Shown: piece by piece, positions 1-55,890 of the stretch
How the letters are laid out: every line of letters starts with the position of its first letter
How positions within the stretch are numbered: position 1 is the stretch's first letter
Virus record (IMG/VR): IMGVR_UViG_3300034272_001646
Location: 1 to 55,890 of that record
Reading direction: 5' to 3' (one strand)
Origin: a virus
DNA: 55,890 nucleotides
Translations under genes and position numbers: made by a program
The notes under the pieces: model-generated
The model's database searches: none
The model's input: only the letters and a program-made list of their open reading frames with translations
Told to the model about the DNA's origin: nothing

Positions 1-310
1 GCGGAGCGCCTGCTTCAAGCAGTTGTAAAAAGCTAAGATCAGGATTTTCGTGTTGTCTCCAAACCATAATTACGTTTGATTCGTCTGGTTTCATCCACAT
101 CGGAATAGTATCAAGACCGAGTGGAAATTTTTCATTTCCTAACCATACACAGCTAAACGATTTGCACGGATTCTCAGGTCGTTGTTCGTGTATCGAACAT
201 CCTTTTGTAGTTACAAAATGACATTTCCTTCCTGGCCAAAATTGATGGCCAAGAGCTTCTCCAGTTAACCAACCGCAGCACTTCGTGCAACTTCCACATT
301 CTCTTGTCAT
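1..310 (-). CDS. CxxCxxCC cysteine-cluster protein (YkgJ-like), 3' end cut by window
   Basis: The reading frame starts with ATG at 310 and runs off the left edge, so only about 103 N-terminal residues are visible. Residues 5-12 read CGSCTKCC, the CxxCxxCC signature of the YkgJ / zinc- or iron-sulfur-cluster family. More cysteines follow in the contexts KCHF, GCSIH and NPCKSFSC, as expected for metal ligands. The family's biochemical role is poorly known. A purine-rich AAGTGAGA precedes the start at a suitable distance. It lies 6 nt downstream of the oxygenase gene on the same strand, so the two metal-binding proteins are probably co-transcribed. The motif makes the family call good; the function remains open. 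Confidence 0.75.
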   Translation of the reverse strand, partial: MTRECGSCTKCCGWLTGEALGHQFWPGRKCHFVTTKGCSIHEQRPENPCKSFSCVWLGNEKFPLGLDTIPMWMKPDESNVIMVWRQHENPDLSFLQLLEAGAP

Positions 311-316
311 ATTATC

Positions 317-913
317 TCACTTAAATTGAGGACCAGCTAACCATACTACTAGAGTTTTACGAATGCCTTTTGTCACAGGAGTTACTCTGTGTAAAATAAA
401 GGACGGGAATGCAACTACTAAACCTTTTTGTTTTGTGACTTGAGTCGGCACGGGTGCATCAAATATCTCAAGATCTCCCCCCTCGTATTCAGAAGGATCA
501 GATAATTGTATTACAAGAGATAATTTGCGAGGCGCATTCGTTGCATTTCCACCTCTGTCAAGATGCCACGTATAATGATCGTCTTTTCCATCGTATATAG
601 TATACTGAAAGTCCTCTACAAATCCCCATATATCTAGATTGAAGAATTCACCGTTCAGTTGTCTTGCTATGAAAGCAATTCTATCATATATAAAATTAGT
701 CTCGGGCGTAAGATTTATCCAACCTATTTTAGATGATCTAACTGCTTCTTCAACTTTACTATCAGGTCCAACACTAGCAGATTTGATCGTGAGACTATCA
801 CCAATACTAACTATTTTATCGATCTCTTCTTCAGTAAAACCATCACGCCATGATGCAAAAGAAATTTCTGGTATACCTAACGATGGAGAAGGAGCTATTT
901 GATATACTGCCAT
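317..913 (-). CDS. 2-oxoglutarate/Fe(II)-dependent oxygenase (PKHD / prolyl 4-hydroxylase-like)
   Basis: This 198-residue protein has the double-stranded beta-helix pattern of 2OG-Fe(II) oxygenases. The iron ligands are H117 and D119 (WHLD) and H175 (LHRVTPV), and R185 (GIRK) is placed to bind the 2OG carboxylate. Length and spacing match the PKHD-type / P4Hc subgroup, which is frequent in T4-like cyanophages. Such enzymes hydroxylate protein side chains, often proline, but the phage substrate is unknown. The ATG at 913 overlaps the stop of the upstream gene (TAATG), so translation is probably coupled. A long Gly-X-Y fibre rich in X-Pro-Gly is encoded about 1.3 kb upstream on the same strand and is a candidate substrate (inference). 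Catalytic residues look intact. Confidence 0.85.
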   Translation of the reverse strand: MAVYQIAPSPSLGIPEISFASWRDGFTEEEIDKIVSIGDSLTIKSASVGPDSKVEEAVRSSKIGWINLTPETNFIYDRIAFIARQLNGEFFNLDIWGFVEDFQYTIYDGKDDHYTWHLDRGGNATNAPRKLSLVIQLSDPSEYEGGDLEIFDAPVPTQVTKQKGLVVAFPSFILHRVTPVTKGIRKTLVVWLAGPQFK

Positions 914-1626
914 TATTTACGCTCCCAAATATTATCTCGATAATGGGATTCATGACTTTGAAGCTTTCTACGTGTACCTTTGAGTGCTTTCAGTTCAGTT
1001 TCATTGAATGCTCTACATACATTTTTCGAAAACAAAGTATCTCTTTTAATTGGAATAACCTGCATTAACGGTGTACCAGCAGGTAGAATACCTTTAAAAT
1101 TGGGTTCGTTCCAAACAAATGGAAAGTTAATAAACTCAAAATAACCATCGCAGTCTACCATACCCGAAAAACAAGTAAATCTTGGATCAGGTCTATTTAA
1201 TGGTGGAACAAACAACAGTGAGTATCCTTTCGGGCAGTTGATTGCCCACCAGTTCATGAATTTAATTGGAGGTTTTGGTAAATGTGGAGCGGGGCATTTG
1301 TCAGATGTTACTTGCCACTGTAAATGATTCTCGATCATTGCTCTCGGATATTTGCTGTTGTATTCAATGAACGAACAATCTTCATTCGAAGTGATTTCAA
1401 CATCAGCAACGAGTGGAATAATCCAACCCGTGATCATCGCATCAAGAAAAGGTGGGCATCTTTTGAGAGTAGATTGATCAAAGCCTACATCCTTCTTCAT
1501 TGGCAAAGCTTTATACCATTCTGGTATCAGTTTGCGGGCAGGATAAGGTTCTGGTATATTTCCTAAATCATCATCATAGCAAAGAAATTCTAGTTTAGGC
1601 TCATTCTTTTCAAAAAACGAAAACAT
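913..1626 (-). CDS. conserved phage protein, DUF6065-like
   Basis: This 237-residue protein is rich in Trp, Pro and Cys, with motifs such as PARKLIPEWYKALP near the N-terminus and FPFVWNEPNFKG in the second half. It resembles, from memory, a conserved family (DUF6065) found beside tail-fibre and oxygenase genes in T4-like marine phages; that assignment is tentative. No membrane segment or signal peptide is seen. An in-frame TTG lies one codon upstream, but ATG at 1626 is preferred because it overlaps the preceding gene's stop (TGATG) and suggests translational coupling. The gene ends in a TAATG overlap with the oxygenase, so the two may act in the same process. Function unknown. Confidence 0.6.
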   Translation of the reverse strand: MFSFFEKNEPKLEFLCYDDDLGNIPEPYPARKLIPEWYKALPMKKDVGFDQSTLKRCPPFLDAMITGWIIPLVADVEITSNEDCSFIEYNSKYPRAMIENHLQWQVTSDKCPAPHLPKPPIKFMNWWAINCPKGYSLLFVPPLNRPDPRFTCFSGMVDCDGYFEFINFPFVWNEPNFKGILPAGTPLMQVIPIKRDTLFSKNVCRAFNETELKALKGTRRKLQSHESHYRDNIWERK

Positions 1627-1832
1627 CAATTTTGTCCATTTCCAGGTTTTTCATAGTGTATTCCACCAGATTCAATAAATTTTTTACATTGCTCGACGTC
1701 GCTCGCACCTCTCAGAATATGATCATCATGCAAACTAAAATGTAAGCTTGAGATCCATATTCTGAGATGTGGTGGAAGTTTGTCATAGCAACGCATTACC
1801 AATGCCATTCTTTGTATGTTAACATGTTCCAA
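1626..1832 (-). CDS. small hypothetical protein
   Basis: This is a 68-residue ORF with no recognised domain. The N-terminal half is mixed helical (PPHLRIWISSLHFSLHDDHIL) and the C-terminus is polar. The frame opens with TTG at 1832, preceded by AGAG; the first in-frame ATG is at 1808, so the protein may really be 60 residues. It ends in a TGATG overlap with the next gene, which supports it being translated. Function cannot be inferred. Confidence 0.5.
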   Translation of the reverse strand: MEHVNIQRMALVMRCYDKLPPHLRIWISSLHFSLHDDHILRGASDVEQCKKFIESGGIHYEKPGNGQN

Positions 1833-1860
1833 ATGAATGACTCTATTATATATATGTAAA

Positions 1861-2166
1861 TTACAGGGCTGCTAGTTCGACTAAGTTGCTCTCTGTGATG
1901 GCATCTAAGCCAATCAATGCTTGTTTGACTGCGGTAAAATCGTCATGTTTTTCATCGTAGATGACAAATGGAAAATCAGTAAATTCTCCAATATCCCATG
2001 TATTTAGAGCATTGAATACAGATTCGTATTGACTACTATCGTTGTATGATAAATGAGTAAACTCAATGTTATTATCCTGTAGCCACTGATAGGCTGCAGC
2101 AGAGTCGTTGCCACCTGTCGTAGTCAAACCAGTATAAAGATAAACGTCTTTAATTCCTACTAGCAT
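1861..2166 (-). CDS. hypothetical protein, possibly thioredoxin-fold
   Basis: This 101-residue acidic protein starts with ATG at 2166 behind a good AAGGAA ribosome site. The order DVYLYTG... , a helix, IEFTHLSYND, FTDFPFVIYDE and a C-terminal helix recalls the beta-alpha-beta layout of a glutaredoxin-like fold, including a Pro in the position of a cis-proline. It has no CxxC active site, so a redox role is not supported; this reading is only structural impression. A TATAAATA late promoter lies 71-78 nt upstream, inside the 3' end of the Gly-rich fibre gene, so late expression is likely. Confidence 0.55.
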   Translation of the reverse strand: MLVGIKDVYLYTGLTTTGGNDSAAAYQWLQDNNIEFTHLSYNDSSQYESVFNALNTWDIGEFTDFPFVIYDEKHDDFTAVKQALIGLDAITESNLVELAAL

Positions 2167-2192
2167 GTATTGTTTCCTTTTTGTTATTTGTG

Positions 2193-5100
2193 CTAAAATG
2201 TTACACTCATCGTACCATTAGCGCTGCCTGTTCCAATATTTATAGAAACTATTTGATATGGGTATACTTTTACTGATACTGAATTTGTCGTAGTACCAAT
2301 ATTACCAGCGTTTCCTGATGCTCCAGGATTTGATGTGCCGGCTGTTCCGGCGGTCGCTCCAGTTCCAGCACTACCTGCTGTGCCAGTATTTCCTGCTGCT
2401 CCTGCGCCTCCTGGATTTCCAGCCGCACCATTTGTAGCTCCAGTTCCAGCTGCTCCTGTTGTGCCAGCATTACCAGCAGCTCCGGCACCGCCTGGGTTTC
2501 CAGCCGCACCATTTGTAGCTCCAGTTCCTGCATTGCCAGTCGCTCCAGCATTTCCTGCTGCTCCTGCACCTCCTGGATTTCCAGCTGCACCATTTGTAGC
2601 TCCAGTTCCTGCATTGCCAGTCGCTCCGGCATTTCCTGCAGCGCCGGCATTACCAGGACTTCCTGCTGCTCCTGGATTTGCTCCAGTTCCTGCCGCTCCT
2701 GTTGTACCAGCATTTCCGTTGGCTCCTGCACCGCCTGGACTTCCTGCTGCTCCTGGATTTGCTCCAGTTCCTGCCGCTCCTGTTGTACCAGCGCTTCCTG
2801 CAGCGCCGGCATTACCAGGACTTCCTGCTGCTCCAGCGTTTGCTCCAGTTCCTGCGGCCCCAGTATTTCCAGCACTTCCATTGGCGCCTGCATTACCAGG
2901 ACTTCCTGCTGCTCCAGCGTTTGCTCCAGTTCCTGCGGCTCCTGTATTTCCTGCGCTGCCTGGTGTTCCTGCATTACCTGAACCACCGGCAGCGCCCGAA
3001 AGAAGTCCTCCATTGCCGCCTGCGCCGCCGTTGCCGTTAGTAGCACCACTTATGTTGCCTGAATTACCCGCGGTACCAGCATTGCCGGCGCCGCTACCAC
3101 CTTGCTTTAAAGTCCAACCCGATGCTCCGCCTCCGCCTCCGCCGCCTCCGCCGCCTCCGCCTACACCAGCGTTGCCAGGAGATCCGGAGTTACCCGCCGT
3201 ACCACCAGCTCCTCCTGCACCACCGGCGCCATTTGTTCCTGGGTTACCAGCATTGCCAGTGGCTCCTGGATTCCCAGCATTTCCTCTTGCACCGCCTGCA
3301 CCACCAGCACCGTTATTTCCTGGATTACCAGCATTGCCAGTGGCTCCTGGATTACCAGCATTACCAGCAGCACCGCCTGCACCACCAGCACCGTTATTTC
3401 CTGGATTGCCGGCATTACCAGTGGCTCCTGGATTACCAGCATTACCACCAGCTCCTCCTGCACCACCAGCCCCATTGGTGCCAGGATTGCCTGTTCCTCC
3501 AATACCACCAGATGTCCCAGCTGTACCACCAGCACCACCAGTTCCTGCAGCTCCATTATTACCGGGATTGCCTGTTCCTCCAATACCTCCGGAAGTACCG
3601 GCCGATCCTCCGGCGCCGCCTGTACCAGCAGCTCCATTGTTACCGGGATTGCCTGTTCCTCCAATACCACCAGATGTCCCAGCTGTACCACCAGCACCGC
3701 CAGTTCCTGCAGCCCCATTATTTCCGGGATTGCCTGATCCACCTGGATTTCCAGAAGTTCCGGCCGAGCCAGCTGCTCCGTTTGTAGCATTTCCTCCAGC
3801 CCCACCAGTACCACCGGTTCCACCTGGAAAATTAGCTAAGGAACCAAACGTTGAAACGTTGCCTGGGTTTCCACTTGATCCCGGATTTCCGTTTGCTGCG
3901 CCAGTCCCAGCATTACCAGCAGCTCCGGCACCGCCTGGATTTCCTGCTGCTCCTGGATTAGCTCCAGTGCCAGCATTACCATTTGCTCCAGTATTTCCTG
4001 CTGCTCCGGCATTTCCAGGGCTCCCTGCTGCCCCTGGATTAGCTCCAGTGCCGGCATTACCATTTGCACCTGGATTTCCTGCTGCGCCGGCATTACCTGG
4101 ATTGCCAGTAGATCCAGCGGTTGCCCCTGTTCCTGCATTACCATTTGCTCCAGTATTTCCTGCTGCGCCTGCATTACCTGGATTTCCTGCTGCTCCAGCA
4201 GTTGCCCCTGTACCTGCGGCCCCTGTTGTGCCGGCATTACCATTAGCACCGGCACCGCCAGGACTTCCTGCTGCTCCGGCGTTTGCTCCAGTTCCAGCCG
4301 CCCCTGTTGTGCCGGCATTACCATTGGCACCAGCTCCACCAGGACTTCCTGCTGCTCCAGCGTTTGCTCCAGTTCCTGCTGCTCCAGTATTTCCAGCATT
4401 TCCATTGGCCCCAGCTCCACCGGGACTTCCTGCTGCTCCAGCAGTTGCCCCTGATCCTGCGGCTCCAGTATTTCCAGCACTTCCATTGGCACCCGCACCA
4501 CCTGCACTCCCTGAATTACCAGTCACTCCGCTACCGCCGCCTCCGCCGCCGCCACCGCCGCCGCCGCAAACGCACCCCCCAAGATTTGCGCTTCCACCAA
4601 AGCCACCATTTCCTCCGCCAGGAGAGCCTCCGGCGCCGCCGGGGGCAGAACAAGGCGCAAATGGGGTGCCAAAACAACCGCAGCCACCGCCCGGACTACC
4701 ACCGCTACCGGCTCCGCCACCGCAAGGTCGGGCTGAACCTTGTCCGCCGCCTCCTCCCGTACCTGCGCTACCGCCAGTGCCACCAGCACCGCCGGCACCA
4801 TTATTTCCTGGATTTCCAGAGTTTCCTGTGGCACCTGGATTCCCAGCATTTCCTCTTGCACCGCCAGCACCGCCGGCACCATTGGTACCAGGATTACCAG
4901 AGTTTCCTGTGGCACCTGGATTCCCAGCATTACCAGCAGCACCGCCAGCACCGCCGGCGCCATTTGTTCCTGGGTTACCAGCATTGCCAGTGGCACCTGG
5001 ATTCCCAGCATTACCAGCAGCACCGCCTGCACCACCGGCACCATTAGTACCGGGATTGCCGGAGTTTCCTGTCGCTCCAGCATTTCCAGCAGTACCACCA

Positions 5101-5555
5101 GCACCGCCAGCTCCGCCAGCACCATTCGTACCTGCATTGCCAGTGGCACCTGGATTCCCAGCATTCCCTGCAGCACCTCCGGCTCCTCCTGGGCCGCCAG
5201 CACCGTTTGTGCCAGCATTTCCTGATGCGCCGGGATTTCCAGATGTTCCAGCTGTACCACCAGCACCGCCAGCTCCGCCGGCCCCGTTTGTGCCAGCATT
5301 TCCTGATGCGCCAGGATTGCCAGATGTCCCAGCTGTACCACCAGCACCACCAGTTCCTGCGGCCCCATTATTTCCAGGATTACCAGCATTGCCAGCAGTA
5401 CCAGGATTGCCTGCATTACCAGCGTTTCCATTGCCGCCACGACCAGATATATCTATAGAATATACGCCTGCAGGAACGACGAATGTTGCGGGGGCATTGA
5501 ATACTTGTGTGGCTGGAGCAGCCTTACCTGAAGCTCTAAATACATTTAATGGCAT
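2193..5555 (-). CDS. giant glycine-rich Gly-X-Y repeat fibre / adhesin
   Basis: This 1120-residue protein is almost entirely Gly-X-Y triplets (GNPGATGNAG, GSPGGAGANG and similar) between a short N-terminal beta region (residues 1-38, including FVVPAGVYSIDISG) and a C-terminal beta region (last ~30 residues). The start at ATG 5555 has an AAGAAGG site. Two poly-Gly patches break the triplet pattern: a Cys-rich one at about residues 265-340 and a second at about 795-815. Proline in the triplet region almost always precedes Gly (X-Pro-Gly). The fold could be a collagen triple helix or a polyglycine-II bundle like that of phage S16 gp38 adhesin. Position among tail-fibre genes supports a host-recognition or appendage role. 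The GC-rich coding strand leaves an open antisense frame, which is not a gene. Confidence 0.75.
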   Translation of the reverse strand: MPLNVFRASGKAAPATQVFNAPATFVVPAGVYSIDISGRGGNGNAGNAGNPGTAGNAGNPGNNGAAGTGGAGGTAGTSGNPGASGNAGTNGAGGAGGAGGTAGTSGNPGASGNAGTNGAGGPGGAGGAAGNAGNPGATGNAGTNGAGGAGGAGGTAGNAGATGNSGNPGTNGAGGAGGAAGNAGNPGATGNAGNPGTNGAGGAGGAAGNAGNPGATGNSGNPGTNGAGGAGGARGNAGNPGATGNSGNPGNNGAGGAGGTGGSAGTGGGGGQGSARPCGGGAGSGGSPGGGCGCFGTPFAPCSAPGGAGGSPGGGNGGFGGSANLGGCVCGGGGGGGGGGGSGVTGNSGSAGGAGANGSAGNTGAAGSGATAGAAGSPGGAGANGNAGNTGAAGTGANAGAAGSPGGAGANGNAGTTGAAGTGANAGAAGSPGGAGANGNAGTTGAAGTGATAGAAGNPGNAGAAGNTGANGNAGTGATAGSTGNPGNAGAAGNPGANGNAGTGANPGAAGSPGNAGAAGNTGANGNAGTGANPGAAGNPGGAGAAGNAGTGAANGNPGSSGNPGNVSTFGSLANFPGGTGGTGGAGGNATNGAAGSAGTSGNPGGSGNPGNNGAAGTGGAGGTAGTSGGIGGTGNPGNNGAAGTGGAGGSAGTSGGIGGTGNPGNNGAAGTGGAGGTAGTSGGIGGTGNPGTNGAGGAGGAGGNAGNPGATGNAGNPGNNGAGGAGGAAGNAGNPGATGNAGNPGNNGAGGAGGARGNAGNPGATGNAGNPGTNGAGGAGGAGGTAGNSGSPGNAGVGGGGGGGGGGGGASGWTLKQGGSGAGNAGTAGNSGNISGATNGNGGAGGNGGLLSGAAGGSGNAGTPGSAGNTGAAGTGANAGAAGSPGNAGANGSAGNTGAAGTGANAGAAGSPGNAGAAGSAGTTGAAGTGANPGAAGSPGGAGANGNAGTTGAAGTGANPGAAGSPGNAGAAGNAGATGNAGTGATNGAAGNPGGAGAAGNAGATGNAGTGATNGAAGNPGGAGAAGNAGTTGAAGTGATNGAAGNPGGAGAAGNTGTAGSAGTGATAGTAGTSNPGASGNAGNIGTTTNSVSVKVYPYQIVSINIGTGSANGTMSVTF
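2237..2244 (-). promoter_or_regulatory. T4-type late promoter TATAAATA
   Basis: There is an exact match to the T4 late -10 element TATAAATA on the minus strand. It lies inside the 3' end of the Gly-rich fibre gene, 71-78 nt upstream of the ATG at 2166. It is read as a late promoter for the 1861-2166 gene and genes downstream of it. Confidence 0.6.
2300..5450 (-). repeat. tandem Gly-X-Y coding repeats
   Basis: Degenerate short direct repeats coding for Gly-X-Y blocks of about 9-30 residues fill almost the whole gene. At least two large sections look like duplicates of each other (GNPG...GAGGAGG blocks and GSPG...GTGA blocks each occur in both halves). Such repeats invite slippage and recombination, so repeat number may vary between isolates and assemblies. 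Confidence 0.8.
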
Positions 5556-5570
5556 CGTATAACCTTCTTA

Positions 5571-7316
5571 TTAACCTGTATTTGCAAGAGATAAGGCACC
5601 GAGATATGTTGTACCTCCGTCGAGGGTAAAGAAACTGAAGACATCGATTTTATTTGCACCAGTTGACATCGTCGGTGTCGAAGCATTCGGATATTTAACA
5701 GAAGCCGGCCACGTGATTATTCTCGATCCCGTGGCGTCTTGTTTACAATGAAGTGTGAAACTGTATGCATTGCCCGATGCAGGAGGATTTGAAAATGTAA
5801 TTGTAATAGACGCGTTGGCCAATGTCAAATCGAATACGTTGGATAGTGATAAATCTACAGTGTGAGTAGTTGTTGTTATAGTATTGGCAACAACTGCTTC
5901 TTTGTATGAAGCAAGCTTAGGATTACTTAACACATTATTTGCCATTGCAACGTTGGCATTAAGAGTAGTAATACCAGCTACTTGTAGCGTCGAGGTTACG
6001 TTGGCAAAACCAGTGATCGTAGTATTACCGGCAGCAAGGGTGGTAATTCCAGATGCAGCACCTGCGGCTACAAGAGACGAAACAGCAAGTGGTTGACTGT
6101 TTGTAGACCAGCGATCATTTGTTTCATCCCAGACGAACTGAACGTTGGCAGACGTCCCGCGCATGATCTCGAAGCCAGCATTCTCAGTAGGAGGATTAGC
6201 TCCAAGATCTGCATTCAGCGTAACAATATTATCACCAACGTCGAGTGTTGTGGTGTTCACGTAAGTTCTTGTACCGGAAACTGTCAGGTTACCCGAGAGT
6301 GTAAGATCGGCGATTGATAATGTGGAATTCACATGAATACCAGTCGTATTGACCGTAAGTGTTGGCCCAGCAGTTACTCCAATTGTACCACTAGTTGTAA
6401 TCGTTCCACCAGAAAGTCCATTAGCCGTGGCGACTGAGGTTACACCTCCACCGGTGGCACCTTGAGCACCTTGAGCGCCTTGAGCACCAGTAACACCTTG
6501 AGGTCCAGCAACACCTTGAGCACCAGTTGCGCCAGTTGCGCCTTGAACACCTTGAGCGCCGGCAACACCTTGAGCACCAGTTGCGCCAGTTGCGCCTTGA
6601 ACACCTTGAGCGCCAGCAACACCTTGAGCACCTTGATCACCCGTTGTGCCTTGAGCACCAGTTGCGCCAGTTGCGCCTTGAACACCTTGAGCGCCAGCAA
6701 CACCTTGAGCGCCTTGAGCACCCGTTGTGCCTTGAGCACCTTGTGCACCGGTTGCACCTTGAGCACCTTGAGCGCCTTGAGATCCGAGAGTAAGTGAAGC
6801 ACCATTTAAAGTTGTAACTTGAACAATATCACCAGCAATCGCATTCGATGTAAGCGTTAAGACCGTGGTATTTGTCGTGTTATAGTCAACGGCCGCAATC
6901 TGACGCGAACCATTAATGAAGACGCTTTCAAGCCCTAAAGTATATACGAATGTGTTTGATGTGTCGTCTAATCCTGTAAACACCGTGGTATTCGATGTGA
7001 CAGTAAACGTATAGGTATTCATGGTAGCAGCATTTGCCGTACCGCCTGAGCCCCAATAAACTCCTGTTCCATTCGATGAAAGAACTTGGCCGTTGGATCC
7101 AGAAGATCCGTTGGCTACGATCGTAGTGACAGCGAGAGAAGAGAGATTTGAACCAACTTCAAAGATGGCATTCGCAGCATCTGAAGAGAAGACTTTACGG
7201 TCAGTTAGGTTGACTGCAAATTCACCGTTATCAATAAAGCCGGAATTTGCTACGTCAGTAGTATTAGCTGTACGACCAGAAATTGTCGTGCGCTTAAATT
7301 GAAATTTATTTGCCAT
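5571..7316 (-). CDS. tail fibre / virion structural protein with collagen-like GAQ repeats
   Basis: This 581-residue protein starts at ATG 7316, with AGAGG 7 nt upstream; an in-frame TTG two codons earlier sits too close to that site. The N-terminal region ([11 protein letters not shown]) is typical of fibre proteins in T4-like cyanophages. Next comes a [11 protein letters not shown] module, a collagen-like stretch of [12 protein letters not shown] triplets (about residues 180-290), then a beta region containing [12 protein letters not shown] and a WDETNDRW motif shared with other phage fibres. The C-terminal part looks like a trimerising or receptor-binding domain. It is probably part of a long or side tail fibre. 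The late promoter at 7367-7374 lies just upstream. Confidence 0.8.
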
Positions 7317-7366
7317 TCTCAACCTCTATATAGAGCAACGAAGCGGTTATGTAACCCCTAATATTC

Positions 7367-7374
7367 TATTTATA
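7367..7374 (-). promoter_or_regulatory. T4-type late promoter TATAAATA
   Basis: This exact TATAAATA on the minus strand overlaps the stop codon of the upstream 63-residue gene (GTATAAATA: Val, then stop TAA). It is about 50 nt upstream of the fibre start at 7316, and the leader contains the AGAGG ribosome site. Confidence 0.7.
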
Positions 7375-7561
7375 CAGAAGTATCTTCAGCTTTTTTATTT
7401 TTATTTCCAAGCTTTTCAAGATCAACAATTTTTGCTTGAAGACTGGTCATGGTTTTATCGGCCATGACCAGTCTTGTTTCTAGCATGATGTTCTTACTTG
7501 TAAGATCATGTACACTCGCGAGTAATCGATTGATGTACTCATTTACAAATTCAGCTTCCAT
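7370..7561 (-). CDS. small coiled-coil protein in the tail-fibre operon
   Basis: This 63-residue protein has a long predicted helix with heptad-like hydrophobics (VNEYINRLLASVHDLTSKNI through LQAKIVDLEKL) and a charged C-terminal tail. It starts 3 nt after the upstream fibre gene's stop. Its size and coiled-coil nature resemble the 69-residue protein at 14736-14945, which is also sandwiched between fibre genes. A structural linker or fibre-oligomerisation role is plausible but not shown. Confidence 0.65.
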   Translation of the reverse strand: MEAEFVNEYINRLLASVHDLTSKNIMLETRLVMADKTMTSLQAKIVDLEKLGNKNKKAEDTSV

Positions 7562-7564
7562 AAA

Positions 7565-9514
7565 TTAGAATGTCCCGCCGTCGAGGGTTGCGTATACAAC
7601 TGCTGTACCGTTAGACTGAAGCACGAATCCAGTAGAGCCAACAGCTAATTTTCTAAAACCGTTCGAAGAGTTAGCAACTAAAATGTCTTCTGCAGTAACA
7701 GTCGCGAGTCCAGTACCACCGCTTGTTCCAGGCAGTGCAGTCGAAAGACTCAATGTATTCGCTGTGATACCAACCGCGAGTGTCGAGTTCGCAGTAAGAG
7801 TAACGTTAGTCGCGTTCGAAACCAAACCACCAGAGTTTAGGAATGCTTGTAATGTAGCAGTAGTATAACCGGCTGCTGCAGTGTCTACAGTTGTTGTAGG
7901 TTCTGTTTGAGAACCAGCAAAGAGCTTATAAACGCCATCTGTAGCATCACGGAAAAGACCGGTATATTTAGCTCCAGTGGCACCGTATTGACCATAAAGA
8001 CCGATATCAAGAATGTCGGTTGTTGCGTTTCCGTTTGCAAGCTCGATCAGCGAATCTTGGACTGTCAGGTTGGTAGTATCGATTGTCGAAAGCGTACCGA
8101 GAACAGTCAGATTTCCGGAAAGAGAAAGATCTGTAATCGAGAGTGCAGTATTAACATGGAGTCCAGCAGAGTTGACCGTGAGTGTTGAACCAGTGGTAAG
8201 GCCAACTGCATCTGCAGTGACATTAATACCGTTAGCAGCACCAACATGAACTCCAGTCGCGTTAGCTGTAAGACCATCACCGCCAACAACGTTGATACCA
8301 GCGCCATCAACAGAAATACCGTTAGCAGCTTTGGCAAAGACGCCTGAAGTATTCGATACAATACCGTTGTTTGCTACAACAGCAATCGTGGCTGCACCAC
8401 CTTCACCAGATGAGGATCCAGAAATACCGTTACCAGCTGTGATAGTAGCAACATAGTCGCCTGATGTACCCGAACCAAGAGCAACGTCGCCTGAAAGTTG
8501 CGATGTGGCAATTGAAAGTGCAGCAGCATTGACATAAACGCCCGAGGTATTCGAAACAATCGTACCGTTACCAGATACGACATGCACACCTGTTGCGTTC
8601 GAAGCAATACCAGCTCCGGCAACAACAAAAACGCCTGTTGCGTTTGCAGATAGACCGTTATTTGCAATAACGTGTACGCCTGAGGTATTTGAAGCAAGAC
8701 CGCTATTTGCAACTACAGCAATCGCGTCTGCAGAGACGCTGATACCGTTACCAGCACCAACATCAAGAGTTACCTCGCCAGATGTACCGCCACCAGTAAG
8801 ACCAGAACCGGCTACGACTGATGTAATATCACCATCTTGAGGTGTTACCCAGTATACAGCTGTTCCGTTCGATGCAAGAACTTGTCCTGCAGTACCATTT
8901 GTGCCATTTGCATTAAGAGCAACGTTAGTTCCAATATTGATCTGTGTGGCATTTGCTACGAACGCCGTACCAACACTCACAATCGCTGCGTTCACGGTGC
9001 CTGTAGAGAATACACCGGTGGCATTCGCAACAAAAGAATTAGAACCAACGACGAAGTTACCGCCAGAGCCAGCAAGAACGCCGCCGGCAACAGACAGTTT
9101 ATTATTGGTATTATCAAACGTAAAGTCTGCGTCTCCGGCTAATGCGCCAGAATTATTAAATTGAACTTGTGTATTTGAACCAGATACGCCAGAAGTAGGA
9201 GTTTCCCAATAAGCGGCTGTTCCATTTGAACTCAGTACTTGTCCGTTGGTACCCGTCGAACCATTGGCTGTAACTGTTGTCACAACAGCGTTAGCAACAA
9301 TAATCTTGTCGATACCAGAGGTACCATTCGCAACGAGTGCTTGGTTGGCGGTCAGTATACCAGGATTAAATTTACCGGCAATGGTGATCGAAGCACCATT
9401 CGAACCAATAAATAAGTGATCGCCATTTGCTGTAAACGCTAATTCACCGTTAGCTAATGTTGGCGCATCAGCTGTCGTTAACGACCTTTTAATTTGAATT
9501 AAATTGTCTGCCAT
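7565..9514 (-). CDS. tail fibre / virion structural protein
   Basis: This 649-residue protein is rich in Asn, Thr, Gly and Val, starting at ATG 9514 behind AAAGGAA. The N-terminal MADNLIQIKRS and NGELAFTANGDHLFIGSNG resemble the attachment domain of cyanophage-type fibres. Two GQVLxSNGT..YW modules occur at about residues 94 and 215, followed by repeated beta units of the form GI..NATGVHVxAxNGI (about residues 240-430). A DLSLSGNLTVLGT region resembles the same part of the 5571-7316 protein. The C-terminus ends in LDGGTF, a motif shared with neighbouring proteins. It is likely an elongated beta-structured fibre shaft. Confidence 0.8.
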   Translation of the reverse strand: MADNLIQIKRSLTTADAPTLANGELAFTANGDHLFIGSNGASITIAGKFNPGILTANQALVANGTSGIDKIIVANAVVTTVTANGSTGTNGQVLSSNGTAAYWETPTSGVSGSNTQVQFNNSGALAGDADFTFDNTNNKLSVAGGVLAGSGGNFVVGSNSFVANATGVFSTGTVNAAIVSVGTAFVANATQINIGTNVALNANGTNGTAGQVLASNGTAVYWVTPQDGDITSVVAGSGLTGGGTSGEVTLDVGAGNGISVSADAIAVVANSGLASNTSGVHVIANNGLSANATGVFVVAGAGIASNATGVHVVSGNGTIVSNTSGVYVNAAALSIATSQLSGDVALGSGTSGDYVATITAGNGISGSSSGEGGAATIAVVANNGIVSNTSGVFAKAANGISVDGAGINVVGGDGLTANATGVHVGAANGINVTADAVGLTTGSTLTVNSAGLHVNTALSITDLSLSGNLTVLGTLSTIDTTNLTVQDSLIELANGNATTDILDIGLYGQYGATGAKYTGLFRDATDGVYKLFAGSQTEPTTTVDTAAAGYTTATLQAFLNSGGLVSNATNVTLTANSTLAVGITANTLSLSTALPGTSGGTGLATVTAEDILVANSSNGFRKLAVGSTGFVLQSNGTAVVYATLDGGTF

Positions 9515-9532
9515 TTGGCTATTCCTTTTAGG

Positions 9533-9778
9533 TTAAAATGATCCGCCGTCGAGATCTACTGCTAGATCCGCGAATGACAGTTGTCTCACCTCATATTTAT
9601 CATTTTGAGAATTGTAGATTAATGTAGCGCCATTGGCGGCTTCAACGACGCTGACGTCGAGTATGTTTTCAATACTTCGTATTTCTTGAATTTGATTTTT
9701 CAGAGTAATAGGACCAGCAGATGATAATCTGCCGTTGTTATTTGTAATTGTAGCGACTAAACGAGATGCACCTGCCAT
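9533..9778 (-). CDS. small virion-module protein ending LDGGSF
   Basis: This 81-residue protein starts at ATG 9778, overlapping the stop of the upstream gene (TAATG). The middle is probably helical (LKNQIQEIRSIENI). The C-terminus DLAVDLDGGSF matches the terminal LDGGTF of the adjacent 649-residue fibre and an internal LDGG in the 5571-7316 fibre. It is likely a fibre-associated structural or assembly protein; no family is recognised with certainty. Confidence 0.6.
   Translation of the reverse strand: MAGASRLVATITNNNGRLSSAGPITLKNQIQEIRSIENILDVSVVEAANGATLIYNSQNDKYEVRQLSFADLAVDLDGGSF
9594..9601 (-). promoter_or_regulatory. possible late promoter variant GATAAATA
   Basis: This is a one-mismatch copy of TATAAATA on the minus strand, 80-87 nt upstream of the fibre start at 9514 and inside the small upstream gene. 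It is weak support; it may be chance. Confidence 0.3.
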
Positions 9779-10107
9779 TATCTTGTAACTCCTGGTGTAA
9801 CTGTGACGATACCTTCAACAAGACGAGAAACTGTTCCGCTGCCATCAGTCAACTCACAGTCATATACGTATCTTCCGGCTGTAAGGCCATTTGTGGTATT
9901 TGCCGACATCGAAAGAGCGACGACGCCAGTCACAGCAGTAATCGAAACTGTAAATGCGGTTTGAGCGGTCGAAGTATAATGCTTACGCATCTGAGCGGCA
10001 CCTGTAAATCCTGTAAGATTTACGATGTTACCATTTTCATCAGTCACATCAATAGACGTAGCAAATGAAGTGCCTTGATCGATAATGATATTTGCTTTCA
10101 GTGCCAT
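9778..10107 (-). CDS. beta-rich virion structural protein
   Basis: This 109-residue protein appears to be a single beta-sandwich domain: alternating strands (ANIIIDQGTSF, FTVSITAVTGVVALSM, GRYVYDCELTD, VEGIVTVTPGVTR) with no Cys pair or membrane segment. It resembles small Ig-like or baseplate-upper-protein N-terminal domains found in phage tails. It starts at ATG 10107 behind GGAAGA, and its stop overlaps the next gene. Confidence 0.6.
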   Translation of the reverse strand: MALKANIIIDQGTSFATSIDVTDENGNIVNLTGFTGAAQMRKHYTSTAQTAFTVSITAVTGVVALSMSANTTNGLTAGRYVYDCELTDGSGTVSRLVEGIVTVTPGVTR

Positions 10108-10125
10108 TTAATTCTTCCGCTATGT

Positions 10126-10569
10126 TTATTCAAAACTATAAGATGTTACAGTTATCACCCAATATTTAGTTTCTGCACCATTTGATGCTGATACGTTAAA
10201 CGTTTGTTCATTGAAACCACCTGTATAAGCTGCTACAAGTTCAATTGATGAAGCACTTCCTCCACTTGCAACACTGGCGTATCCACTAAATCCATCTCCT
10301 CCAGTATAAGTCCAAACTACGCTTGAAGAAGCTGTGATAGTATAACCTGCTTGGGAACCATACGCTTCGGCAGTGTCAAAAGTCGGAGATGATATTGTGC
10401 CGCCCACGGGACTAAAAGTAACTAAGGCTACATCTGCATACGGACGTATTCCTACATATTGCCACGTAGATCCATTCCACATTTTAACGGCGGCAAAATC
10501 TTGGCTCCCGACCCACGACGAGCCGTTCCAATATTTAACAGGTTTAGCAGATAGGAACGTTAGCGGCAC
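10126..10569 (-). CDS. Ig-like-domain tail protein, GTG start
   Basis: This 147-residue protein starts with GTG at 10569 behind AGGAGA. The N-terminal half carries two WNGSSWVG / WNGSTWQYVG units typical of phage-tail carbohydrate-interacting modules. The C-terminal half is a beta-sandwich (TFNVSASNGAETKYWVITVTS) of the bacterial Ig-like or cadherin-like kind. It is probably a minor fibre or tail-surface protein that binds carbohydrate; the receptor is unknown. Confidence 0.6.
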   Translation of the reverse strand: MPLTFLSAKPVKYWNGSSWVGSQDFAAVKMWNGSTWQYVGIRPYADVALVTFSPVGGTISSPTFDTAEAYGSQAGYTITASSSVVWTYTGGDGFSGYASVASGGSASSIELVAAYTGGFNEQTFNVSASNGAETKYWVITVTSYSFE

Positions 10570-10572
10570 TTA

Positions 10573-10944
10573 TTATTCTCCTGGCTTAGATGGCCAAACA
10601 ACGTCTGCTGCATTTGTATAAGTCTGAGGAAGATCTCTTAAAGTTTGACGATATGTAGCCCAAGCAGTTTTATCTCCAGGCCAATCTGCCATTTGAGTAT
10701 AGTCAGATAAAGCTAGAAGATTATTTCTTTTCGATCTAATTTGTTCCCAAGTAATTACCACGACTCGATCTTGCAAAACAAGATTTCCTTGTGATAAAAC
10801 CAATTCTTTATTTTGCATATTCATACCATGGAGAAACTGCTGGTGTTGCTCTGCGGTAATTTCAACAATATCTTGCGGCAATGACGGATACCCAAAATCA
10901 GTATCGTAAAAACCTTTTGTTGTTGGGCTGTAGTAAATTGTCAT
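10573..10944 (-). CDS. tail fibre assembly chaperone-like protein
   Basis: This 123-residue protein ends in the layout of the phage tail-assembly chaperone family (Phage_tail_APC / tail fibre assembly): a helical stretch IRSKRNNLLALSDYTQMADWP, then WATYRQTLRDLPQTY and a final W-P-S-K-P. The N-terminal region (YYSPTTKGFYDTDF...ITAEQHQQFL) also matches that family. Such proteins help fold or trimerise fibre tips. It lies directly after the 574-residue collagen-like fibre gene, its probable client. Confidence 0.75.
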   Translation of the reverse strand: MTIYYSPTTKGFYDTDFGYPSLPQDIVEITAEQHQQFLHGMNMQNKELVLSQGNLVLQDRVVVITWEQIRSKRNNLLALSDYTQMADWPGDKTAWATYRQTLRDLPQTYTNAADVVWPSKPGE

Positions 10945-10948
10945 TTTA

Positions 10949-12673
10949 TTAATATCCCATTGCTAACCAGTAACCGGTATGAGAACTTTCATCTCCGTTA
11001 AACCAACTGAAACCAGTTGTTGATACACTAAAAATGGTTGCACCTTTAGAAGCCTGTCCAAATACGCCTGTATCTCCTACGCCATTCATCACAGCTCGGG
11101 CAACCGCGGTGAACGATGTTGGAAATGATCCAGATCCTGTAGTATTTGGAGTAACAGTTACTGTTCCCCACTGAATAATTGCTCCGTTTGGCAACTTAGT
11201 CCATCCATTTGACGAGAGACTTTGTGTATATCCTGTAGTTCCTGCAGTGTCAATCCAGATATCACCAGCCGCTGAAGCAGTAGGTTGAGTCGCTGTTACA
11301 AAAACTTGGCCGCCACTTGTAAATCCTGCGGTGACGTGTCTTAGAATAGGCGCGACAGCACCAGATGCACTTCCTTGGGCACCTTGTGGTCCGGTTGCAC
11401 CTTGAGCACCTGTTATACTTGAACCTGCCGCGCCTTGAGCACCAGTTGCACCTTGTGCTCCGTTTATTCCAGGAGATCCTTGAGGACCAGTTGCACCTTG
11501 AGCGCCTTGTAATCCTTGAGCACCTTGAGGACCAGCAACTGAAGATGCTGCACCTTGTGCACCTGTAAGGCCTTGCGGTCCCTGTGGTCCTTGGATACCT
11601 TGCAAACCTTGGGCGCCTTGAGGACCGGCAACGGTTGAAGCAGCACCTTGAGCACCAGTTGTTCCTTGCGGTCCCTGAGGTCCGATAATTCCTTGTGCAC
11701 CTTGTGGTCCCGTCGGTCCTTGAACCGAAGGTCCTTGTGGTCCTTGAGAACCAGTTGTTCCCTGTGGACCCTGGGAACCAGTTATTCCTTGCGCGCCTTG
11801 TGGACCAGGAACTGTCGAAGCTGCGCCTTGAGCACCAGTTGGTCCTTGAGAACCGGTAGATCCTTGTGCACCTTGAGCACCAGTTGCACCTTGCGCACCT
11901 TGAGGTCCAGCAAGTTGCGTCCACACCAAGTTAGCTGTCGCTCCACTTGATGCAAGGACGAAACCTGTTGTTCCAGCAGATTGTGTAGGTAGAAGGTTAT
12001 TGATCGATCCGCCTGTACCGCCCCGAGATGTAGGAAGTGTACCGACAGTAATAGCAGATGCATCAACAAATACGCCTGCCGCGTTTACTGTTAAACCAGC
12101 ATTCGCTACAAAACTAATCGTAGGATTTCCAGAAACGCCGTTGCCGTTTGTTACGCTAATGCCGTTCGTAGAAGCAATCGATACCGTAGTACCTGTTCCT
12201 GTACCAGTTCTGACTACGATACCATTCGCCGAGATATTGTATACGGTGTTAGCATTGCTTGCTGTACCAGTATAGAGCGACGAGTTAACGCCTGCTCCAC
12301 TCGGGAAATTCACCGTATTTGTAACGGTGATATTGTTTGCAAAGACATCAAAGCGAGCAGTCGTAGTACCAAGTGCACCACCGTTTGCATCTGGTCGTAG
12401 TGTTCCATAAGATGTCGTATTAAATACGAAAGCATTGAAACGGTTTGAAGTATTACCGAGTGGCTGCTGATCTGCAATCAGAAGAACCCCGCCTTGACCG
12501 ATGGTAACGTTGGCGTATACAAGAGAACCATTTACTACAAGGTTACCAGATACAACAAACAAGTCGTTTTTAAAGTGCGCGTTGGCTTCTACGTCGACAC
12601 GATCATAGAAGATCGCGTTGCCAGAAGCAACTAGACCGTTATCAACCTTAAATCTATTATTTGCGCCTGACAT
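10949..12673 (-). CDS. tail fibre with collagen-like repeats
   Basis: This 574-residue protein starts at ATG 12673 with an AAGG site. The N-terminal ~200 residues are a beta-rich shaft (NATISVTN-like repeats). About residues 255-430 form a collagen-like stretch of Gly-X-Y triplets rich in GPQGAQG, GPQGPQG and GAAG. The C-terminal ~140 residues form a compact head ([14 protein letters not shown]... to [20 protein letters not shown]), the classic tail-fibre tip that contacts the host. A chaperone gene follows immediately. It is the best receptor-binding candidate among the fibres here. Confidence 0.8.
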
Positions 12674-12681
12674 ATATTACC

Positions 12682-14736
12682 TTACTTAATGAATTGAGCA
12701 ACAACTTTTGCAGCCGTGCTAGATCTTGTTTGATTGACATATACTCTTACGTTTGCAGTAGCCACGTTCGCAGAGAAAGTACCAAGTAAGCTGACTCCGG
12801 AATTAGCTGCAACAGGTGAAGAAACCGTACCATATGTTGTAAGCTGCGCAGTCGAATTATCATGAGCAAGTAGTACTTCAGAGATCTGTGTATTACCAGC
12901 ATTTTTCAATTGAATGAGAAGTTTAGCAGTGCTATAGTCTGCCTTTGGATATTCGAAGACAAGAAGATCTGAACCAGTCGTAGCTCCAAGATTTCCGTTT
13001 GCAAAGATATCAACTACGTGCTCAGTCTTGAAAGTCACGATGTTTGCATGTGTAGCAGGACCAGTCACTGCGAGCGTATTCGCTAGAGCAGTTGCTCCTG
13101 TTACTCCAAGAGTACTCGAAAGCGTTGTAGCTCCAGTTACAGTGAGCGTATTCGAAAGATTCGTATTTCCTGTAACCGTCAGCGTATTTGCAAGAGCAAC
13201 GTTCGAACTGACTGTCGCAGCACCTACAACAACAAGATGGCTTGTCGGCGTAATGGTAAGATTCGCAGATGCAGTGATCGATCCATTACCAATCGCCGTA
13301 TTAAACGTTGCATTCCCAACAAGAACCGTAGTAGCATTTGCAACGACATTCGCTCCGACTGCAACAACTGTTTGGTTAGCAGTAACAATACCTGCAAAGA
13401 ATCCTGTCGGTGTAACGTTAGATGTCGACGTTGAGTTGACAATGCTAACAATTCGAGTATTCGCTAAAACGGTATTACTACCTTCTGCGGTGAAGAATCG
13501 AAGCGATGTTAACTCAGAAGCGTTAAGCGTATTACCTACAAATACTCCGCTACTATTTGCTACAACGTTACCAATCGCACCTGTTCCAGTGATTTGCACT
13601 GTACCACCATTGGTAGCATTTGCCGTGACGTTTGCGCCGAGCGAGATCTGAATAGTATTGGCAGTAAAGATGCCAGTTTTAAATGCGTTCGGTTCGATGT
13701 TTGCAGTGGCACTCGAGTTAGCGATGCTAATGATTCGAGTATTTGCAAGAGTGGTGTTTGAACCTTCAGATGCAAGGAAACGAACTGATGTGACTTGTGA
13801 AGAGTTTAAAGTATTACCTACATGCAGGCCACTACTATTTGCAACCGTATTGCCGACCGTACCAGTTCCTGTTACTTGGATCGTGCCGCCGTTGGTAGCA
13901 TTCGCAGTGACATTGGCACCAAGTGAAACTTGAATGGTGTTAGCTGTAAAGATGCCTGTCTTGAAACTGATAGGATCAATATTTGCAGATGATGTTGTAT
14001 TGGCAATGCTAATGATCTGATTGTTTGCGAGTACGGTATTGCTACCTTCTGCGGCAAAGAATCGAACACTCGTCATCTGACTGTTCGTAACAGTATTGCC
14101 TACATATAGGCCGCTGCTATTTGATACACTGTTACCTACTGCTCCGGATCCTGTGACTTGGATCGTACCACCATTCGTGGCATTAGCAGTGACATTGGCA
14201 CCTAATGTAATCTGAATCGTGTTCGCTACAAACAATCCAGTGCTAAAGCTAATTGGATTCATCGTAGCAGTGTTAGTGCTATTCGCGGCAACAACTGCGA
14301 ATGCAGTTGCTGTTGTATTCGTGGTCGAGTTCGACTGAATCGTCAGCTTCGTTGTGTTAGCGACAAGGTTTGCACCAGTCAAACCAGCATGTAGACCGTA
14401 CTGCCACATGAATGTGTTCGAAGAACCATTGGCAACTTCCAGACGAATTTCGGTCGATGTCACGTTGCTCAGAACAGTGTTCGTACTGATCATGAGATTC
14501 GCAAACGAACCGTTGACGTTTCCGCCTTTCATCCAGTTTGTTACGACGAGATTATTAGCCCCGAATGTTCCGTATAGCTGAGCTGTTCTTGGAAACGCAG
14601 TGTTACCCGTGTTTGCATACGTGCTATTTGCAGTGATGATTTCTGTCGAAAGCGCGTGAAGAAGTTCATTGGTCTCGAGGAGCCAAACCTCGAACGAGTC
14701 GGTAATTACATCAACATTAGCTACTGGTCTTGACAT
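12682..14736 (-). CDS. virion structural protein with 94-residue tandem repeats
   Basis: This 684-residue protein is extremely rich in Asn, Thr and Ala and starts at ATG 14736 overlapping the upstream stop. After a 110-residue N-terminal region (SFEVWLLETNELLHALS...) come about three copies of a 94-residue unit carrying GANVTANATNGGTIQ and SSGLYVGNT motifs. A section of short repeats rich in LTVTG follows (about residues 500-560), then a C-terminal beta domain. The layout suggests an elongated fibre or a baseplate-attached spike. The N-terminal region probably anchors it to the baseplate. Confidence 0.75.
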   Translation of the reverse strand: MSRPVANVDVITDSFEVWLLETNELLHALSTEIITANSTYANTGNTAFPRTAQLYGTFGANNLVVTNWMKGGNVNGSFANLMISTNTVLSNVTSTEIRLEVANGSSNTFMWQYGLHAGLTGANLVANTTKLTIQSNSTTNTTATAFAVVAANSTNTATMNPISFSTGLFVANTIQITLGANVTANATNGGTIQVTGSGAVGNSVSNSSGLYVGNTVTNSQMTSVRFFAAEGSNTVLANNQIISIANTTSSANIDPISFKTGIFTANTIQVSLGANVTANATNGGTIQVTGTGTVGNTVANSSGLHVGNTLNSSQVTSVRFLASEGSNTTLANTRIISIANSSATANIEPNAFKTGIFTANTIQISLGANVTANATNGGTVQITGTGAIGNVVANSSGVFVGNTLNASELTSLRFFTAEGSNTVLANTRIVSIVNSTSTSNVTPTGFFAGIVTANQTVVAVGANVVANATTVLVGNATFNTAIGNGSITASANLTITPTSHLVVVGAATVSSNVALANTLTVTGNTNLSNTLTVTGATTLSSTLGVTGATALANTLAVTGPATHANIVTFKTEHVVDIFANGNLGATTGSDLLVFEYPKADYSTAKLLIQLKNAGNTQISEVLLAHDNSTAQLTTYGTVSSPVAANSGVSLLGTFSANVATANVRVYVNQTRSSTAAKVVAQFIK
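13634..14479 (-). repeat. 282-bp (94-codon) tandem repeats
   Basis: Corresponding sites (GC[AG]CC..[AG]. before the ATCTGAA/ACTTGAA segment on the plus strand) recur at 13634, 13916 and 14198, that is, exactly every 282 bp. The copies are diverged at DNA level but the protein units align. The exact outer limits are approximate. Confidence 0.75.
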
Positions 14737-14945
14737 TAATTTCTTCCATTCACTACTTGTAAGAGTAGAGTTTTAATTTCTTTGAGATCGTCTTCGACTG
14801 CACTGATTCTATTCGATAGCTCTTTGCTATTCTTCGCTTTCGATCTCTCTGCTACAAACTTTGCATAAGATGCATCGTCTGTATTTATGAAAGCTCCAGT
14901 AGAAGTATCTTTCATGAATCCATCAGTTTCAGTCTTGACTAACAT
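14736..14945 (-). CDS. small coiled-coil protein between structural genes
   Basis: This 69-residue protein starts at ATG 14945, overlapping the stop of the upstream gene (TAATG), and ends in another TAATG overlap. The second half is a heptad-patterned helix (SKELSNRISAVEDDLKEIKTLLLQVV). Similar small coiled-coil proteins lie in the same place in T4-like cyanophages. It probably takes part in fibre or baseplate assembly. Confidence 0.65.
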   Translation of the reverse strand: MLVKTETDGFMKDTSTGAFINTDDASYAKFVAERSKAKNSKELSNRISAVEDDLKEIKTLLLQVVNGRN

Positions 14946-17059
14946 TATGCGGAAACTCCGATAACCTGAATAGCCTCTACCTTTGGAACAATGTGAGATT
15001 GCGTTGCAAGAAGAACGATCTTAATTTGCATCGATGTATAGCGATCGAACTCTACATATTCTGAGTTGACATATCTTACAGTGTTATCATTTTCAACATT
15101 GTTCCATGCAATATTTCTGTACTTCAGTTTATCGATAACAATATCTGATCTTGTAACTCCGGCCGACACGAGACTTGAAGTTGTAATGTTTCGATATGTG
15201 CTGATCGCAGTAGTATTTGCTGCCGAGACCACGAACACTTCATGATTACCAAAGTCTTGATCTTTGATTCGAATCAAGTCGCCAGCAGTCACTGTCGCCG
15301 AATGATCGCTTGTTGTAGTAATTGTATTCGAACCAGATGTAATTGATCCAGTTCCTGGAAGAGCGACTTGAAGTTCAGGAGCAGTATCAAATCCATATGT
15401 AAACTCGTAGAAGTCATTTGGATCTGTCGAGCTAAAGCGATCGATATTATCTTTTAATACAAGCGGAGTCCACGCTTTACTTTGGAATGATTCTCTGTCT
15501 GCCGCGTTATGAACTTTTGCATAGACTTTGATTTCTGTTCCAGCTGGACGATATCCTGTCAGATATACTACGATATCTTCTGCATATTTGTCTTGGGCAA
15601 ATCTAATAACTTTTGAAAGATACTTCGATTTAGCAAGGCCGTTTGCGCCAGTTTCTGTATCATAACTAGCAATGCTGCTAAGTCCTACTGTTCTTGTTTC
15701 TGTGTAAACGTTGTTGATGTCGTTCTGATAGAAGTAGAAGTCAAGTTCGCGAGTCGTTGCATAAGGAACGCTGAAGCGGTCGATTTCGGCACTGCTCACA
15801 GCAATATTTAGATTCGCGACAACTGATTTTCTTCTGTCTCCAAAAAGATTCGAGCTCTTTGAGGTATCAACTTCGACTGAGCGAGATAAGATATATCCTG
15901 TCGCCGACGTATCATTCATTTGAAGAAGATTAATGTTTGTTGATGTAGAAGACAACTGATTCGCAGAGTTGGCAATCTTATAGTTAAGAGTAAATGTAGA
16001 TCCAGAAGGATTGCCGATTAAGAATGAAGGCTTAAAGTTATCAACAGGATAGCTATCGATAGAAGCGATATTTGCAGTTGCTCCTGATCTTTCTCCTATA
16101 ATTCTGCCGCCACTCACCGCAAATTTGTTTGTAGCATTTGCTGAAGAGTCTGCCAAAATCAACTTATACTTTGGATAATCTATGTTATAAGCTAAACCTA
16201 CAGGAGGAACTTTATAATCGATTCCAGAAGCAGAGAAAGCTGGCAGGCTTGCAATTGTCATATGCGTGGCATTCGTGATAGCATTGACAGACAGAATCTG
16301 TTTTGCGCCGCCGCTTTGAACTAAAATTTTAGCTCCGCCAAAAAGATTAGTAAATGTGGTTGCAATACCAACTACGTTCAAACTGTTCGTAGAAACTGTG
16401 ACAGTGCCACTGGCATTCGCGATGTCTTGATAGATGTATTCTCCACCGATAAATGCACCTGTATTGGTATTGTCAATCGTAAAGAATTCATAATCTTTAT
16501 TTACAAGACTGATTGTAATGTTATTGGCAGTGTATCTGGCCACCTTTACCTTAAACTTCAGATCTCTGTCGCTCAGTGAACGATGAGTAGAAGTGTTCGT
16601 AGGAACATATAGCTTTCCGCCATGTGTTCCTCTTGAACCTACAGACAATGTATTAGTAATCTGACCGTCGGTTACGAGTCTATCACCGAGTACGTTTTGC
16701 CATACATCAAATCCTGGATCATTAAATTTAAGAACTAATCCGTAATGCTTTCCAGTGGCCAAACGAACAGGATCTCGAAATCCAATGGCAGTCGCCGCTG
16801 AAGCATCTTGAGAAGTATTAATCAAATCATACTGAATAAGAGTCATGGAGTTGCGAAGCTGACGAGTCTCAAAAGGAGAATCGTTTTCTACTTCGCAAAT
16901 CCAAGCATTTACTGTAGGAGCCACTGCACCTGAAACGGTGGCTCCACGCACAGGCTTAGCTTTAAAGAATACGTCGATGGATGTGAGCATGACTTCAGGA
17001 GCGTTAGCCACTGTTTGCGGATTCACGTAAAAGGTTTGAATATAGTTAAAGCCAGACAT
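14945..17059 (-). CDS. large virion structural protein of T4-like cyanophage type
   Basis: This 704-residue protein starts at ATG 17059. The N-terminal FNYIQTFYVNP...LTSIDVFFKAKP and the regular beta pattern match structural proteins found between the baseplate and fibre genes of T4-like cyanophages; no T4 counterpart is obvious. A later section contains a GSITSGSNTITTTSDHSA...GDLIRIKDQDFGN domain of the kind seen inserted in many phage tail proteins. It probably forms an outer baseplate or fibre-attachment component. A GATAAATA element lies just upstream. Confidence 0.7.
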   Translation of the reverse strand: MSGFNYIQTFYVNPQTVANAPEVMLTSIDVFFKAKPVRGATVSGAVAPTVNAWICEVENDSPFETRQLRNSMTLIQYDLINTSQDASAATAIGFRDPVRLATGKHYGLVLKFNDPGFDVWQNVLGDRLVTDGQITNTLSVGSRGTHGGKLYVPTNTSTHRSLSDRDLKFKVKVARYTANNITISLVNKDYEFFTIDNTNTGAFIGGEYIYQDIANASGTVTVSTNSLNVVGIATTFTNLFGGAKILVQSGGAKQILSVNAITNATHMTIASLPAFSASGIDYKVPPVGLAYNIDYPKYKLILADSSANATNKFAVSGGRIIGERSGATANIASIDSYPVDNFKPSFLIGNPSGSTFTLNYKIANSANQLSSTSTNINLLQMNDTSATGYILSRSVEVDTSKSSNLFGDRRKSVVANLNIAVSSAEIDRFSVPYATTRELDFYFYQNDINNVYTETRTVGLSSIASYDTETGANGLAKSKYLSKVIRFAQDKYAEDIVVYLTGYRPAGTEIKVYAKVHNAADRESFQSKAWTPLVLKDNIDRFSSTDPNDFYEFTYGFDTAPELQVALPGTGSITSGSNTITTTSDHSATVTAGDLIRIKDQDFGNHEVFVVSAANTTAISTYRNITTSSLVSAGVTRSDIVIDKLKYRNIAWNNVENDNTVRYVNSEYVEFDRYTSMQIKIVLLATQSHIVPKVEAIQVIGVSA

Positions 17060-17081
17060 GCATTTCCTCTTTTATTTTTAT

Positions 17082-17089
17082 TATTTATC
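17082..17089 (-). promoter_or_regulatory. probable late promoter variant GATAAATA
   Basis: This one-mismatch copy of the late -10 element sits in the short intergenic stretch 23-30 nt upstream of the ATG at 17059, which is the right place for a late promoter. Confidence 0.45.
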
Positions 17090-17105
17090 TACCACTCTGT
17101 TGATC

Positions 17106-20100
17106 TTATGGTATATTGAAATTTATCTGTGATTCAAAGTTTCGAAGATCGAGTCTAAGCACGTTGTAAGTACCACTTGGATCAATGAATGTATCAACTG
17201 CTGATTCAGTTGCATTACCTCCTCCGCCACCACTCTGAGTGTTAGTTCTGGCGTCAGCTTGTGCAACAGAAGTAGAAGTGGTTGAAGCAGTAACATTCAG
17301 ATTATTAGTATTTGTAGCAGAAAGATTAGAGTAGTAGGCAAGAGTAATTGCACCTGCTGCTCTCGAAGTTCCATCAGTGTTTTCAATTACAAATCGTTTT
17401 TGTCCAGCAATATTAGAGATGATACGATTTTGTGCCGTAACATCAGTTGCCGCTTCATCGAGACCAGCATCATAATAAAAATCGAATGTCATGACACCGT
17501 TTTCGTCGCTTCGAAGGCCAGTAGTATTCGTTGTAGATGTTCTTACTTGTGAACACTTCGAAGTTCTGTTTTCTCCATCAAACGTAAACGTATGATTTGT
17601 ATTCGGCTTCAAGCCAGATACAGAAATTACAAACTTCTGAGAATCGGCAATGTATTGTTGATTAATATCGCCGCCAAAAACGTAATAATTAAGCAACGAA
17701 TTGGTAATTGTAAATGAACTCGGGTTTATGTTATGTACAGCGCCCGTATATTCAAACGTATTTGGATTCGCTACCGTAATTGTCGAAGTTGTTACAGAAT
17801 CTGTAGGATATTGCAGAAGGTAACCATAAGTTCCCGTTCTACCTTCTCCACCAAATAGACCACCGCGTTTCTTGCCCTTGTATATTCTCACTTTTGCATA
17901 TTGGCCTGCCGCAGGATCATGCGTCCACGTGATCTTAAATTGATCTTCAAGGAAAGTACCAGAATCGATACCAGTTGGATATGACTTACGCTCTATGCTT
18001 CCGACATGCTCGACTCCACGACCATCATTTAATTGTCTTATTTGATAGAGTCTGGCAATATCTGCGCTGGTAATAGAAGTCGCAGAAGCAGAAGTTTGAG
18101 TGGCCGTCCATGGACCATTTTCTGAAGCTCCTTGATAGACGGTTGCCGAAATGGCATTGTCGCGAGAAACTACATAAAGTTCTGCTGGTCCAGAAAGACT
18201 GCTGAATCGATAAACGAATTCTTCGAACACTGTACCAGAATCCGAAACGCTGGTGCTTCTTTCTCTTGCTACTGTTGATTCTATTCTTTGAGTAACAGTA
18301 GTAACAACCACATTTCCAGTTGTATTTGCAACAGTATTTGCAGCAGTATTTGCAGCAGTATTTGCAACTGGAAGAGGTCCAGCAGTCGCGACGCTTTGTT
18401 CTCCAATAACAAACTCGTTATATGGAAGTGTCAGAATGCCATCTTCTTGTCCTGTGCCATCTGGCTTAAACTGAAGATTTAACTCTCTCAGATATGGACC
18501 AAGCTGGTCGTTTTTAATAGTAGCATAAAATTCTGGGCTTCCGATGTCTGCATAAACATAGTCGGTGAAAGGATCTACGAAGAATCCAAACTTAAATCTA
18601 TCAAGTGCCGCGTCGAGGCTACTCGGAATAAATCTTGCCTTTGCGAGCGCTTCGGCAAGAGTAAACGATACGTAATATTCCAGATCTTTAATTCTTCTAT
18701 CAAGGCTACCGATATCAGACATCGTATAACGGCGTTGCTGAATGCGAGTTCTTTGAGAAGCACTAATTGAAGGCTTAATAGTATAGACATTCTTTCTTTT
18801 TCCAGAAATAGCGCTCGTCACCTTTGTATCTGTGATAGCAATCATCTCAGTCGAAAGCACTTCTGGAAGAGAAGGATACGGAGGAATGTTGTATATTTGC
18901 AAAGTAAGAGAGCTATCTTGTGCCGGTGGCAGGACAGGAGAAATGCTTGGTTCGCCACCTTTTATTTCAAATCCACCGATAGAATTGATAATAACTCGAT
19001 CAACTCTTCCAAGATAAGAACTTACATTTGCAGACAATGTAGAGTTAGGCACAGGGAAAAATGCGCTAGCCGAAGAGAAGTAGTTTGTATTCGAAGGCAG
19101 TGTAGGATTGATAATCGACGCAGCGTTTGCACCAGCAGCAACTGAAGAAATATCAGTCACATAGTTGATTGTATTTGCAGCCGATGGACGAAGATCTACG
19201 CAATCTCTTACGTCATAATAAATTCCAGTTTTTCCTTCGAACTCTGGAAGTTCCATCGTATTAATGCTTACGTCGCTCACTAGCGAAGCAAGATTTGCAC
19301 TGTCATTGATCGTATAAGAAGAGATTGTCTTGACACCTGACGCAGATTGGAAAGCATCAAACTTTACAAGAAGAATATCATTCGCAGCAAGCGCATCGTA
19401 TCTTGGCTTTCTGACAAGCTTCGAAATATCAAGGAAATCTTCATTTTGACCTGAGTCAATATAAAACTGGTTCGTGACGTCCGTAACACCGAATGTATTC
19501 TCGGTGAAGTACATCGTATTGCCAGTAAACTTATGAGCAGAAGTACTGTTTGAAGTCAGTGTAAGATTTGCTCCGCCGCGAGTAGCAGAGAGTGCGAATC
19601 CAGATGTATTTGCATATACGGCAAAGTATGTGGTAGCATTTGCAAGGCCACCGAGTACTCCGACACCTGCAGCATTCGAATATAGAAGAGAATCGCCGTT
19701 CGCGAATGGGTTATTCGTGATAGTAATAAACGCGTTAGCGGTTCCAGATCCTGTAATATCTGTGGCTACGTTAAACGTAATATCTTGAGCAGTCGCGTCT
19801 TTCTTGTATACTCCACGAAGGCGATATACGTCAGATACACCGAGCGGCCATGGTCCTTGAATACCTGCGCTGTTGTTATTTGCAATACGAATTCTTGCAT
19901 AGTTACCACGATTTGACGTCTTGGCAGCAGAGCTTACATTGTTTCTTTGTGCATTATACACCACCGAAACAGGCATCGACGCGGCGGCATTTGAAGTAGC
20001 ATTCGCAACATTATTACCGAAGTAGATCGTCATGACTTGACTGTTCGAACTATCAACGTTCGCCCACTTCGTGGCTTTATTTGTCAGTGAGATCGGAATA

Positions 20101-22514
20101 TTCTGTGGATAATAAAGAGTAATGCTACCACCAGAGTATGTTTTGCCTGGAGCAGTGGCGAGAGTCATTAATGTACTATTTGCAATCGATGCGATTTGGG
20201 CCACAGCAGTATTTCCAGCCGTAGAATTGGCAAGAAGAACATAATCTCCAGGAGAAAATTGTGTAGTAAATAATGAACCAGTTCCTACAACATTAGCAGT
20301 CGTATTATTAGCAGTACTAATAGTGCCTGTTGCGGTTATCTGAGACTTAAAGTTACCATTAGGAATTACAATCAAATCGCGTTTCTCAGAAGTATTCAGC
20401 TCTTCTGTATACGGGAAATATTCATTTGATGAAAGATTTAAAACAACATAACCGTCAGAATTAGAAGTTTCAGTTGTGTTAATGGTTCTGTATTGATATG
20501 TGATGTTAGAAACATTCGACGTAGCATTCTTTAACTTGAAAAGAAGCGATGAGTCTGAAGTATCTCGAAGTACTGCTCCAAGAGTAGCATCAATTACTAC
20601 GTCAGCAATTGCTTTATTGCCACTGCTATAGTAGATGCTTCTTACGTCCTTAGTATTTGAACCGCCGTTCATCTTAATGTCAAAGAGATACATTCTGTAT
20701 ACGGCATTCGAATTACCTACATCTCCACTCTGATAAGCAAAAGTGCGGAGTCTTGCTGTACCAATCTTCGTTCCGACTGGGGAAATTGTAGTCGAGCCAG
20801 TGCTAATATAATTGGCGGCATTCGCATAAAGATCTACTTGACCACCGATGTCAAAGTTGAACGAACCGGCAAGTTCGTCGACTTCGAAATAGTTACCATA
20901 ACCGAGACGAGTTTGCGAAGCAGGATCATTCAGCTTCGTCGTACCCTTATTCATGTTTTGCTTATAGTTGTCGATAGTTTCGATACGAATACCGTTGATA
21001 TAAGCTTTACCCGGATCAATGTTCATCTTGACAAGGCTAGCAGTATCTGAGAATGTGCCAGAATCTTTCGTCAGTGTAAGGAACTGATCGATGACATAGT
21101 TGCCAGATTCTTCGTAAGTTCTTGCTGCGAGTTGACGTCCGATGACATTATAGACGGTGTCTTGATTTACACGATAAGGACGACCATCTGTGAACTCGAT
21201 GATAGGAAGAAATTCTGAGTTTGCATCAGCTTCGGCTTTTGTCAGTACGCTGATGACTGGTGTCAGCTTTAGACGATCTGCACCAGGAGCGGCAAAGTTG
21301 AAAGTACCAGTGGCGTTGTCAAGAAGTGACTGATCTTGGTTCGAATTGACGATGCTTTCGTTTGTATAGAAACCGACAGACTTATCAAAGCCAGTATTCG
21401 AATACTTGTTCACAACTTCAAACTGAGAAGCAACTCTCGAGAAGAATCCTTTCTGATAGATTGTGCCTTCGCCGATCGTAACGCCATAACCAGTTCCGAT
21501 AGGAACAGCTGTCGCGTTTGCTACTTGGATCGTAGCAAGGAATGTTTCTGCTGCAAGTTCGAGCTCGCCTAATTCGGTGGCAGTAAATGTAGAAGTGGTC
21601 GAGTTATTTGCGATGGTAACATGCGGTTCGACATAATAGCCTGAACCTTGTCCAATGATCTGAACAGCTGTGACTTTACCTAGACTGTCTGTTGTAAGTG
21701 AACCAACGGCACCTGAACCAACAATTGCAACTACGTTAGCAGATACACCAGATCCGAAGTTACGAATCTGCTCGCCAGCTGCAAATCGGAACTTAATCGT
21801 ATTTGCAGAAATAAGATCAGAATATTCTGGTCTCACCTTCAAGATAAGAGCAGAGCTATTAGCAGTTGTATTCGCTTCGATAATCACGGCATTTGCAACA
21901 CCGTTCTGAATTACAGATCCGGCCACAAAGCTTGCAGCTGCTGCTGCACCGCCAGTACTATTTTGTACAGCAAGTGCCGACATCACTACAACCGTGTCGC
22001 TATTACTAAACTTCGAAGCGCCATCGTTTACTTTGATATTGAAGATAGGATAAGACTTATTGAAAACTGTAAGAGTTTCATCTGCAGCAAATGAATCTGT
22101 TGAGAAATTATTTCCCGAACTGATGTAGTTCACAAACAGAGTGTTCAAATCTGGTGAACGAGATTGCAGACCAGCAGCCGTCTTTACGATGTATGCTTCG
22201 ACGTTTGCAGCATTCTTAACATATAAGTTGTTATAAAGAGTGATATCGACTTGTAGACCATCGGTCGTCAGATCGTTGATCTTGATATAAGGAACTTTAT
22301 CATGCTTAGTAATCGTACAACCATCGATGATTGTGCCACGCTTGAATACGTTGTCACCAAACTTCTCAATTTGATTTTGCAAGATTGACTGGAGCTGGTT
22401 AAGCTCACGGGCTTGGACTGCGACACCAGGCTGGAACAAGACTTTATAAAAGTCTTTCTTGACGTCGAAGTCATCAAAATAAGGAGATACGTTTAGGTTG
22501 GTTTCCAGAGCCAT
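17106..22514 (-). CDS. giant virion structural protein, DUF4815-type
   Basis: This 1802-residue protein opens with the hallmark of DUF4815 virion proteins: PYFDDFD followed by KVLFQPGVAVQARELNQLQ and ILQNQIEKFG. Many beta-rich insert domains follow, including a GSGYYVEPHVTI unit (about residue 295) and a YFAVYANTSGFALS unit (about residue 955) also found in gp7. The C-terminal third contains a TAT-like P-A-N-T linker and a domain with NHTFTFDGENRTS near residue 1640. Family members are large baseplate-peripheral proteins in marine T4-like phages. The start is ATG 22514; the upstream gene stop is 4 nt away. Confidence 0.8.
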   Translation of the reverse strand: MALETNLNVSPYFDDFDVKKDFYKVLFQPGVAVQARELNQLQSILQNQIEKFGDNVFKRGTIIDGCTITKHDKVPYIKINDLTTDGLQVDITLYNNLYVKNAANVEAYIVKTAAGLQSRSPDLNTLFVNYISSGNNFSTDSFAADETLTVFNKSYPIFNIKVNDGASKFSNSDTVVVMSALAVQNSTGGAAAAASFVAGSVIQNGVANAVIIEANTTANSSALILKVRPEYSDLISANTIKFRFAAGEQIRNFGSGVSANVVAIVGSGAVGSLTTDSLGKVTAVQIIGQGSGYYVEPHVTIANNSTTSTFTATELGELELAAETFLATIQVANATAVPIGTGYGVTIGEGTIYQKGFFSRVASQFEVVNKYSNTGFDKSVGFYTNESIVNSNQDQSLLDNATGTFNFAAPGADRLKLTPVISVLTKAEADANSEFLPIIEFTDGRPYRVNQDTVYNVIGRQLAARTYEESGNYVIDQFLTLTKDSGTFSDTASLVKMNIDPGKAYINGIRIETIDNYKQNMNKGTTKLNDPASQTRLGYGNYFEVDELAGSFNFDIGGQVDLYANAANYISTGSTTISPVGTKIGTARLRTFAYQSGDVGNSNAVYRMYLFDIKMNGGSNTKDVRSIYYSSGNKAIADVVIDATLGAVLRDTSDSSLLFKLKNATSNVSNITYQYRTINTTETSNSDGYVVLNLSSNEYFPYTEELNTSEKRDLIVIPNGNFKSQITATGTISTANNTTANVVGTGSLFTTQFSPGDYVLLANSTAGNTAVAQIASIANSTLMTLATAPGKTYSGGSITLYYPQNIPISLTNKATKWANVDSSNSQVMTIYFGNNVANATSNAAASMPVSVVYNAQRNNVSSAAKTSNRGNYARIRIANNNSAGIQGPWPLGVSDVYRLRGVYKKDATAQDITFNVATDITGSGTANAFITITNNPFANGDSLLYSNAAGVGVLGGLANATTYFAVYANTSGFALSATRGGANLTLTSNSTSAHKFTGNTMYFTENTFGVTDVTNQFYIDSGQNEDFLDISKLVRKPRYDALAANDILLVKFDAFQSASGVKTISSYTINDSANLASLVSDVSINTMELPEFEGKTGIYYDVRDCVDLRPSAANTINYVTDISSVAAGANAASIINPTLPSNTNYFSSASAFFPVPNSTLSANVSSYLGRVDRVIINSIGGFEIKGGEPSISPVLPPAQDSSLTLQIYNIPPYPSLPEVLSTEMIAITDTKVTSAISGKRKNVYTIKPSISASQRTRIQQRRYTMSDIGSLDRRIKDLEYYVSFTLAEALAKARFIPSSLDAALDRFKFGFFVDPFTDYVYADIGSPEFYATIKNDQLGPYLRELNLQFKPDGTGQEDGILTLPYNEFVIGEQSVATAGPLPVANTAANTAANTVANTTGNVVVTTVTQRIESTVARERSTSVSDSGTVFEEFVYRFSSLSGPAELYVVSRDNAISATVYQGASENGPWTATQTSASATSITSADIARLYQIRQLNDGRGVEHVGSIERKSYPTGIDSGTFLEDQFKITWTHDPAAGQYAKVRIYKGKKRGGLFGGEGRTGTYGYLLQYPTDSVTTSTITVANPNTFEYTGAVHNINPSSFTITNSLLNYYVFGGDINQQYIADSQKFVISVSGLKPNTNHTFTFDGENRTSKCSQVRTSTTNTTGLRSDENGVMTFDFYYDAGLDEAATDVTAQNRIISNIAGQKRFVIENTDGTSRAAGAITLAYYSNLSATNTNNLNVTASTTSTSVAQADARTNTQSGGGGGNATESAVDTFIDPSGTYNVLRLDLRNFESQINFNIP

Positions 22515-22518
22515 TTAA

Positions 22519-24948
22519 TTAAAACTCCAATACTATCTTTATAATTTCTGATTTGTTATCGTTACGAGCGATAGGATCAAGATTCTCTAAGTAAAGAACC
22601 TCGCCGCTACCGACTACAAAGTCTCCATTGTATTTATTCAATAATGGGGAAAGCTCTGCAGAAGATACTACGCCTGCGATATCTCTGACTCCGCGAGGAT
22701 CAAGATTGAAGATACCTGACTTATTGCTAATCCATAGTATGTCAGAACCATCGATCTCATCGAGATGGTGGACTCTACCGCGCGGTTGCGCATATGAAAT
22801 AAGACTTTCTTGCTTAATCTCTTCATCTTCGAGGAACGGCACGCCGCCAGTGCTAAATGTGCCAATCAATCGAGTTAGCTGGCGAGAGTAGTTGAATGAA
22901 CTTGCTACTCTGTCGTTGATTTCAATCGTTCCAGTAATAGATGCTGTCGTACCCGACACAGGAACTACGGTGTCTCCTGACATACCACCAACGCCGATGA
23001 TACGACTGCCAGAAGTAAATACGCCTGCGACGTTTGACAATTCAATCTGACTTGGTCCAGAGAATGCAACTGTGCCGCTCGCTTCTACAACGATAGCTGA
23101 CACTTCGCAATCTTCTGCCGTAAACGAGCTATTTGTATTTGCAGTCGTAATACGATAGTCTTGTGGAACATTGGCGACTGTCGAGATGTAGTTATTCGAA
23201 CCGTCTGTGACAAGAACATAATCACCAACTTCAAAGGCATCTTTGTAAGTAGGAGCATCTGGATTTCTAAGAACTACAGTAATAACTCCGTTCGATCCTG
23301 ATACACTTGCATCTCCATTAATCGTAATGAGAGGAGCTGAAGTATATCCAGTCCCGGCGTTAGTAATTGTAACAGATGTAATAACTCCTGAACCATTGTT
23401 TGCAAAGGTTGCAGCTGCACCAGTTCCATCGGTTCCTGAATTGTTGAAGACGAGTTGATTGTTCGCAGTGCTATCGTATCCTGTTCCACCGCTTACGATA
23501 GTAGCAGTAGTCGAAAGAAGACCAAAGTCTGTCTTTTCAATCGTCGTGCTTGCGGAAGTAATAGAAACGTTGCCGTGCAGCTTTAACTTTCTATATTGAT
23601 AGACTTTCTCACCAACAGAAAAACCTGGACCAATTACATTGTTGATATTCATATCAACTTTTGTAAAGGCCGGATTCTTAATTACGCCGACTTGTCTAAA
23701 ATCGTTTTCTGTAGAAATGATGCCGCTCTCGCTATTATTAAACTTAGCGCTGATGCATATTCTTTTTGCAAAGAGTTCATTGTAAGGATCTGAGCCATGA
23801 CCATTCTTTGGAGAAATGATTGGACGCAATGATGCTGGTGCGAAGTATGTAGAACTTGACACAACCGGAGGAAGCTGAATAAATGTTTCGTCGAAAATAG
23901 ATGGAGGAATAGTAATAGGCTGTTCAGAAACATATGATTCAGCCTTTCGATAGTTTTCTCCTACCGCTAGCAATTCGACTCTATTTACGGAATTTGTAGA
24001 TGCCGCATCGATATATACAATTCCTTCTGCAGGAGTCGACTCTTCGCCGTCTCCCCAAACGAATGCATATGGATATACTTCATAAGTGTCTCCAGCAGAA
24101 GGAGTATTAATAAATGAGGAATCAAGAATAAATTTCTTCTGCGCAGAAGTGCCTTCATAGTTAACGATTCTTCGATACTCGCCGATAGCAAGACCCGAAG
24201 TCATCTTCATGACACAACCTTGATAGTAGTCATCGATTGATACTGCTGTCGCTGGTGCACCATAAAATGTAGGAATACCTTGAACAGTAATATCTGAAGT
24301 TAAGAGTGTGGCACTGGCAATATAGTTGTCATAGCCTGCGCCGGGATCTTCTACCTTAATGACTTCAATCGTTCCTCGAGTTGCTCCATCGATCACCGCG
24401 GTGTTGGCAATGATAGGAATGTATTGCGAAGTAGCAAACTTTTCGTACTGAGATTTTGTGATAGTGTACATGTATTTCCATACATAACCATCGCCTGTTT
24501 CGACAGGATTGAGATCAGCGGCACTACCTACACGAGAAGGTGCAACAGTCGAGTTGACATTGATAGTATCAGTGCTTTTGTTGAACAAGCACTTCCAAAC
24601 GTTGTATTCTGTATCGTCATCGACAGTGATAAAGAAGTTCTTAGTTTCAAGATCTCCGTCAAGATGATCATACATCGCATAGTGTGTGTTTGATTGCCAC
24701 AAGTTCTTTTTCGCCATATGAACTGCATCATCAGAAGAAATTCTCTTCGCGAAGATCATGTTGTCATAGACATTCGTATCTGTATCACGAATGCTATTAT
24801 TCGGAACAGGAATAATCGTGTCGCTGTTAGCATAAGGAATATGACGAGCAGCATACACAAAGTAATCATTGTTAGCAAAGCTATTCATGAAGTTTGCAGC
24901 TGCCGCTACATTAAAACTACTCGTAATGAGTTTTTGAGTTACTGCCAT
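22519..24948 (-). CDS. 8: baseplate wedge protein gp8-like
   Basis: This 809-residue protein begins as T4 gp8 homologues do: helix, then NDYFVYAARHIPYANSD, YDNMIFAKRIS, and a DGYVWKYMYTIT segment. T4 gp8 is only 334 residues; the extra length here comes from inserted beta units, including paired GGTGYDSTANNQLVF and NAGTGYTSAPLITI repeats (about residues 490-550). gp8 sits at the wedge periphery and contacts gp7, gp10 and gp11 in T4. It lies directly downstream of gp7, as in T4, and has its own late promoter at 25020-25027. Start ATG 24948 has a GAGGAA site. Confidence 0.8.
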   Translation of the reverse strand: MAVTQKLITSSFNVAAAANFMNSFANNDYFVYAARHIPYANSDTIIPVPNNSIRDTDTNVYDNMIFAKRISSDDAVHMAKKNLWQSNTHYAMYDHLDGDLETKNFFITVDDDTEYNVWKCLFNKSTDTINVNSTVAPSRVGSAADLNPVETGDGYVWKYMYTITKSQYEKFATSQYIPIIANTAVIDGATRGTIEVIKVEDPGAGYDNYIASATLLTSDITVQGIPTFYGAPATAVSIDDYYQGCVMKMTSGLAIGEYRRIVNYEGTSAQKKFILDSSFINTPSAGDTYEVYPYAFVWGDGEESTPAEGIVYIDAASTNSVNRVELLAVGENYRKAESYVSEQPITIPPSIFDETFIQLPPVVSSSTYFAPASLRPIISPKNGHGSDPYNELFAKRICISAKFNNSESGIISTENDFRQVGVIKNPAFTKVDMNINNVIGPGFSVGEKVYQYRKLKLHGNVSITSASTTIEKTDFGLLSTTATIVSGGTGYDSTANNQLVFNNSGTDGTGAAATFANNGSGVITSVTITNAGTGYTSAPLITINGDASVSGSNGVITVVLRNPDAPTYKDAFEVGDYVLVTDGSNNYISTVANVPQDYRITTANTNSSFTAEDCEVSAIVVEASGTVAFSGPSQIELSNVAGVFTSGSRIIGVGGMSGDTVVPVSGTTASITGTIEINDRVASSFNYSRQLTRLIGTFSTGGVPFLEDEEIKQESLISYAQPRGRVHHLDEIDGSDILWISNKSGIFNLDPRGVRDIAGVVSSAELSPLLNKYNGDFVVGSGEVLYLENLDPIARNDNKSEIIKIVLEF

Positions 24949-27900
24949 TTATTCCTCTATCGTCTTTGTCAAGAAGTGACCAGCGTTGATATCTCCGCTA
25001 GTGCTACCATTCGCTGTTATATTTATAGGACTTCCATTCGCGGTTAACGATAGTTTCACCGTATTTGGAGTAGTATTTACGACATAATAGTTTTGATTAT
25101 TAGCTAGTTTTTCAATTCTAAGAATGTGTGTTTCTACGGTTGCATTCGAGTAAACACTTACCGCTTTACCGATAGAGTTTGCAAGCTTTATTGCCGTAGA
25201 GTTTGCGCTTCGAATGAAAAACTCGTTACCTTCTGTAAGACCGATAGCAGCAGATCCACCATTTTTTGTGTACTTTACAACATCACCTCTTCTGAAGAGA
25301 TTATTTGTTACACTAATCGTATTCGAACTAATTGTATTTGTAACAAACGTCAATGATACGTTTGCTTCTACAGCTGTGTTCGAAGTGGTGTAAAGAACCA
25401 AGTCTCCATTCGCAAACGGATTAATCAGTTTTGTTACAGTGTGCAGTTCGAGCGTATTACTGATTGCAACAGTATTCAAATTCAGAGCATCTCCGCCTCT
25501 TGTTTCAGAGATCTTGATACCTGTCGTATTCGCGAACACTACGTAATAGTACTCGTTATTCGATAGACTCGAAGAAGTTCCTACACCAAGTGTTTGTGCT
25601 TCTAACGTAGTATATTGTAAATAATCATGTACATTTAGTGGGAATGTGGTATAATAAGGATTAGTCCCTAACGATATTAGATCAGTATCATTGTTGACAT
25701 CCATTACCTTAAACTTGAAACTGACATCTTCAATATCTGTTTCAATTGTATCATTTACAGTCGAAACGTCGTCGTTCGAGTTAAATTGAATTTCTTGCCC
25801 AGTAGAAATGCTTGTCAAAGCTAGCGCCGCGTTCGCTTCTTCTACGATCAATGCAGATCCGAAGAACTTTGTTCCTGCCATATGCATGACTTTCTTGAAC
25901 ATGTCAGAATATCTGTCTACTGAGATCTTCGAAAGAATCTCATATGAATACTCTTGGTAATAGTCTCCGTCGTGCACGTAGATATCGTCAGACAAGAATC
26001 CTTTCGAGCTTCTGTAATATCCGATTCCAAGGCCATGACCGTCGAGAACAATCTTTGCTGTACCAGATCTCAGATTATCTTCTGATACAAAGTCAACGAT
26101 TTCGGCATTCGAATATGCAAAACCTGAATCGATGACTTGAAGAGCAGTGACTTCACCGTCCGATGTCACAACGTTTGCCGTAATATCTGCATTCAAACCG
26201 ATAGGATATAATTCTGTGATATCTTCAGTCACGCCTATTACGTCAGCTTCGGCACCGGAGACTTCGCCGATCATTGGCTCATTCGGCAACCAAGTGTTTT
26301 CGAATGTGATTCTCTTGGCAAGCATCTGAGAACTGTTACTTGATTTTACAATGGCTTTGGCAGTCGATACAATCTCGAAAAGACTTACGCTCGAAACAAG
26401 ACCATTCGCTGTCGGTACAGTGTATGAAAAGATGATTGAGTTATTGACAAGCGGAGCATTGTTTCCAGTGACTCTGATATAATTTCCAGTTGTGTTGGAG
26501 AAAACTGAAGAGACTGTAGAGTTGACAATGCCACCGGTGCTATTCGTCTGGAATAGCTTATCTTTTGGTAGGTAGCCTGGAAGAGTTGCGATCGTATGTG
26601 ATTCACCGCCTGTCGAGTTGGCAGTAATGTTGATTGCAGATCCGCTTAAAGTAGAAGCTAATTTAAATCCTACGGTGTTCGCAGCAACAACATAGTAAAC
26701 AGCATTTGCTGTCAAACCGCTGATGGCAGTATTGCCATTCGGAATTCTGTATTGAACGATTTGACCATTGGCGAACTCGTTCGTATAGCTACGTAGCTGA
26801 TGACCAATCAAGTCAGGATTGTAATTTCTAAGGAAGTGCCCATTACTTCCAGGATTTGCTGCAGTTAAATCGACGTTGGCTCCACCGGCTGTCAATGAAA
26901 GTGCTAAGCCAGTGCTATTTGCATAGCGAACATAATACAGAGCATTCGCTTCGAGACCAGAAACCGCGGCAACATCATCTGTCACAACATATCTGACTTG
27001 ACTACCGTTGGCAAATAAAGTATTCGCAGTCGCAATCTGAATAAAATCATTACTGTTCTGCACGTTAGTGTTTGAGTTAAACTCTGCTACGTTCGAGCTC
27101 TGCGTAATATTCACTTTCGCGAGTGTATTTGCTGCTTCGGTTGTGAGAGTAACACCAGTAGTATTAGAAGTAAGAACGTAGTAGAAGCCGTTGTTCGATA
27201 GGCCTGTCACAGCCGTATTCGCATTATCAGTAAAGTAACGAACAAGATCATTCGCTGCAAACTCGTTGCCAGTGATTGTAATAAAATCTGTATTCGAGTT
27301 GACTTCGTCCGTAGGATTAAACGACGACGTGATGTTACGATAGAAGATAAATTCTGATGCGCTGTTGGCTTCGTACTGAGATTGTACAGTAAACGTCTTG
27401 GCATCATACGTATTGCTATATGCACCAGAAGAAACTTGCAGATCAAAGAATTTCAGATTTGCCTGAGATTGGTTTACTATTTCTCCGACAACAAAGTTTC
27501 TCGTTGCATTTTCAAATGTAATCACAAAGTCTTTACGATCGAATCCTGCAATATATGGTTGGTGAGCAAGCACAAATGGATCAACGTTATAGTCTTCACC
27601 TGGATTGATCTGATTAAGTGATCCAATGATACCGATTTCAAATCTACCAAATGTCAAACATGCATATAGATTATCGAGTAAGTTGCCTTGTGGATTCTTT
27701 GGAAATCCAAAAGCATCTGAAGAGATAAACTCTGAAGCGAACACCTGATTCGCTTGTGCAATCGTCGATAATTCTGCCACTGCTGTAATTGCAGTATTCA
27801 CAAGATTGTTGCCATATACAAGAATATTGCTATTTGCAGGAGTAGAAGTGGTGTTTGTGAAACCAAAGTCGCGAATAGGATCCTTGATAAGAAGATTCGT

Positions 27901-30606
27901 TCCTGTCACATCATATAATGTTGCATGCGCAGTCTTATATAAGAAGTGACCAGACTCGTTGGCTCTAGTCGCCGCGAATGCCGGAATATTGAATGATGTA
28001 TTCGCAAAGCTTTCGCCAGGGAAACTCGTGCTATTAATATGAATGTACTTGTTCGCAGGACTCGAAAGAATGAGTCCAGTGGTATTTGAGAATGCAACGT
28101 AATAAGGTTTACCGCTTTCGAGTCCACTGATTACTGTATTTCCTGCGGCAACTTCATATGTAACACTCTCACCTGCAATATAGTAAGTATTAGCATCTGT
28201 AATAGTAATAAACCCTGTCGTTGCATTTGCAGCAGTCGAAGGATTAAATGAAACCTTGCGGATCTGTTGATATACTCTTTGACCTTCATCGAATCCAGTA
28301 TTCGCTGTTACAGAGAGTTGAAGGCGGCTATAGTCGAGTGTATCTTGACTGTTGGCGGCAATGAGATCTGTACCAATGAAGATGACTTCTGTTTCACCAA
28401 TCGTACCTACACCAAATCCAGCGCCTGTTCCAAAACTAATCGATGATATATTTGCGGTGGTATTTGAAAGCGGAGCAACGATCTTCGAAGGGAATGAACG
28501 AACATAGTCGCCACCGGTAATGTCGAGCGAATAAGATGTAATCTTAAAGTTATCTGCGTTTGCAGCGGTGTATACCGTATCTGTTTCGTTCCAGTATCCT
28601 TTACGAGAAAGAAATGTTAACGTTCCGCTGTTTGATCCAGAAGCATAGTTAGCAGTGATTACAGTACCTTCAGCAACAATCGCATTCGCGCTGTTGTAGA
28701 TGTAGATGTTATTCGCAAAGGTAACGTTATTCGAAGAGCATTCATCAAACGCAATGACATGGACTTGCTTCTTAATGTCATATAAACCAGCGTTTAGATT
28801 CACATAACTGACGTTCGCAAAGATTTGATTGTTGGTTTGATTGATAAGCTTATACGTTAAACCGTAGTTATGAGCATTTCCAGTCGCGTTTGCCGATGCG
28901 TTTGCAGAAAGTATAAGAGAAGTTGAATTGGTTACACTGACTACGTTACCAATCGACGTGTTGCCTGTGACATAAAGTGTAGAGTTGATGTAGTTGTTAT
29001 TAAAAGCAGTGGATGTTCCAGTGACTACATTGCTGGTAGTAGATGTAGTGATTGTGCCTGTTCCAACTTTGTAATCCCAATCCGCCATCCGCTTACTGTT
29101 TTTGAAAGCACCACGAGCATTGGCAAGAGTAAGTTGAACTTCACCTTCGAGCTGGATCACATTTGCCACTGTACCAGAAGCAGTAATATATCCTGCATTC
29201 TGTTGCTGTACGACATCACCTACCATAAATGTAGAAGAAGGCGCAGTAATAATAACAGCATAATCTGTCGGTATGTTCATGAACTTACCAGACATTGACT
29301 TGTCTGTCAGTGTACTTGCTGTAAAGCTTGTTCCTGTGTTATTCGTTCCGGTATAATAGGTAGCAGATGGAACGAATACGCCTGAAGTATGTGATATCGA
29401 GATAAAACCGTTTGTATTCGAAGAACGTGCAACTTCGAGTACTCTTCCTTGTGCAGCAAGCATGCCATTTGCCGCGTAACGATATACAGTATTTCCTACA
29501 GAAACGTTTGATGTGGCCGCACTGTATCCGATATTGACTACAGGTTGAACACCACGTTCGAACAGTCGATAGTAATTTTCAGCAGTAAAATCTGCAGTGA
29601 CTTCATTCAGGTTTAATACTTTCTCAGAGACAATCGATTCTGTGTTGAGAGTATATCCATATCCGCCGTCTATAAAAATGAAATCTACGAGACCAGCAGC
29701 CGAATTCGTAGATTCTACTCTTGCTAAACCGCCGAGCCCACGATCGCTGTTCGTAAATCTTACGATGTCTCCGACAGTAAAGTCTCGGCCGCGTGTCTGA
29801 ACTGTAACTCTTTTTACAGATCCTACGAGTTTCGATCTTTTGGTAATATCGAATACGGGTTCATTATTAATATTGAGACCAACCACTTCGCCGTTACGAA
29901 ATTCGCCTTGTCTTCCAGAAATATAAAGTAGATTAACGAAACCTTTACCAACTCTTCTACGAATGTACTTCTCAACGAAAGCTTTGGCGCCTGAAAGCTG
30001 GCCCACAACTTGCTTTCCGACATAGTCGATATTATAGATTGAGTATCCGATTTCAAGATATTCTGGTTTCTCGTACACACCATCTGAAAGACGAAAGATC
30101 TTTTCTGCAGGATATTGTACTTCAGCAGCCGTACCATATACAAGCTTAAAGAAGAGATCAACTGCGCGCTCTGTACCCTTAGCACGATATAAATCAAGGG
30201 AGTTTTTAACAAGAAGCTTCTTATTCGTAGCAGTATCAAACTGAATGTTCTTCAGATACTTCTCTTTAAAGTGAACAATAAAGTCATCTGTTGTACTATC
30301 AATGTCGCGATAGTCTGGCAACCGGCGGGCGTGATAAAGTGGATTGGCATCAATTGGTTGATATCGAGTGATACTCGACATATATGTTGAGTTGGCAAGT
30401 TGATTAGCAGTGACTTCTATAATATCGTTATTCGAAGCGATATACTGAGTAACAGTATTGCCAGAATAGTTAACATATGTTCCAGAGTTTTCAAGCCACT
30501 CATAGTAGGCTTTCACGAACGCAATGAAGTTCTCTCCCTCTTCTTGGTAAAAAGAAGGAAATTGACTCTGAATTAACGGAGATATTCTTTTTTCTATATT
30601 CTTCAT
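24949..30606 (-). CDS. 7: baseplate wedge protein gp7-like, expanded
   Basis: At 1885 residues, this is nearly twice the size of T4 gp7 (1032). The N-terminal 250 residues (QSQFPSFYQEEGENFIAFVKAYYEWLE, then DDFIVHFKEKYL and GTERAVDLFFKLVYG) match gp7 homologues. The remainder is a string of beta domains: at least seven copies of a unit containing YYVxxANTTGxxLS (near residues 825, 1130, 1212, 1294, 1680, 1790 and 1833), plus SH3-like FMVGDVVQQ units. In T4, gp7 organises the wedge by binding gp10, gp6 and gp8. The start ATG overlaps the gp6 stop (TAATG). Confidence 0.85.
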   Translation of the reverse strand: MKNIEKRISPLIQSQFPSFYQEEGENFIAFVKAYYEWLENSGTYVNYSGNTVTQYIASNNDIIEVTANQLANSTYMSSITRYQPIDANPLYHARRLPDYRDIDSTTDDFIVHFKEKYLKNIQFDTATNKKLLVKNSLDLYRAKGTERAVDLFFKLVYGTAAEVQYPAEKIFRLSDGVYEKPEYLEIGYSIYNIDYVGKQVVGQLSGAKAFVEKYIRRRVGKGFVNLLYISGRQGEFRNGEVVGLNINNEPVFDITKRSKLVGSVKRVTVQTRGRDFTVGDIVRFTNSDRGLGGLARVESTNSAAGLVDFIFIDGGYGYTLNTESIVSEKVLNLNEVTADFTAENYYRLFERGVQPVVNIGYSAATSNVSVGNTVYRYAANGMLAAQGRVLEVARSSNTNGFISISHTSGVFVPSATYYTGTNNTGTSFTASTLTDKSMSGKFMNIPTDYAVIITAPSSTFMVGDVVQQQNAGYITASGTVANVIQLEGEVQLTLANARGAFKNSKRMADWDYKVGTGTITTSTTSNVVTGTSTAFNNNYINSTLYVTGNTSIGNVVSVTNSTSLILSANASANATGNAHNYGLTYKLINQTNNQIFANVSYVNLNAGLYDIKKQVHVIAFDECSSNNVTFANNIYIYNSANAIVAEGTVITANYASGSNSGTLTFLSRKGYWNETDTVYTAANADNFKITSYSLDITGGDYVRSFPSKIVAPLSNTTANISSISFGTGAGFGVGTIGETEVIFIGTDLIAANSQDTLDYSRLQLSVTANTGFDEGQRVYQQIRKVSFNPSTAANATTGFITITDANTYYIAGESVTYEVAAGNTVISGLESGKPYYVAFSNTTGLILSSPANKYIHINSTSFPGESFANTSFNIPAFAATRANESGHFLYKTAHATLYDVTGTNLLIKDPIRDFGFTNTTSTPANSNILVYGNNLVNTAITAVAELSTIAQANQVFASEFISSDAFGFPKNPQGNLLDNLYACLTFGRFEIGIIGSLNQINPGEDYNVDPFVLAHQPYIAGFDRKDFVITFENATRNFVVGEIVNQSQANLKFFDLQVSSGAYSNTYDAKTFTVQSQYEANSASEFIFYRNITSSFNPTDEVNSNTDFITITGNEFAANDLVRYFTDNANTAVTGLSNNGFYYVLTSNTTGVTLTTEAANTLAKVNITQSSNVAEFNSNTNVQNSNDFIQIATANTLFANGSQVRYVVTDDVAAVSGLEANALYYVRYANSTGLALSLTAGGANVDLTAANPGSNGHFLRNYNPDLIGHQLRSYTNEFANGQIVQYRIPNGNTAISGLTANAVYYVVAANTVGFKLASTLSGSAINITANSTGGESHTIATLPGYLPKDKLFQTNSTGGIVNSTVSSVFSNTTGNYIRVTGNNAPLVNNSIIFSYTVPTANGLVSSVSLFEIVSTAKAIVKSSNSSQMLAKRITFENTWLPNEPMIGEVSGAEADVIGVTEDITELYPIGLNADITANVVTSDGEVTALQVIDSGFAYSNAEIVDFVSEDNLRSGTAKIVLDGHGLGIGYYRSSKGFLSDDIYVHDGDYYQEYSYEILSKISVDRYSDMFKKVMHMAGTKFFGSALIVEEANAALALTSISTGQEIQFNSNDDVSTVNDTIETDIEDVSFKFKVMDVNNDTDLISLGTNPYYTTFPLNVHDYLQYTTLEAQTLGVGTSSSLSNNEYYYVVFANTTGIKISETRGGDALNLNTVAISNTLELHTVTKLINPFANGDLVLYTTSNTAVEANVSLTFVTNTISSNTISVTNNLFRRGDVVKYTKNGGSAAIGLTEGNEFFIRSANSTAIKLANSIGKAVSVYSNATVETHILRIEKLANNQNYYVVNTTPNTVKLSLTANGSPINITANGSTSGDINAGHFLTKTIEE
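25020..25027 (-). promoter_or_regulatory. T4-type late promoter TATAAATA
   Basis: This exact minus-strand TATAAATA lies in the 3' end of gp7, 72-79 nt upstream of the gp8 start. It is likely to give extra gp8 transcripts. Confidence 0.6.
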
Positions 30607-32486
30607 TATTCTCTGATCTGTTCAATTGTGACGTCGACGTCATTTTCAAGAATATTAAGTATCACGTTCTGAGAAGAAGTGATGTCAAGAGTACGCGGCT
30701 TGGCATAGATTTTTAAAGAAGTGCCAGTGTAATTAGTAATATTAAAGTTGTTGATTCTGACGATACCAGTATCATAGTCAACTGTACCAATATCAAGAAT
30801 GGTTCTATGTTGTGTTCCAGAAGTATTGATGATACGCATGATACCATCACCGTTATCTTCAAGACGACAGTTTGGCAAACCATTATAAGTGAATGTCGAA
30901 GAACTTACGACATGAATATCACCGATTAAGTGTTCTGCACCTTTGCCTGGAACATCGTTCTTTAATGGATTTTTAAAGTCAATCGTTACATTCTGACCAG
31001 AAGAAATTACACCTGAAGTCGCCAATGATACAAGCGAACCAGATGTTGACGTAGGAGTAGAAGTCACTGTCGTGCTCAGCACCGGAGTGAGATACTTGAC
31101 GAGTTCAATTTGAGTTTCGTTACTAATGATACTATTTTCTGCGGCATCGACATCACGAATAAATCTTGAGTAGCGCAGTGTACGACCAAAGTTATTTAGA
31201 TTCGTAGAAGCGTGTGTCAGAATAGAATCTATAACGTTCGTACGAATATCTTCTGGATTTAAACCGGTAAGATTGATATTGTACTTGATATTTGTATTGA
31301 CATATAAATATGTGTAATCAGGAGAAACAAAGAGTGGCTCAATCGCCACAGAAGAACGTGATCTTAAGAATTTCTTATATTCTGCTTCTTTAATCTTTGG
31401 AAGACCGTCGACTTCATCAAGATCGATCGACAAGAAAATTCTGCCATACTGGGGAGGATTTGCATCTTCTCCGCCATATGCAACCACTGCATTGATTTCA
31501 GGAAAGTTTGCTTTGAGTAGATTCTCATAGTCTTCAGAAGTCACAGCACGTTCTTGTGTAGTAAATGCACGAGGAGCATTGTACTTAATCGAGCTCAGAT
31601 CTTCTGCAACAGCTCCGTCGGCCGAAGCAGTAATCGTTTCAATTACAATGTTTGCTTCATTATCGATGCGTGCAGTATTAATAAACTTAAATGCGCCATT
31701 CGGAAGTTCTCCGTTGCATGATCGATATTCAATGATACACGCAGAGTTGTTCTTTGGTTTTCTTCCAACAACTCCGTCACCAAAGACGACTTCGTATGTG
31801 TCACCAATTCCCGGTTGTAAGAAAAAGACCTTTGCGTTTTCATCATGACCAAAAAGAGACGTCGCTCTCTTGTAAGTTTGAATAGTCGTGCCGTTATCTT
31901 CAAAGACCGTAACTAATACGCTTTCAAGATCAACTCTTTTATTACTAATCTTATACACAAGAGGATTAGCATAATTTATTGTATAGGTATCGCTGAGGTA
32001 GCTACCTTCGTATACTCGAATCGGCTCGCTCTCATATATAAGATTTGATCCTGAAGGAGTTCTCTTTGTAATAACATAATTTTCAGTAGTGCTAAAGTTA
32101 TAAGTGAAATCATCAACACGCGAAGTAAATGATGTTCCCTTTGGAATAACGATCGATCTCTTTGCCGTATCTGTCGAAGTAATTACCAGTTGAATGACAG
32201 CCGAAGATGATCGAAACGATCTCGGAAGATAGTTTAATTCTTTGGCATGAGAAATAACGCTGTCACGTAACTTCGCCGAATCAAGAAACATCTCGTTGCT
32301 GACCATGTTGAGATAGAACGCGTTCTGATAAGTGTTATATGAAAGCACGTCGAGAAGAACCGAAAGGTTGCTTCCGTCGAAGTCGTAATCTTTAAATCGA
32401 TCTTGTGATTTCAGAAATGTCTTCAACGAGTCTTTATAGGAATCGAAGTCTAACTGTGTAAGGACTATACTGGAATTTGCTGCCAT
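30606..32486 (-). CDS. 6: baseplate wedge protein gp6
   Basis: This 626-residue protein, close to T4 gp6 (660), carries the gp6 / baseplate J-like pattern: LDFDSYKDSLKTFLKSQDRFKDYDFDGSN, SNEMFLDSAKLRDSVISHAKELNYLPRSFRSS and later RYSRFIRDVDAAENSIISNETQ. In T4, gp6 dimers make the inner ring that clamps the wedges together and contact gp25 and gp53. ATG 32486 overlaps the gp25 stop (TAATG). The order gp25, gp6, gp7, gp8 is the usual wedge operon. Confidence 0.92.
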   Translation of the reverse strand: MAANSSIVLTQLDFDSYKDSLKTFLKSQDRFKDYDFDGSNLSVLLDVLSYNTYQNAFYLNMVSNEMFLDSAKLRDSVISHAKELNYLPRSFRSSSAVIQLVITSTDTAKRSIVIPKGTSFTSRVDDFTYNFSTTENYVITKRTPSGSNLIYESEPIRVYEGSYLSDTYTINYANPLVYKISNKRVDLESVLVTVFEDNGTTIQTYKRATSLFGHDENAKVFFLQPGIGDTYEVVFGDGVVGRKPKNNSACIIEYRSCNGELPNGAFKFINTARIDNEANIVIETITASADGAVAEDLSSIKYNAPRAFTTQERAVTSEDYENLLKANFPEINAVVAYGGEDANPPQYGRIFLSIDLDEVDGLPKIKEAEYKKFLRSRSSVAIEPLFVSPDYTYLYVNTNIKYNINLTGLNPEDIRTNVIDSILTHASTNLNNFGRTLRYSRFIRDVDAAENSIISNETQIELVKYLTPVLSTTVTSTPTSTSGSLVSLATSGVISSGQNVTIDFKNPLKNDVPGKGAEHLIGDIHVVSSSTFTYNGLPNCRLEDNGDGIMRIINTSGTQHRTILDIGTVDYDTGIVRINNFNITNYTGTSLKIYAKPRTLDITSSQNVILNILENDVDVTIEQIRE

Positions 32487-32914
32487 TATCTTACTCTATA
32501 AAGGGTGAGTTGAAGTGTCTGCGGATTAGCATTATTTATTATCTCATAATAGACTGATACTTCATAAGAATGCGCAAACTCATTTGATACTACTAAGACA
32601 TCAATGATTCGAGCTCGCTGTTCGTATTTGGTAATCGAATCGAACACGGCATCTTTGATAAGATCTGAAGTCATCACAGAAATATCTTCGAATAAGAATC
32701 GACGAAGACCACCACCAAATTCTGGATTAAACAATCGTTCTTTGGTATTTGTCTGTAAGATATTTCTCATCGATCTTCTGACAGCCTGTTCGTCAGTGTG
32801 AAGAGCGAGTCTCTTGTTCTGAGGATGTATGTTAAAGTTATTATAAAAGTCGGTGAACACAGGATCACGCTGTGTTGTTTTCCTCGTTGTCAGTGCATCT
32901 ATTCTGTCTGCCAT
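32486..32914 (-). CDS. 25: baseplate wedge protein gp25
   Basis: This 142-residue protein belongs to the GPW/gp25 family: DPVFTDFYNNF, RRSMRNILQTNTKERLFNPEFGGGLRRFLFED and the LxxxI..YEQRARIIDV segment are diagnostic. gp25 nucleates sheath assembly on the baseplate and resembles the sheath C-terminal domain in T4. It is the first gene of the wedge operon and has an exact TATAAATA 21-28 nt upstream of its ATG (32914). Confidence 0.92.
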   Translation of the reverse strand: MADRIDALTTRKTTQRDPVFTDFYNNFNIHPQNKRLALHTDEQAVRRSMRNILQTNTKERLFNPEFGGGLRRFLFEDISVMTSDLIKDAVFDSITKYEQRARIIDVLVVSNEFAHSYEVSVYYEIINNANPQTLQLTLYRVR

Positions 32915-32934
32915 ATTACCCTACTACTTTATCT

Positions 32935-32942
32935 TATTTATA
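32935..32942 (-). promoter_or_regulatory. T4-type late promoter TATAAATA for the wedge operon
   Basis: This exact TATAAATA on the minus strand is in the 32-bp gap between gp25 and the upstream unknown gene. The expected start of transcription is about 12-14 nt upstream of the gp25 ATG, giving a short leader containing a GTAGGG ribosome site. Confidence 0.75.
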
Positions 32943-32946
32943 ATGA

Positions 32947-33522
32947 TTATATGATGGTTTCTAGTATCTCATAGTTTTCGATGTCGACATTTGCAACATC
33001 GTCAGAGAGAAGCCCAACCTGGCCAGTAAAGGCAAAGTTTTGATAATCTTCGTTGCTACCAATCGCATCTAATCCTGGACCAGCCGAACGAGTAAAATCA
33101 TATCGTATCATTACAAATGTAGATTTATTCGTTTCAATATAAGAAAGAAGCTTGTTGTTGCCATCATACACAAAATCAGTCAAAATCATATCACAATCTT
33201 CGTACGAAACAACTGTTCCGACCTCAAACGTATCGTTGACTTCGTGTCTGAAAGGATACCAATCATCAACAACAACATCATGATCTGTTGCAAACACATA
33301 AACTGCACATAACAATAAATCATCAACACAATTTTGTTCGCATCGTACGAAAGTCGGCATATACCAATCGTCAATTTCAACCGTGGTGACTCCAGGTTCT
33401 GGCACAGTAAATCGTATTGCGATTGGTGGGCTTAGATCCCCATAAGAAACTGTTGGAACTGTCGGTTCGCTAACATCTGAAAAGAAATATCCATTTTCTG
33501 ATACTGAATATTGATCTAACAT
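32947..33522 (-). CDS. acidic hypothetical protein in the baseplate cluster
   Basis: This 191-residue, strongly acidic protein has many Asp, Tyr and Phe residues and three central Cys (RCEQNCVDDLLLC). No family is recognised and no membrane segment is seen. It lies between the 443-residue helical protein and gp25, so it is probably a baseplate-related or hub protein. ATG 33522 has only a weak ribosome site, so it may depend on upstream translation. Confidence 0.55.
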   Translation of the reverse strand: MLDQYSVSENGYFFSDVSEPTVPTVSYGDLSPPIAIRFTVPEPGVTTVEIDDWYMPTFVRCEQNCVDDLLLCAVYVFATDHDVVVDDWYPFRHEVNDTFEVGTVVSYEDCDMILTDFVYDGNNKLLSYIETNKSTFVMIRYDFTRSAGPGLDAIGSNEDYQNFAFTGQVGLLSDDVANVDIENYEILETII

Positions 33523-33538
33523 GTTAGACTAATCCACT

Positions 33539-34870
33539 TCACACGGTTGCAGAAGCGGGCTGAGCCCATTTTGGCAGATTGTCTGGATTCGGTTCTAACC
33601 CGTACTTCGTTCTACGTATCTCGATGCAATTCGGAATGAATTTTAAGATCGCATCTGGAATACCAAATATCGGTTTTAAAATGATATTTAAAACCTGACA
33701 AATCGATACTTTGCCGCGACAGATGTCAATAATCAGTTTGATTGTGTCGAGGATTTTGCCTACGATTGGAAACTGCTGTAGAATCCAACCTGGAGCTTTG
33801 AGTATGATATCATGTATCTTGGCAATCAAATCTGTCTGAAAGAACTTCTTAATCTTTTCCATGGCGTCTTCGAACGCATCTTCAATTCGATGCCACAATT
33901 CTTCTTTTGAATGAATCGTTTCTTTCTTCTTACGTTCTTCGTTATCGAAACCAATTAAATTGCCTAAGGTTCCGAAGAGCGGGATCGGCAAGTTCAAGAC
34001 AAAGTCTATGAGTTCTTGGAGTAACTTCTCTCCAAAGTCTTCGATAGCTTTACCTGATAAGACGTCTTCTTTTGCCTTCTTAATACGTTTCTTAAAATCT
34101 TCATACTTCAGTTTTAATTGCGCTTTAATAGGCTTCGTAGGATCGATGAATACTCCAATCTTTTCAATGATTGGACCAATAATAGGAATCTTAGTCAGTA
34201 AGCCGATCAATGCATTGATGCAGGCGGCAATAAAATCGCTCAGCAGTTCTTTCATCCATGCCAAAGCTTTCTGCCAAAATTCTTCGGCTTCATGCTCAGG
34301 ACTCTTAATACCCAGAGTTCCGTCGTATTTGCCATCACCAAAAAACTTTCGAACCGATTCGATGTCTTCGGCAATTGCAGCTTTGATCTTGACTTTACCT
34401 TCCTTCGTAAACAAATCGTTGATTACTGGCTGATAACGAACAGGATTACCAGCTTCGTCGACGAGTGTTACAGCCGTAATGAATGGAATCGGGGTAGTAA
34501 GTGGATTTGGAATTCCAAGAATATCAACAATCTTGAGTAGTGCGTCGACGATCCTCTTCTGAAACCATACGTCGATCTCTTTTAAAAACTCGCGGACCTT
34601 ATACTTCATCTCTTGTTCTTTTGACTTGATCTTCTTAAAGACGTCAGTCATCAGAATACCAGTAATATCATCGACTAGCTTTTCCATGTCTCGAATAGCT
34701 TCGATGAGTTCTTTGCCGCACTCGTCTTGAATAAACTTTGCTTGTAACTTCAGTTGGCTAATGATCTTTGCAATGCCTACGAAATAGTCTTCCATTTGAC
34801 GGAAAGATATTTGCCCGTTAGGACCACATTCTAAATTAGGAACTTCAGGAACATAGACTATCGGTCTCAT
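33539..34870 (-). CDS. large mostly helical hypothetical protein next to gp5
   Basis: This 443-residue protein is rich in Lys, Glu and Ile, with long helices (IAKIISQLKLQAKFIQDECGK..., FKKRIKKAKEDVLSGK). Three short hydrophobic stretches resemble amphipathic or membrane-interacting segments: CINALIGLLTKIPIIGPIIE (about residues 235-255), LPIPLFGTLGNLIG and ILKAPGWILQQFPIVGKILD. It starts with an ATGA overlap on gp5, so it is co-translated with the spike. A role inside the hub, or delivery with the spike, is possible; no family is recognised. Similar genes occur beside gp5 in T4-like cyanophages. Confidence 0.6.
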   Translation of the reverse strand: MRPIVYVPEVPNLECGPNGQISFRQMEDYFVGIAKIISQLKLQAKFIQDECGKELIEAIRDMEKLVDDITGILMTDVFKKIKSKEQEMKYKVREFLKEIDVWFQKRIVDALLKIVDILGIPNPLTTPIPFITAVTLVDEAGNPVRYQPVINDLFTKEGKVKIKAAIAEDIESVRKFFGDGKYDGTLGIKSPEHEAEEFWQKALAWMKELLSDFIAACINALIGLLTKIPIIGPIIEKIGVFIDPTKPIKAQLKLKYEDFKKRIKKAKEDVLSGKAIEDFGEKLLQELIDFVLNLPIPLFGTLGNLIGFDNEERKKKETIHSKEELWHRIEDAFEDAMEKIKKFFQTDLIAKIHDIILKAPGWILQQFPIVGKILDTIKLIIDICRGKVSICQVLNIILKPIFGIPDAILKFIPNCIEIRRTKYGLEPNPDNLPKWAQPASATV

Positions 34871-35676
34871 GCATTGATTCCAACAATTGCGGCTTGAATA
34901 TCCACCGCGCCTGATTTTGATACCACCTGTACACTGCCATTATTAGCATAGATCCCTACATTGCCTTCGTTTGCAAAGATGTCGAGATCTGATTGAGCAG
35001 TGATAACAATCTTACCTTGGTTACATGTGATCTCAATATTCTTATCACCCTTCTCATCGCCGACATTAAAAATTGTCATGTTGCCTGAGGCTAATTGAAT
35101 ATGATCTTTTACTGACTTTGTCACGATGGTTCCATCTGGCAAGATCTCGAGATAAGATCCTGACTTATGATAAACTTGTACGCGCTCTGATCCAGGAGTA
35201 TCATCTAGCTCTACTAAGTGACCGCTGCGAGTAGTCATGGTATTATTATAAGGATATCTCGCCTTGTACTTCGATTCTGGTTCAACGTAGAAACCATCAT
35301 CAGTCTTAATTCGATTTTGAGTTTTTTCTTCTGGTTCACCTTGACCACGAGCATATGAAGATACGCTGTGATTGCCTTCTGGCGCATAGTTTAACACACC
35401 AAGAATATATGCCGACTGTTGATTTGGAAGCTTCATGCACATGACTCGAGATCCCTTTAAGAGACCAGTCGGACTTAATCCAATTCCAGAGACTCCGGCG
35501 CTCGTAGTTGGCATCATAACATATGACGGTAATAAATCTTCAGAATTCACTTGATTAGAGTGACCTAAAAGTTCTCTTACTAAAACTCTGCCAGTTTGTG
35601 GTTTATCAGCTTCTAAACCGAGATCTGTCGTCGGATCTTCTGCTACTATACCTTCAAAAAATCTTGGAACTTGCAT
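34867..35676 (-). CDS. 5: baseplate central spike gp5-like, no lysozyme domain
   Basis: This 269-residue protein has an N-terminal OB-fold-like domain (about residues 1-105, including SRVMCMKLPNQQSAYILGVLNY) and a C-terminal beta-helix (about 160-269) with the repeating VxIxAxxGxV pattern (IVITAQSDLDIFANEGNVGI) of gp5C/VgrG needles. T4 gp5 (575 residues) has a lysozyme domain between the two; it is absent here. The ATG at 35676 has a GAGGATGATAA site. It neighbours gp27-like, its usual partner in the hub. The tip protein (PAAR type) is not in this window. Confidence 0.85.
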   Translation of the reverse strand: MQVPRFFEGIVAEDPTTDLGLEADKPQTGRVLVRELLGHSNQVNSEDLLPSYVMMPTTSAGVSGIGLSPTGLLKGSRVMCMKLPNQQSAYILGVLNYAPEGNHSVSSYARGQGEPEEKTQNRIKTDDGFYVEPESKYKARYPYNNTMTTRSGHLVELDDTPGSERVQVYHKSGSYLEILPDGTIVTKSVKDHIQLASGNMTIFNVGDEKGDKNIEITCNQGKIVITAQSDLDIFANEGNVGIYANNGSVQVVSKSGAVDIQAAIVGINA

Positions 35677-35686
35677 TTATCATCCT

Positions 35687-36985
35687 CTAAACTGTGTGTG
35701 TTTTTGGCAATCCACCGATGCCATCTTTTACGAGCTCTAACCCCTGTGCATATTCTGCTTTTTCATTGAAAGTCAGCATATGACGGCATTTAGTTACAAC
35801 ATAATTACCTGTCGTGACAGCGCTATCTTCATTCACAGGATTTTCTTCTCCTCTTGTAAGGCCAGCCGCTTCGGGTAATTGACAGTGAATCACATCTCCA
35901 ACAGTAATGGCTGAATCTCCATAAATAGTGATTTGCATAACCACTGTTAAAAAGTGACTCATGTAATAAGGCATATGATTAAACTTTTCGGCTCTCTCTG
36001 CATTTCCAACAGTCGGATCAAAAGGAATCGCTCGAGGAGCTCCTTCATTTCCATCTTCAGTTTTCTCAACCTGAGCTTTAAGATTTGTAGATGCAGATCC
36101 TTCGTTTAGTGTTTCAAATTGTAAATTTTTTGGATCAGCTTGAAAAGAAATGATGTCTCCAGTGACACTATTTTGTAGTTGACACGTCGATCTTCCACCT
36201 CCAATTAATCTTAAAATTCCTTCGTTGCCGCTTTGAATAATTTTAGTAGTTAAGATGTTTCTCCACTTTGCTCCGGTTACATTTAAGTTGGTTAAAGTAG
36301 ATTGTGTAAAACACTTGTCGCCGATATTTTTTATGCCTTCTTTGATTAACGCTTCCATGCTTTTAAAAACAAATCCGTACTTGTTTTCAAAGAAGTAAAA
36401 ACAATGGCCGTTAAATTCTTGAGACATTGCATGTTCTAATCTAATTTGATCAATACACTCGAATGGAGTCTTTTCAGTAAAGTTAAATGCATGCAACCCA
36501 CGAGTTTTTTCTGCAAAGAAAGGTTTATTTGATTTCGTTAAGTTAAGATATGCTTTTACCATATTCTCGCACTCGATGTTTTTCCTAACAAGCGGTGTGT
36601 TTTTTATGGTCGAAGCTTTCCATGCTTCATATGTAACACACTCCACTTTATAAATTAGTGCTTTATCATCGGGAGAATTAAAAGTAACTGGTTTATTAAT
36701 AACATAAAGTTCGTATCGAATAGACGATTTTGAATTATCTTCGTCTGTTGTAAAATCAATGATAATTTTCTTATCTGTAAAAACAAATTTATCTCCTGCG
36801 CCCTTCGCCTCATAGAATTCGAATTGTGCACGAACAGCAGGTTCGAGTATAGATTCATATATGTTTGCTTGTACACAGACAGGAGTCAAATCAACAGCCT
36901 TGCCGCAATCGACAGTTTTTGCTGTATTATCAATCATTAAGAACTCGTTAAGTTTAAACTGCCCGTCTCTAATTTGAGAAATCAT
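35687..36985 (-). CDS. 27: baseplate hub protein gp27-like
   Basis: This 432-residue protein has the hub (gp27 / gpD) layout: an N-terminal beta-barrel (FKLNEFLMIDNTAKTV... , FYEAKGAGDKFVFTDKKIIIDF), a middle segment with CIDQIRLEHAMSQEFNGHCFYFFENKYGFVF, and a C-terminal barrel ending near GNYVVTKCRHML. T4 gp27 is 391 residues. It lies immediately upstream of gp5, consistent with gp27-gp5 hub formation. Confidence 0.8.
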   Translation of the reverse strand: MISQIRDGQFKLNEFLMIDNTAKTVDCGKAVDLTPVCVQANIYESILEPAVRAQFEFYEAKGAGDKFVFTDKKIIIDFTTDEDNSKSSIRYELYVINKPVTFNSPDDKALIYKVECVTYEAWKASTIKNTPLVRKNIECENMVKAYLNLTKSNKPFFAEKTRGLHAFNFTEKTPFECIDQIRLEHAMSQEFNGHCFYFFENKYGFVFKSMEALIKEGIKNIGDKCFTQSTLTNLNVTGAKWRNILTTKIIQSGNEGILRLIGGGRSTCQLQNSVTGDIISFQADPKNLQFETLNEGSASTNLKAQVEKTEDGNEGAPRAIPFDPTVGNAERAEKFNHMPYYMSHFLTVVMQITIYGDSAITVGDVIHCQLPEAAGLTRGEENPVNEDSAVTTGNYVVTKCRHMLTFNEKAEYAQGLELVKDGIGGLPKTHTV

Positions 36986-36986
36986 A

Positions 36987-37829
36987 TTACGAACTCAATT
37001 GTTGTATAAATTGTTTTTCTGTTTCAGCGAGATAAGAAGACTTGAGAACAAATATATTTCGCTTCAATTCGTTTCTTTCTTTCTCATCATCATATGCATT
37101 TACGGCATACCAATACTCTGTTTCTGCAGTAGAAATGTTTTGCTTTATCGGAGTAATTGTTTTTATTCCTTCTGCTTGATTGACTGCAAAAGTTCCGTTG
37201 ACGTGCTTTACGGTTAAGCTATTATTTTCAAGATCAACATAGTCAACGGTCGCATAAGCACCAGTGCTCGTCTGAGACACTCGATCTCCGACTTGGAATT
37301 GTGTTGGAGAAGCAGTAAGAGTCAACGATAATATTTTGTTTGTGGATACTATCCAATCTTCTTTGATTCTTTCGTAGCCGATCACTGCACCAGTATTCGT
37401 AAGTTTTGGCTTCCAATACTTTTGAGTATTTGTAGTTTCATCGGCAAGGAGAGAATCGTATTGTTGAAGAGTAATAATTCTTTCATCTTCATGCCAGTTT
37501 AATCGATAGAAGAGAGTAATCGCTCGAGCATTCGAATTTGATCCATACTTTGTTTCAATATAATTCTTAAAATCTTCTGCTGATTTATAGTAATCGTAAT
37601 AAGGATCAACGATGTTGTTCGTAAGATAGATCATCCAGTCAAATTTCGAAGATCCGTAATAGTTATAAGACAAAATGTCTGGCCTCTCGAAGCCTTCTTC
37701 AAGAGTAAACTGAAAGGTAGAATAGATTTCTTTTTTTGTTTTATCAGTAAAGTCGACGCGTGCCAAGATATTCTTGGCAACGTTTCCTCCATAGTCTACA
37801 ACTGGAAATCGATCGAAATATCTTGCCAT
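36987..37829 (-). CDS. 53: baseplate wedge protein gp53
   Basis: This 280-residue protein matches the gp53 family: YFDRFPVVDYGG at the start, LSYNYYGSSKFDWMIYLTNNIVDPYYDYY and the final helical region. T4 gp53 is 196 residues. The extra part is an inserted SH3-like unit (about residues 180-220, FQVGDRVSQTSTGAYATV). In T4 gp53 links neighbouring wedges. It is followed by gp27-like and preceded by gp48. Confidence 0.88.
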   Translation of the reverse strand: MARYFDRFPVVDYGGNVAKNILARVDFTDKTKKEIYSTFQFTLEEGFERPDILSYNYYGSSKFDWMIYLTNNIVDPYYDYYKSAEDFKNYIETKYGSNSNARAITLFYRLNWHEDERIITLQQYDSLLADETTNTQKYWKPKLTNTGAVIGYERIKEDWIVSTNKILSLTLTASPTQFQVGDRVSQTSTGAYATVDYVDLENNSLTVKHVNGTFAVNQAEGIKTITPIKQNISTAETEYWYAVNAYDDEKERNELKRNIFVLKSSYLAETEKQFIQQLSS

Positions 37830-37831
37830 TA

Positions 37832-39115
37832 TTAGGGTTTCTTTTCTTCTTTATTACTAAGCGCACCTTCTACGTAACCCGTAGTGTCAGCTATTGTTTT
37901 ATCAATATTAAAATCAAGTCCTGCAGCATCAATGCCTTTTTGTATTTGCGTCTTGAAAGTTTCCCAAGTTTCGCTCAGACGATCTCCGCCTTCTCTGCCA
38001 TAATCACGCGAAGTTTGAATCTGTGTTTCAATCATTGAAATTGAACATTCGATAAATGCCGGGTGGCTTGTGCCTTCAAAGAATGCAGGAATTCCTTGTG
38101 GAGAGTAATTGAGTTCAATCGATTGAATGAGACACGGGAAAAATTGAATTAATCCAGGTTCACCTTTCATAATTCTTAATTCTGGTTGACATAAGAAAGG
38201 ATATGCGAGGGCCGCAGTTCCTAAGCTACTATATGATGGCAAAGCATATGCTTTCATTGCTTTCAACAGATTCATTAACTGTTGACTTTCTTCTGGATTA
38301 CGAGGAGCAAAAGTCCATTCGAATCTGTGAGTACGGAGTGGAACGCCGCTAAATAAAGCTTGTATGTGAGGATTTGGAACAGCGCCAATCGCTTGAGCGC
38401 CGAGAGCTCCTACATCTCCTGTTGATTGAACCATCGCGCTAAAAGCAAGCGCGGCGACTGAATTTGTTATGGCTTGTGTTCGTTCTTTACCGCCTGGTGC
38501 TGTTACAAAGTTTTGCATCGCATCTGCAATTCCACCTTTCAGACCTGTGGCATTTGGAGCAACTTCAATATCAAAGCTTTCTCTTATTCCTTTCGGAAGA
38601 GGAAGAGCAAATGCTTGTACAAACTTAAGATCTCCTTTTGTATGAGGAGAAGGACGTTGGTATTGTTTAAACTTAAATGACATATAATAATTTTCACTGA
38701 TGTGGTCAGGAAATTGCATCGTATCCAAACCATCAACAGTAATTTTATTCGAAGCTCTTTGAATAGCATCAACATATGTTTCGGCAAAAGCAGAAGCACC
38801 TATGATATTACCATTCTGTGGATTGAAATTGTTACGAATGTCGGCGCAAGATGCTCGTTTCATTTCGCTTGTAAATGTTTGGAAATACTTGTCTTCGAGG
38901 CCGGCAGTTAAAGAATCTCCGAATCTTGCAGAAAGTTTCGCTGCAGTTGCATCAGAAAATCCTGCCTTCTTTAGTGCTTTGGCAAAAAGATCTTCGACTG
39001 CATTCTCGAGTTTATCTTCGAGCTTATTCGTAATCCTTTTAGCAAGGTTATTCAGAAGCCCTCCCGAGCCCTTTTTAAAGTCATCTAAGCTTATTAAAAA
39101 TCCGTCTCTTGCCAT
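37832..39115 (-). CDS. 48: baseplate tail-tube cap gp48
   Basis: This 427-residue protein contains the gp48 tail-cap motifs, notably NPHIQALFSGVPLRTHRFEW, PRNPEESQ and IELNYSPQGIPAFFEGT near the C-terminus. T4 gp48 is 364 residues. ATG 39115 is preferred over an in-frame TTG four codons upstream because GAGAG sits at a good distance from it. In T4 gp48 joins gp54 on top of the hub to start the tail tube. It is the first gene of the minus-strand operon driven by the divergent promoter at 39148. Confidence 0.85.
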   Translation of the reverse strand: MARDGFLISLDDFKKGSGGLLNNLAKRITNKLEDKLENAVEDLFAKALKKAGFSDATAAKLSARFGDSLTAGLEDKYFQTFTSEMKRASCADIRNNFNPQNGNIIGASAFAETYVDAIQRASNKITVDGLDTMQFPDHISENYYMSFKFKQYQRPSPHTKGDLKFVQAFALPLPKGIRESFDIEVAPNATGLKGGIADAMQNFVTAPGGKERTQAITNSVAALAFSAMVQSTGDVGALGAQAIGAVPNPHIQALFSGVPLRTHRFEWTFAPRNPEESQQLMNLLKAMKAYALPSYSSLGTAALAYPFLCQPELRIMKGEPGLIQFFPCLIQSIELNYSPQGIPAFFEGTSHPAFIECSISMIETQIQTSRDYGREGGDRLSETWETFKTQIQKGIDAAGLDFNIDKTIADTTGYVEGALSNKEEKKP

Positions 39116-39147
39116 ACTGTCTCTCAAATTTAAAAAGGCTATCAGCT

Positions 39148-39159
39148 TATTTATAAATA
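39148..39159. promoter_or_regulatory. bidirectional palindromic T4-type late promoter
   Basis: The 12-bp palindrome TATTTATAAATA holds two overlapping exact TATAAATA elements. One is on the plus strand (39152-39159), facing gp4; the other is on the minus strand (39155-39148), facing gp48. It is the only intergenic sequence between the two divergent structural operons (49 bp between start codons). Confidence 0.8.
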
Positions 39160-39164
39160 GATTT

Positions 39165-39605
39165 ATGGCTTATCAAGGAAAGTTTCGACCAAAGGATATA
39201 AAGAAATATCTCGGGGACTCGAACAATATCGTATATCGTAGTCGATGGGAACTTAAGTTCATGATGTACTTAGATTCTCATCCGAATGTCGTGCAGTGGG
39301 GGAGTGAAGAGTTAGTGATTCCTTATCGCTCTCCTCTCGACAATCGTGTACATCGATACTTTCCAGACTTCATTGTGAAGAAAAAATCACCAGAAGGAAA
39401 GATCGATACGATTGTCGTCGAAATAAAACCTCATGCGCAGACACGGCCTCCGGTGGTGATAAATAAGCCTAATAAGCGTTACATTAATGAAGTCATGACA
39501 TGGGGTGTCAATGAAGCCAAATGGAGAGCTGCAGCAGTATACTGCAATGATCGCGGTTGGAAGTTCGACATACTTACAGAAAAAGAACTAGGAATTAAGT
39601 TTTAA
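39165..39605 (+). CDS. 4: head completion protein gp4
   Basis: This 146-residue protein begins MAYQGKFRPK, as gp4 homologues do, and has the YRSRWELKFM... PDFIVKKK... IVVEIKPH series of the gp4 / nuclease-like fold (E and D-x-K-like residues retained). T4 gp4 (150 residues) completes the head before tail joining. ATG 39165 lies only 5 nt after the TATAAATA element, so its message could be leaderless or nearly so; no Shine-Dalgarno is seen. It ends adjacent to the next gene. Confidence 0.85.
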   Translation: MAYQGKFRPKDIKKYLGDSNNIVYRSRWELKFMMYLDSHPNVVQWGSEELVIPYRSPLDNRVHRYFPDFIVKKKSPEGKIDTIVVEIKPHAQTRPPVVINKPNKRYINEVMTWGVNEAKWRAAAVYCNDRGWKFDILTEKELGIKF

Positions 39606-40204
39606 TGGCAATAGTCTTTGATACTATCATCACACAAGGTGTTCGTTCAGGACAGATTCCTGCGCGTACGAACTCTGCGCGTGAGTGGTTCAGAGATACT
39701 GCCGGCAAAATGAATCGTATCAATGAGCGTGAGATGATGAAGGGTGACGTAAGTCGTATGACTACTCAGCCTCTGCTCGGCTCGATGTACATGTTCTACT
39801 ATGATCCGAAACATAAAGAAGAGCTTCCATACTACGACAGATTTCCTCTGATCTTTCCATATAAGAAAGTCAAAGGCGGATTTATGGGACTCAACTTACA
39901 CTACTTGCCGTTGCAACTCAGAGCGAAGTTAATGGACGGTTTATATGACTTTGCAAACAATACTCGTTACGACGAGTCGACTCGTCTGAAACTCAGCTAC
40001 GAACTCATGACTCAGGCAGCAAAGCTAAGATGGTATGCTCCATGCATTAAGCATTATTTGGCTTCACATGTGCAGTCAAAGTTTATGTACGTTTACCCAT
40101 CAGAATGGGATATCGCTCTCTTTTTACCAACAGAACGTTTCGTCAAAGCAAGAAAGAACCAAGTTTGGATGGACACGAAAAGAATGCTAGGAGTTACTAA
40201 GTAA
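39605..40204 (+). CDS. conserved T4-like morphogenesis protein, candidate gp2 (DNA end protector)
   Basis: This 199-residue protein has the conserved segment GSMYMFYYDPKHKEELPYYD followed by RFPLIFPYKK and FMGLNLHYLPLQLRAKLMDGLYD. I know this pattern from T4-like cyanophages, where it sits beside gp4. In T4, gp2 and gp3 are the neighbours of gp4, so gp2 (protects DNA ends against RecBCD and joins heads to tails) is the leading guess by synteny; this is not proven by motif. Its ATG shares one base with the gp4 stop codon (TAATG). Confidence 0.55.
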   Translation: MAIVFDTIITQGVRSGQIPARTNSAREWFRDTAGKMNRINEREMMKGDVSRMTTQPLLGSMYMFYYDPKHKEELPYYDRFPLIFPYKKVKGGFMGLNLHYLPLQLRAKLMDGLYDFANNTRYDESTRLKLSYELMTQAAKLRWYAPCIKHYLASHVQSKFMYVYPSEWDIALFLPTERFVKARKNQVWMDTKRMLGVTK

Positions 40205-41505
40205 TGTCAAACAAAGCTGAAGGAAGAACCAAACAAAATACCCTCGCCGGGAGACTTTTAACTTTTGCAAGTCCAGCAGTTGAGGCTTTATCTGGAAAAC
40301 CTATCAGTGCATTTGTTCAGGCGAGTCAAACGAAAGGTGGTAGAGGCGGAGGAAGAGCTCCACAAGGATCATCAGAGCGTGCTCATCAAGATGTATTTGA
40401 TAGGATTGCGGCTCGTGATAATCCGCAAGGCGCGCAGGGCTCTCAAGGCGCAACAAGCAGAGGTGGTGCACAAGGTGCAACTGCGAAACCTAAGCCTGCG
40501 GCAAAAACACAAGTAGCTAAAGGCGTCAATAATAATACAAAACAAGAAATTGAAACTAAAAATTCTGAATTTAGCACCGGTGAACGCAGTAAAGGCATAT
40601 TTAATATCGGTCGATTTAGAGCCGAAGTTTCTGGTGCAGATAGTATACTTCCTACACATAGCTTCTTAACAGTTTTTGCTCCGATGCCATGGGCAATAAA
40701 AAAGTTTCCAGCCGGAAATCTCGATTCGATTCTGACAATGAGATGCGATAATGTTGTTCTTCCTTCTATTAATCTATTACAAGAACAAAATATCAGAAGA
40801 TACGGATTTGGTCCAGTTGAAAATGTTGCGTATGGCGTAAATGTCGGAGATTTTACTCTTCAGTTCATCGTCGATAAAGACGCGCTGGTTGTAGAATTCT
40901 TTGAAGAATGGTTAAATCTAATCGTCAATCGCGACTCTTTTGGTGGCGCGAATATGAATAATAATAAAATTGGTGGTTTGCGAAGACCATATGAGATCGC
41001 TTACAAAGATACGTATGCGTGTCCGAATGTAAATGTATTTGTATATGATCGGTCACAAAATGCTGTGATGGAATATCATATATATGATGTGTTTCCTACC
41101 GGCATACAAAGCATGAATATGTCATGGAGCGAAGAAAATACTTTAATGAAGTTAAACATCACTTTTTCTTTTACTGATCTTCGAATTGAAAGATCGAAAT
41201 CGAAGAATAAAAAAAGCCAATCGATTAATGATGAAATTAAAGTGACTGCGACTGGTCCGTATGCGGTTCAAGGAATGGGTGCTGGAGGTGTTGTTGATCT
41301 TGCTACTCTCGATCCAACAGGCGCCCGAGGTCTTGAATTAACAGATCTATCAAATGAAACTACAATCATCGGCGATGGATTTAGATCAAGAGGTTCGCCA
41401 CCTCCTCTTCCGCCAAACACATTTTCTAACCGCGGCGTTGAACTCGCCGGGTTTCCGAAACGATATGACACACTTGGAAATCAAATAACAACTGTCGAAG
41501 CATAA
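40204..41505 (+). CDS. 54: baseplate tail-tube initiator gp54-like
   Basis: This 433-residue protein contains a tail-tube-like fold from about residue 150 on: RCDNVVLPSINLLQEQNIRRY, YGVNVGDFTLQFIVDKD, WLNLIVN and ITFSFTDLRIER. T4 gp54 (320 residues) starts tail-tube polymerisation on the baseplate. The first ~100 residues are a low-complexity addition with a short collagen-like stretch (GAQGSQGATSRGGAQGATA, about residues 76-94), unusual for an internal tail protein. It starts one base before the previous stop ends (overlapping TAATG). Confidence 0.8.
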   Translation: MSNKAEGRTKQNTLAGRLLTFASPAVEALSGKPISAFVQASQTKGGRGGGRAPQGSSERAHQDVFDRIAARDNPQGAQGSQGATSRGGAQGATAKPKPAAKTQVAKGVNNNTKQEIETKNSEFSTGERSKGIFNIGRFRAEVSGADSILPTHSFLTVFAPMPWAIKKFPAGNLDSILTMRCDNVVLPSINLLQEQNIRRYGFGPVENVAYGVNVGDFTLQFIVDKDALVVEFFEEWLNLIVNRDSFGGANMNNNKIGGLRRPYEIAYKDTYACPNVNVFVYDRSQNAVMEYHIYDVFPTGIQSMNMSWSEENTLMKLNITFSFTDLRIERSKSKNKKSQSINDEIKVTATGPYAVQGMGAGGVVDLATLDPTGARGLELTDLSNETTIIGDGFRSRGSPPPLPPNTFSNRGVELAGFPKRYDTLGNQITTVEA

Positions 41506-41528
41506 TTTATAATTTAGGAGAATATATA

Positions 41529-42239
41529 ATGCCTTTACCAAAAATCGACCAACCACTCTTTGACGTGACGATTCCCTCTTCAAAGAAAAAGATTCTCTTT
41601 CGACCATTCTTGGTGAAAGAAGAAAAGATCTTGCTCATCTCTCAACAAGGCGGCGAAGACACTGATGTGATCAGAGCCATCAAACAGATCTTAAAACTTT
41701 GCGTGCAAGATGAAGATTTTGATGTCGATAAGCTTACGACTTTCGATCTTGAATATTTGTTCTTAAAACTGCGAGCGAAATCTGTCAACAACATTGTCAA
41801 GTTATCTTATCGTGATAACGAAGACGATAAAGTTTATGACTTTGAATTAAACCTTGATACGATTGAAGTCGAAATGCCAGAGGGTATTGATTCGACTATT
41901 AAACTGTCTGATAATATTGCAATGATCATGAAGTATCCGAGCTCGAGCATCACTGATAAAATCACGCAGTTTGATAATGAAGTCGATCTCATGACATTCT
42001 TTATCATTAACTGTATCGATACCATCGTAACAGAAGAAGAAATTTATCCTGCTTCTGAATATACAGACAAAGAACTCGAAGAGTTTCTCGATCAATTGCC
42101 AGTCAATTCTTTCGATTTAATTCGGCAATTCTTTGAGAAGATGCCGAAGTTATATCATAAGATTGAATACACAAATGAACTTGGTAATGATAGGAGTATC
42201 GAGTTAACGAATCTCAAAGATTTTTTTATGTGGCGCTGA
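41529..42239 (+). CDS. 26: gp26-like baseplate hub / tail chaperone protein
   Basis: This 236-residue acidic protein fits the T4 baseplate gp26 family (PF12322): PLFDVTIPSSKKKILFRPFL, then VKEEKILL, TFDLEYLFLKLRAKS and repeated helices. It starts at ATG 41529 behind a strong AGGAG. It precedes the tape-measure-like gene, the place occupied by chaperone G in other tails. Near its 3' end a run of seven T (42221-42227) allows a -1 shift into the next ORF, giving a fusion of about 292 residues (inference). Confidence 0.8.
   Translation: MPLPKIDQPLFDVTIPSSKKKILFRPFLVKEEKILLISQQGGEDTDVIRAIKQILKLCVQDEDFDVDKLTTFDLEYLFLKLRAKSVNNIVKLSYRDNEDDKVYDFELNLDTIEVEMPEGIDSTIKLSDNIAMIMKYPSSSITDKITQFDNEVDLMTFFIINCIDTIVTEEEIYPASEYTDKELEEFLDQLPVNSFDLIRQFFEKMPKLYHKIEYTNELGNDRSIELTNLKDFFMWR
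42221..42227 (+). promoter_or_regulatory. candidate programmed -1 frameshift site (T TTT TTT)
   Basis: Seven T in a row, read in the zero frame as GAT TTT TTT ATG, form a heptamer of the X XXY YYZ type with all bases U. Slipping back one base reads TAT GTG GCG CTG, continuing straight into the 60-residue downstream ORF. The zero-frame stop is four codons later at 42237-42239. No strong downstream stem is obvious. Confidence 0.6.
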
Positions 42240-42412
42240 GTCACAACTCGCTTCAAAACTACTATAGTATGATCTTTGCTTTGGCTCAGCATCACAAATA
42301 TTCGATAACTGAGATCGAAAACTTAATACCTTATGAAAGAGATCTCTACGTTGATTTATTAATGGCTCATCTTGAAGAACAGAGACAAGAAATAGAGAGT
42401 AGAAGAAAGTAA
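42230..42412 (+). CDS. gp51-like / chaperone-extension ORF, 60 residues
   Basis: This small ORF overlaps the end of the gp26-like gene and starts with GTG. There is no clear ribosome site before the GTG, only a T-run. The protein (SLQNYYSMIFALAQHHKYS, then helices ending in EEQRQEIESRRK) is helical and charged. T4 gp51 (249 residues) is much longer, so the gp51 label is positional. It could be made only as the frameshifted extension of the gp26-like protein. It ends in a TAATG overlap with the tape-measure-like gene. Confidence 0.6.
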   Translation: MALSHNSLQNYYSMIFALAQHHKYSITEIENLIPYERDLYVDLLMAHLEEQRQEIESRRK

Positions 42413-44658
42413 TGCCTAGGTTATTTGAAACACCGGTTTCTGCTGCAGTAAAATCGACCATCGAAGGTACTTTCGGTCTAGCAGGAAAAGTAGTAGAAGC
42501 TGCTGGCAATGCCGTGCGCGGCGTTGGAGAAGCGGTAGGAGGAGCTCTCGAAGGAGCTCTTTCTCCTGCACCGGTAACTGTTATTAATGGTGTTGGTATG
42601 GCAGGTCAAGCCGGAAAGTCGAAAGTGTCTGGTTCAGGCACTATTCCCGCTTCTCCTAAAAAGTCTGCACGACCGGCTGTCAATCCAAATATGCCTACAG
42701 AAAAACTGTTAGTAGTAGCAGTCAATTATCTTTCTTCGATTGAAAAAACTCTTGAGCAACAACTTCAGTTTGAAAAAAGAGCATTTCAGCAACAAGCTCA
42801 AGCAGAAAAAGAAGCGTCGATCGAATCCGGTGGAAGTTCATTTCAAAATCCGTTTAGTAATTTAGGAGAAAAACTCGACGCGATAAAAGATAATGCCAAA
42901 GAAAGAGCTGGAACTGTAGGAAAGCTTTTAATCGGTGCCGGTTTGCTTGGTACTCTTGGCCTCGCTGCTCTTGGAAATTTAGACACATCACAATTAGAAG
43001 AACTAAAATCGAATTGGGCGGCTTTTACTGATAAGATATCTCCTATCATTGATTTCGTTCAAAATTTTGCAGCCGCATTGGGCACAACAGCAATCGCAGG
43101 AGCGGCAGTAGGAAGTGTTTTCGGTTGGAGAGGAGCACTCCTCGGATTAATTGGCGGGAAAATATATGAAGATGCTTATGGAACATTTAATGAAAAAACA
43201 GGACAAAGAGAAGGTGGTCAAGGACTGCTTTCATCGATAGTTAGTAATTTTCCACTCGCAGCGGTAGCTATAGCTCCTGTCACCGCTATTAAATTTGCAT
43301 ATAAAGGACTTAAAACTATAGCAGGTGCACTTACTGCTTTTACAAAAAAACAAGCAGCAAGATTTATGGCATGGTTTGCAGAAAAAGCCTTTATACGTTT
43401 CGCTTTCTCTGCATACGGTAAAAATAGATTGTGGAATCTTTTCTTAAGATACTTAGAAAAGAAAGCTCAGCAAAGACTTCTTGCTCAAATTGCTGCTGTG
43501 GCCGCTACGACCGCCGCTACTACTGCTGCTGAAGCTACACTAGCTGCCACCGGTATAGGTGCACCAGTGGCTGCGGTTTCTGCCGTGGTAACAAAGCTAA
43601 TAGCAGCAGGTTTTACTGCTTGGTTGCTATGGGATTTGTATCAAATTTGGGTAGAATTCTCGGAAACAGCAGAAGCGAGAGCACAAGAAGCTACCGACGA
43701 TGAAAGAGCAAATGCATCGCCTGTATCTACAGCCGCAACACCTGACGCGACAGCAACATCCGGATCTGCAAATATATCAGGCGCTCCTGTGGCTTCTGCA
43801 GCTCAAACACAAAATCTTCCTTCAATTCCTGCAGACGTAGAAAAAATCCTTGCTACTATCAGAACACGCGAGTCTGGTGGCAATTATGGTATTCCACATC
43901 CTAATGGCATGCCAGGTCAAACTGCATCCGGCGCTTATGCATTTACAAATGGATCTTGGAGAGGATTAACTAAAAAGTATAATATAGGAACAGAATATAG
44001 TAGCGCCTATCTTGCTCCGCCGCCTATTCAAGATGCTGTTGCCGCAAAATACGTTCAAGAAATATTACAAAAAGCCGGCGGTGATGTTTCGAAAGTTCCA
44101 CTTGCCTGGTATACAGGCAATATACAAGGAAAGATGTCTGCAAAGGCGCTTGCTATAAACAATGGTATGACTCCACAAGCATATCAAGCAAAATGGATGG
44201 CAGATTATACCGGTGGAAAATATTCGGCTTCTTCTTATGATTCGCAAGGAGCAAGTTCGCAAGAATCAAAAGGTGTTATGGGTTCTCTTGCTGATTTAGG
44301 CAAAGGCGCAATTGAAAGCGCCGGTAAAGTGTTTCAAGCCAGTCTTGGAGAGATGAGTCTTACAACCGGTTCGCAGTTATCTAATAAATTTAATAATAAT
44401 ATGCAAACTCCTGTAAAATCAGAATCTGCGGCAGCTGCCAAAATTTCTAAAATATCTACAGAATTACAAAACACGGTTGATTTAGGGAAATTAGATTCTA
44501 CTAAAGCAGCAACCGAACCAGCATCTGCAAATATATCTCCTATTGGAAAACCCGGATCTTCAAACGATAGTAAGCGAGATCACTTTGATCCGAATTACCC
44601 AAGCGATAGCTTGCTTATGGAAAAATATATGCAACATCAAAAATTGGTAATTGCATAA
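42412..44658 (+). CDS. tape-measure-like / hub protein with lytic transglycosylase domain
   Basis: This 748-residue protein has an N-terminal helical part with GSGTIP (about 75) and coiled-coil SSIEKTLEQQLQFEKRAFQQ. Hydrophobic segments follow at about 170-187, 222-255 and 360-420. Residues ~480-600 are a transglycosylase-like domain: IRTRESGGNYGIPHPNG with E487 as probable catalytic Glu, then ASGAYAFTNGSWRGL. A module ending SLTTGSQLSNKFNNNM lies at about 631-667. Position after gp26/gp51 matches the T4 tape measure gp29. The enzyme domain could open the cell wall at infection. It is near-identical in layout to the next gene. Confidence 0.75.
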   Translation: MPRLFETPVSAAVKSTIEGTFGLAGKVVEAAGNAVRGVGEAVGGALEGALSPAPVTVINGVGMAGQAGKSKVSGSGTIPASPKKSARPAVNPNMPTEKLLVVAVNYLSSIEKTLEQQLQFEKRAFQQQAQAEKEASIESGGSSFQNPFSNLGEKLDAIKDNAKERAGTVGKLLIGAGLLGTLGLAALGNLDTSQLEELKSNWAAFTDKISPIIDFVQNFAAALGTTAIAGAAVGSVFGWRGALLGLIGGKIYEDAYGTFNEKTGQREGGQGLLSSIVSNFPLAAVAIAPVTAIKFAYKGLKTIAGALTAFTKKQAARFMAWFAEKAFIRFAFSAYGKNRLWNLFLRYLEKKAQQRLLAQIAAVAATTAATTAAEATLAATGIGAPVAAVSAVVTKLIAAGFTAWLLWDLYQIWVEFSETAEARAQEATDDERANASPVSTAATPDATATSGSANISGAPVASAAQTQNLPSIPADVEKILATIRTRESGGNYGIPHPNGMPGQTASGAYAFTNGSWRGLTKKYNIGTEYSSAYLAPPPIQDAVAAKYVQEILQKAGGDVSKVPLAWYTGNIQGKMSAKALAINNGMTPQAYQAKWMADYTGGKYSASSYDSQGASSQESKGVMGSLADLGKGAIESAGKVFQASLGEMSLTTGSQLSNKFNNNMQTPVKSESAAAAKISKISTELQNTVDLGKLDSTKAATEPASANISPIGKPGSSNDSKRDHFDPNYPSDSLLMEKYMQHQKLVIA

Positions 44659-46853
44659 TGGCTGAACCGGTTACGATTGGCGGCCAAACCTTCATTAAAA
44701 CTGGTGATGGATGGGTAGATCAAAAAACAAAAATAAAAGCGCCCGAAGGCTTACTTAAGCTTCTGAATAATCTTCAATCTGAGAATTCTCTTTCTGAAGG
44801 CAAGAAGAAGCGTGTTCGTATTGATCCTTCTCGACCTGTTATAAAACTCGGTAAAACAGAATATGTATGGGATCTCAACGGAAAAGTATGGATCGATAAG
44901 AAAACAAGAGAAGCTTCGAATCCGCGTTTTAGCTTATTGATTGAAGCAACATATCAGTCGACACTCGGCAGTGATCAGTTACAAGATCCCGGTACACCAA
45001 CTCCAAGCACTGCGGCCGCAAAAGCAGCAATGAAAGATGTGCTTGCAAATAATATGTTTGCAACAAATCAAAAAACAAAAACTTCGAAGACAGGAAGCGG
45101 CACACTTCCTTCAATGAGTAATATTAAAATTAATTCTCCTATCGTTCAGATGATAGAGAAGCTAGCTACGATTGACGGTTATCTCAAGCAAAGATTAAAT
45201 AACAATATATCTTCATATAATACGCGCAGTGTTTCTACAAAAGAACAATCGATAGAACAAGGTGCATCGCAAACAGATGCTACTCCTAATTTAGAACAAG
45301 AAAAAGTCGATGCTGAAGTAGAAAAAGCAAATAAAGAATCGAATGGTATATTATTAGGTGCAGCTGTTGCAGCTGGAGCTCTTTTTATATCTCAACTCGA
45401 TCCGGTAAAAGAAACTTTTAATGCTATTGTAAACTTTGCAAAAGGTGTTTATGATTTTGCATCAGGAATAGCTGGAGTTTTTAATGATGGCCTACGCAAT
45501 ATTGTAGGAACTCCAGAGTCAAGAGCAGCAGAAAAATTATCAACTGAAACTGGTTCTTCTGCAACAGGCGTAACACAACCTTCCGCCGAAATGCAACAAA
45601 CCAACGACCAATCAGAAGATTCCACAGCATTTTCAGGTCCAAAACAACCTGTTACTTCTGGCAATAAAGCTTCAAGTGGACCGAATTCACCCGAAGAAAT
45701 TTTAACTGCTTTTCCGGGGCCTAAATCTTCTTCAAAATCCGGTACTTCCGGTGGCACAACAGGGTCAAAAGGTTCTGATGCTACTCGCGCTTCTTCTGCA
45801 ACCGCTGTAACGCCTTCTTCTTCTGCAACCGCTGTAACGCCTTCTTCTTCTGCAGCTACAACTCCTTCTTCTGCAGCTACAACTCCTGCTTCTGCAACTC
45901 CTGCAGCTACTCCAGCTACTACGGCACCAGCTAATGGTACAAAATCTACGGCGCCGGCACAAGCAACTCAAACGGGTGGATCTTCTCCTAGCGCAACTTC
46001 TAATCAATCATTGAGTAAAGCTACTCGACTAGCTGCTAGTCAAGTTGGTATTGGTGAATCACAAATAGGCAACTATTTAAGACAAGGTGGCGTCGGATTA
46101 GATCCGCGAAATGAAAAATGGTGCTCGGCATTTGTAAACTCTACACTCGCTCAAGTTGGATTAAAAGGCGCAACTAACATAGCTAATAGCTTTCAAAAGT
46201 GGGGAGATAATGTTCCAGTGTCTTCTGTTCAAGAAGGCGACATTGTTATTCAAACTCGTGGTTTAGGTCCAGATGTTGCTGGTGGCCATATAGGTATCGC
46301 AACAGGCGTAAGACAAGGAAACAAAGTCGAGCTCATAGCCGGTAACACTAGCAATAAAGTTAAGAGATATTTTTTAGATAACAATGCTAAAAATGGATTG
46401 CAAATAAGAAGATATAACCCGCAAAAACCATATGGCAAAGGAGCAGTGGGAGGAGCGCCATTAGGAGGAACCGGAGATAGCGCTTTGGAACAAGCGGTTG
46501 GAGCCGGCGTTGATTTAACGGAGGGCGCGATCAAGGCAGTTGGAAATATTCTAAGTGCTGCTTTAGGACCTATGAGTATTACTACTGGATCACAACTTCA
46601 AAATAGTTTTAATAGTACAATGTCAAGTGATATAGGAAAAGCAGCAAGAGAAAAAACAAATGCGATTGTCGATTCAAAAATTATAGAATCTGCAGCTGCT
46701 ACGATAAAGACGAGTTCAGCAGATACAAAGGCTTCTGCGAGTTCTTCTCAAATGCAAATCGCTGAGTCGACTGGAGATAACGCCAGCATTCAATATTACT
46801 TAACTCGTATGGGATTTGCGCCGCTCGATTATAAACAAGCGGCAAGAGCATAA
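44658..46853 (+). CDS. hub-associated CHAP/NlpC-type peptidase protein
   Basis: This 731-residue protein has an N-terminal region with GSGTLP (about 150) and a coiled-coil, a hydrophobic stretch around 230-285, and a long Ser/Thr/Pro/Ala linker (about 340-450). Residues ~450-580 form a CHAP-like peptidase: KWCSAFVNSTLAQVGLKG with C489, and GGHIGIATG with H544, the usual Cys-His pair. The C-terminal SITTGSQLQNSFNSTM copies the module of the preceding gene. It may cleave peptide cross-links in peptidoglycan during DNA entry. It is the last gene of the plus-strand operon. Confidence 0.75.
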   Translation: MAEPVTIGGQTFIKTGDGWVDQKTKIKAPEGLLKLLNNLQSENSLSEGKKKRVRIDPSRPVIKLGKTEYVWDLNGKVWIDKKTREASNPRFSLLIEATYQSTLGSDQLQDPGTPTPSTAAAKAAMKDVLANNMFATNQKTKTSKTGSGTLPSMSNIKINSPIVQMIEKLATIDGYLKQRLNNNISSYNTRSVSTKEQSIEQGASQTDATPNLEQEKVDAEVEKANKESNGILLGAAVAAGALFISQLDPVKETFNAIVNFAKGVYDFASGIAGVFNDGLRNIVGTPESRAAEKLSTETGSSATGVTQPSAEMQQTNDQSEDSTAFSGPKQPVTSGNKASSGPNSPEEILTAFPGPKSSSKSGTSGGTTGSKGSDATRASSATAVTPSSSATAVTPSSSAATTPSSAATTPASATPAATPATTAPANGTKSTAPAQATQTGGSSPSATSNQSLSKATRLAASQVGIGESQIGNYLRQGGVGLDPRNEKWCSAFVNSTLAQVGLKGATNIANSFQKWGDNVPVSSVQEGDIVIQTRGLGPDVAGGHIGIATGVRQGNKVELIAGNTSNKVKRYFLDNNAKNGLQIRRYNPQKPYGKGAVGGAPLGGTGDSALEQAVGAGVDLTEGAIKAVGNILSAALGPMSITTGSQLQNSFNSTMSSDIGKAAREKTNAIVDSKIIESAAATIKTSSADTKASASSSQMQIAESTGDNASIQYYLTRMGFAPLDYKQAARA

Positions 46854-46876
46854 AAAAAGGGCGACCGAAGCCGCCC
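46852..46876 (-). terminator. intrinsic terminator with UUCG tetraloop (after gp32)
   Basis: Read on the minus strand, GGGCGGCTTCGGTCGCCC forms a 7-bp stem (one G-U) around a cUUCGg loop, followed by seven U. It ends the gp32 transcript, 13 nt after the stop. On the plus strand only three T follow, so it serves mainly the minus side, although it lies between converging operons. Confidence 0.9.
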
Positions 46877-46888
46877 TTTCCCACCTTA

Positions 46889-47785
46889 TCAATCTTCTTC
46901 GGCAAGCCGTTTGAAGAAATCGAGATCATCGTCGTCTTCATCGACCGTAGAAGCTGCAGCAGGTGCAGCAGCCGCCTTGAAGGTAGGCGCAGGAGCTTTA
47001 TACTCCTCTTCATCACGATCAACTCCGCGAATCTTGGCAGGTTCCGCAGAAAGTGCCAAGACAGTGTTCAGACGAGTCTTAAGATCCTCATAAGACTTGA
47101 ATTGCTTTGCATCTACGAGCTCAGCGAGCGGATACTCTTGAGTGTAGACACGTTCAAGCTCACTGTCATCATCGAACAGTGGTGCGGGAGAGTCGAATTC
47201 TGACTTATCGTAATTAGGCCAACCTTCGACCTTACGAATTTTGAGCTTGAAATTAGCACCGTTCCAAAGATCGAAAGGATTTACTGGCTTCTCGTCCTCA
47301 AAACCTGGGTTCATGAGGTCGTTCAGCTTATCGAAGATCTTCTTTCCGTACTTGTACAGGAAGACCTTACCTTCGTTCGCAGGATTGCCTGGATCCTTCA
47401 CAACATAGATGTTGCTGTGGTATGCCAAGCGGCGCTTCTGCTTGCGTGCGATCTCCTTATCAGAGTCAAGACCAGTGTTCCAAAGAACGCTGTTGTATTC
47501 TGACACGGGATCGTCTTTACCGAGAGTCGTAAGCGACTTCTCGATGTACCAAAGACCTGTTGGTCCTTGGAATCCATGGTCCCAGATGCGAGTGAAAGGA
47601 ATGTCTTCGTTGGCTGGCGCGGGAAGGAAACGAATCACGGCGTATCCATTACCAGCTTTATCAACGGTAGGCTTCCAATACTTTCCCTCGTCGGGATCTG
47701 AATATGTGGTATTTTGTTTAGCAAGTTCTTTGGTGAGCTTCTCAAAAGAAGAGTTGGAAGAACGCTTAAGGTCTGCAAATGACAT
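46889..47785 (-). CDS. 32: single-stranded DNA-binding protein gp32
   Basis: This 298-residue protein is close to T4 gp32 (301). It has the N-terminal basic LAST-like helix, an OB fold containing DKAGNGYAVIRFLP, VSEYNSVLWNTG, and the diagnostic HSNIYVVKDPGNPANEGKVFLYKYGKKIFDKL. The C-terminus is acidic (DEDDDDLDFFKRLAEED), the part that recruits partner proteins. The zinc ligands of T4 gp32 (His and three Cys) are missing; the whole protein has no Cys, as in cyanophage versions. It follows gp59 and gp33, exactly as in T4. Confidence 0.93.
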   Translation of the reverse strand: MSFADLKRSSNSSFEKLTKELAKQNTTYSDPDEGKYWKPTVDKAGNGYAVIRFLPAPANEDIPFTRIWDHGFQGPTGLWYIEKSLTTLGKDDPVSEYNSVLWNTGLDSDKEIARKQKRRLAYHSNIYVVKDPGNPANEGKVFLYKYGKKIFDKLNDLMNPGFEDEKPVNPFDLWNGANFKLKIRKVEGWPNYDKSEFDSPAPLFDDDSELERVYTQEYPLAELVDAKQFKSYEDLKTRLNTVLALSAEPAKIRGVDRDEEEYKAPAPTFKAAAAPAAASTVDEDDDDLDFFKRLAEED

Positions 47786-47844
47786 AGTAATCTCCTATAT
47801 GTCGGTATGTTTCGAAGTATTTAGATTGCAGCGAACTGCAATTG

Positions 47845-47852
47845 TATTTATC
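47845..47852 (-). promoter_or_regulatory. possible late-type promoter GATAAATA upstream of gp32
   Basis: This one-mismatch copy of the late element overlaps the gp59 stop and lies 60-67 nt upstream of the gp32 ATG. It could add late gp32 transcription. Support is weak. Confidence 0.35.
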
Positions 47853-48426
47853 ATGAAGTAAAGGCAGCCTTGACAATTTTTCTACATTTAAATGCATCAT
47901 AATGAAAGAAAGGCTTATACTTCAGCAGCTTCTTGTGGATGCTGGGCCATAGGACACCATCCTCAATCTTCTTGTTCCAATGACCGAAGAACCCGAAGAT
48001 ATCATTGAGGATAATCACCGTCTCGATAGAAATCTCTCGACGAAGATATTGTTTCAGTAAGAAGGGATGTTGCCCATTCTTTACAATAACACAATCATTG
48101 AAATTTGTACATAGTTTTTTTACGTCTTCTTCGAAGATATAAGAAAGAGACTGCTGTCTCTTCAACCATTCATTGTACACTTTCTCTGAGTCATCGCCGA
48201 ACAGATCGCCTATCCATTTTAAATCGCCATCTACAAAGTTGGCAACAAGATATTTGAGTGGATCTTTATGTTTCGACAACTTATAGAACTGATACTTGTC
48301 CTTACGTACATCAAAGCTCGAAGGCTTTGCGCCTATCTTGCCGTTGTATTTGATGTAGTCATAGCTGTCTGTTGTGAAGTGGTTTTTAAGGGCGAGGAAA
48401 GTGGTGTAGCTCTCGAATGGAGTCAT
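47851..48426 (-). CDS. 59: DNA helicase loader gp59
   Basis: This 191-residue protein (T4 gp59 is 217) shows the gp59 pattern: FLALKNHFTTDSYDYIKYNG, DVRKDKYQFYKLSKH, LVANFVDGD, and a C-terminal domain with LNDIFGFFGHWNKK. The loader places the gp41 helicase on gp32-coated forks. Its ATG overlaps the gp33 stop region (4 nt). Gene order gp33-gp59-gp32 is the T4 order. Confidence 0.85.
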   Translation of the reverse strand: MTPFESYTTFLALKNHFTTDSYDYIKYNGKIGAKPSSFDVRKDKYQFYKLSKHKDPLKYLVANFVDGDLKWIGDLFGDDSEKVYNEWLKRQQSLSYIFEEDVKKLCTNFNDCVIVKNGQHPFLLKQYLRREISIETVIILNDIFGFFGHWNKKIEDGVLWPSIHKKLLKYKPFFHYDAFKCRKIVKAAFTS

Positions 48427-48668
48427 ACTGGTAGCTTAGCCCTCTTTGGCATGAAGTTGAGTTCTTCTGCTTCGTCTTGAAGCTTTGCCTTGATACGAAT
48501 GTTACTACGAATGATACTCGCAGCAGCCTCGATCTCGATGTTATTCTTTTCACAATAGTGGACGACGGCATCCATATAATCTAAATCATAATTAATAACC
48601 AGTCGTTCAATTTCTTTAATGAACTTTTCAGAAGTCAATGCTTTCGTTGAAATGACGTCGTCCACCAT
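48423..48668 (-). CDS. 33: late transcription co-activator gp33
   Basis: This 81-residue protein starts at ATG 48668 behind GAGG; an upstream extension in the same frame lacks a ribosome site. EKFIKEIERLVINYDLDYMDAVVHYCEKNNIEIE matches the core helices of T4 gp33, which tethers RNA polymerase to the sliding clamp at late promoters. T4 gp33 has 112 residues; this one is shorter. Adjacent gp59 supports the call. The presence of exact TATAAATA elements around the window fits its role. Confidence 0.8.
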   Translation of the reverse strand: MVDDVISTKALTSEKFIKEIERLVINYDLDYMDAVVHYCEKNNIEIEAAASIIRSNIRIKAKLQDEAEELNFMPKRAKLPV

Positions 48669-48672
48669 AATA

Positions 48673-49251
48673 TCATCCTCTATAAAAAATGTGTGCACCA
48701 ATCTTAGTCGTACGAGCAAACACTCTACCCCATGACGGACTTACGTAGTCAGCGTGGTAAAACTTTGCTCCCTTTGTTACGTCACCGTAATTTCCGAGAT
48801 ACACATGTTCGGCGATTTCCTTTGATTTTGCAAAAGCTACACCGTCACGAATTCTTTTTCCACCCTCACACTTCCATGAAAATTGGCATACGCGCGCAGT
48901 TCTCTGATTGATAACTCCACATGGCGTGCTTGGGAAACGATCGTCTTTTGCGCGGTTCAAAACAACATTGTTTACCGCAATCCTACCTTTATAAGGTTCA
49001 TGGCCTGCTTCGAAGTATGTATTCTCGGCCATGCATTGGATTTGTTTTTTGTCGTAGTTGCTCAGATAGACTGGCTTCTTTACGACCTTTTCTTTTTCGA
49101 TTACCTGAATGACTGGGACCTTTACGATCTTGACTTCAGGTTCTTTGTTTGGTGTAGCCAAAGCCACGCCTGTTACTGCAATGATACCTATGACAAAGCC
49201 TTCGGCCCAGCGTAGATACGGGAAATCTTTTCTAGTTTCGAAAAGTTTCAT
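48673..49251 (-). CDS. SleB-type cell wall hydrolase (endolysin) with N-terminal anchor
   Basis: This 192-residue protein carries a hydrolase_2 (SleB) domain from residue 73: MAENTYFEAGHEPYKGRIAV with E81 as probable catalytic Glu, then VLNRAKDDRFPSTPCGV, CQFSWKCEG and a final IGAHIFYRG. The N-terminus has one hydrophobic segment (about 15-33, AEGFVIGIIAVTGVALAT), which may be a signal anchor. SleB enzymes cut the glycan. ATG 49251 follows GAGGAAG. Sited beside gp33, probably late-expressed from TATAAATA at 49506. Phages of alphaproteobacteria often use this class. Confidence 0.85.
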   Translation of the reverse strand: MKLFETRKDFPYLRWAEGFVIGIIAVTGVALATPNKEPEVKIVKVPVIQVIEKEKVVKKPVYLSNYDKKQIQCMAENTYFEAGHEPYKGRIAVNNVVLNRAKDDRFPSTPCGVINQRTARVCQFSWKCEGGKRIRDGVAFAKSKEIAEHVYLGNYGDVTKGAKFYHADYVSPSWGRVFARTTKIGAHIFYRG

Positions 49252-49267
49252 GTTCTTCCTCTTAGTC

Positions 49268-49447
49268 TCAATGACTTTGGCAAACAGAGACTACTTTACA
49301 GGCATCCCAGCCATATAGTTTTCTGCCGCTATAAGAAGATACACAAGAGAATAACGAAGTATCTTCCATCCATTTCCCTCTTACTGGAAATGCAAAATCA
49401 TTAGTGTTTTCGTCGGTGACATCCGAATGATGCCGCTTTCTAGCCAT
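49268..49447 (-). CDS. possible small ORF (59 residues) upstream of the endolysin
   Basis: An open frame starting at ATG 49447 and ending at TGA 49268 encodes a polar protein with four Cys and no recognised domain. No good ribosome site precedes the ATG; an internal ATG at 49369 has AGAGGG before it. It lies in the stretch between the tmRNA and the endolysin, which otherwise holds only the late promoter and a 5-bp hairpin. Low confidence. Confidence 0.25.
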   Translation of the reverse strand: MARKRHHSDVTDENTNDFAFPVRGKWMEDTSLFSCVSSYSGRKLYGWDACKVVSVCQSH

Positions 49448-49505
49448 CTAAGACTTGAAGTTTTGCAAGAGTCAATGGAGGATTCTAACCTCCGTCGTGA
49501 TATTT

Positions 49506-49513
49506 TATTTATA
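49506..49513 (-). promoter_or_regulatory. T4-type late promoter TATAAATA upstream of the endolysin
   Basis: This exact TATAAATA on the minus strand is about 255 nt upstream of the endolysin ATG, directly after the tmRNA coding piece. It would give a long leader that starts with a GGAGG/CCTCC hairpin. It probably serves the endolysin and maybe gp33-gp59. Confidence 0.6.
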
Positions 49514-49736
49514 CTACCACCAGCGGTTTTTCTGGTGACTCGTAGCACCAGAGATTCAACTGGTAGCAAGTGGCCCGTTCTGTTCCAAGGTGGAGCCATA
49601 CCCGTGTAGATCATGCCGCTAGGCGGATATCTGCAAAGCTATCGTTATCGTTAGCATTTATGTTTAGTGGCACTTTGCCAGGCAATCAGTCTCGAACCGC
49701 CCTATTACACGAAAATCGAATTCCAAGGTCACCCCC
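49514..49736 (-). ncRNA. ssrA: permuted tmRNA, coding piece (5' end at 49736)
   Basis: The piece begins with GGGGGTG, the 5' strand of the acceptor stem, then a D-arm-like CTTGGAATTCGA. The tag frame runs from GCT (49655) to TGA (49611) and encodes ANDNDSFADIRLAA, ending in the AA that tags proteins for proteolysis. Alphaproteobacterial tags also start ANDN. Further hairpins (for example CTGGTG/CACCAG at 49532-49551) probably form downstream pseudoknots. The 3' end is set at 49514 by the late promoter and is uncertain. tmRNA rescues stalled ribosomes by trans-translation with SmpB. Confidence 0.9.
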
Positions 49737-49819
49737 ATCATCTACTATGCAAACACGCTTCGGCTTCCTGGCATGTTCGGGATACGATTATAACCGTATC
49801 CGGATTAATGCATAGTAGA
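49737..49819 (-). other. intervening (processed) segment of the permuted tmRNA
   Basis: Between the acceptor piece and the coding piece lies an 83-nt spacer. Perfect 12-bp inverted repeats at 49739-49750 and 49810-49821 extend the acceptor stem into a hairpin; inside is a second hairpin, GGATACG/CGTATCC. This matches the precursor loop removed when two-piece tmRNAs mature. Confidence 0.85.
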
Positions 49820-49880
49820 TGGTGGAGGTGCGGGGAGTCGAACCCCGGTCTTTCCGCCTTTATTGTTGATTGTCAACAAC
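49820..49880 (-). ncRNA. ssrA: permuted tmRNA, acceptor piece (3' end with CCA at 49820)
   Basis: CGGGG TTCGACT CCCCG (49847-49831) is a perfect T-arm, followed by CACCTCC, A and an encoded CCA. CACCTCC pairs with GGGGGTG of the coding piece, giving a 7-bp acceptor stem that includes a G3-U70 wobble, the alanyl-tRNA-synthetase identity element. Upstream is a TTGTTGA/TCAACAA hairpin. Having the 3' acceptor piece encoded before the 5' coding piece is the circularly permuted order known from alphaproteobacteria. The 5' limit is approximate. Confidence 0.9.
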
Positions 49881-49881
49881 T

Positions 49882-49924
49882 GATATACTATATATACAAT
49901 GTTTTTCTTTAATTGTACATGCTT
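49882..49924 (-). promoter_or_regulatory. box-type promoter of the tmRNA (AAGCATGTACA + TATATC)
   Basis: AAGCATGTACA (49924-49914) is 26 nt from a -10-like TATATC (49887-49882). The same box and spacing precede other genes at 51940, 52148, 52581 and 52838. It overlaps the end of the nuclease gene. Transcription would start just before the acceptor piece. Confidence 0.65.
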
Positions 49925-50360
49925 AATTGCACCAAGACTGTTTTGCATCTCCGAAATATGCTCGAGCAAAGCTGTTCTTAATAAGCAGATCGCGAAGGCT
50001 CATGCCGTCAAGCAGAATGTCACCGAGTACACGGCCACCAAACTTGTCCCAATCATATAGAACAACCTGATGTTTCTTCGTACCAGCAATTACATCTTTG
50101 ACAAAAACAGAAGCTTGCTCTCCACGCTTCTTTTCGCTCTCGCACTTGGCACGAAAGCTTTTTTCTGGAGTATCAACACCAAAGATACGAACGCCGAGTT
50201 CAGGCTTGAGCGGAGCTGGTAAGTATGGTGCCTCGATGACAATCGTATCTCCATCAATTGCTCGAACGATCTTTGCATCATAGGTTACACCAACGGGTGT
50301 TTTCTGAGCAATTGCTGGAGTTGCTAGCATGACTAATGCTAGAGCGATAAAATTCTTCAT
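49923..50360 (-). CDS. secreted staphylococcal-nuclease-like protein
   Basis: This 145-residue protein has a signal peptide (MKNFIALALVMLATPAIA, cleavage near residue 18) and an SNase domain. The active-site set is visible: DGDT at 36-39, R58, D63, E66 (VRIFGVDTPEK), and R110 (GGRVLGD). It should be exported and cut nucleic acids in a calcium-dependent manner. It starts at ATG 50360. It might degrade competing phage DNA or host nucleic acid in the periplasm (inference). Confidence 0.85.
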   Translation of the reverse strand: MKNFIALALVMLATPAIAQKTPVGVTYDAKIVRAIDGDTIVIEAPYLPAPLKPELGVRIFGVDTPEKSFRAKCESEKKRGEQASVFVKDVIAGTKKHQVVLYDWDKFGGRVLGDILLDGMSLRDLLIKNSFARAYFGDAKQSWCN

Positions 50361-50369
50361 ATATTTTCC

Positions 50370-50702
50370 TTAATTACAAGTGGTTTCCCAATAAACATAC
50401 CGGCGACCGTAGCGCCACTCGGTAATCTGTTCACGAACGCAGTAGCGTCTATCATATCGATAATCTGGTGGATAATAACGAGTGTCATTATAATCTTGAT
50501 TTCTATCTTCTTCTGGTGCTCGTTCTTTTGAAGCAAGCACACCTACAACGACACCGCCGATAATGGCACTACATAGCCAACCACATCCGCTTTTACGTTT
50601 TTGTTTGTGTTCGCGATGTTCTGTACGATCATAATTTCTTGCAAGAACTGGAGTAGAAATCAGCATACTGCTGACAATTGCGAATGTAATAAGCTTCTTC
50701 AT
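50370..50702 (-). CDS. small exported or membrane protein, Tyr/Arg-rich
   Basis: This 110-residue protein starts at ATG 50702 (MKKLITFAIVSSMLISTPVLA signal sequence). A second hydrophobic stretch follows (GCGWLCSAIIGGVVVGVLAS, about residues 40-58), then a charged, Tyr- and Arg-rich tail ending YVYWETTCN. It ends 9 nt before the nuclease gene, so both may reach the periplasm. No family is recognised. Alternative upstream starts exist but lack ribosome sites. Confidence 0.65.
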   Translation of the reverse strand: MKKLITFAIVSSMLISTPVLARNYDRTEHREHKQKRKSGCGWLCSAIIGGVVVGVLASKERAPEEDRNQDYNDTRYYPPDYRYDRRYCVREQITEWRYGRRYVYWETTCN

Positions 50703-50703
50703 A

Positions 50704-50883
50704 TTAGAACCTTTCATCGATATCGGCAAACATCACTCGTTTTCTTGGATCTCCATCAGTGATACATCGAGTCAGTGTAAGCGCTTCTTTGTAATTCTTT
50801 GTATGGAACATGACAGGAAAGATGATCTCATCATCCTCCATTTCGAATGCCATTCCAACAAAGTAAGTACCGTTTTCTACCAT
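50704..50883 (-). CDS. small hypothetical protein with TATAAATA directly upstream
   Basis: This 59-residue protein (MVENGTYFVGMAFEMEDDEI...) starts at ATG 50883, only 5 nt after a late promoter motif; upstream in-frame starts would run through the terminator hairpin. It is a compact alpha/beta acidic protein with no recognised family. Its stop is 2 nt from the next start. Confidence 0.65.
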   Translation of the reverse strand: MVENGTYFVGMAFEMEDDEIIFPVMFHTKNYKEALTLTRCITDGDPRKRVMFADIDERF

Positions 50884-50888
50884 AAACG

Positions 50889-50896
50889 TATTTATA
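50889..50896 (-). promoter_or_regulatory. T4-type late promoter TATAAATA abutting a terminator
   Basis: This exact TATAAATA on the minus strand is just after the UUCG hairpin at 50898-50921 and 5 nt before the ATG at 50883. It suggests a late-start transcript for the 50883, 50702 and nuclease genes. Confidence 0.7.
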
Positions 50897-50897
50897 A

Positions 50898-50921
50898 TTG
50901 GGAGAACCGAAGCTCTCCCAA
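50898..50921 (-). terminator. UUCG-loop terminator after the DUF932 gene
   Basis: TTGGGAGAGC TTCG GTTCTCCCAA on the minus strand forms a 10-bp stem (one G-U) with a cUUCGg loop. The tail is TTAT rather than a long U-run, so termination may be partial. It separates the DUF932 gene from a late promoter. Confidence 0.75.
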
Positions 50922-50926
50922 CCATA

Positions 50927-51874
50927 TTAGGCAGCATCTGCAAACTCCACCGCAGTTTCCAATGCCTTCGTCTTGAGGTTCTTATTCGAACCGTACCAGG
51001 CAGAAGTCATGCGATTATCTGCATTGCGACCAATCATGTGATCAGTCATGAAGGTAACCGCGTTGAAAGCCTGCCACCAGCTACCTTCGCCATATTCGGC
51101 GCCAGGCTGTTGATCCATGATTTCGAGAGCGATACCAGCATTCTTGCTGAGATCTTTCTTCGAACCGGTGACAGGGAATACACGCTGGAAATACTCGACG
51201 ATGTTCTCGTCAGTGTAACGCTTCGAACCAAGATAAGCAGCCATTTCCTTGTACTTCGCAAGCTTTTCCTTGGCAACACCGAGTGTTTCCTTGACAACGT
51301 CACCGTCAAACTCGCGGCGATGGCTGACCTTGACAATCTTGCTCGACTGGCTGTTCAGCGAGAGCGTGAGAGTGTTGTTGCAAACGACGCGAACAGGAGT
51401 GAAGCGAACGTCGATCGACCAACCATACTTATGCGGATTGGTGAAGAGCAGGTAGGAATCGACCTGATCGCCCTTGAACAATTCGAAGGAATCCTTCACC
51501 TTTGCCAAGGCCCAAACAAGCTGGCCATCGCGAAGCGAACCAGCTGTGTGCATTTCCATCTCACCAGCTGCAACGAAATCATTGAAGAATTCGAAGGCCG
51601 ATTCGTTCTGATTAGGAACCCAATCGTTGGTGATGACGTCGAGGATCTTATTGTCAACGTCACGAACCAGAGCGGAGTGGCCGATGTCGGTTTGTTTGCC
51701 ACCGATATTGGCAAAAGCAGTAATTGGATTGACCTTCCAGTCAAGACCAGCGGCCTTCAGCATCTGATTCGGTGTAAGGTCGTTCGAGACCTTCGTACCG
51801 AGACCATGCCAAGGTGTTTCGCCGGCATAAGCCATCGAAGCCTTGCCGTCGAGAAATTCAATCATATGAGCCAT
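50927..51874 (-). CDS. DUF932 / phage-plasmid-like protein (TIGR03299)
   Basis: This 315-residue protein starts at ATG 51874 behind AGGAAAC. The MAYAGETPWHGLGTKV motif near the start, PVRVVCNNTLTLSL, and MTDHMIGRNADNRMTSAWYG are typical of DUF932 family proteins found on plasmids and phages. Function is not known; a role in replication or host takeover is often supposed. It has its own box promoter (51898-51940) and a strong terminator. Confidence 0.85.
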   Translation of the reverse strand: MAHMIEFLDGKASMAYAGETPWHGLGTKVSNDLTPNQMLKAAGLDWKVNPITAFANIGGKQTDIGHSALVRDVDNKILDVITNDWVPNQNESAFEFFNDFVAAGEMEMHTAGSLRDGQLVWALAKVKDSFELFKGDQVDSYLLFTNPHKYGWSIDVRFTPVRVVCNNTLTLSLNSQSSKIVKVSHRREFDGDVVKETLGVAKEKLAKYKEMAAYLGSKRYTDENIVEYFQRVFPVTGSKKDLSKNAGIALEIMDQQPGAEYGEGSWWQAFNAVTFMTDHMIGRNADNRMTSAWYGSNKNLKTKALETAVEFADAA

Positions 51875-51897
51875 AATATAGTTTCCTTTTTCAATTT

Positions 51898-51940
51898 GGT
51901 ATAACCATTCTACCATAGAATGGCCTATTTGTACATGTTT
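51898..51940 (-). promoter_or_regulatory. box promoter of the DUF932 gene
   Basis: AAACATGTACA (51940-51930) is followed after 26 nt by TATACC (51903-51898), 24 nt before the ATG. The box is identical to those before the following small genes. Confidence 0.65.
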
Positions 51941-51943
51941 AAT

Positions 51944-52087
51944 TTACGCTGGCGTGATAATCCAGAGGCCAGCAAATACGATAGGGGCAAAGATAAGAAA
52001 TGAGAGGCTAGCGAGCATCTCGTTGCGAAACTCTGCAGGAGTCATAGTAGCCTTCATATCGCGAATAACTTGAGTGATCGTGTTCAT
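51944..52087 (-). CDS. small membrane protein (47 residues)
   Basis: This ORF starts at ATG 52087 behind AAGAAGGAA. It has a polar N-terminus (MNTITQVIRDMKATMTPAEF) and one transmembrane helix (about residues 26-45, LASLSFLIFAPIVFAGLWII). It is downstream of a box promoter. Single-span early membrane proteins of this kind often affect the host envelope or superinfection; that is only a suggestion here. Confidence 0.65.
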   Translation of the reverse strand: MNTITQVIRDMKATMTPAEFRNEMLASLSFLIFAPIVFAGLWIITPA

Positions 52088-52103
52088 GTTTGCTTCCTTC
52101 TTT

Positions 52104-52151
52104 ATTATAGGTCCACCTTACCAAAGTTTTGATAAAATGTACATGTTTATT
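52104..52151 (-). promoter_or_regulatory. box promoter (first copy of 48-bp repeat)
   Basis: AAACATGTACA (52148-52138) and TATAAT (52109-52104) are 28 nt apart. The full 48-bp block is identical to 52794-52841, so it acts as a repeated, promoter-bearing direct repeat. It drives the 47-residue membrane-protein gene. Confidence 0.75.
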
Positions 52152-52317
52152 TTTCGATAAAATCAGAAACCATCTGAAAAAAGTCATCGGGCTTTTCGTC
52201 CTCGAGGACCATAAGATAGTCACGAACATCTTCTGTGATGCCATGCTTGGCGAAATATGCGGCGATGGCTCGCTGAACGGTATCCATGCCGAAGTAGCCT
52301 ATGACAGGACTACTCAT
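52147..52317 (-). CDS. small hypothetical protein (56 residues)
   Basis: This ORF starts at ATG 52317, overlapping the stop of the upstream gene (ATGA), behind GGAGGATGATGT. It is helical and acidic (GYFGMDTVQRAIAAYFAKHG...), with a typical globular mix. Its TAA stop lies inside the next AAACATGTACA box. No family is recognised. Confidence 0.6.
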   Translation of the reverse strand: MSSPVIGYFGMDTVQRAIAAYFAKHGITEDVRDYLMVLEDEKPDDFFQMVSDFIEK

Positions 52318-52520
52318 ACATCATCCTCCATTTGTTGAACCATGATTGCAATGATTTTTTCGAAGTCATCATCAGGATGCAACATATAATCTGCAGAGAT
52401 ATCACTGTACATCTCAGTGCAGGTGTTCATGGTTTCAACACCATGAGTTCCGCTGAGGGCTTCATAGATGAAATCGAAAGGATCATCTTGAGCGAGGATG
52501 TATTCATATAGCTTAGTCAT
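52314..52520 (-). CDS. small acidic hypothetical protein (68 residues)
   Basis: It starts at ATG 52520 behind AAGAAGGAAAC, in the same context as the neighbouring small genes. The sequence is acidic, with MNTCTEMYSDISADYML and a C-terminal helix. It ends in an ATGA overlap with the 56-residue gene, so the two are coupled. No function is suggested. Confidence 0.65.
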   Translation of the reverse strand: MTKLYEYILAQDDPFDFIYEALSGTHGVETMNTCTEMYSDISADYMLHPDDDFEKIIAIMVQQMEDDV

Positions 52521-52536
52521 TTTTGTTTCCTTCTTT

Positions 52537-52581
52537 ATCATATATCCAGGATACCTTGTTTTCGAAATATTGTACATGTTT
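52537..52581 (-). promoter_or_regulatory. box promoter (AAACATGTACA, 28 nt, TATGAT)
   Basis: The box lies at 52581-52571 and the -10 element TATGAT at 52542-52537. The spacing is again exactly 28 nt. It drives the 68- and 56-residue gene pair. Confidence 0.7.
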
Positions 52582-52591
52582 ATTTCGAAAA

Positions 52592-52777
52592 TTAGAGGTG
52601 ATTTTCGGTTTTGAATTTATTGGCGGAATCGATGTCGACGAAAGTGATACAAATGGTTGGATTTCCGTTACGGGTAACGGTGGTGTATTGAATGTCGGTG
52701 ATAGTGGTATAATACGAAGCGAGAGTTTCGAAGATGTTGTGGTTGTAGTCGAAGTCGAAGGTAATGGTGTTAGTCAT
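52592..52777 (-). CDS. small hypothetical protein (61 residues)
   Basis: This protein starts at ATG 52777 behind AAGAGGAAAA. It is beta-rich (TNTITFDFDYNHNIF, then DIQYTTVTRNGNPTICITFV) and ends in a helix. It has its own box promoter. Function is unknown. Confidence 0.6.
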   Translation of the reverse strand: MTNTITFDFDYNHNIFETLASYYTTITDIQYTTVTRNGNPTICITFVDIDSANKFKTENHL

Positions 52778-52793
52778 GATTTTTTCCTCTTTG

Positions 52794-52841
52794 ATTATAG
52801 GTCCACCTTACCAAAGTTTTGATAAAATGTACATGTTTATT
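52794..52841 (-). promoter_or_regulatory. box promoter (second copy of 48-bp repeat)
   Basis: This copy is identical to 52104-52151, with the box at 52838-52828 and TATAAT at 52799-52794. It drives the 61-residue gene. The repeat may allow deletion of the genes between the copies by recombination. Confidence 0.75.
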
Positions 52842-52844
52842 GTC

Positions 52845-52872
52845 AAAAAAAATGCGACCGAAGCCGCATTTT
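52845..52872 (-). terminator. UUCG-loop terminator after the exonuclease gene
   Basis: On the minus strand ATGCGGCTTCGGTCGCAT forms a stem with a cUUCGg loop, followed by eight U. It directly follows the exonuclease stop and isolates it from the next promoter. The core GCTTCGGT is shared with the gp32 and DUF932 terminators. Confidence 0.88.
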
Positions 52873-52873
52873 C

Positions 52874-53563
52874 TTATCCGTACATTTGATGGTAAGATCG
52901 AACCAGATCGGTCGCTTTCTCAAGGTAGTTTTGAGGACGTTCCCTAAACACTTGTGCCTCGAGAGAATCATCGACACCAATGATGATAACGATATCCTTC
53001 ACTAAGATGCCTGTCATTTCCCATAGCATGTATGCATAGAGACTGGTCTGTAGGAAGTATCCTTCGATCCAGTCCTTTCGCTTCAGCTTCGCAGAAGTCT
53101 TATAGTCAATGATCGACAGACGGCCGTCGTAGTCTGCTATGAGGTCGCATGAACCTGCTAGTTTCAGATGATCGGAGAAGAGCGTACATTCTGTGGCTCT
53201 GATCATGTCAACCTTGTCGTCAAGGATCATCTTGATCTGACGAAACATCATCATGTTATGAGGCATCGACGTATCGATGTCATGGCCTAACACATAGTTT
53301 TCACACATCGTATGGATGTTAGTTCCACGAGTGGCAGCCCGAGATGAAACTCGAGCTGCTTCGTCCTCGCCTACTCTTTTCTTCCAAGCTTCAAGGGCAG
53401 ATTTATCAGTCATCTTACCGAGGACGGCGGTGACAGACGGATATCTCTTTCCTTCTGGTGTCTCATAGAGACGTGTTGGACCATCTATCCTTTGCAGCTC
53501 CGCAAAGTCTAGCAGATCGTATTCGAAACCTTTACGGTTGAAGTCCGAGTTTTTGACGAGCAA
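52874..53563 (-). CDS. PD-(D/E)XK exonuclease, Cas4/RecB-like
   Basis: This 229-residue protein has the signature H84 (GTNIHTMCE), D140 (GSCDLI), D153-Y-K155 (IDYKTS) and the QTSLYAY motif at 172, typical of RecB-family phage exonucleases. It probably trims DNA ends for recombination or replication. The frame opens with TTG at 53563, preceded by AAGGA; it overlaps the end of the PhoH gene by 32 nt. The protein has no obvious Fe-S cysteine cluster, unlike Cas4. It ends at a UUCG terminator. Confidence 0.82.
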   Translation of the reverse strand: MLVKNSDFNRKGFEYDLLDFAELQRIDGPTRLYETPEGKRYPSVTAVLGKMTDKSALEAWKKRVGEDEAARVSSRAATRGTNIHTMCENYVLGHDIDTSMPHNMMMFRQIKMILDDKVDMIRATECTLFSDHLKLAGSCDLIADYDGRLSIIDYKTSAKLKRKDWIEGYFLQTSLYAYMLWEMTGILVKDIVIIIGVDDSLEAQVFRERPQNYLEKATDLVRSYHQMYG

Positions 53564-54284
53564 TTATATATTCCTTCACTAATTTCGATCGAACGATATC
53601 CTGTTCGAGAAAGTCAACATGTACAAAATCATTCAACTTACCGAGGACCTTCATAAAGTCCTTGAGTCCGTTGCGTTCTTGGTCCTTCGTAAGATCTGAC
53701 TGACGGAAGTCACCGCAGAACAATACTTTACAACCCTTACCAATACGAGTGATCACCGAGTCCAGTTCGTGGAACGTCATGTTATTGACTTCGTCCACAA
53801 TGACAAAACAGTTGTTCATGGTAATACCACGAACGAACGACGTTGAGATAAACTCGATGGCGTTCTTCTGCTTGAGGATCTCGTATGCATCAGACCGATC
53901 AAACAATTCGGTGCAGATTGCATAGTAAGGTGCCTCATAGACCTTCATCTTTTCCTTCTGGTTTCCAGGAAGAAAACCCATATCTCGTGTTGGTACTACC
54001 GATCTTACAATATAAATCTTATTTTGTACACCGGTATTTTCCATCATCGATTCAATGGCCTTATACAGAGCAATAAACGTTTTACCTGTACCAGCCATGC
54101 CGTGCAACATCAAATGTTTTCCATCATCAAAAGCATCAAACGCAATGCGCTGGTTTTCTGTGAGTGGATTAATATTTTTTAAATTGAAATTTTGAGTTTT
54201 AAATGTCAACCCTTCTTGTGTGTCACCATTTTGTCTGGCGATTCTTTTTTCTCTCTTAGTTAAACGAGGTTGGCTATGTTGCAC
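53532..54284 (-). CDS. phoH: PhoH-like ATPase
   Basis: This 250-residue protein has Walker A (GMAGTGKT, residues 62-69) and Walker B (VIVDEVNN, residues 161-168), plus the family sequence LTENQRIAFDAF and VRSVVPTRDMGFLPG. It starts with GTG at 54284 behind AAGGACAACTT. PhoH proteins are common in T4-like phages; their role is thought to involve RNA metabolism or phosphate response. Here the promoter is not visible and it is co-directional with the small gene upstream. Confidence 0.88.
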   Translation of the reverse strand: MQHSQPRLTKREKRIARQNGDTQEGLTFKTQNFNLKNINPLTENQRIAFDAFDDGKHLMLHGMAGTGKTFIALYKAIESMMENTGVQNKIYIVRSVVPTRDMGFLPGNQKEKMKVYEAPYYAICTELFDRSDAYEILKQKNAIEFISTSFVRGITMNNCFVIVDEVNNMTFHELDSVITRIGKGCKVLFCGDFRQSDLTKDQERNGLKDFMKVLGKLNDFVHVDFLEQDIVRSKLVKEYIIARQKLGLQP

Positions 54285-54293
54285 AAGTTGTCC

Positions 54294-54593
54294 TTATTTT
54301 TTATTACGAGCCTTATTTACTGCCTCTCTGGTTTTGGTGCTTTTAATACCTTTATCAGCGTGTTGTTCACCGAGTGGCGAGTATGGGTTGGCATTACCGA
54401 TTCTATTGAGTAGGTCGTTAAAGCCCGAGTCATTTTTGTGAGTTACGCCTGCTATTCCTGATACAAAATTAGGAGCGCCTATAATTTCTTCGATGTCTGG
54501 ATTGGCCTCGAGAAAATCAATTTTCTGTTGATAGTTAAAGAATTCCTCGAAAACTTCTCCGGTTTCTTTGAGTCTAAATTCGTATATAGGCAT
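54294..54593 (-). CDS. FmdB-like regulatory protein without zinc cysteines
   Basis: This 99-residue protein starts MPIYEFRLKETGEVFEEFF, as FmdB / zinc-ribbon proteins of T4-like phages do, but lacks the Cys pairs of the zinc ribbon. The C-terminal part is polar with basic residues (TREAVNKARNKK). A regulatory or structural role is unclear. It overlaps the stop of the upstream gene by one base and is just upstream of phoH. Confidence 0.6.
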   Translation of the reverse strand: MPIYEFRLKETGEVFEEFFNYQQKIDFLEANPDIEEIIGAPNFVSGIAGVTHKNDSGFNDLLNRIGNANPYSPLGEQHADKGIKSTKTREAVNKARNKK

Positions 54594-54760
54594 TAATAAT
54601 CTTCATCTTCTATCAGATCTAAAAGGGTGCTTTTTGCTTTAGAACGAAGGGCAGATCGAAGCCGCTTCTCACTCAAATGCTGACGATGATCATGTGATGT
54701 ATTTTTCGAGTCGTCATATTCTTCATTATATTTTCTAAAACGCTTAACCGTGTTGCTCAT
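54593..54760 (-). CDS. small basic hypothetical protein (55 residues)
   Basis: This short ORF starts at ATG 54760 inside the end of the upstream gene (17-nt overlap) and ends in TAATG with the FmdB-like start. The protein is highly charged: a basic N-terminal and middle part (KRFRKYNEEY, SEKRLRSALRSKAKS) and an acidic end (LIEDEDY). Overlapping ends with both neighbours suggest translational coupling. No family is recognised. Confidence 0.55.
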   Translation of the reverse strand: MSNTVKRFRKYNEEYDDSKNTSHDHRQHLSEKRLRSALRSKAKSTLLDLIEDEDY

Positions 54761-55172
54761 TTGGAATTAACCCTGGAAAAGCTTCGTTAATTGTTGCTGC
54801 GTTGAGTCCTTCGACTTTCTTATCCTTGACTGCAATCAAAAGATTTGCATCCTTCGGATGAAGAGATTCGAGAAGACCGATGAAAAGCATTTCGCGCTGA
54901 ACTTGTTTAATGTCAGGACGATTGCCGCTGAGGTAAAGAGGAAGTGTACGTGCCTCTTGATAGAGTCTTCCTTCGCTGTCGAGCACTTCGCTCGGCTTAT
55001 AAGGAGGAGCTCCTTCTGGTAGCCACCATCCTACGTTAGGATGGAATGCCAATTCAAGGATATACCGAAGTGTTTCATTATCATACTGTCGTAAGACAGA
55101 AACCTTTGATGGTACATCTTTTGCTTCCTTGACCAAATCAAGGATCTCTGCTATCGCTAATGTTCTTTGCAT
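54744..55172 (-). CDS. conserved T4-like phage protein (DUF6433-like)
   Basis: This 142-residue protein shows TLAIAEILDLVKEAKDVPSK, VLRQYDNETLRYILELAFHPN and GWWLPEGAPPYKPSE. I recall this series from a conserved family in T4-like cyanophages (DUF6433); its role is unknown. It lies 1 nt downstream of the RNase H gene. The second half is helical (LLESLHPKDANLL). Being kept next to RNase H suggests a replication-related job, though nothing shows that directly. Confidence 0.65.
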   Translation of the reverse strand: MQRTLAIAEILDLVKEAKDVPSKVSVLRQYDNETLRYILELAFHPNVGWWLPEGAPPYKPSEVLDSEGRLYQEARTLPLYLSGNRPDIKQVQREMLFIGLLESLHPKDANLLIAVKDKKVEGLNAATINEAFPGLIPNEQHG

Positions 55173-55173
55173 A

Positions 55174-55890
55174 TTAAAACTCGTTAATGCTTTCTAATAG
55201 GAGTTTGAGACGACGTTCGATAAAGTAGTTGAAGAGTTTATCTCTTCCTTTACCAGCTTGCTGCTCGTACTGCACGAGCACTTCCTTCTTAATATCAGGA
55301 GGAATGAAGTTGAGATCAACGAGCTGCTGATTGCGAAGGTAACCGCGCAGCATCTTCTCGTCACAGAATTCCTTTGGATCTGATACGAGCCACTGATCTA
55401 ATTTTTTCTGACTAATAGGTTTCTGTCTGGCACCGACAACGAACGTGTCATCTGCTGACAAGAAGTTAGGAACACCGTCGCCAGTATCACCGCGAATGAT
55501 ATGTTCTTTGATGAACTTATCGACGTCGTTCGTCTTACGCCACTTCTTCTGTACAGGATCAAACTGCTGTACGTTCATGTAAGCTTGAAGCTGCACAAAG
55601 TCCTTGTCACCAGAAAGAATCAAGATCTTCTCGTTGGTATTGCCATAGGTTTGTGCAAGAGTGCCGATGATATCATCAGCTTCGGCGCCATCGACACGAA
55701 TGACTCGATAAGGAAAGTAATCCTTGAGTTCATCGCGGACTTTATTGAGAGTCTCGAATACGGCAGTCCAGTTGATCTCGGACTTCTCACGATTCTTACG
55801 ACGATTGGCTTTGTAATAGGGAAATACTTGACGGCGCCAGTTATTACCAGCATCGCATGCGATAATCATCTCGCCGAACTCGTTCTTAAA
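55174..55890 (-). CDS. rnh: RNase H / FEN-type 5' nuclease, 5' end cut by window
   Basis: The frame continues past the right edge (FKNEFGE precedes MIIACDAG), so the true N-terminus is outside. Visible motifs are WRRQVFPYYKANRRKNREKS, DGAEADDIIGTL, ILILSGDKDFVQL and GDTGDGVPNF, the metal-binding acidic clusters and helix-three-turn region of T4 RNase H and FEN nucleases. It removes RNA primers during lagging-strand synthesis. T4 RNase H has 305 residues; about 239 are seen here. Confidence 0.88.
   Translation of the reverse strand, partial: FKNEFGEMIIACDAGNNWRRQVFPYYKANRRKNREKSEINWTAVFETLNKVRDELKDYFPYRVIRVDGAEADDIIGTLAQTYGNTNEKILILSGDKDFVQLQAYMNVQQFDPVQKKWRKTNDVDKFIKEHIIRGDTGDGVPNFLSADDTFVVGARQKPISQKKLDQWLVSDPKEFCDEKMLRGYLRNQQLVDLNFIPPDIKKEVLVQYEQQAGKGRDKLFNYFIERRLKLLLESINEF

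Follow-up and report, generated by a model that had tools for sequence, protein, structure and literature searches.

A circularly permuted tmRNA gene in a lineage of T4-like phages, with evidence for exchange of its spacer

Introduction

Does a T4-like phage carry a working ribosome-rescue RNA of its own, how long has it held the gene, and what becomes of the spacer that splits it? These questions are raised by the minus strand of the window analysed here, the whole of a linear 55,890-base IMG/VR virus record. From the sequence alone, an initial annotation had described a two-piece tmRNA of alphaproteobacterial style and suggested its capture from such a host, with the phage perhaps controlling trans-translation when tmRNA or ribosomes of the host run short. 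Phage-borne permuted tmRNA is already known, and the gene in the window is a further example. What looks new is comparative: the exchange of the intervening sequence (IVS) and the presence of HNH genes within it.

Results

A permuted tmRNA gene on a T4-like contig

Judged by its gene content, the contig is a fragment of a T4-like phage, as had been supposed. PHROG matches identified the T4-like core families gp32, gp59, gp33, gp6-type baseplate wedge and PhoH, together with further T4-type families (DNA end protector, tail tube and baseplate). Genes around the locus follow the order gp32, gp59, gp33, cell-wall hydrolase (PF07486), tmRNA, SNase-like nuclease, DUF932 protein, exonuclease and PhoH. 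The nearest isolates by gp6 infect Caulobacter, Stenotrophomonas, Sinorhizobium, OM43 and SAR11. The host of this phage was probably an alphaproteobacterium.

ARAGORN reported a permuted tmRNA at 49520-49915 (minus strand) with the tag ANDNDSFADIRLAA as the sole tRNA-like gene in the whole window; in a related 128.8-kb contig the tmRNA was likewise the only tRNA-like gene. The Rfam model RF04321 (tmRNA_permuted) matched 49881-49611 with 89 bits against a cut-off of 47 (E 8e-16). RF01849 (alpha_tmRNA), the check suggested in the initial annotation, aligned over the whole model (positions 1-355) at 49923-49569 and scored 54.2 bits, a narrow margin above its cut-off of 50. The alphaproteobacterial type of the gene was thereby borne out, and the model scores together with the conservation in relatives exclude a chance origin of the call. 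The gene and its surroundings are laid out as follows.

49890..49919, minus strand: putative tmRNA promoter, from sequence; -35 TGTACA at 49919-49914, 17-bp spacer, -10 TATATAT at 49896-49890
49820..49884, minus strand: acceptor piece (upstream hairpin, T-arm, acceptor 3' strand, A73, CCA), from RF04321/RF01849; 5' end approximate
49847-49831, minus strand: T-arm CGGGG-TTCGACT-CCCCG, read directly
49830-49824, minus strand: acceptor 3' strand CACCTCC, read directly
49822-49820, minus strand: encoded CCA, preceded by A73, read directly
49737..49819, minus strand: IVS of 83 nt, presumably cut out during maturation, from sequence and from swaps in relatives
49567..49736, minus strand: coding piece (acceptor 5' strand, D-arm-like part, resume region, tag, 3' region); 3' end approximate
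49736-49730, minus strand: acceptor 5' strand GGGGGTG, pairing with CACCTCC over 7 bp, with G3-U70
49611..49655, minus strand: tag reading frame ANDNDSFADIRLAA plus stop TGA, from ARAGORN
48423..48719, minus strand: gp33-like late-promoter transcription coactivator (phrog_254, E 2e-17), a neighbour common to phages Mosig and Melnitz

All the parts named earlier could be read directly in the sequence: the acceptor piece with its T-arm and CCA lies ahead of the coding piece, the two strands of the acceptor stem pair as described, and the IVS is closed by an inverted repeat with 12-bp arms, ATCTACTATGCA/TGCATAGTAGAT, the first A of which belongs to the CCA. The tag frame follows the resume site and ends in hydrophobic-Ala-Ala, here a ClpX-type LAA, before the stop TGA. 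An Asp-Ser insertion relative to the short rhizobial tag is one possible alignment, but 14-residue ANDN...RLAA tags exist in bacteria, for example ANDNVDMGAVRLAA in Microvirga. The 3' end had been put at 49514, which is too distant; the mature end lies near 49569-49565 according to the relatives and to the RF01849 match, which ends at 49569. Relatives diverge or bear inserted genes just beyond ~49567, and 49566-49520 is a variable stem-loop.

The 5' end probably lies near 49884, directly past the -10 motif. In half of the relatives the motif is TATAAAT, a form that has a likeness to the T4 late promoter TATAAATA as well. Among 48 distinct upstream sequences, 46 keep T[GT][GT]AC[AT] and TATA[AT]AT exactly 17 bp apart, with 32 different spacers between them.

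Conservation across the lineage and a phage-only tag

As relatives we took the 80 loci returned by a search with the gp59 of the window. ARAGORN found a permuted tmRNA in 53 of them and BLAST found tmRNA pieces in 7; the remaining 20 end before or within the gene. All 60 relatives with enough upstream sequence possess the tmRNA. Among the 53 ARAGORN-positive relatives 37 carry the tag of the window, and the rest have seven other tags, all with LAA or VAA ends. The exact 14-residue peptide is shared by 58 viral contigs; a search of 84,980 bacterial and archaeal genomes did not find it in any, and the ANDND pattern with its fixed upstream context was absent from 385 alphaproteobacteria. ANDND is known in bacteria in another context (ANDNDLALAA), so the phage-only claim is limited to the exact 14-residue tag.

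Base pairing is maintained across the relatives. Compensatory changes were seen in acceptor pairs 4-6 and in the T-stem, and G3-U70 was present in 19 of 19 distinct alleles. One acceptor table demanded 7/7 pairs and so cannot count as independent support for pairing. An automatic acceptor scan also returned three imperfect stems, which inspection traced to the wrong GGG run having been picked.

The tmRNA region gave only a 34-nt match in a nucleotide search of 50,697 phage records, and RF04321 had no match in two phages close by gp6, Cr30 of Caulobacter and phiM12 of Sinorhizobium. Mosig has its tmRNA directly beside gp33, and the tmRNA of Melnitz comes before gp33 and gp59. Because the tag is phage-only and the whole lineage has the gene ahead of gp33/gp59, an arrangement that synteny extends to Mosig and Melnitz, the tmRNA is on comparative grounds an old core phage gene and not a recent capture. 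Its remote ancestry is likely to be alphaproteobacterial.

Individual copies show rearrangements. L234:4091-4907, on a contig shared with L130, holds a full tmRNA, after which come a 2OG-Fe(II) oxygenase gene, truncated, and part of another coding piece bearing the same tag. In L164 an oxygenase gene is inserted at the tmRNA 3' end.

The spacer behaves as an exchangeable cassette

The 70 distinct lineage-like alleles contain 37 IVS families, defined by 75% identity over 70% of length for spacers of ≥25 nt only (65 of the 70 alleles). A single tag was found with 17 of these families. Conversely, a near-identical 122-nt IVS occurs with four tags and two acceptor-piece types, and several families each sit on two acceptor-piece types. 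Three relatives, L210, L211 and L219, are 98-99.6% identical to the window across the downstream spacer (~99%) and gp33/gp59, yet their IVSs are unrelated to that of the window and of other lengths, which argues for replacement of the IVS as a block. The IVSs of Microvirga display gradual drift, with 60-99% mutual identity. A long spacer is not required, since some alleles, such as those of L006 and L136, have one of 5 nt.

The helix that closes the IVS is nearly always retained through these replacements, by compensated pairs, with on average 10.2 of 11 positions paired compared with 6.8 when the 3' ends were dealt among families (500 shuffles, maximum 7.5 pairs). A T-arm-like hairpin was present in 4 of 32 shorter spacer families (0.2 expected; 4 reached in 0 of 300 shuffles), and in two families it abuts the closing helix directly, in tRNA fashion. 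Taken from sequence comparison, the IVS behaves as a cassette swapped whole between related phages. Plain homologous recombination through the conserved flanks, instead of homing, could give much of the same pattern.

The idea that the IVS is a genome-wide dispersed repeat was discarded: outside tmRNA spacers we found no full-length copy except one, an 82-nt L140-type spacer (98.7% identical) at L049:747-825, just downstream of the tmRNA of that phage. Small reading frames were noted in the IVSs of L042, L013, L057 and L176 (Melnitz), the L042/L013 frame being cysteine-rich (CSC...CCGTC). Those of L042/L013, L057 and Melnitz matched no family in Pfam or PHROG.

HNH genes within the spacer

In three relatives an HNH homing-endonuclease-like gene lies inside the IVS, which is about 470-520 nt long, of an otherwise intact tmRNA.

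L246:4326-4751: HNH gene in the tmRNA IVS (phrog_655 homing endonuclease, E 2e-11)
L267:1233-1691: HNH gene in the tmRNA IVS (phrog_655 homing endonuclease, E 2e-13)
L291:3001-3408: HNH gene in the tmRNA IVS, a 63%-identical relative

The encoded proteins share the motif MKH[IM]HHxxPxxLGGT..., and a TATAAATA-type motif stands ahead of the HNH gene within the IVS. The L267 and L291 alleles also keep the acceptor pairing with G3-U70 (GGGCCTG/CAGGTCC in L267, GGGCCCG/CGGGTCC in L291). Past its tmRNA, L267 has a further HNH gene on the opposite strand. The window's own IVS contains no homing-endonuclease gene. The IVS would tolerate such insertions because predicted processing removes the spacer. 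Homing endonucleases may drive IVS exchange, and ordinary recombination could have brought the HNH genes into the IVS. In the open-access literature we found no description of IVS exchange or of HNH genes in a tmRNA spacer.

A structured leader RNA next to the tmRNA

In many relatives the 268 nt between the tmRNA and the hydrolase gene show 94-99% identity, although the gp59 of these phages reaches no more than 76-95%. This region starts at the TATAAATA motif, ends at the hydrolase ribosome-binding site and includes two features.

49506..49513, minus strand: T4-type late promoter motif TATAAATA before the leader RNA, outside the tmRNA, from a sequence scan
49252..49500, minus strand: conserved structured leader RNA (~240 nt) upstream of the cell-wall hydrolase gene, from conservation and covariation

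The leader folds into a 55-pair structure, 98.1% of whose pairs are kept in 23 sequences. Compensation was seen in 16 of the 55 pairs compared with 7.9 in shuffles, and in 60 cells compared with 16.2. Its core motif occurs in 108 viral contigs, and a hydrolase-type ORF of 184-211 residues follows it in 68 of 68 testable distinct cases. Searches against Rfam up to E 5 gave no match. In L344 the leader is present without a visible tmRNA. The leader is a candidate regulatory RNA that may act in cis on a lysis gene.

Discussion

The reading that we consider probable is that of a genuine circularly permuted tmRNA of a T4-like phage, processed by the host and with a spacer that tolerates foreign DNA. 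One precursor would be transcribed from the sigma70-like promoter, and host RNase P and 3' processing would excise the spacer, leaving the acceptor and coding pieces joined by the acceptor stem. Host alanyl-tRNA synthetase would charge the tmRNA through G3-U70. A search for SmpB in the window and in ten related contigs (44-129 kb) found none; the host would have to supply this protein to deliver the tmRNA to stalled ribosomes, where the phage-only tag with its ClpX-type LAA end would be added. With the spacer discarded, the site would accept foreign DNA, and whole spacers would be swapped, some with an HNH homing-endonuclease-like gene.

The missing SmpB would also suit a decaying or decoy tmRNA that competes with host tmRNA for this protein and so inhibits trans-translation. 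There is precedent for such an effect: a TLD-only, tmRNA-like molecule without a tag, similar to the one in phage DS6A, was reported to inhibit tmRNA and so trans-translation (PMC4131195). A few relatives do have damaged or duplicated copies (L234, and L360 with an altered resume region). However, throughout the lineage the tag frame is unbroken and closes with hydrophobic-Ala-Ala, and a pure decoy would not need a tag; both the acceptor pairing and the promoter are conserved. We therefore think this explanation unlikely. Recent capture of a host ssrA by this phage, the origin proposed in the initial annotation, would account for the alphaproteobacterial type (RF01849), but every relative examined, like Mosig and Melnitz, has the gene at an equivalent syntenic position, and the exact tag is in no cellular genome searched. 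Capture from a present-day host is accordingly disfavoured, and of the readings considered here it is the one we credit least.

The diversity of the IVS might instead reflect fast neutral drift of discarded sequence, constrained by the closing helix and involving no exchange. Bacterial spacers vary too, as in Microvirga. Drift is nevertheless hard to reconcile with unrelated spacers of differing length between nearly identical flanks, or with near-identical IVSs such as that of 122 nt accompanying different tags and acceptor pieces, and we judge it very unlikely. Returning to the genuine tmRNA with a tolerant spacer, we tentatively extend it by a joint claim that is possible, if somewhat doubtful: the IVS would be a home for selfish DNA, invaded by HNH genes and by helix-bounded cassettes, some of them tRNA-shaped; homing would drag the flanks along and reshuffle tags, and tRNA-type processing would do here what self-splicing does for introns.

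The findings matter in that a large T4-like lineage, seen only in metagenomes, retains a ribosome-rescue RNA of its own among its core genes. Its tags are absent from sampled bacteria, which turns the purpose of phage trans-translation into a testable question. An RNA spacer excised by ordinary tRNA-type processing is further suggested as a new niche for homing elements.

Comparison with known systems

Permuted two-piece tmRNAs have been published for the T4-like phages Melnitz (OM43) and Mosig (SAR11) in a study that counted 53 such structures among phage isolates and suggested that they may help to keep the hijacked machinery running or to recycle protein of the host (PMC9004378). The window resembles both phages in combining a permuted tmRNA of alphaproteobacterial type with a T4-like genome and a position upstream of gp33/gp59. 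It differs in its tag and in the structured RNA downstream of the tmRNA, which is a different one and has no Rfam riboswitch match; swappable spacers and spacer HNH genes are not described there (PMC9004378).

The tmRNAs of alphaproteobacteria (RF01849/RF04321; PMC11915505) share with that of the window the gene order and tRNA-like domain, both models scoring above cut-off. In contrast to the bacterial genes, the window is just above the RF01849 cut-off and has an exact tag absent from cellular genomes. Its 83-nt IVS is longer than most of those in 31 bacterial genes (median about 34, range 10-112), a sample of mostly top-scoring genes that may be biased to short spacers.

The roseophages DSS3_MAL1, RpAliso, RcXuper and MD18, phages of alphaproteobacteria, have a permuted tmRNA as well, but their ssrA genes have other tags and lie in or near tRNA clusters, not beside gp33. 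In RpAliso (L125), RcXuper (L372) and MD18 (L374) the permuted tmRNA is present and unannotated in the deposited genomes. Separately, we noted candidate circularly permuted tRNA genes, in which a T-arm and acceptor 3' strand come first and, 5-13 nt further on, an acceptor 5' strand with perfect pairing and a D-arm follow, in L125 (Ruegeria phage RpAliso) at 3250 and 3396, L117 (minus strand) at 3684, L003 (minus strand) at 3872 and L058 (plus strand) at 8534.

The nearest parallel to the HNH-bearing spacers is found in tmRNA genes with a group I intron, where the T-loop region is interrupted by a self-splicing intron that holds a LAGLIDADG homing-endonuclease gene (PMC11915505). Some relatives of the window similarly have a homing-endonuclease gene inside the tmRNA gene. 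Unlike the intron-borne gene, theirs sits in a spacer that processing would remove, so that no ribozyme would be needed.
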